64,000 nt of DNA from Amphibalanus amphitrite (Eukaryota; Arthropoda; Thecostraca; Balanomorpha; Balanidae). The number at the start of each line of letters is the position of its first letter. Within the stretch, counting starts at the first letter, position 1. A program made the position numbers and the translations under genes. Shown here one piece after another: positions 1-64,000 of this stretch. Location: NCBI RefSeq assembly GCF_019059575.1, contig NW_024881980.1, positions 310,001 to 374,000 of the forward strand. The letters run 5' to 3'. The notes beneath the pieces were generated by a model. The model was not told the DNA's origin. It was given only the letters and a program-made list of their open reading frames with translations, and did not search any database.

Positions 1-1410
1 ATCACAGTCCTGACAGGGGCACCACAGGACCGCCAGGGGCACCACAGGCCTAGCAGGGACACCACGGGCCTGGTGCCCCTGGGCCCTGACAGGACTGTAA
101 CGCCCCTGACAAGCCTGAAGTGTCCCCGGCAGGCACGTGGTGCCCCTGACAGGCCTGAGGCGCCCCTGCAAGGCCGGTGGTGCCCCTGGCAGGCCTGTGG
201 TGTCCATGGCAGGCCTGTGGTGCCCTTGCTAGGCCTCTGGTGCCCCTGACAGGCTTGTAATGCCCCTGGAAGGACTGTGGTGCCCCTGGGCTCTGACAAG
301 CCTGAGGTGCCCCTGACAGGCCAGTGGTGCCCTTGCTAGGCCTGTGGTGCCCCTGGCAGGCCTCTGGTGCCCCTGACAGGCTTGCGGTGCCCTTGGAAGG
401 ACTGTGGTGTCCCTGGGCCCTGACAAGCCTGAGGTGCCCCTGACAGGCCCGTGGTGCCCTTGTTAGGCCTGTGGTGCCCCTGGCAGGCCTCTGGTGCCCT
501 TGCTAGGTCGCTGGTGCCCATGGCAGACCTCTGGTGCCCTTGCTAGGCCGCTGGTACCCCTGCGCCCGGAGAGGACTGGTGCCCCTGAAAAGTCTGAAGT
601 GCCCCTCGGCAGGCCCGTGGTGCCCCTGACAGGCCCAAGGTGCCCCTGCGAGGCCGGTGGTGCCCCTGGCAGACCTCTGGTGCCCCTGACAGACCTCTGG
701 TGCCCCTGGCAGGTCTGTGGTGCCCCTGGCAGGTCTGTGGCGCCCCTGGCAGACCTGTGTTGACTGGTGCCCCTGCTAGGGCGCTGGTGCCCCTCACAGA
801 CCTGTGGTGCCCCTGGGCCTTGACAAGCCTGAGATGCTTGGCTATGACAGGCTCGTGGTGCCCCTGATAGACCAGTGGTGCCCTTGCTAGGCCTGTAGTG
901 CCCCTGGCAGGCCTCTGGTGCCCCTGCTACCCCTGCGCCCGGAGAGGACTATGGTGCCCCTGAAAAGCCTGAAGTGCCTCTCGACAGGCCCGTGGTGCCC
1001 CTGGGCCCTGACAGGCCCAAGTTACCCCTGCGAGGTCGGTGGTGCTCCTGGCAGGCCTCTGGTGCCCCTGGCAGGTCTGTGGTGCCCCTGGCAGGCCTGT
1101 GTTGACTGGTGCCCCTGCTAGGCCGCTGGTGCCCCTCACAGGCCTGCGGTGCCCCTGGAAGGACTGTGGTGCCCCTGCCCCTAGGGGTGCTCATGGACCC
1201 AACAGGCCCGTTGAGCCCCTGACAGGCCTGTCGTGTATACTTGCTAGACCTGTGGTGCCCCTGCTTCCTGGCAGGCCTGTGGTGCCCCTGGCGGGCCTGT
1301 GGCGCCCCTACAAGGCCGTAGGTGCCCCTGACAGATTTGTGGCGTCCCTGGAAGGACTTTGGTGCCCCTGACAAGCCTGAAGTGTCAAGGACAGACCCTT
1401 TAGACGCCAG
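1..1410. repeat. 20-bp GC-rich minisatellite
   Basis: Tandem array of a roughly 20-bp unit of the form tggtgcccctggcaggcctg, with frequent variants (gacagg, gaaggact, gctagg) and occasional 27-bp units containing gggccctgacaag. A higher-order block repeats: the segment containing cgcccggagaggact begins near 556 and again near 929, and gttgactggtgcccc recurs near 759 and 1101. Open frames occur in several frames on both strands because the unit rarely generates stops. Since 20 is not a multiple of three, the reading frame would change with every unit, so none of these frames is taken as a gene. The array may continue left of the window. Confidence 0.93.
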
Positions 1411-1435
1411 GGTCAAGTTCGTCGGACTGACAACG

Positions 1436-1640
1436 ATTTGCTTACCTGATAACGTGGCTCCATATCAAAGCGTACAAAATCCTAGCATACAATCATTAAA
1501 ACATACAAAATCGTAACATACAACGCGCAAAACCTACAAAACAGGCCGGGTAGGGGACAGTCAAAACATACAAAAGCGCAGCGTACAAAATCGTATCATA
1601 CAAAAGCGCAAGGTACAAAATCGTTTCACACAAAAAGGCA
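1436..1640 (+). repeat. Degenerate tacaaaatcg array, left copy
   Basis: Short irregular repeats of catacaaaatcgta, gcgcaaaacctacaaaac and similar, about 13-16 bp apart. The segment is the reverse complement of 11720-12069, including the interruption acaggccgggtaggggac. Similarity ends near gataacgtggctc on the outer side. It is either a repeat-bearing terminus of a large element or one of two independent insertions. Confidence 0.75.
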
Positions 1641-2099
1641 GGAGATAATTAATGACATTAATTAAAGTACGCATCATGCAAAACCGTTCCACATTAATTT
1701 TCATCATTTCGTCGTCCTTGAGATGTCAATTTTCACATGGATCAAAACCTACAATTTCCACTGCGCTTCGAGCGACATCTTTGTTACAGGTTTGCGCAGT
1801 TACGAAACTTTCCTCTAGAGGCCTCCTCTGTCAACGCACAGGCAGGCTTCGCACAGCCAATGTTTTTTGCTTGTTTATACAGTGAGCGCCGGTCTCGGAG
1901 CGGCGGGGCGTCCCGGTGCCGCCGCCGTTCCCTCCCTCAGGCCGGGCAATGTTTCCCCTCCTCCGTAGACGGCGCGGCCCCGCAGGAAACGGCCAAGGCC
2001 ACGTCCCCGTGGCTCACGTCCCCACTCCCGGCGCGCCGTCTCTGGGAGAGCGAGACGACGCTGCCTTCTCTGGGAGAGCGAGACGACGCTTGGTGCATC
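1641..2099. other. Single-copy stretch with GC-rich 28-bp duplication
   Basis: The first 240 bases are AT-rich without recognisable features. About 1885-2095 is GC-rich and ends in a 28-bp tandem duplication (tctgggagagcgagacgacg begins at 2041 and 2069). Two overlapping open frames cross it, but neither shows a recognisable domain. Confidence 0.5.
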
Positions 2100-2462
2100 G
2101 AGTCACATTCTGAATAGATACGTGAAGAATCATTGACCTTTTCCTCGAAAATGTAAAAACAATGCCAAAAGTTATATTGAATGCGGTGAGCTTTCGGCTA
2201 CAAGCCTTCGTCAAACCAACACAATGACACAATACAAAATTCCGTCATTTTGTATTGTCATTTTGTACAGAATTTTGTATTGTGTCATTTTGTTGGTTTG
2301 ACGAAGGCTTTTAACCGAAAGCTCACCGCATTCAATATAACTTTTGGCATTGTTTTTACATTTTCGAGGAAAAGGTCAATGATTTTTCACGTATCTATTC
2401 TCGCTATGTTCCTCGCTAAAGCACTTCACACCATTAATTCCATCGAATTGAGTCACATTCTG
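2100..2462. mobile_element. Fold-back insertion with 13-bp target duplication
   Basis: A 337-bp insertion (2113-2449) lies between two exact copies of gagtcacattctg (2100-2112 and 2450-2462). It contains a nearly perfect inverted repeat with arms 2112-2242 and 2270-2400 (131 bp each) and a 27-bp spacer, followed by a unique tail (2401-2449). A second copy sits at 61143-61345 with a different flanking duplication. Target duplications of 13-14 bp suit target-primed retrotransposition, and an inverted 5' part followed by a direct 3' part is what twin priming produces, so a LINE- or Penelope-derived fragment is likelier than a DNA MITE. The open frames in it are arm translations, not genes. Confidence 0.85.
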
Positions 2463-2718
2463 CTTATATTGACAAGAGCCACCGGGACAGATTTGGTAAA
2501 TCAAATTGAAAACTGCCAATGAACTTCAAATAACCTAACATGGAAGTTGCTGGAGTATTTTGCCACACACCATTTGCTAGGGGGAGGCGTAAAACATTCC
2601 CAGCCGATAACTCAACTCAAGAACCAATAGGCGCAGCGAAACGGGCGAGGCGGCTAACAAAAGAACGTGACGAGACACTTCTGATGATTTAAGTTCAGTT
2701 CCAAAGTCACAGGTCGAG

Positions 2719-3604
2719 TTAACCCTCGCCCGTATTGGTGTTTTGCCAGCCGCGAACGTACGAGGGGTTGTTGGACCCCCCTTGCCGTTTGGCCTCTGAT
2801 CGAGCTAGAGCTTCGCGGAAAAAAACGAGCATGCTGCCCGTGACGAGAGAAAGCCGATGATACCCAAGTTTAAGGTCCTAGGTCATTGGTTGACCTTCCA
2901 GGTCATGCCAATGACCCAAAAGTCGGGAAAATCAGGACTGTCAGAACCTCGTAAAGTGTGGGTGCTGAGAGGTTTTTTCTGTGTGCGGACTGTTGAATGT
3001 TAGCCGTTTTGATCACAGATGATGTCTTTATGCATTTAGACCAGGTCGAGTCAGGTCAGGTCAGGTCAACCAGTAGGGATCCTGCCTCCTGCCGGGTATT
3101 CGGAGTAGGTGTCAACCGGCTCTGACAGCTTCTTAACATGATACGAAGGCACCAGAACTACTTCGTAAATGTTCAAATGATTACTAAATTCGAAATCAGC
3201 TCCAAAAACTAGCATAGATGAAACATGTAAAACTCGAAAAAGTGAGCCGAGGTCATCAAAAGTCAATGACCCGACCTGACCTTCAAGTGACCTTGACACC
3301 CACCCTAATGCATGGGACCAACATCATATCACATTTTTGAACGCTTGAAACCACGAAAATACTGCAAGGGCGCGGCAAATGCGAGCCGACATACGCCGAA
3401 TCGCGATTCCGGCCAAACATGGTCTCGAAAAGTAGGTCACAGGTCAAAGGTCATTTGGGTCAAGGTCATGAATTTTTCAGGGCAGGTGTAACACTGATTA
3501 ATGCGAGGGTACTGAAAGTTTCCGCTTTTTACGCGAGTTATTCGAGAAAAACCGAGGAGGGGGAGGGGGGTTCGCTCGGCCACCGCCTATACGGCGAGGG
3601 TTAG
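2719..3604 (+). mobile_element. TTAA-bounded GGTCA-rich element (CCCTCGCC family)
   Basis: Begins TTAA-CCCTCGCCCGTAT at 2719 and ends ATACGGCGAGGG-TTAG at 3604, an inverted terminal match of about 12 bp next to TTAA-like tetranucleotides. The interior holds many AGGTCA/TGACCT motifs, including gtcaggtcaggtcaggtc near 3054. It matches 41452-42290 over most of its length and 8655-8878 at its 3' end. There is no coding capacity. Termini and target are piggyBac-like, so it is read as a non-autonomous member; the superfamily is an inference. Confidence 0.75.
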
Positions 3605-4193
3605 GGTTATTCCAAACACCTGAAAATGGGCTTTTAGTAGCATGGACTTAAGAACTTCGTTCTGGACGTCCCTCGTCAAAAACTGTGTTAGGATTGTGCA
3701 TAATCTCTCATCTAAGTGCTACACAAGTGTCAGTAGCATGCAGGGGTCACTTATCCCTCACCGGGCCTATTGGTTTTCTACATACGCCCCGGACAGGGAG
3801 GGAGTGCGACCCCTCTTGCCGTTTCGCCCCTGATAGAGCTAGAGCCTTGCGAAGCGAGCGTGTGCGCCGTTACGAGAGGCAGCGATTGGTACCTCATTTT
3901 AAGGTATCAGGTCAACCGATGACTTCTGAGGTCAGGTCAAGTGGCACAAGGTACGGGTTCGGTTTTTGGTAAATAACTTGGGCAAAAAATGGCCACAGAG
4001 CCGCGATTTTGCACCATCATGTTGGCCTAGCTCAGGCGCGTTGAGTGGTAACTTTTTGTTCGGGCGAGGGCATTCAAGGAGTTGACTTCGGGTCAAAGTC
4101 GGGTTGGAGTCTCTCAGGTCACAAAGCTGGTCGGAGGAGGTCATATTGCATGTAATTACTTATTGGATTTGACAGGTCTTTCTGAGTATGTAC

Positions 4194-5604
4194 GGCCCTC
4201 CAGCAAAAGAATCGTTGGTTAGCCTATGTGCTTTTGGTGCAATAACTTTGAATGACAGAGACACTCCTGTAAAATGACTCAATAGAAATGAGAAGAGGGT
4301 TCGTGCACACACTTCCGCAATGGTTTTCAACAGCCATTAGACGTATTCATCAATGCAGATCGCTTATTGTGATGATGGCAACCAACCACTTAACCCGCGC
4401 CCCACTGGGGGGGGGGGGGGGGGGGGGTGGGGGGCTATTCATAGCCTCCCTCCCGTTTTTCTGCAATAACTTCCAAACCACTTGACGTATCGACGCCAAA
4501 CTTTCAGTACCTACCTTCGGCTGCATCAATTTGAAACCTTGTGTCAAAATTTGAACTTCGTAGCTACCATAGGTCGGCCGGAAATGACGTCAGAGTGACG
4601 TCATGTTCGGCCGATTTCGACGCAAAACATTGAACCACGGCAATCGCTCCCAAGGGCTCAGTTTTTAAGCTAGATCCAATTTCTTTGCATGAGAGGACTT
4701 AGAATAGACAGCGCTATCAAACTGCTATCTCGGATTTTCGAAATTTTGAAAATTTCGAAAATTATATATAATAAAACTCAAAATTTACATTTTTACATTT
4801 TTTCAAAAAGTTTTTGACTTTTCGAAAAACCGGAATATATGTGATAGAACGCGTTATTATGACCAACTCTAGCAAGTTTTAGCTAAATATCTTCAAAAAT
4901 GGCCAAGTTATACGCATTATTACAAAAAAAATACAATTATTAATTTTTCAAATCTTTTTTCAGTACGTATTTGACATCGTACACCAATATAAATAGCACC
5001 ATCGTGTTCTTGAGCTCAAACTGCATCCAATAGACACCTTTTTTGTTGAAAAATTTTAACTTCAAAATTTGACCTTTTTTTACCTGAAAGTGACCTGACC
5101 TAAGCTAAATTCCACTCAAAATGACCTCGAATGACACAGACGACATCAAATTCGAAATCTATGGCCTAAATGGACCATAAAACATGTGTCACGTGACCCG
5201 CGCATGATATAATATTTCCGTGACCTGTGATGACCTGACCCTGACCTGGAAATCACAGTACAAGTTTGGTACCCTCAAGGTATCTAGAGCATCTATTAAC
5301 GAGTGTGGAAACCAAAAATGAGCCTGATCTGCCTTGTAAGACGGCGGCCAGAGCCCAAAATGTGAACAAGCCAAAATGCTAATAATTTTTATTTTGACCT
5401 GACCTGTGACGTCATCGGTGACCTCGAGGTCAATGAAATTAGGTTCCGCTCGACAGTCTTTCCGGGGCTATCAGACGCCGTTTGAATTTTGACGATCGGC
5501 CCAGTAGTTTCGGAGTTAGGAGGGGGGCTATGGAGAGCCCCCCCCCCCAGTAGGGCGTGTTATACGCAGACCCCAGTGGGGCGCGGGTTAATACCTGGAG
5601 GGCC
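4194..5604. mobile_element. MITE with GGCCCTCCAG termini, GTAC duplication
   Basis: Perfect 10-bp inverted termini ggccctccag (4194-4203) and ctggagggcc (5595-5604), flanked by gtac on both sides (4190-4193, 5605-5608). Comparison with 61037-62268 shows this block is absent from the homologous site. Its own sequence is only about 210 bp (4194-4389 and 5592-5604), because the TTAA element at 4390-5591 lies inside it. Confidence 0.65.
4390..5591. mobile_element. TTAA-bounded GGTCA-rich element (CCCGCGC family)
   Basis: The clearest member of the family. TTAA at 4390-4393 and 5588-5591 enclose perfect 17-bp inverted termini, CCCGCGCCCCACTGGGG on the left and its reverse complement on the right. 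The left terminus runs into a long G tract and the right is preceded by a C tract. The interior is AT-rich in the middle (4740-5060) and has TGACCT motifs in its right half. There is no open frame of note. TTAA target and CCC...GGG ends are diagnostic features of piggyBac-type elements; non-autonomous status is inferred from the lack of transposase. Confidence 0.85.
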
Positions 5605-6848
5605 GTACATTGGCGGCTTTCCCGACTCTCTAGCTAAATTTGATTGGAAGTTATTGACGAAAACGTCTCTCGTGAAGTCATAAGTGACGTCACTCAAGGT
5701 CAACAATGCAAAAAAGAGGCACCGGTTTTTGCAAGGAGTGCATGAAATCACAATGCCATGTGCTTGGGATTGTTTTAGATAATTCCCGGCGCTAAAATAA
5801 CCATTGACCTATAATAAGTATAGACGAACTACTCGCGTCTTTGCGGCGTTCCTCGTCGACCAAAGAAGCAAATTGTTTTCTGAATTTACAGCGCAGGACA
5901 AGGGCAATCCTAACCTTTAAACACGGACGTAGAAATAAAAGTTTTCTAAATATTTAACGTTAATTTATTTTAAAATGTGTAACAGAACGCTAACATTTAC
6001 TACAAAACATTTATTTAAACGTTTAAAGTTTGAAGTCAAGCCTCACGAAATCGTCTCCATGGTAACGGAATAAACAAAGTCATCGGCATCATTTATTGTT
6101 GCGCATTGCAAATTGCGTAAGGTGTGTTGACAGTCCTGTGCATATTAAACAAGAAAAGATAATTTGTCACCAATAAAGAGCACAAACAAATATCAAGCAC
6201 ATATTGCACGTGATAAGTGAATCATTTCAAGGCGATAAAAATGACTTACGTTATTACAGCAAGCATTTCAAGCGGTGTCTTCTGGGATATTTGGTATTTA
6301 TGTAATTAAAGCATTTTATTTCATTTTCTTTAAATCTATCCTGTTTATCTGCTAGAGCAGTCAGGCACTGATAATTTTATCATAATGGCTAGTGTCAAGA
6401 GAAGAAAAAAAGACTGAGAGACACTTGCAATCTTCACAAATGTCATAAGAAACGGCTTGGAAGAGGTCTACCCAAGGTCTACCTAAGAAGGCACAGGCCT
6501 ATGCTCCTGTTGCTGGAAGGCTTCTGGTGTGTGCTGAAATTCATCTGCCAGCTGAACCAGACATAGCCCGACTTATGGCCAACACATAAAGTAAAAAAGA
6601 TTGACGAGCTTCAGTTGTAAGTTGCTACTGCAATTAAACATGATGGAGGCTGGAGCCGTCAAGAAAACTGAATGGAAGCTCAGCAAGACTGCAACGGTCG
6701 AAATGCCTACCAAGTGTGACCTGCTAATGACTGGCTTAATTATTTCTTGCGTGGCTCAACATAAGTGCTCAAGAGCAGAAGGCCCCTCATTTACTTGTGT
6801 GTGCGCTGATTTGTGGAACGTTGTTAAAATCGAAAACCAGAATTCGTG

Positions 6849-7061
6849 AACTTTTGGTGATCACCAGTGACCTTTAGCGATGGCCTGATCGAAAAATGGT
6901 CTAGATGATTCTCAAAGTTCTTATAGCGAGCTACCTACTGCCCTTTCCGCATCTTTCTACCTTTCTTCCTTTGCGAGATAATATGGCGTGGACAAATACG
7001 TCCCCCCTCCTCCCATCACTATGGCGAAGCTGGCTGAAAGGCCCACCCGGGCGCGGGTTAA
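6849..7061 (+). mobile_element. 3' fragment of a CCCGCGC-family element
   Basis: Matches the last 210 bp of the copy ending at 48215, through ccacccgggcgcgggttaa. It is truncated at its 5' side and lies inside the 5802-7973 element. Confidence 0.7.
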
Positions 7062-7394
7062 AGAGGCTCATGGGTGAATGAAATCATGTATCATTATGTG
7101 CACTCAGATTGGTATGAGTATATCGCCACTCATCCCACAGTCTCTACTACCATGAACATTATTTTCACGTCTTCATATGCTTTGACTATGCTTTGATGAT
7201 GTCATGAATGTTACTGCTGAGCTTCATCTTAAATACACAATACATAATGTTGAACCAACTAACAAACTGTATTAATCGAATTGGCAATCATGAAGAGAAA
7301 CGCGCATGAGAACTGGAAAACTACGTGATAGTGAAGCCGAATGCTCCTTTAACGGATCAAGAAATGATGATTCTGAGCGCAATGGCAAAGCTGC

Positions 7395-7600
7395 TCATTC
7401 GAGATGTGGAAGCGACCCCCGCACGTGCGCACGTGCAAGCTGGACCCAAACTGACATACGCACGGCACCCTGTCAAACAGTCCCTAACGACGTACCAAAT
7501 TTGAGCGCAATCGGCCCAGCCGTTCTCGAGATCTGGAAGCGTACCCTGCGCGTGAGCACGTGCAGCAGCACCCAAACCGTGACACGTGGAAATGCATTAT
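7395..7600 (-). repeat. CACGTG-bearing repeat, diverged copy
   Basis: Contains the 16-bp palindrome gcacgtgcgcacgtgc (7423-7438) and, on the minus strand, the phrase aacggctgggccgattgcgc followed by a caaatttggtac-like stretch. The same combination forms tandem units at 34270-34560. Confidence 0.6.
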
Positions 7601-7981
7601 CATTTGCATGTCCACCGACATGCTAAGTTTCAGCTCAATCAACCCCGTCGTTGTAAAGTTATTGTTGATCGAACAAATTTGTCACCACTTAGTTGGCACG
7701 TGGCGCGTGCCGTGTCCCTCACCCTATGACTTTGTGCTATGTTCAAGTGATTAAGCTTGGACGCTCCTACATTGTAGACGCAGTCTCGTTCCGTTCCGTC
7801 GTGTTATTTACGAGAAAGAAGTCGATAAACTTTCGCGTTTTTCCCATAGACAAAGCATTGTGTCATTAGTTCGTGCCCTTACACGTACGGTGGCGCTAGT
7901 GTCGCTCAGCGGGAACGGCCTTCAGGCGCTGATTAAGCCAGAGTAGTCTGTCTATACTTATTATAGGTCAATGAAAATAAC

Positions 7982-8654
7982 AGTTTCTATATTTCCTTAT
8001 AAATATTAGGGCTGTATGGTATAACATAAACAGTGCAATATATCTAAGTTTTTCGCTAAAAAAATCTTAAAATACCATTTTTGCTCTACAACTTTAACCA
8101 TATAGGGGAAGATGGGGGAACACCGCCCTTTTGGGAACACCGCCCACCCCGATATCAGAAATATGAAAAGGTCTTGGGTGACAGCTGACTGTCTCTTGGC
8201 AGCGTGACGTCAACAGAAGTGCAGGTATGGACAGTGCACTGCATTGTTTTAGGTGATTTGCGATAAATTCCTAATTCTACGTTTCGGGAATACGTTTTAT
8301 ACTTTTTGTAGCATAATTAGCAGAAGACAAATTATCTTTTTCACAGTATTGAAGTAGTATGTTTTGCCATAATTAGGACTCATCGAAACATTTCGTGCTT
8401 CTGCTCCAGCGCTATTTTTGCAGCAGCAGTAAAGTTGGGGCTACGAACAAATACAATGACTCATATATCACAGCAATTTTTTTTACAGAATATACTTTCA
8501 TATGCGATCTCTTTATTTCAATCTGTTGCGCAATTTGGGATATATGACAAAAAAAAATAATAACGCTATCTATGGGATACCCGTATACTTCAGTTCACAT
8601 GCCATTTCTCAATTACAACCACATAAAAGGACTGGAAACGCAAGGATAATGTGC
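7982..8654. other. AT-rich stretch with one TAGGGGAA terminus
   Basis: No gene seen. At 8103 the sequence taggggaagatgggggaac resembles the terminus of the element at 51839-53064 and is followed by an internal direct repeat gggaacaccgccc. I could not find a matching opposite end, so it may be a solo or truncated terminus. Confidence 0.4.
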
Positions 8655-8878
8655 GCTGACATGCGCCAAATCGCAATTCCGATGTGAATGATCTCGAGGA
8701 ATAGGGCAGAGTCGAAGGTCATTTTGGTTAGGAGCATGCGTTTTCAGGGTAGACGTAAAATTGGTCAACTCGAGGGTACTGACGTTTCGTCGCGATCGGC
8801 CGTTTTTTCGCAAGTTATTCGCAAAAAACGAAGGGATCCGCTCAACCCTCCCCCCATAGGTAAGTGCGAGGGTAAAGT
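8655..8878 (+). mobile_element. 3' fragment of CCCTCGCC-family element
   Basis: Corresponds to the last 220 bp of 2719-3604: gcgccaaatcgcaattccg, then a gtcgaaggtcattt-like stretch, ending in a TTAA-less gtgcgagggtaaa. It immediately precedes the next TTAA element. Confidence 0.6.
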
Positions 8879-8894
8879 GGAAAACCGTCAGCTC

Positions 8895-10132
8895 TTAACC
8901 CGCAAGCCGCTGGGATCCTGGATTTCAGCGCCCTGCTGGAGAAGGGGTGTTTGACCTCCCCCCCTCTTTACTTCTAACTTGGCTCCTGGGCCACGTAGCG
9001 ACACGCCGTAGACGGTGTTCGAAAGAGCGGCAAAATAATGAGGAAATCAAACAGTCATTTTTAGGTCAGGTCAAAGTTCAGGTCGCCAGAGGTCACCGAA
9101 GGTAAAATTTCGCCACTTTCCAGATCAAACTTCGATAATTTTCGACAAACTGGCGCATAGCTGAGGAATGAAAGAGCTACAGCACCGCGCAAAAGCGCAT
9201 TCGGTGGCGCTTTTAACAGTCTTTCTGAATAATTTCCTCAGATTTGACCTAAGGTCAACAGTTTAGCTTGCAGGGGGCAAAAACTGCCAAAATAGGCGCT
9301 TTTTTGCGGAAGCAGTTTTTCTGCAATAACTTTTCACTTTTCACCTGCACGAGCTTACTTTTAGTAGCAGCGTGTTTCTCTCGTCAAGACGACGCATCTA
9401 ATCAGTTATAAGTTGACTTCTAAAGGTCAACTTCTAAATTGCACATCAGGTCGAGGTTATGACCTGACCGGAAAGGGTCATGTTACATATCAGTCGATCT
9501 GTTTCGTCGATCCAAACACGTCTAAGGCGTTTTCATCGCTCTAGCGTGCCTCTATCAAAAGGTATTAGTGAATACCTAATTGTTACCAAGATACCATTCG
9601 TGACCTGAGCCGACCTCAGGGATATAACGAGAGGTCACGGGTGCCATTTTCCGGTTCAGTATGTCACGTCTATCTTATAATTCGATGCTTTGAAGCGATT
9701 AGAATTAGAATGACTTTCATCCAAAAGACGCGCCTTTCAATTATTTTCCCATTGACTTAAAATGGAGAGGTCACCATATTGACCTGACCTTAGGTAACTG
9801 ATGTCAAAATTCCGAGGTATGCGTTTTGTTATACTGTTTGTTTTATCAATTGCTGAAAGTTTCAAGTGATCGGTGACTAGGTGAAGCTATGGCAGGCATT
9901 CAAACTTTTTTATGAGGTATGTTCACCTGACGTGACCTGGTGACCTGATCTTGGGTGACCTTGGTCTAAAATTTATGCTAACAGAATGTGTAGAAAAGAT
10001 GTATGATAATTGTTGATAAGGTGTGCAAACAACGGCGGCGCTCCGCGCAGCCATTTTTAGATATTCGAGAAAAACCAAACCGGAGGGTGTGTTCAAACAC
10101 TCCCCATCCCCCGCCAGCAGGGCGCGGGTTTT
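8895..10132 (-). mobile_element. TTAA-bounded GGTCA-rich element, inverted copy
   Basis: Begins TTAA-CCCGCAAGCCGCTGG and ends CCAGCAGGGCGCGGG-TTTT. Relative to the copy at 40155-41347 it is reverse-oriented, and the two match along most of their length, including cacgtagcgacacgcc. Its end abuts the next copy head to head. The target tetranucleotide has decayed to TTTT on one side. Confidence 0.75.
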
Positions 10133-11307
10133 CGCCCCAGTGGGGGGGGGGGCATATGTTACCACCCTGTCGCGTTTTTTGCGTGTGAATAAAAAACTGC
10201 GGCGCGTAGCGCCGCGCCGCTTGGGGTAGCTTTTGGTACATCAATGTTGGACAATGTGTGGCATTTTTGACCCCAGGTCATGTCAGGTCAGGTCACCAGG
10301 TCAAGTTAACTGACCAAGCCTTAAAAAGTTTACAATCATGTCCAGCCTGCAGTGTTTGTCAGAAAGGTTTTAAACTTGGTGGATTGCATGCTGTTATAGG
10401 CGCCTACAATTTGTATATCTCGGATTTTTTTATATCCGTGACCTAAGGTCAGGTCAGTGGCGTGACCTTTCCATTACAAGTCAATGGAGAAAAATGAAAA
10501 TGCCTCTAGATCCGTGTGTACGCATCGGAACAGTCCAAATATTTCAGAATCACAATGATTTAGTCCACTCGTGATGACCAAGGTGTCATTTTTGCTGATA
10601 GCCTCTAGACAGGTCATCCGAGGTCACTTGAGGCTACAAACAGTTTTTTGCCAATAATTCGCGATTGGAAAGAGATAGAACGCTGGGGATGGTCTCATTG
10701 TGTTTGTCTTGTTGAGACGCATCGACTGATATGCAACATGACCTTTTCCGGTAAGGTCATGACCTTGACCTGAGGTCAAATTTTCAAGTTGACCTTCAAG
10801 GTCAACTTATAGTTCATTCGACGCGTCTCGGCGAGGGGAACACGATTCTGGCAATAGAAATGTCGTGGCTTTTTGTAGTCGAAAGTTATTGTCGAAAAAC
10901 TCTTTTCGTAAAAACAGCTATTTTTGGAGTTTTTGCCCTCTGGAGGCTAAACCGTTGACCTGAGGTCAATATTGATAATGACCTTTTCAAAAGAAGAGTT
11001 CAAAAGCTATCGTTTGCTGTTCCATGCGTTTTTTTTAGCCACCATAGTTCCTGAGATAGCGGCATGTTTTCTGAAAAATATAATGACAATTGGCAAATTT
11101 TGACCTTTGATGACCTCTGGTGACCCCAATATTGCTCTCAGGTGAAAAATGACTGAAACACTTTCAAACGTACGCATTGAGAGCTATCGACTGCTTTTTA
11201 CCGCGTCTTTCTAGCCCTCTTAGTTTTTGAGTTAGAGGTGGGTGGTAACATATTCCCCCCCACACTAGGGCGAAGTTGGCTGAGACCGCCACTGGGGCGC
11301 GGGTTAG
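10129..11307 (+). mobile_element. TTAA-bounded GGTCA-rich element, direct copy
   Basis: Starts TTTT-CGCCCCAGTGGGG and ends CACTGGGGCGCGGG-TTAG. Includes the GC hairpin gcggcgcgtagcgccgc near 10199 and dense AGGTCA motifs near 10277. Same orientation as 40155-41347. The left terminus lacks the outermost CCCG, consistent with erosion at the shared junction with the preceding copy. Confidence 0.7.
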
Positions 11308-11422
11308 AGTGGGTGTGATCAAGGATAAGGCTGTTACATACGCAGTACGCACGCTTGCCTTATGTGCGCGCCCGCCAACAAAATATATTTCTCACGGTCT
11401 TCATGCCCGCTTCTCCTCGTCG

Positions 11423-11600
11423 CCTGCTCGGCACCGATCCCTTCGGCACCCTCCAACCACCCGCAGCGTCAATAGTCGGCCGGTGCAGCGTCCAGAGGTA
11501 TCATGTTCCTGCCTGCTCGGCACCGGTCCCCTCGGCACTCTCCGACCACCCGCAGCGTCGATAGGCGGCCGGTGCAGCGGCAATCGGTATCGTGTTTCTT
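11423..11600. repeat. 89-bp tandem duplication
   Basis: cctgctcggcaccgatccc at 11423 recurs as cctgctcggcaccggtccc at 11512, and homology continues through cccgcagcgtcgataggcgg. Two units; frames across it are not believed coding. Confidence 0.8.
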
Positions 11601-11719
11601 AGGGACTTAGTGGCATTCCACTGTACTTCCTGGTGCCCTCCAAAAAACACACTGCCACAGTACCACTACCCCATCTAGCGGCTGACTTGTTAAATATCAG
11701 TTCACTCGGCGGCAACTAG

Positions 11720-12069
11720 AGGCATTTTGTACCTTGCGATTTTAGACAATGCGCTTTTGTATGATACGATCGGCTCTTTTTGTAGCTTGCAATTTTGTAT
11801 GCTACGCGGTTGTATCCTTCGCAATTGTACGTTCTAATTTTGTACGTTCTGATCATTGTATGATTTGCTCTTGTACGATTCATTCATTGGACGTTAAACT
11901 TTTGTACGTTACGATTTTGTGCGCTGCGCTTTTGTATGCTTTGACTGGCCCCTAACCGACCTGTTTTGTAGGTTTGGCGCGCTGTATGTTACGATTTTGT
12001 ATGTTTTGACGATTGTATGCTAAGATTTTGTATGCTTTGATAGCCACCCGATAACGTTCCTGGTAAGTA
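11720..12069 (-). repeat. Degenerate tacaaaatcg array, right copy
   Basis: On the plus strand it reads as repeated cgattttgtatg, gcgcttttgtatg and similar. It is the inverted counterpart of 1436-1640 and shares the marker gacctgttttgtaggttt. Longer than the left copy by about 145 bp on the inner side. Confidence 0.75.
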
Positions 12070-15000
12070 CTCACTATGCGTCCACAACATATAGGTATAC
12101 ACATAGCACATTCATATATAGGTACTTGCTTACAATTGGTAAATGTGGTTGTGGCTAAGAGTTAAGATACTGACTAAAAATAAAAAATAAAAAGAAAAAA
12201 ACTGAAAATGGGGGCACCACCAAAATGAAGTGGACGAAATCCGTTGAGTTTTTAATTTTGGGTATAGGTAGGGGCACCACTTCGATTCATGACCCTCCCC
12301 TTGGAGTTTTCCTGGATCCGCCCCTGCACTAATCAGTGATTATGATAGGGCTGGTTTAAGGGTTTCGGCTTTATTCAGATAGCTGTGAGTCCAATTTAGA
12401 CAGTCGTGTTTAGAATGCATATAGCGATAAGTGACTCGCTTAGTATTTTGTGACCAGACTATAGGGTCGTATGTGTTCGGATAACATCGCTCTAAAATCG
12501 TGGCAGAGCGAGTGCTTGTTCCAAAGGTCGACCTCAAATCGACCCGACTCTACCACGGAAGTGACCTGTCACGCCAGACTCCCCCGTCGCCGGCTGTGAC
12601 TGACAGTCCATGGCCGAGTGCCAGTCAATGTTTGTGACGTCATCGCCTCTGCTGCCAGCTGATTCACTGTTTATGACCGATCGCCGCGGGCGGGGCACTG
12701 TTCGATCTCGATTCGTACCGCAGCGCCAAACTGTTGGAAGTTGGCAGTCAGTTGGGACGAGCCTGGAGTTGATCAACCACCTCTCTCCACAATTGTGATG
12801 ATATGCAAGTGACGTGTTTATGTATTTATATTATTTTCAAACAACAATGCTGCACATGGCTACATGATGGGAGAGAAACCATGAGTAAGAAGACGCGCGG
12901 GGAGCCGGGATGAAATAGCTCTCTGGCGACACGTAGTGCCCGTCGTGGCCCTACTCGCCACTGACGCAAACATTGCAACGCACATGGACACACGAAACGC
13001 GCACACGAAACGCGCACACGCATAAACGCACTCGAAGACAGACATGGTAGAACGCGACTCATTCTGTCAGCATATGGTACGGCATAGCTCAGCATAATTG
13101 GCGGTAAAACACAGGCATGATGGTACTGGACTAGCTGTCGGTGGGCTTCAGAAGTTTTTCAGCTTCAGCATTTATGTTATAGACCTATAGTTGCTCAGTT
13201 GTCATTTAACCGTGCGCATCACCCCTGCCCCATCGGGAAACAGATATGCAGACTGTCAAAGTCAATGCTCCACGCATAATGTGGATCAAGTCAAGCACGC
13301 GTGTTTAAAACTGGCATTCTTTTCCTCAACACGGAAATCATTGCAAAGGTCTGGGTCTGGCCTTGTGCACTGGCTGCAAAGCCCCGGTCATGCATGTTGC
13401 AGGCCACACGAGCGACCGAATCGATGTCGCGACTGATTACTGCGACGGTAATAGTGAATATGTGAAAGAGCACAATACGGAGCCCAGAACGGGACAGCCA
13501 GCGCCAGTCAAAATGGTTGGCATCGAACTCTTTTTATTTTTGTTTAAATATTTCTTGTGGCGACCAAGGAAACTTGGCAGTGAAGTTGCAATTTTCGAAG
13601 ACCTTATGAGCGAATGCCCGGGTGGCGAAATACCGCGGTGTTTTCGTGGTTTGCTAAGCTGAAAGCTAACCAAATGTTGATAAAGCTTCGTGCAGTGTTT
13701 GTCCATGAAATACCTTCAAACAGTGTTGCACTACACCTCACAAAACTTGTCCTAAATAATCCGCGGGGTACATTCATCGTCGTTAGAAATGGACTGAAAA
13801 AGGTAGTGCGGAGAGCTGCTATGGCTGCATCGTATCAAACATGGCGGAAAATCAGGGAAGAACTCAGTTACATGGGCACAATTGCTACACCTTTTCATTT
13901 GTGCGTGATATTCGGCGGGATTTTACGTGGAATTTGATTGCTTCTTTTAGCCAGCAGTCTTACCTGTTTCGTATCTTTAAAACACCCTCGTGTTCGAGAT
14001 GGAACATGTTATGCTCCCTTTCTAATGACTAGCAATTTATCACTGGCAGAATGATGAGCCTGTTTCCTAGCGCACAATACATACACTCTTATCGCGTATA
14101 CCGCGTGACGCTACATTCACGCGAAGTTCGAACGAAATGTTCAATCGTCGACCTATAGATTCAGATCCTACGTGCATCCTTCCTGACGTTAACGATTTTG
14201 TCTATCATTCATCACATTTTCAGCAACACTATTAGGACAAAAGCACAGAAAGCAGCCGACAAGGCACACGGTCCTTTTTAAAACTTGTGCAGCGGCACAG
14301 GCAGAAGGCTGTCTGAATCGCGCCAAAGCACACACACACACACAAACAACGGCTTCCATATGGCTAACGATCTCCACAGGTGAAAACACTCTTCAGTCTG
14401 GGCGACCATAATCTTTCAACACTCTCTGTCCTTTTCCAGTTACACGAAGGACCACTCCACAGCGTCCCGGGAACGGGGATAGATCGCGCTTCGCCGAACG
14501 GTTCGTGACCCGCCCACGAAACTTCCCACATCACTGCGCACTTCCACCATAGCGCGTGACAGCCACACCAGCCGACCACTCACACTGTCAGCTGTCACAT
14601 GCGCACGTGACTGGCAGACATCCATCTGTCATCTGTCCGTCGCCGCCGAGTCAGCACGCGGTCACGGCCCACGCGTGACAGCACGAGGGAGGGCGTGGCC
14701 GCGTCTGCACCGACAGAGGGGGCACCTTCCCCTCCCCCTGGTGTGCCGACACGTCACAGACGGAGCATCGCGGACAGGCGCGGCAGCCGGGACGGGAGAC
14801 AGGCCCCGTCGGTCGCCGCACTCTGGAGGGATGTAGGGGGAGGAGGGGAAATGTGCACCGGTTGGGTGGAGATTGCTGACTAGTGGAAACTGGTTCATGT
14901 GAGCTGGCATTCGTGAATAGGTTAGGGACTGTATCTAGAGGTCGATTTCGAAGTTTGTGGGAATGCAAGATAGTCGGAGTCTCTAAAAATACTTCATGTA

Positions 15001-16559
15001 TCAGATACGTCTTCTGTGGATTGCTCGTACTGTAGTCTGCTGTTCAGACCAGGTCGTTTTCCACGAACAATACGTCGCCTTTTGACTAGATATATAAATT
15101 GTACACCGTTTTCCTGTTGCACTCCTGATGCCGATGTCGGGTAGCCTACGCGCTCACCCAGCCACTCCCGGGCTGTTCCATCACGGTGCGAGCGGCGAGC
15201 TGCAGCTTCTGATCGTGTGGGATAAGATGAGGGTTTCTGTCGCTATGGGTTGGCCGTCTTGGGTATTCGAAAACAGCGCTGTCTCAAACATTTCCCGTCT
15301 CCGCCGTCTTCTCGCTGTTTATAGATTTCGACACTGAAATGGACAAAAAATGGTGTTAATTAAGTGCGCTTAGTTACATAAGTGCAATAAGCGTTCATCA
15401 GACGTTTCGGTACTTATGTTACTAATGTCGCCCTTGCTGAGGGACTTGAAGCGGAAAAAGCGGATTGGAGCGGAAAATGAAAATGGCGTTGACATAAACA
15501 CTAAACAGTGCTCTGATTCACGCCTTTACTTCATCAGCAAGTCTACGTAATTAATTAACACACACAACACTTCCTTATATATTGTGGCGTCCAGCACAAA
15601 TTTTATCGGGCATCACGTTAGCAATGCCTCTGGGGTCGGCCGGTGTAACGGTCCTTCATTGCCTTCGTCGGCCGTACTATGTTAATCAGACGGAGTGCCC
15701 AGGTGACCCAGCGGGCACTACCTGTGGGCCGCAGATCGATACCCGCCGTCTACCCGTGTAGTTAGAGGCCCAGGCCGCCCCGAGGTCCCAGAATGGAGCG
15801 ATCGAGCCTTACGAGGCCGGAAAGTGGTCTACGAAGCAGTCGTGTTGTGGCGCCGAAAGGTTCCGTTATTAGATCCACGGTTATGAGCTGGGGTGTAATT
15901 TAGAGGCATAAAGGTGGTTGTTAAGTTAGGGTAAGCATAATAAAACACGGAAGTCGAACGCAAATGTCACTGCTATAGCTTTTGCCCGACGATAAAGCAT
16001 GACTTATGACCTGGCCAATCACCTTTGATAAGGTGTATCAGCGTTGTCTGTATGTTTCTTTGATCGATGTTTAGAACCTTTCTTAGTAAAATTATCCATT
16101 GAAATGGAGTCAGTTGCGTCACTCATTGTTAGCCGCCACCGTCCGTAATGCAAGATGACATCTCAATCAGGGACCTAATGCAGCTTGAAATGAGCTTGGA
16201 ACAAGCTTCATTTGCCGCCTGTTGCCTCAATATCCTGACGACCAAACTTCCCATCTGCTGTAAATCACAGCCGAAACAATGTCCTCTCGTCGTCGCCCTT
16301 TAGCGGATGGTTTAACCTGTCTACCTGGGCGACTCTGCAATCAACAATTCCGAACCAATGGGCAAGGTCGAGTTGTGGCCTGTCCGTGGTGTCATTCGCA
16401 ACAAGCTTCTAAAGCCACCAACTCATTGATTCTACTAAATTTCTTAAAAGAAATAAAAAGTCAGAAAGTCCGTGGGCACTCTTTCTTTATGGACTTGCCC
16501 AATAGGCTATCATCATTTTATCACACTCACCCCTTGCTTTATGTTCGCTGTCAAATTAA
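12070..16559. other. Mostly single-copy DNA downstream of the stum-like gene
   Basis: No gene I can support. A fragment around 12190-12326 ends cctggatccgcccctg, which looks like the terminus of a hAT-type MITE (CAGGGGCGGATCC in reverse) whose other end is missing. A GC-rich patch lies at 12534-12790, a short CA run near 14330, and another GC-rich patch at 14640-14860 with open frames on both strands. 15600-15900 is a GC-rich island; within it gatcgatacccg resembles a tRNA-type B box but no partner A box is convincing. Confidence 0.4.
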
Positions 16560-16783
16560 TCACGGCGAACTCAGAACCCTTGACCCCCGGCTCCCCTTCA
16601 AAAACCCACTGGACTCCTGTACGAAGGCGACGCCCCACTTGATGCTCCAGATCCAGCCGACCACGATAGGCAGTGTGATGAGCTGTAGCAGGCCGGTGAG
16701 CAGGGACCAGCAGAGCGTCTCCCGGCGCGTGGGGTACTCGCTGGGACCCCAGCAGAACACCATCAGACCCGAGAGAAACGTCC
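16560..16783 (-). CDS. stum: stum-like exon 3 (second membrane span, stop)
   Basis: Acceptor ctctgcctccag at 16784-16795 (reverse). Encodes GTFLSGLMVFCWG, then a hydrophilic loop (PSEYPTRRE) and LLTGLLQLITLPIVVGWIW. The stop is at 16560-16562 if no further splice occurs; the resulting C-terminal tail of about 20 residues is similar in size to that of vertebrate STUM. Confidence 0.82.
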
Positions 16784-19700
16784 CTGGAGGCAGAGTGAGA
16801 TCAGAGGGAGGTTAGGTGAGGGATTAGGGGTGCCGTTTTTCGACCCACCAGCCCGCAATGAGTGGGTAGATAAAACCCGCATGGGTTTAAGCGGGTTGCA
16901 TCACCAGGAAATACCCTGGTGCGGGTTTTATGCGGGTATAAAAAATCAGAAACTTCTTAGCTAAAACAAAACAAGATTTCCCCTTGAAAATGGAAAATAA
17001 ATTTGCTGCAGCATGGCCTAGAATAGGTACTTCACATATGCAGTAAGATGTCCTGGAAAAATATGACTAGAAAGTGGAAAAGCTTTTTGGCTGTTATGCG
17101 GGTTGTTGCGGGCTGCTACCAATGAAGTTCCCCATGCGGGTAGTTGTGGGTATTTAGAGAAGGGTTGCGGGGCGGGGCAGGTTACCTGGATCCCCAAAAA
17201 GGAAACCTCTATAGGGGATGTCATGCAGTTGATGCTAGAATAATGGATCTTTGCTTTTCGACGTGCTCTGTCAGCCTATAAAGTTTCGTCAGTTTCGTAA
17301 ATATAACTTATCTTTTTTTATTCTGGTTCTCGTCCAGTGCACCTCTTTAGCCGCCTGTTTCACATCTGAGCGAAGTAATTAATTTGGTGTTGGCAGGTCT
17401 GGCTGCCATTCAAATCACCTGTTGACATCTGACTGTCACCGACTGTCAGCGGGTCGAACCATATGACACGACGTCCTCGTATACTTCCAAACGCCATGGA
17501 GTCAATTAGGATGCAAATGGATCCAGCGTGCAGGTAAAAGACTCGAAGGCACTCTGTCTATACAAGGCTCGGAAATTGCGAGGCTTTTGTAAAATCTTGC
17601 GATGCTCACTATGCTGAGCTAAGGCTCTTTTCAACAATATTTGCATATGCTGTCGCCAGATAGCCGACTTATTACAGCTTCATTTTGCGTTGAATAGCCG
17701 TTCAAGCTGGGCCTTTGCGCGTTTATTTGCAAGATAAGTTTTTGACCAGCTTGCTAATGAAATCCAGTGACGCTGCTAAATGCGTACGCATACCAGTGTG
17801 AATTTGAACATCTTCGTGTATATGCCGTTCTACATCTGTTGCGTCGGTCTGCTAATGTGCTTACGAGAGGCAGTGAATGCCCTTGATGAGACACGTCCGG
17901 ATTAATCCATCCGTGGCGGTGACCTCTATCAGCACATCTTTTTACATGTAACCCGCCACAAAACAGCGTAACTAGCATGTTGCGCGACACGTGCTGCCGA
18001 AAAGTACATAGAGGCTCATTATGTAAGCGTGGCACCGGTGCCCCTGAATAGAAAACATAACACGTGAGAGCTCGACGGGAGCCAGTTGAGCCAGCAAAAA
18101 GGGGCGGCCAATCTGACCACTTGTGCTCGTTGTTAGTTGGCCGTGGCCTCGGTGCATGGCTGCGTGAGCCATCGAGTCCGGGGCCGGCCTGCTGGCAGGC
18201 GGTAACTGTGGCCGTCTATTCAAATGGCTGTCTGACAGACAAACGCCTGTCCAGTGGCTGTCTGACACATAAACGGTCTGGCGCAGACAAAAAAAAGTCT
18301 GATATTGCTCTCACACAGACAAAACGTTTGATGGCTGAGAAAAAAGTCCCTACCTGTTTACAAACAAATAGGTATAGTGCAAACCAACGGAGTACGCCAA
18401 TGGAACAGCAAGTTGAACATTTTCCTCCCTCCCTTTTCATTATTGTATGTGTATTACTGAGGAGTCATTTTAGTTAGTTCCATATTTGGAAAATACTTAA
18501 GCTAATTGAATATCTAAATCCAAGCCAATCAAAGGCTTCGTCAAATTATCTACTGCAACTAAATGACATTAATGTAACCTAGATGCGGCTCTAAAGGGTG
18601 GTGGTATATTGAAGACTCATTCTTAATCGTTTGGTGGTTCTGTCGTCCTACTCATTTTCAAAGAACTGAAAATCATATCGCGATTTAATCTAGATTGATG
18701 AGCCAACTAAATTTGGTCGACCATTGCATTACGGAGTTCCATTAGCGTTGAGGTGAATCCGAGGACCATTATTTGTCGAAATTCCCTACGACTCCGGTCA
18801 CATTGCCATGCTGATGCGGGCTTCTTATAGCGGCTATACAGGTAGTACTTAAAGATCATTTGATTGATACTGGCTGTGCAGTGCCACTTGCTACTACGCA
18901 AGAGTGCGCCAAAGGTCACACTGGTAATAGCACAAATATAAATATATCCCTCGCCCATGTAGGGGGGGGGGGGTTTGGTGCACCCCCCCCCCCCCCTGAG
19001 GTTTTTCTTAGCTACACGCCGAACCGTTTCAGATAGCTTGCTCAAATTTTCAGTACCCTTTGGGGCATCCTTTGCGCAACTTTTGGAATTTTTTGTTGTC
19101 AAGGTCATGTCAGGTCACGGAGTTATGACGTCATAAATGGAACAACCTCCGGCCAGATTTACGCTAAATTGGAGATTACTTCACATTGGTATAAATGCCG
19201 ACTGACCTGACACACTGATGGATTGTTTTAGAATCGCAACTGGCTGATTTGACATTGGCACAATGTCCGTTGACATTTTGAAGGTTACTAAAGGTCAAGG
19301 TAAGGTCAGTGACCTCGGTTGACCTGTAATGACTTCTTGCACTTTTATGCCTTTTCGGGGTATTTTCATGCCCTGAATTCGAATTTGCTATCCATTTCAG
19401 GCATCGTCGGTTGTTTCTTGTAGTTCATTTTGGGGCAGGGTCAGGTCAGTGACGTCACACGTCTGACGTGACCCAATGCACAAATGACCTTGCAGACTTC
19501 CGATGCTCCCAACGCATCATTTTTAGAGTTATGACATCGGAATACACACCAAACGATAGAGAATTGATCAAGGATCACGATAGTGAAGGTTTCAAGTCGA
19601 TATCTCTTACCATTTTTCCGCAATCGGCGCGGAAATCTGAAAAAGTTCGATTTTTTCCGAAAATTTGACCTTTGACCGGTCATAAGTAGGTCAAATATTG

Positions 19701-21902
19701 CCCTAGGACCAAAAAATATACCACCAATCGCGAGATCTCGTTGAGAGCAATCCGTTGGTCTTTTCCGCTAAGCTCTACGACGCTCCGTTTTCAAACGCCA
19801 GGGGGGGTCGCACCAACCCCCCCCTGCATGGGCGAAGGTGGCAAAACACCGTTTACGGGCGAGGGATAAGGTTATTACACACTACACTATTTTACATACT
19901 ACACTACTACTACAGGCACAAATATACAGGCACAAATATAAATATAAGGTTATTACACACTACACTATTTTACATACTACACTACTACTACTACATGCTT
20001 TTTGTAATCATTTGGTGTGCCTCAGGGACGAAGACTGAACTGTTCATAAAGATGACCTTTATCACTCCGAATCATTCTTAGTTCGACGGCCGACGCCGTT
20101 GAACTCACCACAAGGAGAGCCTGGCCATGACCACCCATGGACCCAAACCACCACCAGACCGTCACTGACCTATGCTCGGCGTGACGACGTTCAGCACACA
20201 GAGCAGCAGCGCCACCGGCATCGGCATGTAAGGGATCGACTTGCGGAAGCAGCCGTGCTTCTCGTGAATTTTGACGATCTCCATCCGTTCAGTCTGACCG
20301 TCGTCATTTTCGTACAGTACCTGCGGTGAAAACGAGACGTTAGACAGATAGGAGAACGGCTGAGTGCGATGCGTAACGGAGCGACTGCGATTTGGTTTGG
20401 TGTGGTATTTTTTTCATTTTTATAACGCAAGAAAAACATTGCTTTCTTGTCACAATCGTATTGTGGCCCTGAACAATATCTATTATGACTTACCTTATCA
20501 AAAAGCGTTGCTGTTGTATGTTCATATCACTGATCAATAGTTGAGCCAATTTTATAAGGCTCCGAGCCTGAGGCGGCCGTGTACATTATTACGCATAGTG
20601 GCATTTTCTACCACCATAGCATGACGACCAGACATGTGCATGGATCCGAGAAAATGCATCTGGGATCTACTCCCACGGATCCTGATCTCGGATCCGTCGG
20701 GATCATAGATCCAGCTCTATAATTTATCGAGAGATCCATAGGGATCATAGATCCGAGTCTCATTTTTTGCTTGAGATCCAGTGAGATCATAGATCCTCAC
20801 TTATTTTGTGTTAACACATATATCCCAAAAAAGCACTTGTTTCAACTCACAAACGTTCTGTTTTAGTGATTTTATGTGATTGCACGTCATAATCCATAGT
20901 TTTGTGTCACTTATTGGCATAGAAACCCTTTAAACATGGTTTCAAATGTGGTGCATGGTCGGATCCACTGAGATCATAGATACATGTTCTTAATTTATCG
21001 TCAGATCATATGAAATCATAGATCCAAGATGTATTTTTCACGCCGGATCCGGTGGGATCATAGATCCCGACCTGTACTTTGCTTCGAGATCCACTGAGAT
21101 CATAGATCCATCACTCGGATCCATGCACATGTCTGATCACGACCACCATGAACCGTTACCAATAACTCATCAGAAGGGGTTGAAAAGACCGCTGTGACCG
21201 ACTCGTGACGGCCCACTGACCAGTGTTGGTCAGTGGAAGCCACATCACCGGCAATTGGATTATGCATAGGTCACTGACGGACGCACGGGGACCCATGACT
21301 TGGCCGGCGGCAGGCGTCCAGACGTTGGGACTGTGTGGGCGTCCTACATGGTATATTTATGTGCAGAACTCACGATAAGGCGCCGTGGGTAGCTACATGG
21401 AATACAAAAACGGTGCGCAATATTCAGTGAGGAATAACGGTAATTGTATTTGGCTGCTGAAATAAGCGAGCACTCTTCAATTATTGACGGCATTGTAATT
21501 TTTCCCAGTTGTAGCCACACATATGAAACCACCTCCACCTGATGGCTATACGTATAGGTGCCGACTGTCGAGGAATGTACATCAATCTCTTTAAGCGCGC
21601 CGATGATGGGTTATTCTCCCTACCAGTATCACTACGCTGTCTGACAGGCCGGTTGGCAGGCCGCCGGGCTTGGTCTCGTTATGTGTTGTTGATGTAACTG
21701 AACCGACATAGGCATGTACACTGGGCGACGAAATACACCAATAGGTACTGTGACCGTATAAGGCATCAGCGTCCTACCGCATTTTTCACGGTCACCATGA
21801 GGAGCAATAAGCGGTACTCTTACTCGGTTCCGTTATTTATCCAATCCTTTGGTTTTATTCGTTTTTATCTCATGAGACCTTCAGTCTAGCCGACTCACTG
21901 GT

Positions 21903-21998
<96 letters not shown>

Positions 21999-24900
21999 CC
22001 TCCCTCCCTCCCCCCCGCCTATAAACATGGCCGACGAGTGTGGCAGGTATGATCTCATTAGCAAATGGCACGAGACACGGGGCAATGAGCGGCCAACCCA
22101 CCCTCCGTACCCAACACACGTTGTTATTAGCTTAGTCATGGGTAGACAGCTGACCAGAAGTCACATGTTCACGTTGACGACACAGTGTGCATAGCAGAAC
22201 TTTTTGGTTTGATTTTGACTTGATATCATGTTTCTAAGAAGAACAAGCTGATTCAGTGAAAATCGGAGAAAGGCCAATAGATGTGAGTAGATTTGAGCTG
22301 AATAGAGGTGTGCGTGTGTGTGCTGTAAGATCAAAGCCGTGGTGGATTGGAACCGCTTATTCTTCTCAGGAGTTCTCGAGATAAAACTGAGTTGATATAA
22401 GATTGCCAACCAGCTTTTGTAGCATCATATTGCAACTCCAGACTCTTAACAACGGAGGAATGGTGTGAGGATAGATGTGAGGTAGATGAGAAATGATAGT
22501 TCAAGTTTCAACTTCAAAACGGTGTGTAGGTCTAAATTCTGAACTGCTCCTGAGGCCTGCACTGTTTAACGGCACAATCGAACAAAAAAGGCATTATCTA
22601 AAGCGCTTCGAGTACCTGTGTTTGTTCGGGTTTCACAAAAGCGTCCGTTTTGTAATGAGTTCTTTATCGTGTGTGTCTTACACTTTGCAAGACATTTTGC
22701 TTGCTCACATAAAAAGGAATATCAAATGTGTTTTGCTGTGTATCTAACGCATTGTAAGAGTTCGATGTAATGAATAAAATTTGGCTATTGTCCAGAAAAA
22801 TTTGTAATGAAAGAACTAATAAGACACGCCGAATGCCTCTCGTCATGGTTGCCAAATAACAAAAAAGTAATTTCATCGAGCCGGCGGCGGCGAGCGCTGC
22901 GGGGCACGCCGCTGTTGCCGGGTCGCGCGCCTCCTCTCTACATCAGCGAAGCGTGTCAAGCCGCCACAAGATGGTCCAATAATTGGTCCTGGAACGAGCG
23001 GCGCGAGTGGCAAATGGACGGTCGGCTCCCACTTGACAGGGTAGAGCTCCGACTGGGTGACACTCGACGGACGACAGCCGGGGTTCGATTTATCACAGAG
23101 ACGGTTAGGGACCGATTATAGCCTGTCGCTGGCACTGGTAGGATACATTACACGGGAAACAATACCAGGGATGGAGAGAAAGCAGCAGGAGCGCAGCTCT
23201 TGGCACTGGTCTCTGTGTGGTTTGGTTCGGGGTCTTGGAAACATACCACCTGGGCAAACAGCGGGTATTGATTTTGCGAGAGTTTTAAATTGTTTCGTAG
23301 AGAGCCTTGTTGAATCTATGAGGCACAGGCAATCGGTTTGTCACTCTGAGTAGCTTAGAGCGGTAATTGAATGTTCCGTTTAGGGCATATGATTTGCTAG
23401 AATCTCGCCAGTGATGCTGATTGTTGAAATCAGCTTGACACGAAGTCTCAGAACTTGCCCTGATGTGATCAAAGTTCAGCCAGATGAGCTCGCATCGGAC
23501 CAGAATATGACAGCTGGTTCAGGAGCCTTAGGTACACGGAACTCGACGAACCATCACACATTGTTACTGTTGAAAGAAAATAATGAAGTAATCAGTGCAT
23601 CCTTGTATCGAAAACGATAACGAAATAGTCATATTTGTATTTTGTATTTGTATTTTACATCATTGGCACACTTCCACTCAAGGTGGCTATTATTTAGTGA
23701 ATATTGTCGGAAAATAGGCCCACTCGAAGCAAATCGTGATGAAGTGGTGTATTACCTTTAAACATATAGTTAAAAGCAGGGGCCCTGTCACGGGGGGGGG
23801 GGGGTCGTAGGGGTCCAGTTCCACCAATTATTTCATTTCTGTATTGCTTCTGCCTGTATAAAGGTTTGGAGTTTTGGGCCAACCCCGATCAGTTCCTATA
23901 CCGTGGCGATGCTCCTGGTTAAAAATAATTAGGACTTAGAGTTAATTTCTAACTAGATACTGTCAGTTCAACTGTAATTGCATGGGCATATGCACTTACA
24001 TTACCAGACAACAGCATGTATTTAAAGATTATATGTACTTAACTGGACTAAGATTTTTTTTGTTTGTATCATTTCCGGCCTGCTACACTCGTATTTTCGC
24101 ACCCATCGTTTTAGAATTGAGTTAGACTGTGCCGCAACGCAGTGATGTCATGCGGTACAGTCTGCCGTCCAGAACCGCGGGAACACCTACTCATATATAG
24201 GCTTCCTACAGAAATTGCTTTCTTTCGGAATTGTATGAACCGTGCTGGCAAGAAAATACGCTTATCTGTTATGATGCTTAAGAGTGAATTTTCACTATTA
24301 CTTCGCTTGAGCGAAGGGCAAAATTGTACCTTTTATGGATGCATTTTTATATAGACATTCATTGTTTTGCTTATTTTGTTTCATAAGTCCTTTTAGAAGA
24401 ATATTAAGTTTTATATCAACGTTTTGGTACAAAAATTGTTTCTGAATGCTGCAGTAGGTGTTGGCATAGAAACATTATTGCCGGCCATGATTTTATCTTG
24501 TCGACGTCTTCTTGTATTAAATCTATTATTCCTGTACAGAAACGACAGGCAGACGTTTGCTCCGCCTCGTCATCTGTTTGGTGTGCGCGTGCTGTATTCC
24601 ATTAATCGTATGGGAAGATAAATCTGTTAGCGCCACATGCTCGTGACAGAGTAATGATTCGGCAACACGATCGTTTCCTTGTAATGCCAGGATTTTGTGA
24701 CGAAAGTGGCCGATTACTGAGATTGTCTTCAAATTAAAGGGTTTTAAGGAAATGAAGCTTATAAGGAACATAGGTAAGTAGAACGATCGAGGAACTGCTT
24801 GGATGTAGCATGTTCGGTGCTAGCTAGCAGCTGTCCTTAGCTGTTGACATTCGCGGTTGATTCACCAGGGATTTCTTTTTTTTTCAAATCCACCGGAATG

Positions 24901-25347
24901 CATGATGTAAAATGTGCATGCAACGGGTAGGTGCTCATGGTTCTATATTACGCCCGTAAGTGGCATGCGTTTCTCATCGGACAGACCTAGGAATGTCTGG
25001 AATGTCTCGACATTAAGTTTAGACGGCTGACTCGCTATATGTCGGTAACAAATATGACTGTTATGACAATTCTGCTTATGCCTGAACGGCAAAGGTACGG
25101 AGCTCGAAGAACCTAGGGAAGACGCTGTACTGATTCCAGCAGCACCCTACCCACCCACCTGGTTGTTCTCGATCCTGTAGGTGCTAGTGCTGGAGCGACG
25201 TCGCTTCTCGATGCCGATGCCGGCCGACTGAAGCAGGTTCTGTGAGCCGCGCCTCTCGTGAGACGACCGCCTTTGATGGCCGGTTGGTGAGGGTGTCCGC
25301 TCCTCATCCCCTGCCGGTGTGAACGTCAGTGACGGCACTGTGTCCAT
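16560..25347 (-). CDS. stum: stum/SPEC3-family membrane protein, three coding exons
   Basis: Join of 25159-25347, 20170-20320 and 16560-16783 on the minus strand: 564 nt, 187 residues plus stop, with introns in phase 0 and phase 1 that restore frame exactly. Residues 1-63 are polar and Ser/Arg-rich. Residues 86-125 carry the family core (GCFRKSIPYMPMPVALLL, then P-SIGTF). Two hydrophobic spans lie at about 98-123 and 140-162, the second ending in GWIWSIKWG. Drosophila Stum is needed for proprioceptive mechanotransduction in sensory neurons; vertebrate STUM is a similar small protein of about 140 residues. Start chosen at the ATG in tcaccATGG context. Two introns (3.4 and 4.8 kb) hold transposons. 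Alternative: a donor (gtgggt) at 16609 could replace the terminal 16 codons by another exon. Confidence 0.85.
16784..18943. other. stum-like intron 2, proximal part
   Basis: Intronic. 16840-17210 is rich in cgggt motifs and contains a perfect 12-bp inverted pair, ataaaacccgca (16870-16881) and its complement (16920-16931). The open frames on both strands around 18064-18477 show no recognisable domain. Confidence 0.5.
18944..19871. mobile_element. GGTCA-rich element in stum-like intron 2
   Basis: Ends are atat-CCCTCGCCCATGTA with a G and C tract on the left and TTTACGGGCGAGGG-ATAA on the right, the CCCTCGCC terminus in inverted orientation next to TTAA-derived tetranucleotides. Interior has many TGACCT/AGGTCA motifs (for example 19280-19330). 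No coding capacity. Confidence 0.7.
19869..19995. repeat. 78-bp tandem duplication beside the intronic element
   Basis: aggttattacacactacact begins at 19869 and 19947. The unit includes gcacaaatataaatata, also present immediately left of the element near 18930, so sequence that flanked the target appears duplicated on the right side. Confidence 0.75.
20170..20320 (-). CDS. stum: stum-like exon 2 (first membrane span)
   Basis: Acceptor ttcaccgcag at 20321-20330 (reverse), donor gtcagtg after AGCATAG. 151 nt encode VLYENDDG... to PYMPMPVALLLCVLNVV and leave one base of a split Gly codon, completed by exon 3. This is the most family-diagnostic exon. Confidence 0.88.
20610..21149. mobile_element. 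GATC-rich MITE in stum-like intron 1
   Basis: Perfect 21-bp inverted termini: agacatgtgcatggatccga plus g at 20630-20650 and the complement at 21114-21134. Several internal copies of gatcatagatcc are spread through the element. The 8-mer accaccat lies just outside both ends (20610-20617, 21142-21149) and may be the target duplication, which would place the true ends a few bases beyond the perfect repeat. No ORF of interest. Confidence 0.75.
21150..25158. other. stum-like intron 1, distal part
   Basis: Contains the CT microsatellite at 21907-21996, a GC-rich patch at 22880-23110 with an unrecognised open frame, and otherwise AT-rich single-copy DNA with a G tract near 23793. No nested gene is supported. 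Confidence 0.5.
21907..21996. repeat. (CT)n microsatellite
   Basis: About 45 uninterrupted CT units followed by a C-rich tract. The arginine/glutamate-repeat frames it creates on the minus strand are artefacts. Confidence 0.97.
25159..25347 (-). CDS. stum: stum-like exon 1 (N-terminal, start codon)
   Basis: 63 codons from the ATG at 25347 to AACAACCAG, then donor gtgggt. Encodes a Ser/Thr/Arg-rich cytoplasmic-type leader containing RRSSHERRGSQN. Phase-0 end matches exon 2. Confidence 0.75.
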
Positions 25348-25560
25348 GGTGACCCGACCCCGGTCACCGAGGCGTGACGATCACCGGATGAACGGTCACC
25401 AGACGTCACCAGGTGGGACAGTCACCGGACGGGCGGTCACCGGACGGGCGGTCACCGGACGGTCACAAGTGGTCACCGTGTCACCAGATGTCAGATCTCA
25501 GTACGGCACCGTACCGGACCGTACCGGTCGTCACCGGATGTGCCGTCCCCAGTAACAAAG
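25348..25560 (-). promoter_or_regulatory. GC-rich region upstream of stum-like start, 15-bp repeats
   Basis: Lies directly upstream of the putative start codon. Holds about three tandem copies of ggtcaccggacgggc (25430-25470) and more scattered gtcacc motifs. Probably 5' UTR and/or promoter. I see no clear TATA box. Confidence 0.4.
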
Positions 25561-28500
25561 CGCACCACTCGAGGTCGCGTCCCTGAGATTGTGATGTCTC
25601 GTCTCGTTCACGAACTGACCCAACTCGCAGTCACAACACCGTTCCCACTGAGCGCTCTCAGCTCACAGCTGTTGCACGCCCATTGGAGGTGTCACGCGAC
25701 CTTCTCGAGGCGAGGGCGACGTTCGACTGCCGATCTCCGCAGTCGGCCGAGTACAGTGGCGCCACCTGACGGCCACCACCTCTGGTCACACCCCCGACAG
25801 GCAGCCCGATCGCCGCCGACGGACTCCGACTTAGGACAGAGTCGCTGTTGGTCGTCGGAAATCGGTCATACTCATGACTCGACAAGAATGAGATATATGG
25901 ATATGCTGTCAATAGCGTCAATTTAAGGGTTGGTAGGGCCTTTTTAAGTGAGTTTATACAATATACTTTACGTCGCATCTCCGTGCGATGCGTGTTGTCT
26001 GTTGACTATGCCTCGTGTTCTTCGTGTGAAGTAATTATCGCAGCAGGTCTATCGCACCTCGTCAAAGGCTGCAGATCGTTAGGAAACCGGAGCATAGACT
26101 CCACTAATTTGACAACACGCCAGCCGCTGTCGGCGTGCTTTGAACTGTCAACACGCCGCGGATTTGATTCGCCGAGACACGCCTGTCAGCGCTGTCAAAG
26201 CGGAGCTCTTCCGTGTCCTTTCCGCCAACACCTTGCTACGCTGCACGCGCCCTCGCTGAAAGGTGGCTTGTGTGAGACATTGTTCAAAGGGTGTGGTTAT
26301 ATGTCCTTATTTCTATACCCTGTAGGCATGACCGGACTCAATGGACATTGGGCAATGGAGTGGTGCCAATGTGGTGCCTGTTGAATGTGAGCTGCTTCTT
26401 TCCACAGCTTAGTTGCTGTTCCCTTTTTGCCGTTGTAAGACGCATAACTGGCTTCGTGACCTTTTCGTGACCGGTGCGATTATTTATGGATATTCAGGCT
26501 TGCAAATGTATGATAATGGATAGACTATTTTTATTAAAGCTCTATATTATGGTTTATTCAAAAGCAGCTACATAAAAGAAAAAAGTTATATACCAGATGA
26601 TTTTTTTAAATGCTCAGAAAAGGCTTTCATGCGAGGGAAGAGACGATCAATAACCATGAGAAACGTAGCTTGTTTGTACTTTATACATAGCCGGCAATGG
26701 CGTCATTACATCGTCTTGCAGCGCTTGAAGCCGTGGAACATGTGGATTATTGCCACTTATAACGTCAAAGATGTGGATTATTGTCAAAAATTAGCATTTG
26801 TATGAAGAAGTATCAAAGAGGCCTACGGATATATGAAAGAATGTTTTGGATAATTGTTCTATCTCTGTATCACCAGGGCCGTTTTTTATGTTTCAAGGCA
26901 TGGTCTTCAAGTCATATTGGTTGATGTCCACTGGAAGCGGTCCAGGTTCATGACAATCAACCAGTCACCAGTTTGCATATGGACAATGAACGAATGTCCT
27001 GACGAAGACGAGGCTTATGTCGTTCTTGGGATACACATAATATTGAACTTCATCGGACATAATTTCGTACCTCAGTTTATCATTTATAGGCCAACCTTCA
27101 TCTCTGTCTGTGGTTATTTTTACACTTCCTTCACGGAATCATCAGCTCCCACTACGCTGTTCCAAGGCCATCTATAGAAGGTACAGTCACTCCCCCGCCG
27201 ACCAATCAGAGACAGATCCTGAGTGACGTCACCCCTGATGCTCGCAAGGGGTGCTCCATTCCTTTACAACGTAAAAATGACTAACTTCATTTGAAGATTG
27301 TTGGTGACACTCTACCCATATCGCTCAACCGTTGATGTCATTGGAAAGTCCAACTAATTTTCTAGCGATAAAAAAGAGCAGCAATATGCTAAGAAATGGC
27401 CGGTTTTGAAGATATAGACGATTTAAAAACCCTCTGCAGTTGCAGGAAAGCATCGTAAAAACGCATCGTGCTTATATTTTTACTATAAAGAAATCATTTT
27501 TCAGTAAGTTTTTAGATATGGTATCGATTTAATTAACAACTTCATTACAATATTTTTATTTTCTTGTAACTTTATTTCAAAATAATATTTTCAAAAATGG
27601 CAACTGTTGGCAAGTAGCTTTGAAGCGATTGTGGCGCACCGCGCCATTATTGTACTGAGGCCCCCTTATGATGTCATCAAAAGTGGAGTGACATGGGCCT
27701 GCGCTGTTCCCCTAACGGCATCTGAGTCACAAGGGCGCGCCCTTCGGCATCCAGCTCCACTTAGTGGTCTGTTGGTCGGCTCTGAACCAGCGGGGAAGGA
27801 AGGGGGCTGGGCTGTAACGGAAGGCCAGCCGCCGCTACCAAAACAGCCCCCTCTCCCCTGTCCAGACCGGCGGCCGAGAGGCGGACAAAAATAACACACC
27901 TCATGAGCCGGGGGGGGGGGGAGGGAGGCAGGTTGGACCGAACGACGGCACTTTGGTAACAGAGACGACCCAGGCACTTGTTTTTTGTTTTGTTGGGTTA
28001 GGCCATTTCGGTCTGACGAGACCATTTCAGGGCCGGAAGTATGATAGGATTTAGGGGGAGACATTGGTCTGAGCGAGCACCCTGGTGAGTCGCCGGGGCT
28101 GAGCCCGTCCAGAAGACAGGCCGGCCAGCCCCACAAGCACTCACCGCACCCGGCTACGGGCGTGCTCTAACGGGCAATCCCGCATGGGATAAAGTTGCCC
28201 GTCCAGTCCGGAGCAGGGGAAAGAGGCGTGGAGGAGAAGGATTTGTCTGTCCTGAGGATGGAAAACAGGGAACGGATGACCCAGGCACTGTTTTACGTGA
28301 GGGCGCTATTGTCCTTGAGACGTCTAGCAAAAAAAGAAAACAACAGACTATAAATTGATGTTAATGTTTTACAATATAAGTATGATGGCTACTATTACCT
28401 CATAAGTTGAATGCTTCTCGAGCCACGTCGCTTCATGTTAGCGGGACAGGTAGTTAATCGGTGGTGTCCTCGGTCTTCAGAAAATTAATGGATCAACACC

Positions 28501-30789
28501 CGATCACCCGCGAGTGTAAACAGGTGGATGTCCTCCGATCCAAGTGTGACATCGCGATACTCTATCAGGGTCATTTGTGTCTTCAGTGTGATGGGGTAGG
28601 TTATGCACACCCTCCTTCATGCAGTGCGCCATCCTATGGTGACAAAGACCTGAAATAAGATGCTTCAGGAATTTCGAACGTTTACTTTTAGCATGCCAAT
28701 GCCATAACCACACGATAAACAGCATTCCACCAGTCCTTCTTTGACAATCACTAAGCTTATAACGTGCTTCATGTATTTTCCCTGGTGAGGGAGCACGGCA
28801 AAATGCAGTGTTTTTACTTTTTAGACGGTTTCATGAATATGGGTGGGTACGAATCGCGAATAGACATTTTCCTTAATAAGGTATTGGCACTGTTACGAAA
28901 TTATATGTAAGCTAAGCAGCATTGTGGTTTCTGATGTGTACCACGAAAACTCAATATCATTCCTCAGGTACAGATGACAGAGTCTGTACAAATGACACTA
29001 TTCTTAAATTTTCTGCTCATTTATGATGAGTTCTTGAAATTCGAATTGTTTTTATTTGTCAGTAACCGTTATTAACTTTAAAGCACTTTTGTCTCCTTCC
29101 CTGTTCCAAATTTATCCCATTGTCGGAGCTGGCAAGCACAGGAGTTACTCAGCCGTTGCTCGTTCCAAAACCCCGGACAGCCTCGATCGTGTAGAAATTG
29201 TATAAACATCTGACGCGAATGTTTGGCAGACGGGCAATCAGTTACCGTGGGGGGTCGGCGCTGTGCTGCGCTGCATAGGGCGGTGTTTAGGCCATTGAAG
29301 GATGCATCGCTGAACCGGCCCTGCGTGAACCGTGCAGGCAATTGCTTCAGAAGCTACACAACGCCAGCCTGCTATTACCAACGGTGTAAATAATGACTGA
29401 CTTGGTCAACATTGCTGTTGTAGGTTTGGCCGTTTGAGATCGACTGTAAAGTGCCAAAAATTGACTGTATTTACGATCAGAAGTAGTCATTGTTTGATGT
29501 ACATATACGATGTCAAAAGACAACACATCCCTACCATGATCTGCACAAGAAAACTTAGAAGCCTTTTACCAGACGTCAGCCAATTCCAACACACATCAGA
29601 TAACTGAAACCTAAAAAACAGCGTCTAAGCGAGATCTTTCACTGAAGACAATCGATACTGTGTGGCGGGATACCGTTAACTGTTAGACGACTGCCGGTGT
29701 TCCGGCTATCAACTGGGCCCTTACCGGCTGTGGTTCACTGCAGGCTCCGAACAGGAGCTGTAAATATTGAGCACGCACGTTGCACGCACCCGGGACGGTG
29801 GTATCCATAACCCACGAGCAATTACCTGGCCCTCACCGCCGGACAGAGCGGGGTTTGCCTCGCCTGGCCAGTGCACTGGCACGGATGATAATCGTTAAAT
29901 GGGCTGAAGTGACTTGAATGATTCTATATGGTGAACTTCTAGAAATATTGCGATTTATTGGCAGATGTTGGCCGTATAGAAAAGGGTTTCAGTCTTACGG
30001 CCAGTGAGAACCTGGTTGTTATGCTGCGCCGCATTACATGCCTGATAGATAGACTGTGCCGCAAGACCAGAAGACGCCTTGCGCAAAACTCGTAACGTTG
30101 CCGCTTTGTTATAAGTCGTGAAATGTACGCGCGCCCAGACAACGTGTTGCGACCAGACCTCTGACGACAGGAATAGCGACACCAAATTTGCTGGCATGGC
30201 CGCATGCTGTTGAGCGCCACAGAATGGCCGCTATGTCGCAATTCACATAGCTGATTTAGCGCTGCCATTTGGCGTGGTTCTCTGCTCCAGACGCGCGGAA
30301 TGGCGGAATATGTCTCCAGGTGTCGGTGAAATAGGGTTCCCTGCTGTTGAGCCTCTCTAACCATGTGCCAAGCCGTGCACGGCGGAGGCATGTATGTTGG
30401 CCATTAAACACACTGATGAAGTCTTGCAATATAAACGGCATGCATAATTCAAAATCAAGCCTCAAGGTGAAACACTGATATAGCACACTTGAAATGTGGA
30501 CTGCTCCTTGAAATAGCCCCGATGCAAAGTTAATCTCTCGTGATGATGTTACCTTATATCTATTGTAGGTATCTATTTCAGACTTGAGTGTGCATTATGT
30601 CATAGAATAGGCAAAACGATGCAATGCATATGACAGGTTTTTATGCGAATATGAATTCTTGATCACCAAAGCATGCATATGCACGAGTGCTTACATGTTA
30701 TCACGCCGTGACATAGCAGGCGCAAGCTACATTCAACGGTGACCAACCACCATGGTTGAATCACTAAGCACACAAACACGCCGCATTAG
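25561..30789. other. Intergenic, largely single-copy
   Basis: Several open frames of 90-156 codons occur (25540-25926, 25983-26384, 27666-28136 minus, 29939-30391 minus) but none shows a motif I recognise, and most coincide with GC-rich patches that lack stops on both strands. 27200-27250 contains a tgacgtca CRE-type palindrome. The 27967-28289 interval is listed separately. Confidence 0.4.
27967..28289. mobile_element. Possible short retroelement between 12-bp direct repeats
   Basis: gacccaggcact occurs at 27967-27978 and 28278-28289, in both cases followed by a T-rich tract. The enclosed 300 bp is GC-rich (ctgagcccgtccagaagaca, gggcaatcccgcatgggata). No A/B boxes or poly-A tail seen, so a SINE identity is only a possibility. 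Confidence 0.35.
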
Positions 30790-31515
30790 CACGGCATTTT
30801 ACATCGACTCACCTTTCGTCATTCTGGTCTTTGTCTGTCTCCTTCAGGTCACAAATTCCGGCGTAATCCCTCCTGTCGTCTGGTCTGGTATCCTCCTACG
30901 TTCACTCCCTGTGGCCCGCACTGCGCGCTGTCACTCCCCACGGCAGTTGCTCGAGACCGTCAGACCACGTCGGACCGCTCTGCCGGCCGCTGCACCCGCC
31001 CCCAGGCATGCGTCGGACGACGGCCAAGATATTTCCGGACTCCTCTCGGCCATCGTTCTGCCTCAGCCGGCCCTCGTCGCTGCTGCGTCGCAACCGTCGT
31101 CAGCTGGGACGACGACGCGCATTGTTCGTCGCAGTTGGTTTCGGGAACATCGCCATCAGCCATGAAGGTGGATGAGGATTCTCGAAATGGAACGTCTACG
31201 ACATTGTTCGTGGCAGCTGGCTGTGAGAGAATCAGCGTCGGCCTTGAAGGGGTTAAAGTTTCTCGAAGTGGAAAATCTTCGGGCGATGATCTTAAAAATG
31301 ACGAGCACTCAGCTTGGTCTGTGGTCGAGTCATTGTTCGTGGTCCATGAAGTCTATCGTCAGAAAGAAGTCAAAAGTGCTGTAGATTCAACTGGCGAGGC
31401 TCTTATTGACCGGATTGACTGGACTATGACGGAATTTAGCGTCACAGATGACGGCTTCCTGCATCCAACTGTCGGAAAATGCAGCTCCTATATCGGCCGT
31501 CATTTCCCTGACTGA
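30790..31515 (+). CDS. Candidate exon of an unrecognised gene
   Basis: The longest open frame in the window (242 codons between stops) once the ATG requirement is dropped; the first ATGs in frame are at 31135 and later. A good acceptor-like tract ctgtctccttcag ends at 30847. The N-terminal part is Arg/Cys/Pro-rich; the C-terminal part is acidic and reads as ordinary protein (for example SVVESLFVVHEVYRQ). Around 31120-31350 the motif cattgttcgtggcagctgg recurs three times, so part of the frame is internally repetitive. No domain recognised. It could equally be a chance open frame over a GC-rich stretch. Confidence 0.25.
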   Translation, partial: HGILHRLTFRHSGLCLSPSGHKFRRNPSCRLVWYPPTFTPCGPHCALSLPTAVARDRQTTSDRSAGRCTRPQACVGRRPRYFRTPLGHRSASAGPRRCCVATVVSWDDDAHCSSQLVSGTSPSAMKVDEDSRNGTSTTLFVAAGCERISVGLEGVKVSRSGKSSGDDLKNDEHSAWSVVESLFVVHEVYRQKEVKSAVDSTGEALIDRIDWTMTEFSVTDDGFLHPTVGKCSSYIGRHFPD

Positions 31516-32990
31516 TGGGTTTCGTGAATTCCAAGTACCGTCTGGCGCCGGTCGAAAATAGATCCTACCCGCTCGCAGCATCTAAATTTAGAGACCAGCA
31601 CTGCTGGAGAGCATCATGCCCCGGGTTTAACGATGCGTAACGTGAGAAGCCCCCAGAATGAGCACACTTACCGAGGCAAGCAAGCCAACTGTGTTGTTTG
31701 AGATAACATCGATTATAATGCCTAATGTGCTATCGATTTACATGTTGTCTGCATGGTCAGCATTGCGGAGACACATTTATCACAGTTAGATTTTGCTTGC
31801 CACACGTCTATACATAGACGAGCTTGTTAAAATGTTCGTCCATTTTTTAAGCTGGTTACAGTGGTGACTGGATCGACACAGCTTAGGTACCTATATCAAT
31901 TTTTATTGAGATAGAACACACTACAATCGGTGTGAAACGTACACAATTGGAAAGTGCTGAGGTACAGTTTTCGAACAATAGTTAAGTTAAAATTGGTCAT
32001 TTACTTATGACGTCAGAGAAATTAATTTAAGAAGTCCACCGATATTTGTCTGTTATTACTATTTTTCTGATGTTATATCAGGTCATTATTAACGTTATTT
32101 TTATGATAATCATGCTCAAAAACGCGCTGAGCCATTTAAAGTGTACAAAAAAGTTAAAATCACAAAACTGATGAAACCCTTTAGGCCTCAAAGAGGCTTG
32201 TTTGATCTTAAGATGGCATTCGATTTCGATGCTTCATTTTTTGGAGATTTCTCGCCATCTCTCAGTTAACTGTGCCATACTGTGCACCAGCACATGTGAG
32301 GACACTGGGTAGAAACAATGGGAATAACATTTATTCATTGATTAGCAATAATGTTTGTTTTATTTTTAAGAAATGTTTCCGAATCAATTAATTGGTGACT
32401 TGGCTTCGTGGCACCCATTCTTTGGGTATTGGTAATTTTGGTGAATCAATAATGATTATTTATCATCACGTCTCATTTGTCGATGTGAAATAAATCTCCT
32501 CCACCCCGTTGGTGGTGACTAATTATTAATTAATATCAATGCAAAAAAAAATCATTTCGATGGACCGCTTAGCTTACTTCATTGCTTCCCGCGGCACAGA
32601 TCAGTTGGCATCTTTCCCTGGCATCTGAGGCGCATGACACCATTTTCATAGCTTGGGCCTTGAGCTCGACTATTAGCAGTACTCCACCAGATGAATGATC
32701 TTTGGCATCCTCGCCTTTTCCTGTTGCTGTCATGCAGCGGAAAGAGGCAAGACGAGTCGACCAGAAAGATGACGGCGTCACAGACACGATTTTAGGGCAT
32801 CACGCCCCACTGGGGGCTCAACGCCGCGCACGGCCTCGGATGTGCCCCAGATATCACATGCTGAAATTGGCAGTCGAAACAGGACGTGCTGCTTAAATTT
32901 ATCAATGGAAGGGAGAGATGTGTGAATCATCATTCACCCTCCGCCCTGTATCGACGTGAGTCGGAATAAATCTACATATGCCTATCCAGA
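31516..32990. other. Intergenic AT-rich stretch
   Basis: No gene, repeat or RNA recognised. Short open frames only. Confidence 0.5.
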
Positions 32991-32999
32991 TAGAGAGTA

Positions 33000-33167
33000 T
33001 GGATCGGAGTCTGTCGGAGTCGGGATCGGAGTAGGAGTCGGAGTCGCTGCCGACGGAGCTCGGAGTCTGAGTCTTTGTCTGAGCCAGACTCCGAGTGGGA
33101 CCAGCATCCTCAAGGTCCGAAACCTTGCACCAAAGGTGTTTACGGGCCAGCGGCTTCCCCCCACCCT

Positions 33168-33225
<58 letters not shown>

Positions 33226-33235
33226 CCTCTCTCCC
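33000..33235. repeat. ggagtc hexamer tract and (CT)n microsatellite
   Basis: 33000-33100 is an imperfect ggagtc/ggatcggagt repeat, and 33171-33235 a CT run with a few interruptions. The frames of about 119 codons on both strands here are created by the repeats. Confidence 0.85.
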
Positions 33236-33736
33236 GACTCCCCACTCGTGAGCAGTTCGATCGGAGCTGCCATCCGTCGGAGTCCTGGTGCTGCCACCTG
33301 CCGCGCATTGGCTGAGTGATGCAGTGTGGTGAGAGCTTCACTGATCACTCTGCTGGGTCGGATAGGTTCTTTCCACTAGCGCATGATGGTCCCCTTAGCC
33401 TTGATTATTTCTTACCAGATGGCAGATGTTAGTGCAGACTACAGATATGTAGTTATCTGCATTACCTGGATCATTCAAAGGTAAATCTGATTTACATATT
33501 GCTGCGGCTTTGTCGCTAGCATTGCTGTACCTATCCGGAAATGCGATGCATGATCTGTTCTGTGCCCTGTTTTGTCTTGCGTCATGCGCTGTCTTTTGAG
33601 CTATCATGCTATCATGCGCGGCAAACTTCCTTGCTGCAGGCGTCATACTCCCTAAAACGGTTTTCTAATTTACGAATAAAAATCAGAAATTAGCTACCTT
33701 ATGCATTGCCGTGCATCTTGAAACACACTTTTTACG

Positions 33737-33830
33737 AGCGAGCGAGCGCAGCGAGCGAAGCGAGTCTTTTCAATATAACGGAAAAATCTCAGTATGAGCG
33801 GCCCGGCCCGGCCCGGCCCGGCCCGGCCTG
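33737..33830. repeat. gcgagcga and cggcc short tandem repeats
   Basis: gagcgagcgagcgcagcgag near 33737 and five gcccg pentamers near 33799-33829. Both border the next repeat family. Confidence 0.8.
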
Positions 33831-33835
33831 TAACG

Positions 33836-34560
33836 CTTTTGAGAGGCTTCTATCTCAGCAACCGCTGAACCGATTGGCCTGCGGTCTTTTTTGCTGGGTA
33901 GCCCCATCCCTTCTACCCCGTAATTGACTACTTTTGATACATCTCGGTGACCGTCGTGGCACGTGCCACGTGAAAAGTCAAGGGTGTTCAAGCTGTTTTG
34001 CAAAAGTAGTGATTTTGAGAGGCTCATATCTCAGCAGCCGCTTGGGCGATCGTCTTGCGGTATTTTTTGTAGGATAGATGCATCCTTCCTACCTAAGGTC
34101 GGGTACTCTTGATCTATGTGAGTGACCCCCATTGCACGTGCAAAATGCAAAAAGAAAAGGTGCCAAATTTGTTCCCATTTCAATAACTCGGTAATTACTG
34201 GGGCGATTTCGCTGAAACTTGGCATACAGGTAGGCACCCACAAGGCAATGCATTCCCATGTGTTGCGGTTAGGGTGCTACTGCACGTGCGCACGTGCAGG
34301 GGGCGCTTCCAGATCTCGAGAACGGCTGGGCTGATTGCGCTCAAATTTGGTACACGGCTGGGGACCGGTTAGCAGGGTGCCGTGCAAAAGTCAGTTTGGA
34401 CCCCGTTTGCACGTGCGCACGTGCAGAATGCCGCTTCCAGTTCTCAGGAACGGCTGGGCCGATTGCGTTCAAATTTGGCACACCGCTAGCGACCGGTTAG
34501 AAGGGTGCTTTGCACAAGCCCGTTGGAAGTACCCTCTCGCCTTTCCGCACGTGCAGGGCT
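33836..34560. repeat. Tandem diverged units with CACGTG palindromes
   Basis: Units share the phrase atctc..aaccgctgggccgatt followed by a caaatttggcac-like stretch. Starts are near 33836, 34010, 34175, 34305 and 34435; the last two are close copies about 130 bp apart. Between units lie gcacgtgcgcacgtgc (near 34277 and 34408) and ggcacgtgcc (near 33958). Related diverged copies occur at 7395-7600 and probably 45610-45745. No function inferred beyond repeat DNA. Confidence 0.7.
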
Positions 34561-36560
34561 CACTAGCTCGCTCGCTCGTTCTTCGCCCAAAAGGCGTTTT
34601 ACTGGTTTCTAAAAGCTACAAGCTGTATTTAGTTTTTTTTTCTCTCTCTCTACTATCAGGAGAGCGACTATGTTTCGCAATATTACTGACGCCACGGAAA
34701 GGAAAAGAGAAGTAAATGCCCCATCTTTTAATCATGCCTGGTAGTGGTAATGTTTCAGGGCTGAAAACATATTCCTATTACATTTCGCATAACTCATTTC
34801 TATGCTTATTTCTCAACGTTAATTTCATTCAACGTTGATTTCATATAATTTCCTAATGTGATTAAATTTGCATTTATTTCATCATCATTTCTTTCTGGGC
34901 AATAGCATGAGCTGCAATGAAATGCCACCGAGCAAGAAGAAAGAAAAAATGCATCCACTCAAAACCACAGATCATCTGCATGCGCCAACATCCCGCTCTC
35001 CAGTCTCTGCCCAACAAATCCAGCCTCTCCAGTCGTCGTACCCGGAAACAGCTCCAGCCGCGAAACCCGGCGTTGCTGGGTGCTCTTCGCTCTCCCTTTG
35101 GACGAATCGTCCACCCCATGGTGACTGTCCGACGCACGTGTCCACGGGGTTTCCAGATATGTTGCGTCAGGCTCCTCTTGCCTCCATCGCTGTCCGGCTA
35201 TGCCCGCTCCTCGAGGGGCACTCGAGACTCACGGCCCGCCGCCCAGGTGTCTCTCCCGCTGTCCGGGAACCGTGATTCATCACGGAGCAGAGACACGATT
35301 CGCTGAACGGGTATGGCAACCAGGAAGCGTGACAGATGGCATGTGTGGGATGTGATCCTCAGAATGCCACCTTGGCTGATTAACTGTTTTTAACGTATGG
35401 ACAGTTGTGGTACAAATATGAATTAGCAATCAAATTCAGGCTGAATCACTATTTTTACTGTACCTACTCAATTTTCCGATGTGTTTGTCTTCATTTGCAA
35501 TCAACTCATGGCAGCCATGCGTATCTTAATTACATTGATGTAACATAATGATGCGTGTCACCATTAATAGGCACTATTATTATGCGCTTCCTGGATGAGA
35601 TGCTTTTATTTATTTTTCAAACATGGCTATTCATTATCTAACCGGATTTCAGTTAATTGAGTTTGCTTATCAAGATCCAAATGGACCCGCTCATATTCGA
35701 TATTGATCGTCTTAAGCCGGGCGGTGCGCATCCCCGCACGCCCGCACACTCACGATTGTCCTTCTTCACATCACGTCTCACGAACAGCCGCTTTTGGTGG
35801 AATTAGGAATGCGATCTGGGACCAGGAAATGCGAATCAGCAAGGTCTATGTCTATGATTGGGTGGCATACATACCTATATCTACCAAAGATCGTCCATGA
35901 CCATGAGCGGCGGCACGATACCGCACGCGTGGTAAAATACGCACTCTTTTGCCGGGACTGAAAGCTGTAAAAGCATCGTCACTAGCCCTGAACGAAACCC
36001 ACCGAAACTATTTATGTATAACAGCATAGTCAGAATAGGGATCGCTTAGGCACAGGCTTAGCTCCGTGATCGAGCTGATTGAGAGTCTCATATTGATCCT
36101 TGCAGACCTTGCAAGCGAAAATGGGTGATGGTAGACAGCTCGATCTGAGACACTTGTCTCCGGCTGCCTATCTCACTAAAGGTCGACATTCGACATTCCT
36201 GCTGGGCGGCCGGAATCCGCCAATAGCAGGAATGTACAGGAATGTACACTTGCAGGAATGCAGTGCAATGAACGAGACTCACAGACCGCAGTCGAATGGT
36301 GCCAGCGTGGCGTGCGAGTATGCACTTCGTCTCAGCGAACCCACCTGCGCTTTAGGTCACTTAGCTTTGTCTGTGACGGTCAGCGTATGCATTTACACAG
36401 GACATACCGCTAATTGAGATTATATCACATTGCAGCAAGTCCGAGATTTTGACGTCATGATATTCAGCAGCGAACTTTGTCTTTGATGAAATAAAATGAA
36501 TATGGTAGGCATAAATAAAGAAGGGATAAAAACAATCAACTAAAAGACGAGCAGACTGTG
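34561..36560. other. Intergenic stretch with unassigned open frames
   Basis: 34868-35310 is GC-richer than its surroundings with two overlapping plus-strand frames of about 130 codons and one minus-strand frame. One reads as a basic, proline-rich sequence but no domain is recognisable. The rest, including 36181-36260 with repeated caggaatgtac, shows nothing I can name. Confidence 0.35.
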
Positions 36561-38078
36561 TACGTGGGGTGAATGAAAAGTTTTGAGCCTAACACAGTTA
36601 CAGGTGACGCAAGTTAATGAAAATTTGGTCACACATTTTGCCACTATTCTTAGGTGTGTACACCACGTTTTGAAGTCCTAGTCCTTTTCGTTCCGTTTTT
36701 AGAGCCCGTTAAAGTGAAGAAGATTCCGCGTTCGGTGAAAAGGGAGAAAATCGAGAACCGAGCTTTTGTAAAGTATTGCGATTTCAAAGCCATGCCTTCA
36801 TCTGAAATTAAAAAGGACCTGAAATTAAACTTATTGGTTGTGGCCCATCATATGGCACTGTTTAGGTTTGAGCTGCTAGTTTCAAGCAGGGCAGGAACAA
36901 CGTCCAAAATGAACAAATATCAAAAACGCCGTAGAATGTGACAAAATCGGAAAACATTGACCCTGCTCTAGGGGTGTGGATGCTGGATCAAAGACTGTGA
37001 CCTCATCAGATAGCGGTAAGAATGGACTTCTCCCAGGAGCAGGCTGGCGACATTCTTACTAATGGGTATGGCATGAAAAAGGTCTCTGCGTATTGGGCCT
37101 CTTGGCTTTTAGCTGCAGAGCACGACGAGAGATGTGCAATGACATTTGGCGCTAGTTGAAGCAGATTCTGAGAATTTAAAGTCACTTTTCGCCACCGCTG
37201 ATAAACTGCGGGTGTTTCACTTCAATCTAGCATTTGAAGAACAGTGAAGTCAGCGAAAGAATGTCTCTACTCTACAGGGGCGTAGCCAGGATTTCTTCCA
37301 GGAGGGGGCCAAACTTACCTACAGGGGCCCAAGGTAAACCCCCTCAAAATCCAAAAAGTCATCGGATTTCATCCACTATTTTTTGGAGGGGGCCCAAATA
37401 ATGTGCCCCTTACCGTACTTATGACACCGCGATGGGGCCCTTTTGGGCTCCAGGGGGGCCATGGCCCCTATGGCCCCTCCTTGGCTACGCCCCTGCTACT
37501 CTATTCTGAAAAATTAAATGCCACAGTCACAACAAGGAGGAAAGTGTTCCGTAATTGGGAAAATAAATGACATGTCTTGCAAGTGCACTCCTATTCTAAG
37601 GGTCTTACTGTAATGGGGCATTACTACTTACTAGGATGACCCACCGATACACCTTTGTTAGAAAATCAGAAAGATCAGAAGGGCAATGCTGACAAAATTG
37701 ATCGTGTTTCACCAGGACAATAAATCGGGGTATTTTTCACTGGTTGCAATGTAAACAATCAATTACGGAGCCTTCCAATGTATCTCAAATTGAATCTTTT
37801 AACTAGCATTGACATCCTTAGGGTGTCTTTTTCTTTCTAAACCTAAAGAAAAAACTGACTGGATGACGCTTCACAAAAAATAACGACGCCATTGACACCG
37901 CGAGCACTTACCCAAAATAGCGTGATTCAAGGCGCTTGAAAAGTGAAGAAAAAAGTGCTAGGACTTCACAATTTGGTGTCCACCCATATCAATAGTGGCA
38001 ACACACATGACCAAAGTTTCATTTATCTGCGTCACCTGTAACTATGTTAGGCTCAAAACTTTTCATTCACCCTACGTA
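36561..38078 (+). pseudogene. Dead mariner-like transposon
   Basis: TA dinucleotides bound inverted termini of about 130 bp. The outer part, gggtgaatgaaaagttttga, is shared by both ends (36568 on the plus strand, 38072 on the minus). Inside, plus-strand fragments resemble a Tc1/mariner transposase: an N-terminal helix-turn-helix-like stretch (IENRAFVKYCDF, frame at 36654-36941), then GMKKVSAYWASWLLAAEHDE near 37070, and a possible C-terminal remnant near 37930. Stops and frameshifts interrupt all of it, and a hAT MITE sits in the middle. Not expected to encode active enzyme. Confidence 0.8.
37267..37503. mobile_element. hAT-type MITE, 221 bp, 8-bp duplication
   Basis: Element 37275-37495 begins CAGGGGCGTAGCCAGG and ends CCTTGGCTACGCCCCTG. 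The flanking 8-mer ctactcta is exact on both sides (37267-37274, 37496-37503). Termini and 8-bp duplication are typical of hAT non-autonomous elements. It is younger than the mariner it interrupts. Confidence 0.92.
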
Positions 38079-38599
38079 GGTAGAGGTCCAAGCTGTTTGG
38101 GCCTTTTGGGCCTTACTTATTAGGTATAGTTGGTTGCTACCGAAGTTTCATAGCCACAAGGACAAAGCCACGCGGCTTTGAAATTGCTACTTACAGGTAG
38201 GTACAAGGCTAAACGTAAGCGAAAATGTGCCAACATATCTATAGTGCAACAAATAGCATATGTCCACCAGCACACAATGGTCAAACTGACGTTTAACCAA
38301 ACAAATTTGAGATTAGTCGTGTTTTGCAGCTTTCACTCATGCACATTTTTTTTCGCACGAGCTTCTACATTACTCTTCAGTGTGCAGTGATGCTATACAC
38401 ACTCGTCTAGTTTTGGTGATGTTTAAGCGATGCACATCACGCCAATTTTCATCATTTGCGTTCGTGCAGCCTATCGCAGCTTCGATTAACAGATACGCTC
38501 CCGTTTCCGACAAGCAAGGTTGAGCTTTGGAATGAACATAAAAAGGTTGCGTGACCACCAAACTCACCGTTCATTTGCTCCACACTCTTTCACCGATTA

Positions 38600-38830
38600 C
38601 GCTCTCTAAGGAATCCGATTGAACATAACAGACCGAACTATAATGATAAACTGTAACGAACTGTAACAGACCGAACCGTTTACGCTGCCTAGGGAATCCG
38701 ATTGAGCATAACAAACCGAACTGTAATGATAAATCTGTAACGAACTGTAACAGACCGAGCCGTTTACGCTCCCTGAGGAGTTCGATTGAACATAACAGAC
38801 CGCACTGTAACGAAGGGGCGTTACAGTGTC
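38600..38830. repeat. 83/84-bp tandem repeat, about 2.7 units
   Basis: gaatccgattgaacataac begins at 38611, 38694 and (as gagttcgattg) 38778, each followed by agaccgaactgtaatgataa-like sequence. Frames through it are repetitive and not considered genes. Confidence 0.85.
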
Positions 38831-40154
38831 TTCTATCTGATAAGACTGATATTGATATATGCATGGGTGTTCTTTACATTTTTTTGCAGTGTCTTGACCA
38901 CAAATTTGTCCTCTCGAGAGCGTTAGGTGAAAGGTGAAATACATCAATTGAAATGAATGATCGATAAAACATTCATTTTTTACACACAAAAAAAGAACTC
39001 AAACTGAAAGAGAAAATGCTCAGACAGAGGACGCAGCAGGTCCGCTTCCGTCATCCCTCGCGCAGCATTTGCATCTGCAGTTATATAACCAATAGCCATC
39101 CCTCAGTTCACCAGCCATCCCTCCTGCAAAAGGAAACGACCTGACCATCAACCCCCACCCCTCCCCGTTCCGCCATGGTGGCCATCCCACATTCAAGGCC
39201 ACCGCTCCCCACTGCAATCCATAGGAGGCTGTGAGGCGTGACGGGACGACCAGCGAGGCGCCCCAAGGAGTCCGATGACCGCGCGGTCGGCAGTGCATCA
39301 GTCACCACCCGCGCGCCGCGCACCGCGCCCCGCGCGCCGAGACGACGGCCGAAAAAGGACGGGGAATCCCCACCCTGGACCCGCAACATTAGCGGCGGGA
39401 TGGCTTGTGGGAGTCTGCAGGATGGGATGTCCCACAGGCACGTGCTGTGGTGATCTTTTTGCGCAGAGGGGAGCCGGCCCGGCTGGGGACTCTGCAGGGG
39501 AAGACAGCAGGTCGAATAGAGGGCAGACCGCATCGCAGTATGTTAATGAGACGCATCAGACACGTGAAGGTCACAGGATGGTTCATTTATTTCCAAGAAC
39601 AAATGGTAACTGTAGCTGCAGGGGCCCGAATAAATGGTAATGTAGTCTGGTGTGTTTTCATGACAACCCCCTCCGGTTATAAAATATAATGCACCTGCTG
39701 TGTTTGGGTGCATCTCACCTGTTCTGTAACCTTCATGCATGGCTGCGCACACATTCTTTCGCATAGTTAGATTGGCCATCAATGAATAACTTATGCCAAA
39801 ATGATCTGGAGAGGATGCCCTGCATGTTGTTCGATTAACACTTCACCCTGCGCGTAAGAAGTAAACGTAAAACTGCGCACCCATAGTGTGGCTAAACGCC
39901 AGATTAGCGCAGATTTATAAAAAAAACGACTGTCGTTATTTAAACTTTTTGGGACTCTAAATCGATCGTTTTTTCTCTGCTCAAAAATATGTCAATATCA
40001 CAGTATTTTTATTCAATTCCATCACTTTGTTGATGCTTCACTGATTAAGGTAAAGCTAAAAAGGGCACTGGGGGCACAATGCCGGCGCTAGAACAACAGC
40101 TTCCGTATTTTCTCTATTGACTAAGAATGGTGAGGCCATGTAACTGACCTGACC
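38831..40154. other. Intergenic; GC-rich island 39200-39540
   Basis: The GC-rich island gives overlapping open frames on both strands (up to 141 codons) with low-complexity Arg/Pro composition and no domain. The remainder is AT-rich. Confidence 0.4.
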
Positions 40155-41347
40155 TTAACCCGCGCCCTGCTGGGGGGGGGTGTTTGAACACCCCCCCTTG
40201 TGGTTTTTCGCGAATATCTCAAAAACGGCGGCGCGGAGCGCCGCCGTTTTTGGTACACCTTATCATACATCAATTCTACACATGTTGTGAAAATTTCAGA
40301 CCAAGGTCATTCAAGGTCAGGTCACCAGGTCACTTGAAGTGACCTCACCTCATAAAAAGTTTCAATGTCTGTCATAGCTACACCAAGTTACCGATCGCTT
40401 TGAAACTTTCAGCGATTGCTAAGAGCAATAGCATGTACAAAATGTATATCTCAGAATTTTGATATCGATGACCTAAGGTCAGGTCAATTTTGCGATCTCC
40501 CCATTACAAGTCAATGGGAGAAAATTGAAATGCGCCTCTTTTGGACGAAAGACATTATAAACACTCCCAAACACTGAATTACAAGTGGTTTAGACACACT
40601 GAACATGAAAATGGTGTCCGTGACCCCTGTTTATGCCCTGAGGCCATCTTAGGTCACGAATGGTATCTAACAGTTTTTCGCAAATAACTTTTGATAGAGG
40701 CATGCTAGAGCGATGAAAACGCCTTAGATGTGTTCAGCTCGACGATACGGATCGACTGATATGCAACATGACCCTTTCCGGTCAGGTCATGACCTTGACC
40801 TGAGGTCAAATTTTCAACTTGACCTTTCAAGGTCAAGTTATAGTTCATTCGATGCGTCTTGACGAGAGGAACACGATGCCGGTAAAAGTAAGCTCGTACA
40901 AGGCTTGGGTCAAAAGTTATTGCAGAAAAACTGTTTCCGAAAAAATCGGCTATTTTTGCAGTTTTTGCCCCCTGCAGGCAAAACCGTTGACGTTAGGTCA
41001 AATCTGAGAAAATTACTCAGAAAGGGCGTTAATAGGGCTATCGAATGCGCTTTTCCGCGGCGCTGTAGCTCTATTGGTTCCCGAGTTATGCGTTGGCTTC
41101 TTGGAAATTGTCGACATTCGACCTGGAAATCGGCGAAATTTTGCCTTCAATGACCTCTGGTGACCTGACCTTTGACCTGAACAAAAAATTGACCGAAGTG
41201 ATTTCCTCATTATTTTTGACGCTCTTTCGAACGCCGCTTTCCGCGTATCGCTACGTGGCCCAGGAGCCGAGTTAGAAGGGGGGGGGTGTTCAAACACCCC
41301 CCCAGCAGGGCGTGGAAATCCAGGACCCCCAGCCGGGCGCGGGTTAA
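40155..41347 (+). mobile_element. TTAA-bounded GGTCA-rich element, reference copy
   Basis: Intact TTAA at 40155-40158 and 41344-41347. Termini CCCGCGCCCTGCTGGGGG and the reverse complement of CCCGCGCCCGGCTGGGGG match at 17 of 18. Subterminal palindrome ggtgtttgaacacc at both ends. The interior contains a perfect GC hairpin and many AGGTCA/TGACCT motifs. 1193 bp, no ORF. Used here to orient other copies. Confidence 0.85.
40221..40251. repeat. Perfect 14-bp hairpin inside the element
   Basis: aaaaacggcggcgc, loop gga, then the exact complement. Equivalent but diverged GC palindromes of the ggcgcNNNgcgcc type occur at the matching position near 10199, 53950 and 55268, so the feature is conserved across copies. 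Confidence 0.85.
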
Positions 41348-41451
41348 GTGACTCCACCGTTGGCGCCAGCTCTTTATATTATATCGCTGGCGCGTTCCAA
41401 GCAATCGCAAAAAAACGTCAGGGGGCGGTGCACGCTCCCGGCCGGCGAGGC

Positions 41452-42290
41452 TTAACCCTCGCCGGCACAGTCCATTTTGCGTCCTTCGACGGCACAGGGG
41501 GGGGGGTACGACCCCCCCCTCGCGTTTGGCCCCTGATCGAGCTAGAGCTTCGCGAAAAAAAACGAGCGTGTTGCCTGTCACGAGAGGAAGCCGATGATAC
41601 CCAATTTTAAGATCCTAGGTCATCGGGTGACCTTCCAGGTCAGGTCAATGACCCGAAAATCGGGAAAATCGGGACCTGTTAGAAAGTCGTAAAGTGTGGC
41701 TGCTATGGGGTTTTCCGGGGTGCTGATCACGAACATCGTGTGAGTTTTGATCAGAGATGATGTCTTTAAGCATTTAGACCAGGTCGGGTCAGGTCAGGTC
41801 AGGTCAACTGGTAGGGGTCGTGACGGGTGTTCGTAATACGCGTCAACCGCCTCTGACAGCTTCGTAACATGTTACGAAGGCACCAAAACTACTTCGTAAA
41901 TGTTCAAATGGTTCCTAAATTCGAATTCAGCTAAAAAAACTAGCCTAAAAACATGTAAAACTCGAAAAAGTGAACCGAGGTCAACAAAGGTCAATGACCT
42001 GACCTGACCTTCAGGTGACCTTGACACCCATCCTAATGTATGGGAGCAACATCAAATCACATGTTTGAACGTTTGAAACCACGAAAAGCTTGCAAACGCG
42101 CGGCTAATGCGAGCCGACATACGCCGAATCGCGATTCCGGCCAAACATGGTCTCGGAAAACAGGTCACAGGTCAAAGGTCATTTAGGTCAGTGTCATGAA
42201 ATTTTCAGGGTAGGTGTAAATTTGATCAATGCGAGGGTACTGAAAGTTTCGTCGCGCTCGGCCGCTTTTTACGTGAGTTATTCGCGAATT
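41452..42290 (+). mobile_element. CCCTCGCC-family element, 3' truncated
   Basis: Starts TTAA-CCCTCGCCGGC and matches 2719-3604 from the tgatcgagctagagcttcgc segment to gcgagttattcg, where it stops. Just left of its TTAA is gccggcgagg, the reverse of its own terminus, so another family end abuts it at a shared TTAA. Confidence 0.7.
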
Positions 42291-42301
42291 GATAAACAAA
42301 T

Positions 42302-42740
42302 TGTAGCTATAGTTTTTTTCAAAAGGTGTTTGGCTCCAAGTATGTTTTTCAACTAAGCACGCGTTTTAGCCAGCGAAACGGGCAAAAACTGAGCCTGAGA
42401 AACTCGAAATGCTCGAACGTCGCCTTATTTTAACATGTGAATTTTTCCCGATAAATTCCATGGTTCTGCTTGGGTTCTGCGACAGCGAGCGTCATTTCAG
42501 CGAACGACATTTGAGCGAAACATTTTCAGCGATTATCAATCAGAATATCGATTATCAATCAAACATTTTCAGCGGTTGACTTTTTCAGCGATTGTCAAGT
42601 CGGCGAATTCAATCACAGCGACTATCAACTTTACCGAGGACCAGAATCAGCGAAACCAGATTGAGCGAACATATGGTGGTCAATGGGAGACCAATTGAGC
42701 GAATACAGTTACAGCGAAACCGAACGCGACGAAAGGCAAT
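42302..42740 (+). repeat. AGCGA array with terminal repeat, left copy
   Basis: Opens with a gctatagttttt...caaaaggtgtttggctccaa segment (36 bp), then from 42470 a dispersed array of agcga at irregular spacing, often tcagcgattatcaa or tgagcgaa. The mirror image is at 53106-53745. Confidence 0.75.
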
Positions 42741-44580
42741 CATTTGCTACTTTTAGAAATTCTTACGACTTGCTAATTTTTCACTTTGGGCATACAATTT
42801 GGATGAGTGTTTGTGATTAGGGGCTTAGAATGACATACATACATTAAGGACGAAAATGTTCGTATTTTTACCAAAATGCCAGCGTCTTTGGTATTTCTTC
42901 CGTCTGAGATGTGGTCAATAGTTTTAAGCAGCTGGACGAAATTCAGGAACAAAATAATCTGGAAATTGTTGCACCTCTTTACGCATCATTCGGAGACACA
43001 TCGGACGACCAACAAGGGGTGGGAGGGGAAGGAGGCGGGCAAAATTTGAATTGAAAATGTGGAAACGTGAGAGATAGGACGACACAAGAAATAACAAGGA
43101 CCAATAATAAACTCGAGGGATGGCGCCACAGGGGAATCCAGTCTACCTATGTTTCAGCGACCCCACTCAAATATCTGGAAATTCATACGGTGCTTTAGGC
43201 AAGAACAAATTTTACAACATGGGGAACTGATCCAATTTCAAGAGGGGGGAATTTCACGAAAAACAGCACTGACAACCAAAACGATTCTCTATTCCCTTTG
43301 ATCATGGTGTGTCATGCTCCTATAACTCTGCCGTTTTCCTGGCGGAATGCCCTTAAGAAACTCAAATGATTCCTCAAACGATTCCTTTTAAGCATATCAG
43401 GGGTTTTGGTCTAAAACAACACCCTGATCATTTTTTTTCGAACATACCCAAACTATACCCCTATTCTTTAAAGACCTCCCTTGAATTCTTCTAATATACC
43501 CTAGTGTACAGTCTCTGCCGCTACTGTCAGATACCGTACCTGTGCCGCTCGGCGCCTCCGGCGGTGACCGGTCAGCGGGCCGGGACTGGCCGGCCGGGCG
43601 GGCGGGGAGGACGGGCAGTCGCTCCCTGGACGTGTTGCTGACCACTAATACAGCACCAAACGCGGTGCCGTCTTCGCTGAGTGCGTGTGGGCGGTGCGAC
43701 GACATAACAGGCAGCATTAGTTTGTTTTGACGCGCGGTATGGGCAGCTATAACCAGTCGCGGCGCAAGTGCGTTTGAGCCAGGTGATTCGCAACCGCCAC
43801 CCAATCAGCATACTGCAATCCAGTGCCGGCAGTGACGTACATGACAAGTGATCAGACAGCTGGGCCGAAAGCGCGCCAATTTTCAAAGGGTTTGAGCGCG
43901 CCAGTTGAGTTTGAGCGTGCAGTGGAGAAGGACGGTTGTGCTCAGCGCGGGTGATAGCGGGTGTGTAGTGTGTGCATTGATCATTCGAGCAAAGGACGTC
44001 GTGGAGGACATCGAAAGCACAGCTGTGGAACCCAGAAAAGACGAAACCTGCACGACAACGACTTTTCGGCGTGCCGGAAACCGGAAAATTCACCCAAGAG
44101 ACCCTTGGTGGGCGTGTTTGCCCGCACCCGGTGTAGATCTGCATGACTATTTTACGGTCAGCGCCCGGACCCGAGCAGTGCGCAGTATCTGGTCCTATTA
44201 TCCCTTTTACAGGGTCCGGCATATAAGTTTTGTCTTGTAAAAATGTGTCGTGTAAGCTGCTAGGTGAAAGTCAGCAATTGTTACAGGGTATGCAGTGCTC
44301 TAATGACATCTCTTTGGTAATGAACAGTTATTTAACATACACGCCATTTTTGCGTAGCTGAAACCACCGTTGATTTTCGTGTTTTGTAACCGAAATAGAT
44401 ATTAAACAAGCGGCTGCGCCACTTGCTTCGCGGCGTAGCCAGAAAATGCGGCACCAGCCAATTTGCTTTCGAATGGTGTTTGATTTAAATTGATCTGTCG
44501 TCTGGAAGCAGAGACATGGACGGAAACGCGAAGAGGAAAATTTTGAAGATACCTAATCTGTGGGCTTATTTGGATGAAAT
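42741..44580. other. Mixed stretch between repeats
   Basis: 43370-43510 is the inverted counterpart of 51377-51510 (ttaagcatatcaggggtttt, gaattcttctaatataccct). 43540-44240 is GC-rich and carries a minus-strand frame of 216 codons that shows no domain and overlaps other open frames. One possible exon in it is listed separately. Confidence 0.4.
43540..43705 (-). CDS. Candidate first exon, unrecognised
   Basis: From ATG at 43705 (minus), 55 codons reading MSSHRPHALSEDGTAFG and on to SPPEAPSGT, then a GT donor (gtacgg) after cacag. GC-rich and Pro/Arg/Ser-rich, which could reflect composition rather than coding. No downstream exon is identifiable. Confidence 0.2.
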
Positions 44581-44699
44581 TTGGGTCATGCGGGGTCAAG
44601 TCAGGTCAAGTTGGCCATCCCCGGTCACACTGGGTCAGGCCAGGTCACCTTCGGTCAGGCCAGGTCGTATAGGTCACCACGTCACATTGGATCGGCCTG

Positions 44700-45070
44700 T
44701 ACCACACTTCTACTACTTCTACCCATACAACTACTCCTACCACTACCCCTACCACTACCCCTACCCCTACTCCTACCACTACCCCTACCACTACCCCTAC
44801 CACTACCACTACCACTACCACTGCCCCTACTACTACCCCTATCACTACCCCTACTACTACCCCTACCCCTATCCCTATCCCTACAACTACCACTACCACT
44901 ACCACTACCCCTACTACTACCCCTGCCACTGCTACAACCCCTACCACTGCCCCTACCACTACCCTACTACTACCCCTACCACTACCCCTACCACTACCCC
45001 TACTACTACCACTACCCCTACCGCTACTCCTACCAATACTACTACCACTACACTACCATCACTACCACTG
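44700..45070. repeat. CTACC/CTACCA microsatellite
   Basis: Long array of ctaccactacccctac-type units, about 370 bp, ending at catcactaccactggg. It is preceded by several GGTCA motifs (44590-44690). All large frames here are artefacts of the repeat. Confidence 0.95.
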
Positions 45071-45174
45071 GGTCATGTGAGGTTACAGATTATCATATAA
45101 ACTGATGAACTAAAAAAGTGTTCCTAGCCCTGCTCCTTCTCGTTGCATTCCATTGTTCTTAATCGTATTCGGTC

Positions 45175-45370
45175 GAAAATGGCGCCTTGTGACAAATGTG
45201 GCGCATTGCGGCAAACGCGGTGCATTTGTACCTGTCATTTTGTCATGCATCCTTCCACCGAATTGCACCTCTATCGGACCATATTTGACAAAGTTTTGCG
45301 GTTAGCGACAAAAATGGCGCCTTGTGACAAACATGGCGCATTGCGTCAAACGCGGTGCATTTGTGTAAGC
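45175..45370. repeat. 135-bp tandem duplication
   Basis: ggcgccttgtgacaaatgtg begins at 45181 and again (acatg variant) at 45316. The copies include gcggtgcatttgt. Confidence 0.85.
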
Positions 45371-45609
45371 GCATTGAAAACTGTCTTTTTTACCGAAATT
45401 CAACACCTTCATTCGCCTCTGTTTATCAAAATAAATAAGCTGCCAATCTGCAAATGAGAGGCACCCGCCGCCGATCGTCATGCATTTTATGGTCAAAGTC
45501 CATTGAACCCGGCTGCCGATGCCTTGAAGACCGAGCAAATTTGTTAGGAAATACGCACTTTTCCAGCGCTTGCCACGTGCGAACCATCCACCCCCCGAGA
45601 CCCGAAACA

Positions 45610-45745
45610 CGCCACTGCACGTGCGCGTGACGTCATCAACACGCTGCGAATATTTCAGCCCAATCGACCGCACGCATGTTTATTGATCCCACCCAGAAAT
45701 GACAAACAAGGCCTCTGATTGGCCGGTAATGGCTGACAGACGCAG
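45610..45745 (-). repeat. Dispersed repeat, inverted relative to 50700-50840
   Basis: The reverse complement (ggccaatcagaggccttgtt then tgtcatttctgggtggga) matches 50720-50780 closely and continues through accgcac and gacgtca. It also carries gcacgtgcgcgtgacgtca. Confidence 0.7.
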
Positions 45746-46996
45746 AATATTTGTCAGCCATAGAATACTATGCTTTAGCACTTTTTCAATAATGACGCAT
45801 GCGTTACATTTGCATGTTAGGGCAGCTAAAATATTGTAATGGATCTTACAAGTTAAATATAACATTTTTTGGAAGCCCGTACAGATTGTTTCTAGTTAGT
45901 TGGTGTTACAAAGTATTAAAAGAAATGATTTTTCTGTATTTAATTAGGAACAAAAGCTTTTAGCCACTAGAATATGCCCGACAGTTTCCAGAATCCTGCG
46001 TACGGGGACACCGCAGTCTCGGTTTCTTATGTTATCGCAATGGGGAAAAGGTGAAATTTTAAATGAGTCAGTATCGTGTTAGGAAGTACGGATGCTTTCA
46101 AAACTAAATGCCTTTCAATTCAAATCCCAGAATATCTTTTCGCGGAAATAGCCCTTCTCAGCCTGTCGGCCCATTCTCTAACGCTACAAGTCTGAACAGT
46201 GAGCGTCTCATGCGCTGCTCACGTATCGCGATAAAAAGGACGGTGTCATATAGTCAAATGAACTTTTCTTATGCATAGAGCATTTGAAACCTCACACCAA
46301 ACGCCTCCTTTCCTTGTCTTCTACTGCTGCCTTTTTCACATACCTACCCAATGACCGTTCCCTCGACGTTCCTTATCGACTGCCTCACATTCAACGGCCA
46401 TATCCCACCCAAGATTCATCCCACCTACGCTGAAAACCAATCGGAGGCACTTTCAATCGTCCCTTGAATAAAATTGCTACCTACACGCATTTGGAGGAGA
46501 ACGAGGCCCAGAAAAGGCATGCATAAAACGATCGGTTTTGCCCCCCATGGAATAAGCCAGCAGGCCTAACATCATATTGATTGAAGAACATTTTCGAGGA
46601 CATGATATCTATTAGATATTATTTTGCAAAGGTATTGTAAACATAACGTCCGCGTATCGCAGCTCTGAATCTGCTGGTGTCAGTCCCATGCAGCAGCCAC
46701 CAGACCACCGCCCCGCCGCCTACCGTTCGCTGATCATACAGGCCGGCTGTCCCAGTGTCTCATCAAACGATCACAGCTGACAGTATTTATGAAATGCCAA
46801 ACAAAAACAGACACGCAAAATTGTGGATCATGCCAGCTTTTTCAGTCAAGCGCGTGGAGATGTATCGGTAGTTTTCCTATCACAGATCACACTGAACAGA
46901 GCAAAATCGTTGACACGCAGCAATAAATAATGCATTATCAAGTACACCGTCACCGATCGATGCATCGTGGATTACACCGAATAATACATCACTGCT
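45746..46996. other. Single-copy stretch
   Basis: No gene, RNA or repeat recognised. Confidence 0.5.
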
Positions 46997-48215
46997 TTAA
47001 CGTTCCCCCAGGTGGGTGGGGGCGTTTTTGGCCACACCCGACAATTTTGTGCTTGCATAAATAAAACGACACGAAACTTAGTATAGCTTATGTATAATGC
47101 ATCGATTCGCATCATTTGTGAAAAAAAAATGTAACCCCATGTCACCTAAGGTCAGGTCAGGTCACCATGACGTAGAAGTTTGAAACTCGAGCTATTGCAT
47201 GAGAGAATCAGTACCAACTACCAACATCTTGAGTATCTTTAATTTTGATATCGGTGACCGAGGGTCAGGTCAACTTTGCGACGTCTCCAGTTTCAGTCAG
47301 TATGAGGAACTCGAAATGCTCTGCTTTTGAAACAAAAACACTCAAACGTCGGGATCTATCTTATGCTCCTGAGGTCATCTCAGGTCATGTAACGTCCCCA
47401 ACAGTTTATTTTTGTACATTGATTTTAGATGGAACGTGGCCAGAGCGCTAAAAACATCATAATCATAGGCGGCGGAACGGGGAGGGCACCGGGGCACCGT
47501 GCCCCCTTTGATTTTGACATTTTAAGATTAGCCCTATGGGCGTTGCATGGGAAGAATGGGACCAAAAGTCGGCAATGTCTGGGACCAAAAGTCTAATTGA
47601 AGGTGTTCCGCCGCTACTGATGTTAATCACAATCTCAATGTAACGAATCGACTGACATGCAACATGGCATTTTCTGCGACTTTGACCTGAGGTCAAATTT
47701 ATTAAGTTGACCTTGTTAGGTCAACAAGACGAGAGAAACGCAGTGCCGGTAAAATCAACGTCACAATAAAAGGTTGGTATCAAAAGTTTTAAAAGATAAG
47801 ACGATTTCCGAAGCACGCCGATTGTTCAGTTTTTGCCATTTGGAGGCTTAACCCTAGTTGACCTTAGCTCAAATCTGAGAACCTGAAAGATTTTCGAAAG
47901 AGCTATCGAATTCGCTTTTCCGCGGCGCTGTAGCTTCTTTGGTTCCCGAGTTATGAACCAATTTGTGAAGTTGTCAAAATCTAAAGCCAAAATTCGTCAT
48001 CATTTTACTTTTGGTGACCTCCAGTGACCTCAGCAATGACCTGATCGAAAATGACCTGTATGATTCTGAAGGAAAATAGCGAGCTATATATTGATTTTAC
48101 TGCGTCTTTCCAACTTTGTTACATTCCAAGATAACCTGGTGTGGCCGAATACGCCTCCCCTCCCCCCCCCCCCCGCCCCACCAAGTTGGCTGAGGGCCAC
48201 CCGGGCGCGGGTTAA
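46997..48215 (+). mobile_element. TTAA-bounded GGTCA-rich element with nested MITE
   Basis: Right end is a clear gggcgcggg-TTAA (48212-48215). The left end is taken at TTAA 46997-47000 followed by cgttcccccaggtgggtgg, which is diverged. The interior follows the 40155-41347 copy (aaggtcaggtcaggtcacc near 47150, tgaggtcaaattt near 47690). Interrupted at 47464-47617. Confidence 0.65.
47464..47617. mobile_element. MITE with GGCGGCGGAAC termini, copy 1
   Basis: Begins cataggcggcggaac and ends gttccgccgctac. The near-identical copy is at 59696-59853. Comparison with 40700-40740 shows it interrupts the host element. Flanking sequences are similar but diverged (atcataat and atgttaat). Confidence 0.75.
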
Positions 48216-48264
48216 TAACATGGCGCAACAGGTTTTGTTATCAACTTGTCCTTTTCACACATAG

Positions 48265-48449
48265 GCGACACCAAGATATCACAGCCAACGCCTATCACCA
48301 ACCTGGTGGTGGGCTTTGGCCAGCGATCGCCGATCGGGGCCAACGCGGGCTCTTACTCGTCCACGATCAGCACGAATGATGAATTACAGCTGCTCCAGAC
48401 CACCACTTCAATCCAGCGTGTAATCCCCAGTCCACATCAGAACCACTAG
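48265..48449 (+). CDS. Candidate terminal exon, unrecognised
   Basis: After acceptor-like ttttcacacatag, an open frame encodes 61 residues starting DTKISQPTPITNLVVGFG and containing GANAGSYSSTISTNDELQ, ending at TAG (48447-48449). The balanced composition differs from surrounding repeat translations. No partner exon and no family recognised. Confidence 0.3.
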
Positions 48450-48612
48450 TGAAACTCTACTGAGTGGGCCAACTGCACTGCATCTTGACCTCCTTTGCAG
48501 CTCTGGCTTTTCAGAATTTGAACAGCCTTCTCTTCCCCACCCTTCTGTACTGATGAATGATGATCCTTTGAAAACCTGAAAAAAGACAGTACAGTGAGAT
48601 GAAACTGTTTTG

Positions 48613-48790
48613 CTATGGGTCTGTTCCAGTCGCACTTCCTAACACATCTAAACTCCACCAAGAGCAAGATAGAGGAGGTTGGAGCAGGGCCCTCCTTGGC
48701 GTTTTATGGGCGAAAGCTGCCATTGGAACAGGGAAGCAATCTTGGAGGAGTTAAGAGGTGTTAGGAAGTGCGACTGGAACAGGCCCTATG
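48613..48790. mobile_element. 168-bp MITE with long TIRs, ctatg duplication
   Basis: Element 48618-48785 has inverted ends of about 45 bp including gttccagtcgcacttcctaa and its complement. The 5-mer ctatg flanks both sides (48613-48617, 48786-48790). The middle is a short spacer. Confidence 0.82.
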
Positions 48791-51376
48791 ACAATGTCTG
48801 TGCATAGAACGAGCAGATGGTAGAAGTGGTCAACTGGTGAGTGGAACAAATGCAAATGTCAGGAAAGAAGTCATATTTTGTGATAGACATGATGCAGATG
48901 TTGGCCAAGCTGACAAGGCAGATATAAGTACCAGCTTGTTACACTATAACACATCATATTTTCATGTTTAACAGAGGGAATATAATGTAAAAAAGCCTTA
49001 GCCAGATGAAAGTAGATAATATAAGGTCTATAGAAAAATGTTGATGCAAGTAATGTAGGATTTGTGGTTCTTAAAGGCTAGGTAAATGTATTCCCTGTTC
49101 AACAATTCTTCAGCATTGACATTGATGTCAATGTACATGCATCAACATACCTGTAGTGAAGTGATTCTGGGCTGCTTTCCTGAGCAGCTGATGGCCACGA
49201 CTGGAATCTTAAAACACAGCTAATTTTACCATTTTGTTAACTATGACTGAGGATCTTCTGTGCTGAAAAAGAGATAGACAATAGACATCAGCTGATAGAC
49301 ATTGTACAACTCATTTGTGAAACAAGATCAATTCCATTTAGGGGTAGGTCTTAATATAATGATGACATGAATGAATTTCAGTTTTCACTTTTCACCAGTC
49401 CAGGTACCTAGTGACAAAATGAAATATTGTAGGAGGAATCAATGATAATGTTTCTGGTAGAAAATTCAGGCATTTTATAATTCAGTTGAAGCTTAAGATG
49501 GAGGATTTTTGGAAAATATTTGCCACAAATAACATTGGAATCTCAGAAACACAAATCAAATCTTATTTGATGTCAAAAACAAATCAAACTGTTACCATTG
49601 AACACCAAGCAGCATGCTGAGTAGTCATTGACTAAGACATATGCATGCTACACATGGCTACAGTACTTTGAAATAGCTTTTATAAAATGTATGCACTCAT
49701 GTAATCTTAACATGTAAATATTTCAGCTTAAACTTGTTTTACACTAAACCTGCTAAGCCAAGAAAAAATATAAATATGAGAAGCTCAAAACAAGTTACTG
49801 AGAACATAAACAAAGGTAATGTTACAACAAAACTGAGTCAAAACACTCAAAACTAAGTGTTTCAATGAACGCAAGTTTGATGCGTGTCACAGAAGCAGCT
49901 GTCCACTGTAAAGCAGAGTGGGCACAGCATGGTGAAAGCAGGAAGTGGTGCACAAAACTGAATTAAGAACTAAGAAGAGTGCCTGACTAACTGTGTCTGT
50001 ATCCCTTTACATGTAGGTTAAGGTATTTACAAAATTTGAGCACAACCAGCCAAAATTTAACTGGGAAGGAGGCCATGCCCACTCGCACATGACAGGTGTG
50101 CAAAAAACATGCCTGTAATACCTTATGCCTAGATACATAAAGATGAAAATGTGTTGCGTCTGTGTGGTTAGTAGCACGACGTGACATGACTATTATCAAT
50201 ACCTGACAGTACAATTATCATGATATTATCATTATTGCAATTGTAATAAAAATGGTAAATTGAACTTTTTTTCTCACTTTATATAGCCAAAATACCTGAG
50301 ATTTTTTTACATCAAGTTTGCGTACTCCAAAATTGTAATTATTCTGCTTCCTCCATTACCTAAAAAGTTTGCGCAAGACTATTGAGTATCCATTAGATGC
50401 AGGGACGATCATGACCACTTGACTAAAAATGGTTCACTTGGTTCTTACAAGCTTGTTAACTCACTACAAAAGGGGAGGGGGCACTGCAAAAGGGCGTGGA
50501 AATCGCCACATTTGTCTCAAGATGTTTAATGCATAACAATAGGCACCAAAATATCGTCGTATTAGTATGCAGGGTCACCAAAGAAAAAGGCAGCGTTATT
50601 TATCAAATATCAAAGCAAATTGGCAAGATCTAGCACAACGAAACACATAATTCAACACCTAACGAGGCCGGCCGAGTCCCCGATACCACCATGGCGACCG
50701 CTCAAGTCCAACTGGCCGGCAACTGGCCAATCAGGGGGCTTGTTTGTCATTTCTGGGTGGGATTAAAAAACATGCCGACCGCACCGTTTGACCTGGGCAC
50801 GACGTCAAAGCACCCCTCTGCACGGTGCAAACAGACAGAAACACAGACACACAGAGTTTCATTCTACAAATAGTATAGTAGATATCCATTCATGATAATC
50901 TCAGATTTACTTATCCCAAGTTGCGTCTTATCGGAAGAGAAACGGTGAAGCTATGTCCATGCTGTTGTCACCAATGTAAAACATGAATAATAATAAAAGA
51001 CCAAATGTCTTTGAGTTTTGGATGTGTTACGATGTATAAAGGGAAATTGGACGAGGGAGCTGAGAGTAATGAGACAGTTTCTGAGCAAGTTCTAGGACGA
51101 ATATACCTAGGGCATTATTATTTTCCCTTCTGGGTTTATGTGGGGTCTAATGCAAGGTTACATTGAGATCAGTGATGGAAATCACAGAATAATACGGGAG
51201 TGTTAAGTGGTACTATAATGCGAGTATAGTTTGCAAAATATTCCCCTTATACGCTTAGAAGGAATACTAGAGGTTTCGATGTAAGGGTATTTTGGTTGGT
51301 TAAAAGGAGTGTACGTACTGTGGGTATGGCAGGGAATAGAACAGGAATCATATTCCTTTCCTCTTCGGTACTTACT
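48791..51376. other. AT-rich, mostly single-copy
   Basis: No gene supported. 50700-50840 is the direct-orientation copy of the dispersed repeat at 45610-45745. A diverged unit of the following 137-bp repeat may start near 51240. Confidence 0.45.
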
Positions 51377-51650
51377 AGGGTATATTAGAAGAATTCAAGG
51401 GAGCTATTTAAAGAACAAGGGTATAGTTTGGGTATATTCGAAGAAATGATCAGAGTGTTGTTTTAGACCAAAACCCCTAATATGCTTAAAAGGAATCAAA
51501 AAGGTTTCAGTGTAGGGTATATTAGAAGAATTTCAGAGCGACATTCAAAGAAAGTGTATTTGGGGTATATTCGGAGAAATGATCAGGGTGTTGGTTTAGA
51601 CCAACTCCCCTAATATGCTTAAAAGGAATCAAAAAAGCTCTCAGTGAGCA
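51377..51650 (+). repeat. 137-bp tandem duplication
   Basis: agggtatattagaagaattc begins at 51377 and (variant) 51514. Both units run through aaatgatcagggtgttg-like sequence and cccctaatatgcttaaaagg. The reverse complement of part of it is at 43370-43510. Confidence 0.85.
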
Positions 51651-51771
51651 CGAGCAATATGAATCTCTGAACAAACGTTTGGTCACAATTATTGGCAAAG
51701 AGCAGGGTAGTGAAACTGAACCGTTGGAATTTCTGAGAAATGTAGCATTAAATTTGGAGCTCAATGTCTGA
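51645..51771 (+). pseudogene. Possible LINE ORF1-like fragment
   Basis: After aaagctctcag an open frame encodes about 42 residues, EHEQYESLNKRLVTIIGKEQ followed by GSETEPLEFLRNVALNLEL, then TGA. The pattern (basic-hydrophobic strand, acidic linker, amphipathic helix with L..VA..L.L) resembles the RNA-binding domain of non-LTR ORF1 proteins. Short, and based on pattern only. Confidence 0.3.
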
Positions 51772-51838
51772 CCTTTGAACGTGACATCCCCGCGTTCCGG
51801 ATAAACATGAGAAATTCCAGAAACATTAGTAGGGTTGG

Positions 51839-53064
51839 TAGGGGAAGGAGGGCGAATTGCGCCACCGGAAAAACGCTAATCGTAAGAAAACCACTGGAGA
51901 TGTAAGCATGCACTGGTAACCATTTTAAAGAGGAACTCATTGGCTACGATTTAAGAGCCTCCCGATCAATTAAGAATGTTTCGTTTGCTTCTGACAGCTG
52001 CTTTTTCAGAAACATGCAAAAGGGCGCATTTACCAACAACTGCTGTAAATTGCGCCAGGGGGATGGCGCAATTAGAATCCAATTGCGCCCTATCCTAATA
52101 TGGCTAAGCAAAGGAGACGGAATGCATACACTCCGGCATTCTATGTCATTGTGGCTTACTTGAACATGTATTATGTGAATCAAGCTCGATGCATAATAAA
52201 TGTAGATATAAATTGCGATGTTTTTTTTGCGCAGGTAAATAACTTTACTATTATAGTGTCCGGTATGCTTGTGAAGTGGAACGAAAACGTTTGATGTAAC
52301 CGACTAGATATATATGAACGTATGCGCCTAGACGGTTATATTTTCAATCGTTTCTCTAAAAATTAATATTTTTATTGCTTCTACAACTTTTTTGACATCA
52401 GTTTTTACTTTGTATCATAACTGTCACCTCTCACGCCTGTGTCCATGTTAAAAATGCCGTATTTTGTCAATTACACCGCAAGTTCATAGCCTAAATGGCA
52501 GCTACATTATAAGCTCGATGAGAGAAATAATTTTTGGACTGACGATGGCGGGTTGCTCCCCTGCCTGACATAAAACTCCTTCTTTATTGCAATCAGTTAA
52601 TGGTGCATTCATACTGTCGTGATACAATAGCTACACCATTATTCTATTTGCGCCCCCCTGGCGCAATTGCCATGGGCGCAATTAAAATTAATGTACTTTT
52701 TAATAAAAGCGTAGAAGTTACCATAAAGATGCTGAAGGATGTTTACTGTTTCAGTGAAACATAATGAAAAAAGGATTTTTCTTTCCAATTATCACTCTCA
52801 AAATCACACATGTATCGCCTATTTTTACAGCCAACGGTTCAAAATGCTGCAAAAAAGTTAAGAAAACGCCGCAATATCTTTGATGGCGTAATGAGCCTTG
52901 CTGATTGGCTTCATCGGAGAGCTTGGGCCATAAAAGGAACTATCGAACTATCCAGTGGTGAAAATAATGTTTTCGAAAACAAAATGCTAAACATGCCATT
53001 GAATTCGTGGGAATGTGGGCGGGCGCAATTGGTTAGGAGGGCGCAATACACCCACTTTCCCCTA
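51839..53064. mobile_element. 1.2-kb DNA element with TAGGGGAA termini
   Basis: Left end TAGGGGAAGGAGGGCGAATT and right end (reversed) TAGGGGAAAGTGGGTGTATT match at 17 of 21, and both continue into gcgcc. The element contains further gcgcaatt motifs (52020-52090, 52650-52690). TA at each end fits a TA-duplicating superfamily such as Tc1/mariner, but this is a guess. No transposase seen. Confidence 0.6.
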
Positions 53065-53105
53065 CGTAGGTATACGCTCGCAAAAGTAAAACAATACACC
53101 GTTAC

Positions 53106-53745
53106 AGGATGATGAAGTGTTTCGCTGAACTGACAGTCGCTCAAATTGTAGTCGGCGAAGTAGATGTCGCTGAAACATAGCTTTCGCTAAATTGATAATC
53201 GCTATATTTGATAATCGCTTAGCTTGATCATCGCTGAATTGCCATTCGCTGGAAATGATTCGCTCAACTGACGCTCGCTCAAATGACACTCGCTAAAGTC
53301 GGTCGCACCGAGATTCCATACGTGCGTTTTGGAACTAGACATGAAAACAGTGGTGACGTCATGCTGTGGAACTTGCATTGCAATGTAATGTGTAGCTATC
53401 ATGGAAAGAACCGCTTACTCGATTCGGGCCTCGGTAACAGTGAAAAACGAAGTTTTCCCAAAATTCGTTGGCAATTAATGCTTTTGTACGGACATTGGGT
53501 GCCAGCTGCCACCAGTGACGTCAGCATAGTATGCTCATTTTTGAAGGCAAAATTTCTATGTATTTACCGAGCACAATTTGAAATCGATCATTTTTACGGT
53601 AAGAAATTCTTAGCCAGACGCTGAAGTTGCCAAAACTCACGTGAGAGCTTCGTGGCACGTGCCACGAAGCTCTCACGTGGCACGTGCCACGTGAGAGCTT
53701 CGATAATGCACTTGGAGCCAAACACCTTTTGAAAAAAAAAAACTA
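53106..53745 (-). repeat. AGCGA array with terminal repeat, right copy
   Basis: Inverted counterpart of 42302-42740. The reverse complement begins gctatagttttt and contains caaaaggtgtttggctccaa. The tcgct array spans 53110-53295. Between terminus and array are the CACGTG palindromes. Confidence 0.75.
53638..53702. repeat. Two overlapping perfect palindromes rich in CACGTG
   Basis: 53638-53679 is a perfect 42-bp palindrome centred at 53658/53659, and 53665-53702 a perfect 38-bp palindrome centred at 53683/53684. They share 15 bp. Five CACGTG hexamers lie within 65 bp. CACGTG is the classic E-box of bHLH factors; whether it acts as one is unknown. Confidence 0.9.
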
Positions 53746-54041
53746 TAGCAATGACCTAATGACATCCTCCGACTTTCAAAGGGCTCCGTCATCTATATAC
53801 TGTAGCTCTGACACGGTGGCAAAGTTGCAAAAAAGTGACTTGAGTTGAGGTTGGGTCATTCAAAGTGACCTGGTGTCCTGACCTTAACATTAAGGAGCTT
53901 CAATCTTGCACATTATGTGTAAAATTGATGAGAGAATAGTCATACCAAATTTCGCGGCGCTACGCGCCGCAGTTTTCCCGCTACTCGCGAAAAACTTCAG
54001 GGGGGCGAATAACCGCCGCCCCCCGTCGGTGCGCGGGCTAA
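53746..54041 (-). mobile_element. Fragment of CCCGCGC-family element
   Basis: Minus-strand copy of the family 5' end: terminus gcgcggg-ctaa at 54031-54041, GC palindrome ggcgctacgcgcc near 53955, and TGACCT motifs. Truncated where the AGCGA repeat begins. Confidence 0.65.
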
Positions 54042-54158
54042 GTTCCGACTTACTATAGACTTCCAGGAGCAAAGCTGTAATTTTTTTTTCGAGCCTCAGC
54101 GAAAATACTGACACCCAAATAATCCATGTAATTTTACCTGCTCACAAAGCTGGTACGA

Positions 54159-55360
54159 TTAACCCGCGCGGGGCTGGGGTCTCCGGCCGAACGCGCGGGG
54201 CTGGGAGGGGGGGGGGGTGTGTGTGTGTAAATTTTACCCCCCCCCCTGTTATCTCCCGAACTAATGGTCCGATTTGGAAAATTCAAACGCCAATCGAAAG
54301 ATCTCATCACGAACAACTAAAAACATGTACTTAATTTAAATTTTGAGGTCAAGGTCAAGGTCAGGTCAAGGGTACAAATTGTAAGTTTCTACAGTATCGG
54401 CCTTGCACCGTAGTTGCCGAAGAATGGAGTCATGGACTGAGACTGATTGCCCAAAACGTGTTCTTAGGCTACCAAGACAATATTCATTGCATACAATATC
54501 ATTCAAAGGTCAAGGTCAAGGTCAGGTCAGGTCAGGTCAGGTCACCAAAAACAAAATATAGAAAAGGGCATGTGCGACACATGTTTTATGGGTCATTTTT
54601 ATCATAGAATTCAATAGGCACACTCAATAAGTGATGTGGACCACCTCTGGATGAATTTCAGGTCGAGGTCAGGTCAAGGTCAGGTCAAGTGAGGTCAAAT
54701 TTTGAAGTTGGTTGTTAAGGCCTAAAAAGGTGTCTATCTGATGCAGTTTTTCACGGCAAATCGAATGGTGCTATTTTTGTTTCCGTACGAGGTCTAGAAC
54801 TTCCAAAAAAATCATTTTTCAAATTTTTTGTGTGTCGTAACGTCATAAAATGTTTAATAACTCCCACATTTTTGAACCGATTCTTCTAAAAATTGGTATG
54901 TAGGTGCACATAGACCACTTCTCTGACATATGTTTCGGTTTTTACGATACACTCAAAATTTTGGATTTTATAGTTATTTTCCCAAAAAAGTCAGTTTTTT
55001 GGAAAAATTTGGGCAAAAATCAAAAATTTTCAAAAAACCGAGATAGCCATTTGATAGACAAAGTAGAATTACGTATAACCTTTTTTGTTACGTCTTGATT
55101 CCTTTAAAAATGAAGATGTTAGCGGCGTTTGAAATTTTGCCGTTTTTGAGGCGAAAATGGCGAACATGACGTCACTAAAACGTTAATTTCTCAAAAAATT
55201 TCCGACCGATTTCGCTCAAATTTTCAGGAAACGTGTCAAATTGATGTAAGAAAAGGTGCTGAAAGTTTGGCGGCGCTACGCGCCGTCGTTTTTGAGATAT
55301 TGCAAAAATTCGCGAGGGGGGGGGGGGTAAAATTTACCCCCCCAGCCCCGCGCGGGTTAA
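54159..55360. mobile_element. TTAA-bounded GGTCA-rich element, intact termini
   Basis: TTAA at 54159-54162 and 55357-55360, perfect 17-bp inverted termini CCCGCGCGGGGCTGGGG. The left terminus has a partial internal duplication (cgcgcggggctggg). Densest AGGTCA clusters in the window: 54345-54370, 54505-54545 and 54660-54700. Ends with hairpin ggcggcgctacgcgccg near 55268. 1202 bp, equal in length to the 4390-5591 copy. Confidence 0.85.
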
Positions 55361-56162
55361 CGGCGATCGTGCCCCTGAATTCAATAACCACCATTGGCCT
55401 TAGGCTCTATGGTATCAACACTAGCTGCTGGGCCTTAGGATGACCTATCGAGGTATATTTATTGCTTGAACTTTTGTCAGGTCTTATAGGCATTATTTGA
55501 TCAACTCGAGGGGAGCTATTCTGTACATGCTCTGCAGGATTTCGGCACGCATTACGATTATTTTTTCCGCTTAGAGTAAGGTCAACGTCATGAAAAGCCA
55601 CTGGTCGTCTTTTGGCGATATCTTTTGCCAGAGGCAAGCTACAGCGATTAAAACACATTTACCATGTTCAGCCCGAGACCAAGGATCAATTGATATTAAC
55701 ATGAAATTGGTCAGTACAATATTTGTGTTTCCTTTTTAAACTGTTGTGAAAACAGCTACGGCATATGCTTCCCTTGGTGCAATGCTTTTACTTCTGATAT
55801 TTTCGACAATTCTGTTTTTTTTTCTTGTTAAAAGAAAGTTGGGGTCTTCAGTCTTCGTAAGAAACGCAGTTTAGCAGTTGTAGAATGACCATGCAGTGCA
55901 GGCTCCGGCACGTTTCCATGTTATCGATGACCCCCGCCTGCCGCCTCCCTCGCGGCCCCATGGTTTCCCACTGCCGCCTTCTGTGCAGCGTCGGCTGCCT
56001 CCCCCGCGTCCACCGCGCGCGGCGCGGGGCGGGACGGCCTCCTCGGCCGCTTCTCGATTCGTCTGTGGCCGCCGGCACCTGTGCGACGGCGGCCGGTGAC
56101 CTCACGGCGAGGCGTGCCTCCTCTCAAGCCGCCGGCAGTCCGATGCCCAGCGGCCGTCTCCT
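55361..56162. other. Upstream region of the four-cysteine protein gene
   Basis: 55361-55860 shows nothing recognisable. 55890-56160 is strongly GC- and CpG-rich with open frames on both strands, best read as promoter-proximal DNA for the gene that follows. Confidence 0.5.
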
Positions 56163-56169
56163 ATATAAG
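56163..56169 (+). promoter_or_regulatory. TATA box of the four-cysteine protein gene
   Basis: tataagc preceded by ccta. About 30 bp downstream lies catcagcagtctgc, a plausible initiator near 56192, giving a 5' non-coding exon ending at 56244 before donor gtaagc. Confidence 0.75.
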
Positions 56170-56191
56170 CTGCGGAGCGCCTCCCATCAGC

Positions 56192-56244
56192 AGTCTGCAG
56201 CCAGCTTCACTCGGGCATCACTGATCAGATAGGCCACTCCGCAG
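56192..56244 (+). other. 5' non-coding exon
   Basis: From the inferred start site to the donor gcag/gtaagc. Contains no ATG. The intron runs to the acceptor ttcgcag at 56580, nine bases before the start codon. Confidence 0.6.
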
Positions 56245-56589
56245 GTAAGCTCGGGGTCAGCTGCTCCACGACGGACCAACCCGTCCACTGTCTTCATTTG
56301 ACATCTTTATTGCTGACGATTTGCTTCTGGTAGTCCTTCGTCGAGCTCTGACCACCTTTGCCGTTACATGTCATGGAACAGTCCATTAAATCTTTCGAGT
56401 GGTTCGCCGTTTATATTTTCTGCTTCGTATGCAATGTATTTTCCTACATTAGAATCTTCAAATAATTTCCCTCTGAAAGTAATTTTCTTCAAAAGGCTGG
56501 TAGCGGTTCAGGACCACGTATAAGGTTTTTCTCCAGTAACATCCGGTAGTGTACTAACCGCGTTCGGCTCCAGTTCGCAGAGCCTCACG

Positions 56590-56711
56590 ATGAAGTTCCT
56601 GTACGTGTTGGCTGCACTGCTCGTGATGACCCAGGTCATCCAGGTGGAGGCCATTTTCGGCCTGATCGCCCTCAAGGCGGGTGCCATCGGCTATGCTCTT
56701 GGCAGGGCGAG
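56590..56711 (+). CDS. Four-cysteine protein, coding exon 1 (signal peptide)
   Basis: ATG nine bases after the acceptor. Encodes residues 1-40 and two bases of codon 41; donor gtacgt. Confidence 0.88.
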
Positions 56712-58151
56712 GTACGTTGGTGTCCGTGGCGTAGACTCTAAGCAATTTTAACTGCACGTTCGAATACAATAATGTCGATTGCTGTGGAGGAGCAATTAGC
56801 GTTTTAAACACGTCTTATTAATTAATTCCGGTAGCTGGTGTTGTTTATTGCATTGTTGTTAATAACAGTGCGAAGAGGCAGCCAAGAGGTAATCGCTTCA
56901 TCCTCTTACTTGTTCCCCTCAGTCGCGGTTTCGGCGGTGGCTACGGCCGTCGCCGTGGCGGCTACGGCGGCTACGGTCGCCGGTACGGTCGCCGTGGCGG
57001 CTACGGTCGTCACCGGTACGGCCGCGACCTGACGGCCGTGCAGCAGCTGGACGAGACGAGCAGGGAGGGCCTGCAGATGGACGCCTACTTCGCCGCCGTG
57101 CAGCTCGGAGACGAGGACGGCTGCGGCCTGCGCCTGGTCTGCGAGCTGCGCACCATGGACCCGGCCCAGCTCGGCGAGGAGGAGAACATGATCCTGGCGC
57201 TGTTCGGGTGAGATAGGGTCGAGCGTATTCTCTGGTTCAGTTACTGGATACCTTGAGGGGTGGTTTAGTAGCTAGGTGTATGAACGACTATAAACCAATG
57301 AGCTACAACAGAGCGATCCAGACCGATATTTCTGCTGTTTACCTTTAATGTAGGGGCCTCTTATTTTAGCTATGCGATTATCATGTTTCACTCAAATGGT
57401 GGAGCTGTTATGCTCCTGTATCATAGATATTTCATCTGGCGTATAAGTTCTGGCATGCTTTGCTCATACAAAATGTACTACGAACATTGTCAATGTATGA
57501 TGCAGTACGCCCACCCAGCCTTGCCCGCTTTTGATCACAATGACAGAACGGCTGGTTTCCCATTAGTTTCCTGTCATAAACGGCCCTTCTGGCGATCTTT
57601 CAACTACCGTCGAGTCATGGCCATGTGCCTGAATCATCTTCCTGCTGCCACTGTGGCGCGGCATAGAGAGTTCAATGGCTGCCTCACAGTCGGCATTTGT
57701 ATGCAATATGCATCGTTGCGTTCTCGAGAGTCGAGATATAACTGTACCTATGCAAAACGAATAGGACGCCCAGTTTCCTCGACAGCCTTTGGCAGTCAAG
57801 ACAGTCATGGTGTGTGCAGGAGCTCTTAACGGTGCTAACGCCACAAAACAAACATAAAAGAAAGTAATAAGTAATAACTTCCACTACGCCTCTTCTGCTG
57901 CTTACATACTAAACCTGCCCTCCAGTCTGGCAAGCAACCAGAAGCGCCCGCTGACGATTATTTTCTCTCTCTGCAGCTCGAACGTGCCCAGCTCGGGCCG
58001 TCCCGACTCGCCGAAGCTGGCGTATGACGCGGCTGCCGACCTGGGAAGCCGCGCCGGCTCTGTGGAGGTGTGCGCCGAGACCTTCCACGCCTGCCAGTAC
58101 GGCTCCGCTGAGCTGATCCAGGCCATCAAGGACAGCAGTCCCGAGCAGTGA
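56590..58151 (+). CDS. Secreted Gly/Arg/Tyr-rich four-cysteine protein
   Basis: Join of 56590-56711, 56923-57207 and 57977-58151: 582 nt, 193 residues plus stop. All splice sites are consensus (gtacgt, ttcccctcag, gtgaga, ctctctgcag) and the frame closes across two phase-2 introns. Residues 1-21 are a clear signal peptide (MKFLYVLAALLVM...VEA). Residues 42-75 are a GYGRR/GGY-type basic glycine-tyrosine repeat. Residues 78-193 form a folded domain with Cys at 108, 114, 168 and 175 in the pattern CGLRLVCE...CAETFHAC. The cysteine layout recalls arthropod DM4/DM12-type secreted proteins, but this is resemblance, not a firm assignment. Probably extracellular or cuticle/shell-associated. The 769-bp second intron has a chance 148-codon frame. 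Confidence 0.9.
56923..57207 (+). CDS. Four-cysteine protein, coding exon 2 (GYR repeat, Cys 1-2)
   Basis: Begins after ttcccctcag. GC-rich at third positions, which supports coding. Encodes the GGY/GRR repeat and CGLRLVCELRTMDPAQLG. Confidence 0.9.
57977..58151 (+). CDS. Four-cysteine protein, coding exon 3 (Cys 3-4, stop)
   Basis: Begins after a strong polypyrimidine tract (ttttctctctctgcag). Encodes the C-terminal part with CAETFHACQYG and the TGA at 58149. Confidence 0.9.
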
Positions 58152-58795
58152 GCTCGTCCCGCTCGTCTGTCGTCCCTCGTCTTTCGTCTGAGTTTCGTCC
58201 GTTGCGTCCCGTCTGAAGTCAGCTCTCGGCACAGCTGTGAACGATTGCTGTTGCTTGTTAGTACCTACCTTACTGAGGCATTATAAGTGTTGGCTGTTCT
58301 GACGAGCCCACTGCTAGCGCTGATTTTGATAGCGTTAGGACGTCGCTGTGGTTTGAACGCAGCTTTACTATCATCATCTGTTCATGATTCTGTTCGGGCA
58401 AGTGAACAGAGAGGCCAGTTCGTCTCGGTTCTGCAATGTTCGCTGCCAGACCCTGCAATGTATGACATCATCTTCGATTTCATCCGTGCTCAGCTATGTG
58501 GCATGAACAATACATGTGTTGAAAATGAGGACGCTGCCATATTATTCAAACGAAAAAAGGAGAACACCACTCACAGCTATATGAGTGCTTCATACAAAAA
58601 GATAGAAGTTAGAAGATGAAAAAAGGAATTAAGAGGACAATTAAGTCATTCAGAAGAATTGGAAAAATGTGATTGTACCCGCCAACGGTACACCAATTTT
58701 ATTGGGCCTTGCTATCTTTTTTTTTTTAATCTCAATGTATTGTTTTACTCATTCAGTCATCACATACGCATCATCCAACTAAACAATTAGAGACT
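58152..58795. other. 3' flank of the four-cysteine protein gene
   Basis: No canonical aataaa found before 58700. The frame at 58287-58619 has no recognisable domain. Confidence 0.45.
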
Positions 58796-59057
58796 CGGGG
58801 GTCGGCAAATGGTGGGGCATGCCCCCTTTGGGGGTAATGGAGCCCTTTCGGTGGGGGTAATGAGGGATTCTGAGAAAGCCTATCTTTTTAGAGTTTGTAG
58901 CTCCAGTGATGGAGCCATCGTGACTGTTGCATCCCAGGGTTCAAAGAGTAGCCCAGGCCAAAGGCACAGCACACATTGATTAGATACCAATTTTCACTTA
59001 CCTGCTCGCCTCACCATCTCACCCCTCCGTACAGTCGTTCAAAAGCAGCTGCAACTT

Positions 59058-59684
59058 TTAACCGTCGCCCGTCTGTTGGCGTTTCAACAGCCGCTAACGT
59101 AAGGGGGAGGAGTCGATCGGACCCCCGCGGCCTCTCGGACTCTGATATGGAGCTGTGCATAAAAAAGACGAGCGTGCTACCCGTGACCATAGGAAGCCGC
59201 TGCTGCCCATTTTTAAGGTCCTTGGTCATTCCGTCTCATTCAAGAGGGCAATGATAAGTGTCGAGAAAATCGGGACCCGCTATAACTTCTTGAAGTGAGA
59301 TTTTATGGCTCAAGATGATCTCCAAAAAAAGCTCATAAGCCAACGGTCATTATGGGTCCAGAGGCCAGTTTTACCAACAGAAAAATAGCCGCCTGCCGGA
59401 ATTTTTGCCTAAAGATCGTTTCACATATGGAGCGTAAACGGTAAAGCCCTATCCGCTTACGAGCCCATCGCGTTTACGCTCCGTATGTGAAGCGGTCTTG
59501 AGGCAAAAATTCCGGCAGGCGGTTATTTTTCTGTTGGTAAAACAGGTCTCAGGTCATGATATTTTCCGGGTTGGTGAAAAAAAAAAATGATGGGTTCGAG
59601 GGTACAATTTGGTCGTGATCCAATGCCTTTTACGTGAGCTTTTAACGAAAAACCACCCGTCGCCCCTATACGTACAAGGGTTAA
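59058..59684 (+). mobile_element. CCCTCGCC-family element, shortened and rearranged
   Basis: TTAA-ccgtcgcccgtctg at the left and a tacaaggg-TTAA end at the right. Matches 2719-3604 at aaaaaagacgagcgtgctac (59162) and in the final 100 bp. Much of the normal interior is missing and a 73-bp-arm inverted repeat lies in its place. Confidence 0.55.
59368..59543. mobile_element. Fold-back sequence with 73-bp arms
   Basis: Arms 59368-59440 and 59471-59543 are inverted copies with few mismatches (gttttaccaacagaaaaata; gccgcctgccggaatttttg), spacer 30 bp. Absent from the homologous positions of the other family copies. Confidence 0.8.
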
Positions 59685-59685
59685 A

Positions 59686-59863
59686 TGGGATATAGCATAG
59701 GCGGCGGAACGGGGAGGGCACCGGGGCACCGTGCACCCTTTGATTTTTGCATTTTAACATTAGCCCAGCCCTATGGGCGTTGCATGGAAAGAATGGGACC
59801 AAAAGTCGGCAGTGCTCCCCCCTCCCCCTTAATTGAAGGTGTTCCGCCGCTACTGGGATATAG
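59686..59863. mobile_element. MITE with GGCGGCGGAAC termini, copy 2, 10-bp duplication
   Basis: Element 59696-59853 flanked by exact tgggatatag on both sides. Same termini and interior as 47464-47617. It landed two bases beyond the TTAA of the preceding element. Confidence 0.88.
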
Positions 59864-60063
59864 GCATTAAATGTTTTGCGGAGGAAGTGTCATGTTTTAC
59901 ATTTGATGCATTGGAAATGCACAAATACCCAAAGAGTTCCAAGACGGTATGGCCAATTTCAGTAAACTTAGTTGTGTCAGCAATGGGGTCTGGTAGGTGG
60001 GGGTAATGGCCATGCCTGGCGCCCAAAAAGGGGGCACGACCCCGAATGACCTGCCGACCACTT

Positions 60064-61036
60064 TATTAGACCATAAGGCGGATGGCTATATGATGATTTA
60101 TTTATTTTTTTGAAAATTATTCGTCCAAAAATTTCCCTGTGATTTCAAAAAGAAAACAAATGTTAGGCATAAGCGTTCAGCAAGAATGTAATATCTGATC
60201 TGCGTCCTTCCTTATCCACGCCCTTCCATGAAGGAACGAATGGACAATACCTGAGCAAATGCATGCTCCAGAGCAGGCATGCTAAAACCAAAGCCGGATG
60301 TTCAGTCAAGCAAAACTTGTCCTGCCGAAAGGCCTAACTGGCTCGTAAAAACTTAAATGCAAACATTGGTTGGGTATATTCAATTTCAGACATGCGATAT
60401 ATAACAGGTCTTCCCTCGTCCCAAGTTTGACATGCACATTATCATGGGAAATCCCATGGGCTATCAGCAATTCATAGTGCTGCAAATAGAAGATGTTAGA
60501 TGGCATTTTATGTGATTATGTCATGCTGATGAAGATTTTATCATCGAAACGCGTCCATGCACTGTTTGCTCCGTGTTTTTCTAAATGCATGCTTTTATGT
60601 ATGTAAGCTTTTACGCGGAAGTGGCACAGAGTGCAACAAAAGTGAGCGATAGCTTCTGACTGTTTACTGTCAGCAAGCGCTTAATATGCATCCCAACACC
60701 CCCTGGGCAGTCCGAATAGCTAATTGTTGGTTCCTCGAGAATCTGTTGAATAACGCGTTTTGTGCGAATGCTTCATTTGCGCATCATTTTACAAAAAAGA
60801 CGCTTCGAAACTGGCAAAGGTGCAAAAGTGGCTGCGACGGTTCTTTGGAACCCTGTGTTGGTCTGGCAAGCCTAAGAAAAAAGAGTTTAAGTACCTGCAT
60901 CGCTTTGCACGCGTTTTGCTCACTGCAACTGCGTAGGTCGAAGAAAATTTGACAGAAAAACCATGAGAATGTGCTCAGTTTATTTAGTGGAGGCAATATG
61001 AAGGCACGTTCAAAGTGCATCAATGGCGGTGGCGCT
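60064..61036. other. Stretch without a gene
   Basis: AT-rich, no gene or further repeat recognised other than the hammerhead-like motif at 60522-60559. Confidence 0.45.
60522..60559 (+). ncRNA. Hammerhead-ribozyme-like motif
   Basis: Has the core in the right order: CTGATGA (60526-60532), a possible stem II gat/atc, GAAA (60546-60549), a very short stem III cgcg, GTC (60553-60555) as cleavage triplet, and stem I catg/catg (60522-60525 with 60556-60559). One extra A lies before stem II and the helices are short. Hammerheads with minimal stem III are known from Penelope-like elements and retrozymes. Activity is unproven. Confidence 0.35.
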
Positions 61037-62268
61037 TTAATCGCCACCCAAGGAGGGGAGGGGGCGGGTGCCATCCATGTTTTTTTTTCGCGATAGCTCG
61101 GAATACGCCGGCAATAGAGAACTGAAAGTCAGTATACATAACAGATACGTGAAGAATCATTGACCTTTTCCTCGAAAATGTAAAAACAATGCCAAAAGTT
61201 CTATTGAATGCGGTGAGCTTTCGGCTACAAGCCTTCGTCAAACCAACAAAATGACACAATACAAAATTTTCGAGGAAAAGGTCAATGATTCTTCACGTAT
61301 CTATTCTCGCTATGTTCCTCGCTAAAGCACTTCACACCATTTATTTCAGTATACACAACCTTTGATTCAAGCCAGATCTTGTGACATCAACTGCATTTCA
61401 AGGTCAGGTCAGATCACTGACCCATGACTTCATAAATGAAACTCTGCATGGTCCTCAGATGTCGCAAATTCGCAACGCCTTCAGTGCCAGAGGAGCTTGC
61501 ACAGGAGATGAAACTTACAGGATATAGTATCCTCCAGAGGTCTCACAACTTGTAGGTATATCTCGGATTATCCTAAATGTCACATGAGGTCAGGTCGGTC
61601 ACGTAACCTCACCATTATAAGTCAACCGGGAAAAATGAAACTGCTATTCTGGCGCCGGGAACGATCTCAAACTATTTCAATCACACGGAATCGTGATTTC
61701 ATGCACTCCTTGCAAGTTTTGATGCTTTTATTTTGCATTATTTACCTTGCGTGACGTCATTTAGGGTCACAAGAGTTTTTCTTCAATAACTCCTGGTCAA
61801 ACTGAGCTATCGAGTCGGGAAAACCATCAATGGACTTGGAAAGATCTGCCGGATCGAATGATATGCGACATGACCTCCTTCGACCAGCTTCATGACCTAG
61901 GGGGCTCTGACCTAACCGTGATCCGAGATCAACACCTCAAGTTCACCTCACCCAAACAAAAAGTATACCATTCGACGCGGCTGAGCAAGGCGAACACGAT
62001 GCTGTCAAAAGCGCGGCTCTGCGGCCATTTTTGCGGAGTTATTTGCTAAAAACCGAGCCCGTACCTTAGGCCACTTGATGACCTGACCTCAGAGGTCACC
62101 GGTTGATCTGAAACCTTAAAATTGGGTACCAATCGCTGCGTCTCGTATCGGCGCACACGCTCGTTTTTTTGCGACGCCTTAGCTACATCAGGGGAGAAAC
62201 GGCGACGGGGGTCGTACCCCCCTCGGCCGGCGCGTATGTAGAAAACCAATAGGTCTGGCGAGGTTTAA
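61037..62268 (-). mobile_element. GGTCA-rich element carrying the fold-back insertion
   Basis: TTAA 61037-61040 and 62265-62268. The minus-strand start ttaaacctcgcc then attggttttctacatacg matches the plus-strand copy beginning 3751. Contains the pre-insertion sites for the elements at 4194-5604 and 5802-7973. The fold-back insertion at 61143-61345 adds about 200 bp. Confidence 0.72.
61129..61359. mobile_element. Fold-back insertion, shortened copy, 14-bp duplication
   Basis: Element 61143-61345 between tcagtatacataac and tcagtatacacaac (one mismatch). Left arm matches 2116-2240. The right arm is present only from ttttcgaggaaaaggtcaat onward, so the inner part is deleted relative to the copy at 2113-2449. 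Confidence 0.85.
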
Positions 62269-62289
62269 ATCCGTTCCTTCTTAGGTTTG

Positions 62290-62496
62290 CCCAGGTCGCC
62301 AGACTAAGTTTTTTTTGCACTGCTCACTTGAATAATAAAACATAGGCTTTGTCTTGTTTTACAAGGCAGTTGCGACTTGCGAGGCATCCCGGCTTTTACT
62401 TAGGCTTCTCACCTGCAACTGACCGCGTTAGAGGCTGATGTGTTACCTACATTGTGTTATTGCTATCACTTATCGCACTATGCGATGCTGAATAAA

Positions 62497-62528
<32 letters not shown>
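62290..62528 (+). mobile_element. Possible non-LTR retrotransposon 3' tail
   Basis: Single-copy-like sequence ending gctgaataaaatgatgatga and a (gat)n run to 62528. LINE 3' ends with a polyadenylation-type motif and trinucleotide tail look like this. No ORF upstream and no target duplication found. Confidence 0.4.
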
Positions 62529-64000
62529 AGGTACTTAGGGCTCATAGATGCTTAGGACTCATCACACAGCTAACAACGCATCTCTTCAACGAGCTTGAAC
62601 TTTGAAGTGTGAAAAAGGTAGGAAGTCGCGGAAGGCCTCACAAAGTCGTTGATCAATGAACCCATTCCTGCACCGTGCATCCACGAACATATGACACCTG
62701 AAATAGCGATGAAATATGCCTTAAAAAGACTAAAAAGACTAAATCCAAACCTAACAGGTGCCTCATTCACTGCATTTTCTAACAAAAATGTACCTTTACT
62801 ACGCTAAAATTGACGTGGGATCGTATTCGAATTCACCGCAAGTTCAAGTCAAGAAATACGAAATAAGAAAAAGAAATAAAGAAAAAAAAAGAAAAAAGAA
62901 ATAAGAAATAAGAAAATATAAAAGTGCATTGTCACCCTTCCTCACCCCACCCACTCTCACTCTCGTTCGCTCTCCCCTTTATCTGCACCAAACCGCAACA
63001 TTGTCCCCTGGGGCTATGGAATCGTACCGGCACTGCCAGGCCCCTCGCACAGCAGGGTTGAAGGTCACGTGTCATGGTCAACTGCCATGCACTGCACCCC
63101 TCCCCTGGCCTCTGCCTTTGGGCACACCGGACACGCCTAACTCATGACCCAGGGCGTCGTAACGTCTGGTGGATCCTGAACCGGTTATCACCAGCCGAAA
63201 GAGGCACCTCTGCGCGGCTTCTAAAAGAGCCCTGCTGCAGCTGGGGAGGCTCGTAAAGAGACTAATCTCTTTATGGCCAGGATGAAGAGATAGCCTGTTG
63301 GTAAGCTGTGCAATGTGTGCATGCTGTCGGCAGAGGTGCACTGGAGACTGGAGCCACTGGAGGAGAACTCATGGAGCCCTGTGCCATTTGGGTCAAATTT
63401 GAGTGTATTTCGTGATACCTTTTTTACATAGGCCAGGGAAACCTTTTCGCCTATTCAACATTGGTACGTAAAAACTGCAAGGTATAGAAGGCTCTAAATC
63501 ATGTCCAACTTTACTGAAGTACGGCGCCTAGAGATTTAGAAGGACGCATCTTGCTTATCTACTGGGAGAGTGCACGTCGATTGCACCACTTTGCACTTTA
63601 TCCTGCATCGCTTGATTCATGGTTCAATTTGAAATGCCATAACAAATACATCCAATGGCGAGCTCCCGAAATAAGACACTGCCGCGCTGATGGTGGTGCC
63701 TTCAATAGATAGTTAAAAGGTGAAGGATAAAGTCGTTGTTTTTCATAATCTGAGGCTGACATATTGTGATCAGTGAGAGGCATCATTCGATAGAGACTGA
63801 TGGCGACAGACGCAAACACTAAAGTGACTTTACAGCAGGTCTGCATTATCAACACTATGGAAAATGCCTTTGAATGTCGCATGACTTGATCCGATGCTTT
63901 CAGACTTTTATAGAGCTTACAATGCCCTTGAGAGGACCATCCACTGTGGAGAGAACCGTCCCCTCATTTAGCTATTACTTGCTGTCAAGTCTCTGGCCGT
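62529..64000. other. Right edge, no gene recognised
   Basis: 62840-62925 is an A/G-rich simple tract (aaataagaaaaagaaataaa). GC-rich patch 63000-63260 with unrecognised frames. Otherwise unremarkable. Confidence 0.45.

Follow-up and report, generated by a model that had tools for sequence, protein, structure and literature searches.

The stretch analysed here (the window) comprises 64,000 nucleotides of the Amphibalanus amphitrite genome (contig NW_024881980.1, positions 310,001 to 374,000) and contains six TTAA-bounded elements of about 1.2 kb, designated X elements A to F, together with X fragments and members of a sister family, Y. The features are as follows.

2719..3560, minus strand: Y right end (TTAACCCTCGC) with interior; left boundary provisional
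3796..3940, plus strand: Y fragment
4390..5591, plus strand: X element A, subfamily d, exact ends on both sides, 14 GGTCA/TGACC; 95% to L019
6809..7061, plus strand: X fragment, right end with exact GCGCGGGTTAA
8633..8829, plus strand: Y fragment
8895..10132, minus strand: X element B, subfamily a, old; left-end TTAA now TTTT; 79% to L004 over 8895-10130
10129..11307, plus strand: X element C, subfamily k, ends decayed; adjoins B via four common bases, today TTTT
18945..19868, plus strand: old Y element with a G-run, palindrome and C-run near each end; too short for a transposase gene
40155..41347, plus strand: X element D, subfamily a, young (99% to L016), exact ends on both sides
41452..42300, minus strand: Y right end with interior, 85% to 2719-3560; left boundary provisional
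46997..48215, plus strand: X element E, a subfamily of its own, left end decayed
53750..54041, minus strand: X fragment, left end with tip TTAGCCCGCGC; subfamily e (1,009-bp class), 88%
54159..55360, minus strand: X element F, subfamily b, exact ends on both sides; left end at 55360
59058..59297, plus strand: Y fragment, aligning from the first base of the 2719 Y end
59696..59855, plus strand: X fragment, 86%, kin of element E
61556..61644, plus strand: X fragment, subfamily k, 78%
62079..62222, minus strand: Y fragment

The initial annotation assigned the same TTAA-bounded termini to all six copies. Exact TTAACCCGCGC...GCGCGGGTTAA termini are present in A, D and F, whereas the other three copies have real but decayed ends: B carries TTAACCCGCAAG at one end and GCGCGGGTTTT at the other, C starts with TTTTCGCCCC and finishes with GCGCGGGTTAG, and E starts with TTAACGTTCCC and is exact at its other end. 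Allowing one mismatch, the end pattern occurs 12 times in the window against 1.0 expected, a count reached by 0 of 100 shuffles; two of the 12 matches are sister-family tips (TTAACCCTCGC). The near-perfect inverted termini reported for three copies were confirmed (21 of 21 bp including TTAA in A and F, 20 of 21 in D), as was the length near 1.2 kb, the six copies spanning 1,179-1,238 bp. The described saturation with GGTCA is likewise evident, with 14, 18, 26, 25, 17 and 17 GGTCA/TGACC in A to F, far above simulated means of 2.0-2.6 and a simulated maximum of 9 (500 Markov sequences per element). The description of the six as one family holds for their architecture but not for their sequences, some of which are only ~45% alike and fall into different subfamilies. 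Searches against Rfam and for tRNAs gave 0 matches each, and the window ORFs gave 10 Pfam matches, none above the cut-off. The window also contains a minisatellite of 20-bp units (CCCTGACAGGCCTGTGGTGC) with higher-order repeats of 67, 87 and 127 bp (1-1400), an inverted pair of a 129-bp sequence, its members separated by 21 bp (2113-2400), which recurs ~59 kb off (61140-61348, 98%), and an array of 58 TACCAC hexamer units (44726-45069).

In the whole assembly (807.55 Mb, 2,644 contigs), exact TTAACCCGCGC occurs 46,791 times (23,341 forward and 23,450 reverse), compared with 142 (75 and 67) for the same pattern read backwards; the Y tips (TTAACCCTCGC) occur 44,041 times against 592 for their control. 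Within the first 2 Mb of contig 1, 54 pairs of ends lie 1,005-1,209 bp apart where 1.4 were expected, 48 of them 1,141-1,209 bp and six 1,005-1,021 bp apart; this pairing used, among the matches listed, 100 starts and 92 of 100 ends (to ~2.0 Mb). We estimate the number of X elements at ~23,000 if all exact ends are paired and at ~43,000 if 54% of partners are exact, corresponding to an estimated 28-52 Mb or 3.5-6.4% of the assembly. Both haplotypes seem to be included in the assembly, so that per-haploid X numbers would be about half of these; matches to PF00105 (nuclear receptor) are often paired, with equal scores on different contigs. Unpaired ends on contig 1 might bound larger X elements; in the two such cases examined, L017 and L024, the parts covered hold inserts of other repeats. 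The insert at L017 2330-2660, within an X element of subfamily d, is SINE-like and tRNA-derived. Miniature inverted-repeat transposable elements (MITEs) are usually well under 1 kb. The X elements show the high copy number and uniform length of MITEs at a size of 1,005-1,209 bp, larger MITEs have been accepted in print (PMC3849761), and the label fits the X elements by origin and behaviour despite their large size of 1.2 kb.

Subfamilies and ends were compared in 46 copies, leaving out those in which a clear partner end was missing (L001, L002, L009, L011 and L015) and those in which the pairing was spurious, composite or interrupted (L006, L007, L008, L017, L024 and the outer element of L050). 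Identity is ~94-99% inside young subfamilies, 56-65% for many subfamilies and 78-89% for closer pairs, and the two main groups, I and II, are only ~45% alike. Group I carries the motif on both strands, whereas TGACC is nearly confined to one strand in group II. Length is ~1.19 kb in most subfamilies and 1,009 bp in subfamily e, with L026 (971 bp) and L018 (1,417 bp) as odd single copies; L026 (1501-2471) is chimeric, with a group II-like left end and a group I (k) interior. The centre of group I elements shows weak self-complementarity, at 61-64% in two elements and, measured differently, 55-64% in six, and a weak large palindrome surrounds the central AGGTCA cluster at ~518-784 of group I X elements and at 3835-3985 of the autonomous L071. 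The predicted fold of L004 has -459 kcal/mol, a single value without shuffle control.

The left end of an X element reads, from the tip inward, TTAACCC and GCGC, a 10-bp box (v), and a G-run, palindrome (p) and C-run; the right end opens likewise with tip and v but repeats v 27 bp (26-28) further inward before p is reached. The subterminal palindromes are the same or nearly the same at both ends but asymmetric in position, the right one lying ~27 bp further in; the script missed the palindrome at one or both ends in 7 of the 46 copies. The Y right ends that were read follow the same plan with TCGC in place of GCGC. Both X ends have TTAACCC tips, the fourth base after TTAA being G in X and T in Y, and X thus differs at this base from the usual piggyBac-type tip motif CC[C/T]T (PMC2872659). 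In published piggyBac, the 13-bp terminal repeat and the 19-bp subterminal repeat are set 3 bp apart at one end but 31 bp apart at the opposite one (PMC2532691); the subterminal repeat is nearer the tip on one side in both systems, and the 27-bp offset at the X right end is close to the 28-bp spacer difference of piggyBac. X differs in having a second, inner tip box at the right end and a palindrome built of a G-run and C-run. The piggyBac palindrome is bound by two Cys-rich domains (PMC11707139).

Box v is identical or nearly so at all three places inside one element and differs between subfamilies. Over 11 v types there are 24 within-element mismatches, compared with a shuffled mean of 109.7 and a lowest value of 69 in 10,000 shuffles, the inner right box having been placed at the best of three offsets, which gives a slight bias toward agreement. 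In the pairs L004/L091, L013/L088 and L073/L083, v differs at 3-4 of 10 bases at three places despite 78-88% full-length identity, whereas L004 and L077 differ by just 1-2 bases in v. The boxes at both ends thus change together between subfamilies, one of two unusual features of these elements, the other being the AGGTCA/TGACCT clusters of the interior. A further tip type, TTAACCCGGCAGTTGCTG, was seen at L058 1-41, and a decayed version with G-run, palindrome and C-run at L042 637-704.

X and Y elements insert at TTAA. The initial annotation had proposed TTAA as the target, and two insertions, L004 and L018, have paralogous empty sites with a single TTAA. For the joined flanks of L004, all 40 scored places (of 283 candidates) cross the junction at 96-99% identity, and the two places read (L093 and L094) have a single TTAA each; the joined flanks of L018 align with L029 and L005, intact group II copies, in register and with one TTAA. 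Such empty paralogues are taken as pre-insertion sites, not excisions. The paralogues of L016, L010 and L030 are continuous but have a diverged tetramer or a gapped region, and the joined flanks of L027 matched their own halves and one 56-base stretch in C5. Homology ends exactly at TTAA in two sister copies of each autonomous type described below, which speaks against element edges beyond the proposed termini. Elements joined by one common TTAA were found at C1:1077495, C1:1667088, L013 2679 and L063 3828. The arrangement at L063 3512-4501, a Y right end and an X element with a common TTAA, is matched unbroken at 90-95% in C422, C206, C269, C1177 and C1124, as if the abutting pair itself had been copied or X inserted there repeatedly.

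The piggyBac transposase domain PF13843 is present at 116 places in the genome, of which 42 were examined. Of the 30 loci looked at first, 18 carry matched tips of other types (CCCATTA, CCCTTTA or CCCAGATC) and none has X tips of its own, which suggested that the X elements are orphans; this possibility was overturned by L063 and L071. L071 has an open transposase frame of 666 aa, and its last ~690 bp are an X right half (67-72% to group I subfamilies) finishing in an X right end. Its sisters in C33 (447032-451133) and C431 (240914-245018) match L071 339-4439 at 100% and end at the terminal TTAA; L071 is unlike both to the left of base 339, so that one of its AGGTCA clusters, at ~285-325, lies outside the shared element. 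Thirty-seven other places (40 of 4,963 candidates were scored) match L071 from 3760 to ~4439 at 99-100%, so that one young set of X copies is nearly identical to the autonomous copy in its right 680 bp, and 13 of the 37 have an inverted match to the palindrome ~470 bp further left, which implies copies of ~1.2 kb. L063, which carries the Y right tip, is matched over 1-3831 at 99% by C527 and C44, both ending at the terminal TTAA. Twelve Y copies without the transposase region were found (40 of 4,125 candidates scored), eight with the deletion junction 679/3313 and others with 685/3318, 832/2959, 775/3464 and 409/3071; for these copies, as for the L071 and L063 sisters, the judgement is based on match coordinates. 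The old Y element of the window (18945..19868) is 90% identical to L063 in the 5' repeat and 85% in the 3' part. A piggyBac transposase with the same termini, as sought by the initial annotation, is therefore present as far as the right terminus is concerned: the link between autonomous and X/Y elements rests on right termini, and what links group II copies (A and F in the window) to L071 is their end anatomy and their ladder rather than a match in sequence.

The transposase matches PF13843 at 1e-59. The L071 protein aligns at 1.3e-56 with PDB 6x67, which we take to be T. ni piggyBac, through the C-terminal Cys-rich tail and with the three Asp motifs TIDE, MDRYF and GGVD aligned, their aligned Asp being presumably the catalytic residues; its match to piggyBat is 4.8e-21. 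In a tree of 16 of the 17 non-redundant transposases (L035, below 400 aa, was dropped), L071, L058 and L061 split from the 13 others at 100/100. Kolobok is another TTAA superfamily; the transposase linked to the X and Y elements is piggyBac. A tblastn comparison of transposase frames of at least 300 aa with 14 X representatives gave no match at 0.01. With T. ni piggyBac the barnacle elements have in common the TTAA target, CCC tips, a DDE transposase and a C-terminal Cys-rich domain (PMC2532691; PDB 6x67). The reading as piggyBac MITEs, originally offered as an inference, is supported by the TTAA empty sites, the edges at TTAA and a transposase with a common right terminus; X and Y are shown to be non-autonomous transposons of the piggyBac superfamily with autonomous relatives of the L071 and L063 types in the same genome, and membership of this superfamily implies cut-and-paste movement. 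The autonomous copies, the sister TTAACCCTCGC family, the asymmetric ends and the regular spacing of GGTCA clusters go beyond what was noted initially. At eleven other loci (L044-L054) there is a piggyBac frame of 604 aa with near-equal score, nine of them having both TTAACCCATTAGTGCCC tips and 2,681 bp; these elements are apparently recent, and one copy is nested at TTAA inside an X element (L050).

The density of GGTCA/TGACC is 15-20 per kb in X-matched stretches and 2.6-3.3 in the rest of the DNA examined, Y elements being counted in the latter. The motif reads AGGTCA/TGACCT, a T following TGACC in 115 of 135 cases in group I, 59 of 69 in group II and 20 of 20 in group III, and most copies hold 14-28 GGTCA/TGACC sites at set distances. 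Among six group I representatives, GGTCA is the best kept of 153 pentamers, being retained in 416 of 548 ordered comparisons. In group II, represented by three elements, it ranks second of 10 behind CCCCC, with 64 of 98, the other pentamers, overlapping words aside, having values of 0.08-0.29. It is thus kept in 65-76% of aligned cases against ~0.2-0.3 for most other pentamers in interiors diverged to ~45-64%. Between L071 and five X subfamilies, the motif is kept at 11, 12, 12, 11 and 7 of 17 sites, compared with 0.13-0.25 for other pentamers. In single-copy comparisons it is kept at 14/24 (other pentamers 0.41), 24/25 (0.54), 13/16 (0.50), 18/21 (0.72), 13/15 (0.80) and 12/17 (0.56); as within-subfamily comparisons show an excess where just neutral decay is expected, not all of the excess reflects selection, and the alignments may be anchored by the motif.

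The clusters recur with a period of ~165-170 bp; across 14 representatives the signal at 170 bp has a z of 8.4, reached in 0 of 400 simulations. Counted from the right end, the rungs of the resulting ladder stand near -185, -355, -530 and -700 in X elements and in the 3' region of L071, and at the same places, some of them shifted, in Y; L063 has a clear rung at -185 only, and most left-hand clusters are absent from group II. In six autonomous elements from other clades the motifs number 3-8 per element and are scattered, with no ladder by eye. The sequence AGGTCAGGTCA occurs 258,952 times in the genome against 1,178 for its control. Of the 100 such places listed first, 67 are found no more than 1,250 bp inward of an exact X or Y end among those listed, where 12 would be expected; every one of the 22 gaps between clusters that is shorter than 400 bp measures 142-179 bp. 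The commonest spacing of same-strand half-sites is 5 bp, at which the hexamers overlap, and spacings of 7-11 bp are also present; compared with the DR1-DR5 or inverted arrangements of nuclear receptor response elements, half-site spacing is receptor-like only in some cases. In L061 and L063 the 5' clusters sit in 187-bp tandem repeats, suggesting that part of the spacing may be a repeat relic, and since the subfamilies are of common ancestry the ladder does not represent many independent origins.

By analogy with the solved piggyBac system, the transposase core would read the tip and v, and its Cys-rich domains would read the palindrome. Each subfamily may depend on its own transposase variant, which would explain why v and p change together. 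The AGGTCA/TGACCT clusters of these elements, arranged as a ~165-bp ladder, are proposed to be cis sites for a conserved host DNA-binding protein that serve mobility, a reading that we consider probable. Whereas v and p are replaced from one subfamily to another, AGGTCA persists, in X as in Y and even where a copy has no gene, which points to a host factor that does not vary with the transposase. AGGTCA is the half-site of nuclear receptors, and ~165 bp is close to a short nucleosome repeat. Because of this half-site, and because the genome has such genes (77 matches to the domain PF00105), a nuclear receptor is the leading candidate reader of the clusters. By binding between nucleosomes, the candidate protein would keep the element open and assist the transposase in pairing the ends. 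A more specific version, tentative and on the unlikely side, is that of a phased chromatin module, in which a host nuclear receptor sitting in successive linkers (~165 bp) would open the element and the spread of the elements would have seeded most of the 258,952 AGGTCAGGTCA direct repeats in the genome. The element length classes near 1,190 and 1,009 bp are about one rung apart.

Three other explanations of the ladder have to be weighed against binding by a host protein. The transposase itself may bind the clusters, which would then be internal sites extending the subterminal array and making end pairing more efficient. Distances from the right end describe the ladder best, copies without transposase retain it and, among the autonomous elements examined, it accompanies the L071/L058/L061 transposase clade; other systems are known to have repeated subterminal sites for their transposase (PMC11707139). 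However, v and p, the expected transposase contacts, turn over between subfamilies whereas AGGTCA does not, and the sites extend 700-1,000 bp inward, far from the ends; we regard this explanation as fairly unlikely. It is also unlikely, in our judgement, that the ladder is a functionless relic of an ancestral AGGTCA tandem repeat of ~165-187 bp, left by slow decay and conversion. Such an origin would be consistent with the 187-bp tandem units with AGGTCA upstream of the gene in L061 and L063, with the likeness of clusters inside one element (for example L013 825-848 and 986-1009) and with some motif excess in single-copy comparisons too. It accords poorly with the retention of GGTCA in 65-76% of aligned cases, against ~0.2-0.3 for most other pentamers, amid interiors diverged to ~45-64%; moreover, self-comparison of five X elements gave mainly palindromes and motif-cluster matches, and a tandem-repeat scan found just short AGGTC-type arrays in one window copy (F).

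The clusters could, finally, be a promoter or enhancer of the autonomous transposase gene only, inherited without gain by gene-less copies through deletion. The clusters of L061 and L063 are indeed upstream of the frame, L061 having motifs there that we take to be a TATA-like box and heat-shock-like repeats, and the 870 bp preceding the L071 frame contain 7 motifs. Gene-less X subfamilies differing by 36-42% nevertheless keep the sites, and L071 has 19 motifs 3' of the gene at the same right-end distances; the ladder in copies without a transposase gene makes a role in transposase expression alone unlikely, and we consider this explanation quite improbable. The Pokey element of Daphnia bears on both sides of the question: its authors favour a transcription role for its ~200-bp repeats, arguing from the Pokey MITEs, which are without repeats (PMC3849761), whereas the MITEs described here have them.

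A short regulatory-looking motif is thus kept in place amid largely diverged sequence in gene-less copies, which makes it testable whether a host factor and chromatin phasing serve a transposon in cis and whether elements of this kind are a bulk source of nuclear-receptor-type sites. The data also connect a non-autonomous population of very large size with autonomous relatives whose transposase frames are open, all within one genome, and give a readable rule for changing end recognition, in which the v and p boxes shift in concert.

The nearest known system is Pokey/mPok of Daphnia, which likewise comprises piggyBac lineages that differ in their terminal repeats and are each accompanied by large MITEs of their own (~750 bp), and which also shows insertion at TTAA flanking another copy and repeats in the 5' non-coding region (PMC3849761). 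The Pokey repeats come from the rDNA spacer and are absent from its MITEs, while the MITEs here keep AGGTCA clusters, and mPok numbers 60 in assembled scaffolds and 90-110 in the genome (PMC3849761) compared with 46,791 exact ends here. The part of the T. ni piggyBac paper covered here mentions no AGGTCA ladder (PMC2532691), and no piggyBac element with such a ladder is named in the titles and abstract beginnings of the literature searched. CMITE of Acropora corals is also piggyBac-type, with TTAA and differing terminal repeats over common interior features, but is ~100 bp long with ~1,600 copies estimated in one species, has one conserved 75-bp interior instead of a ladder of short sites, and has a parent proposed for one family (PMC2872659). 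ATon elements of Aedes were rejected as relatives because their target is AT, not TTAA (PMC3422177). A transposable element spreading AGGTCA-type sites in number is also exemplified by the DR2 retinoic acid response elements of Alu; Alu is a retrotransposon, and CpG mutation was the main source of its DR2 motif (PMC1785376), whereas most copies of the elements described here carry 14-28 GGTCA/TGACC sites at set distances.
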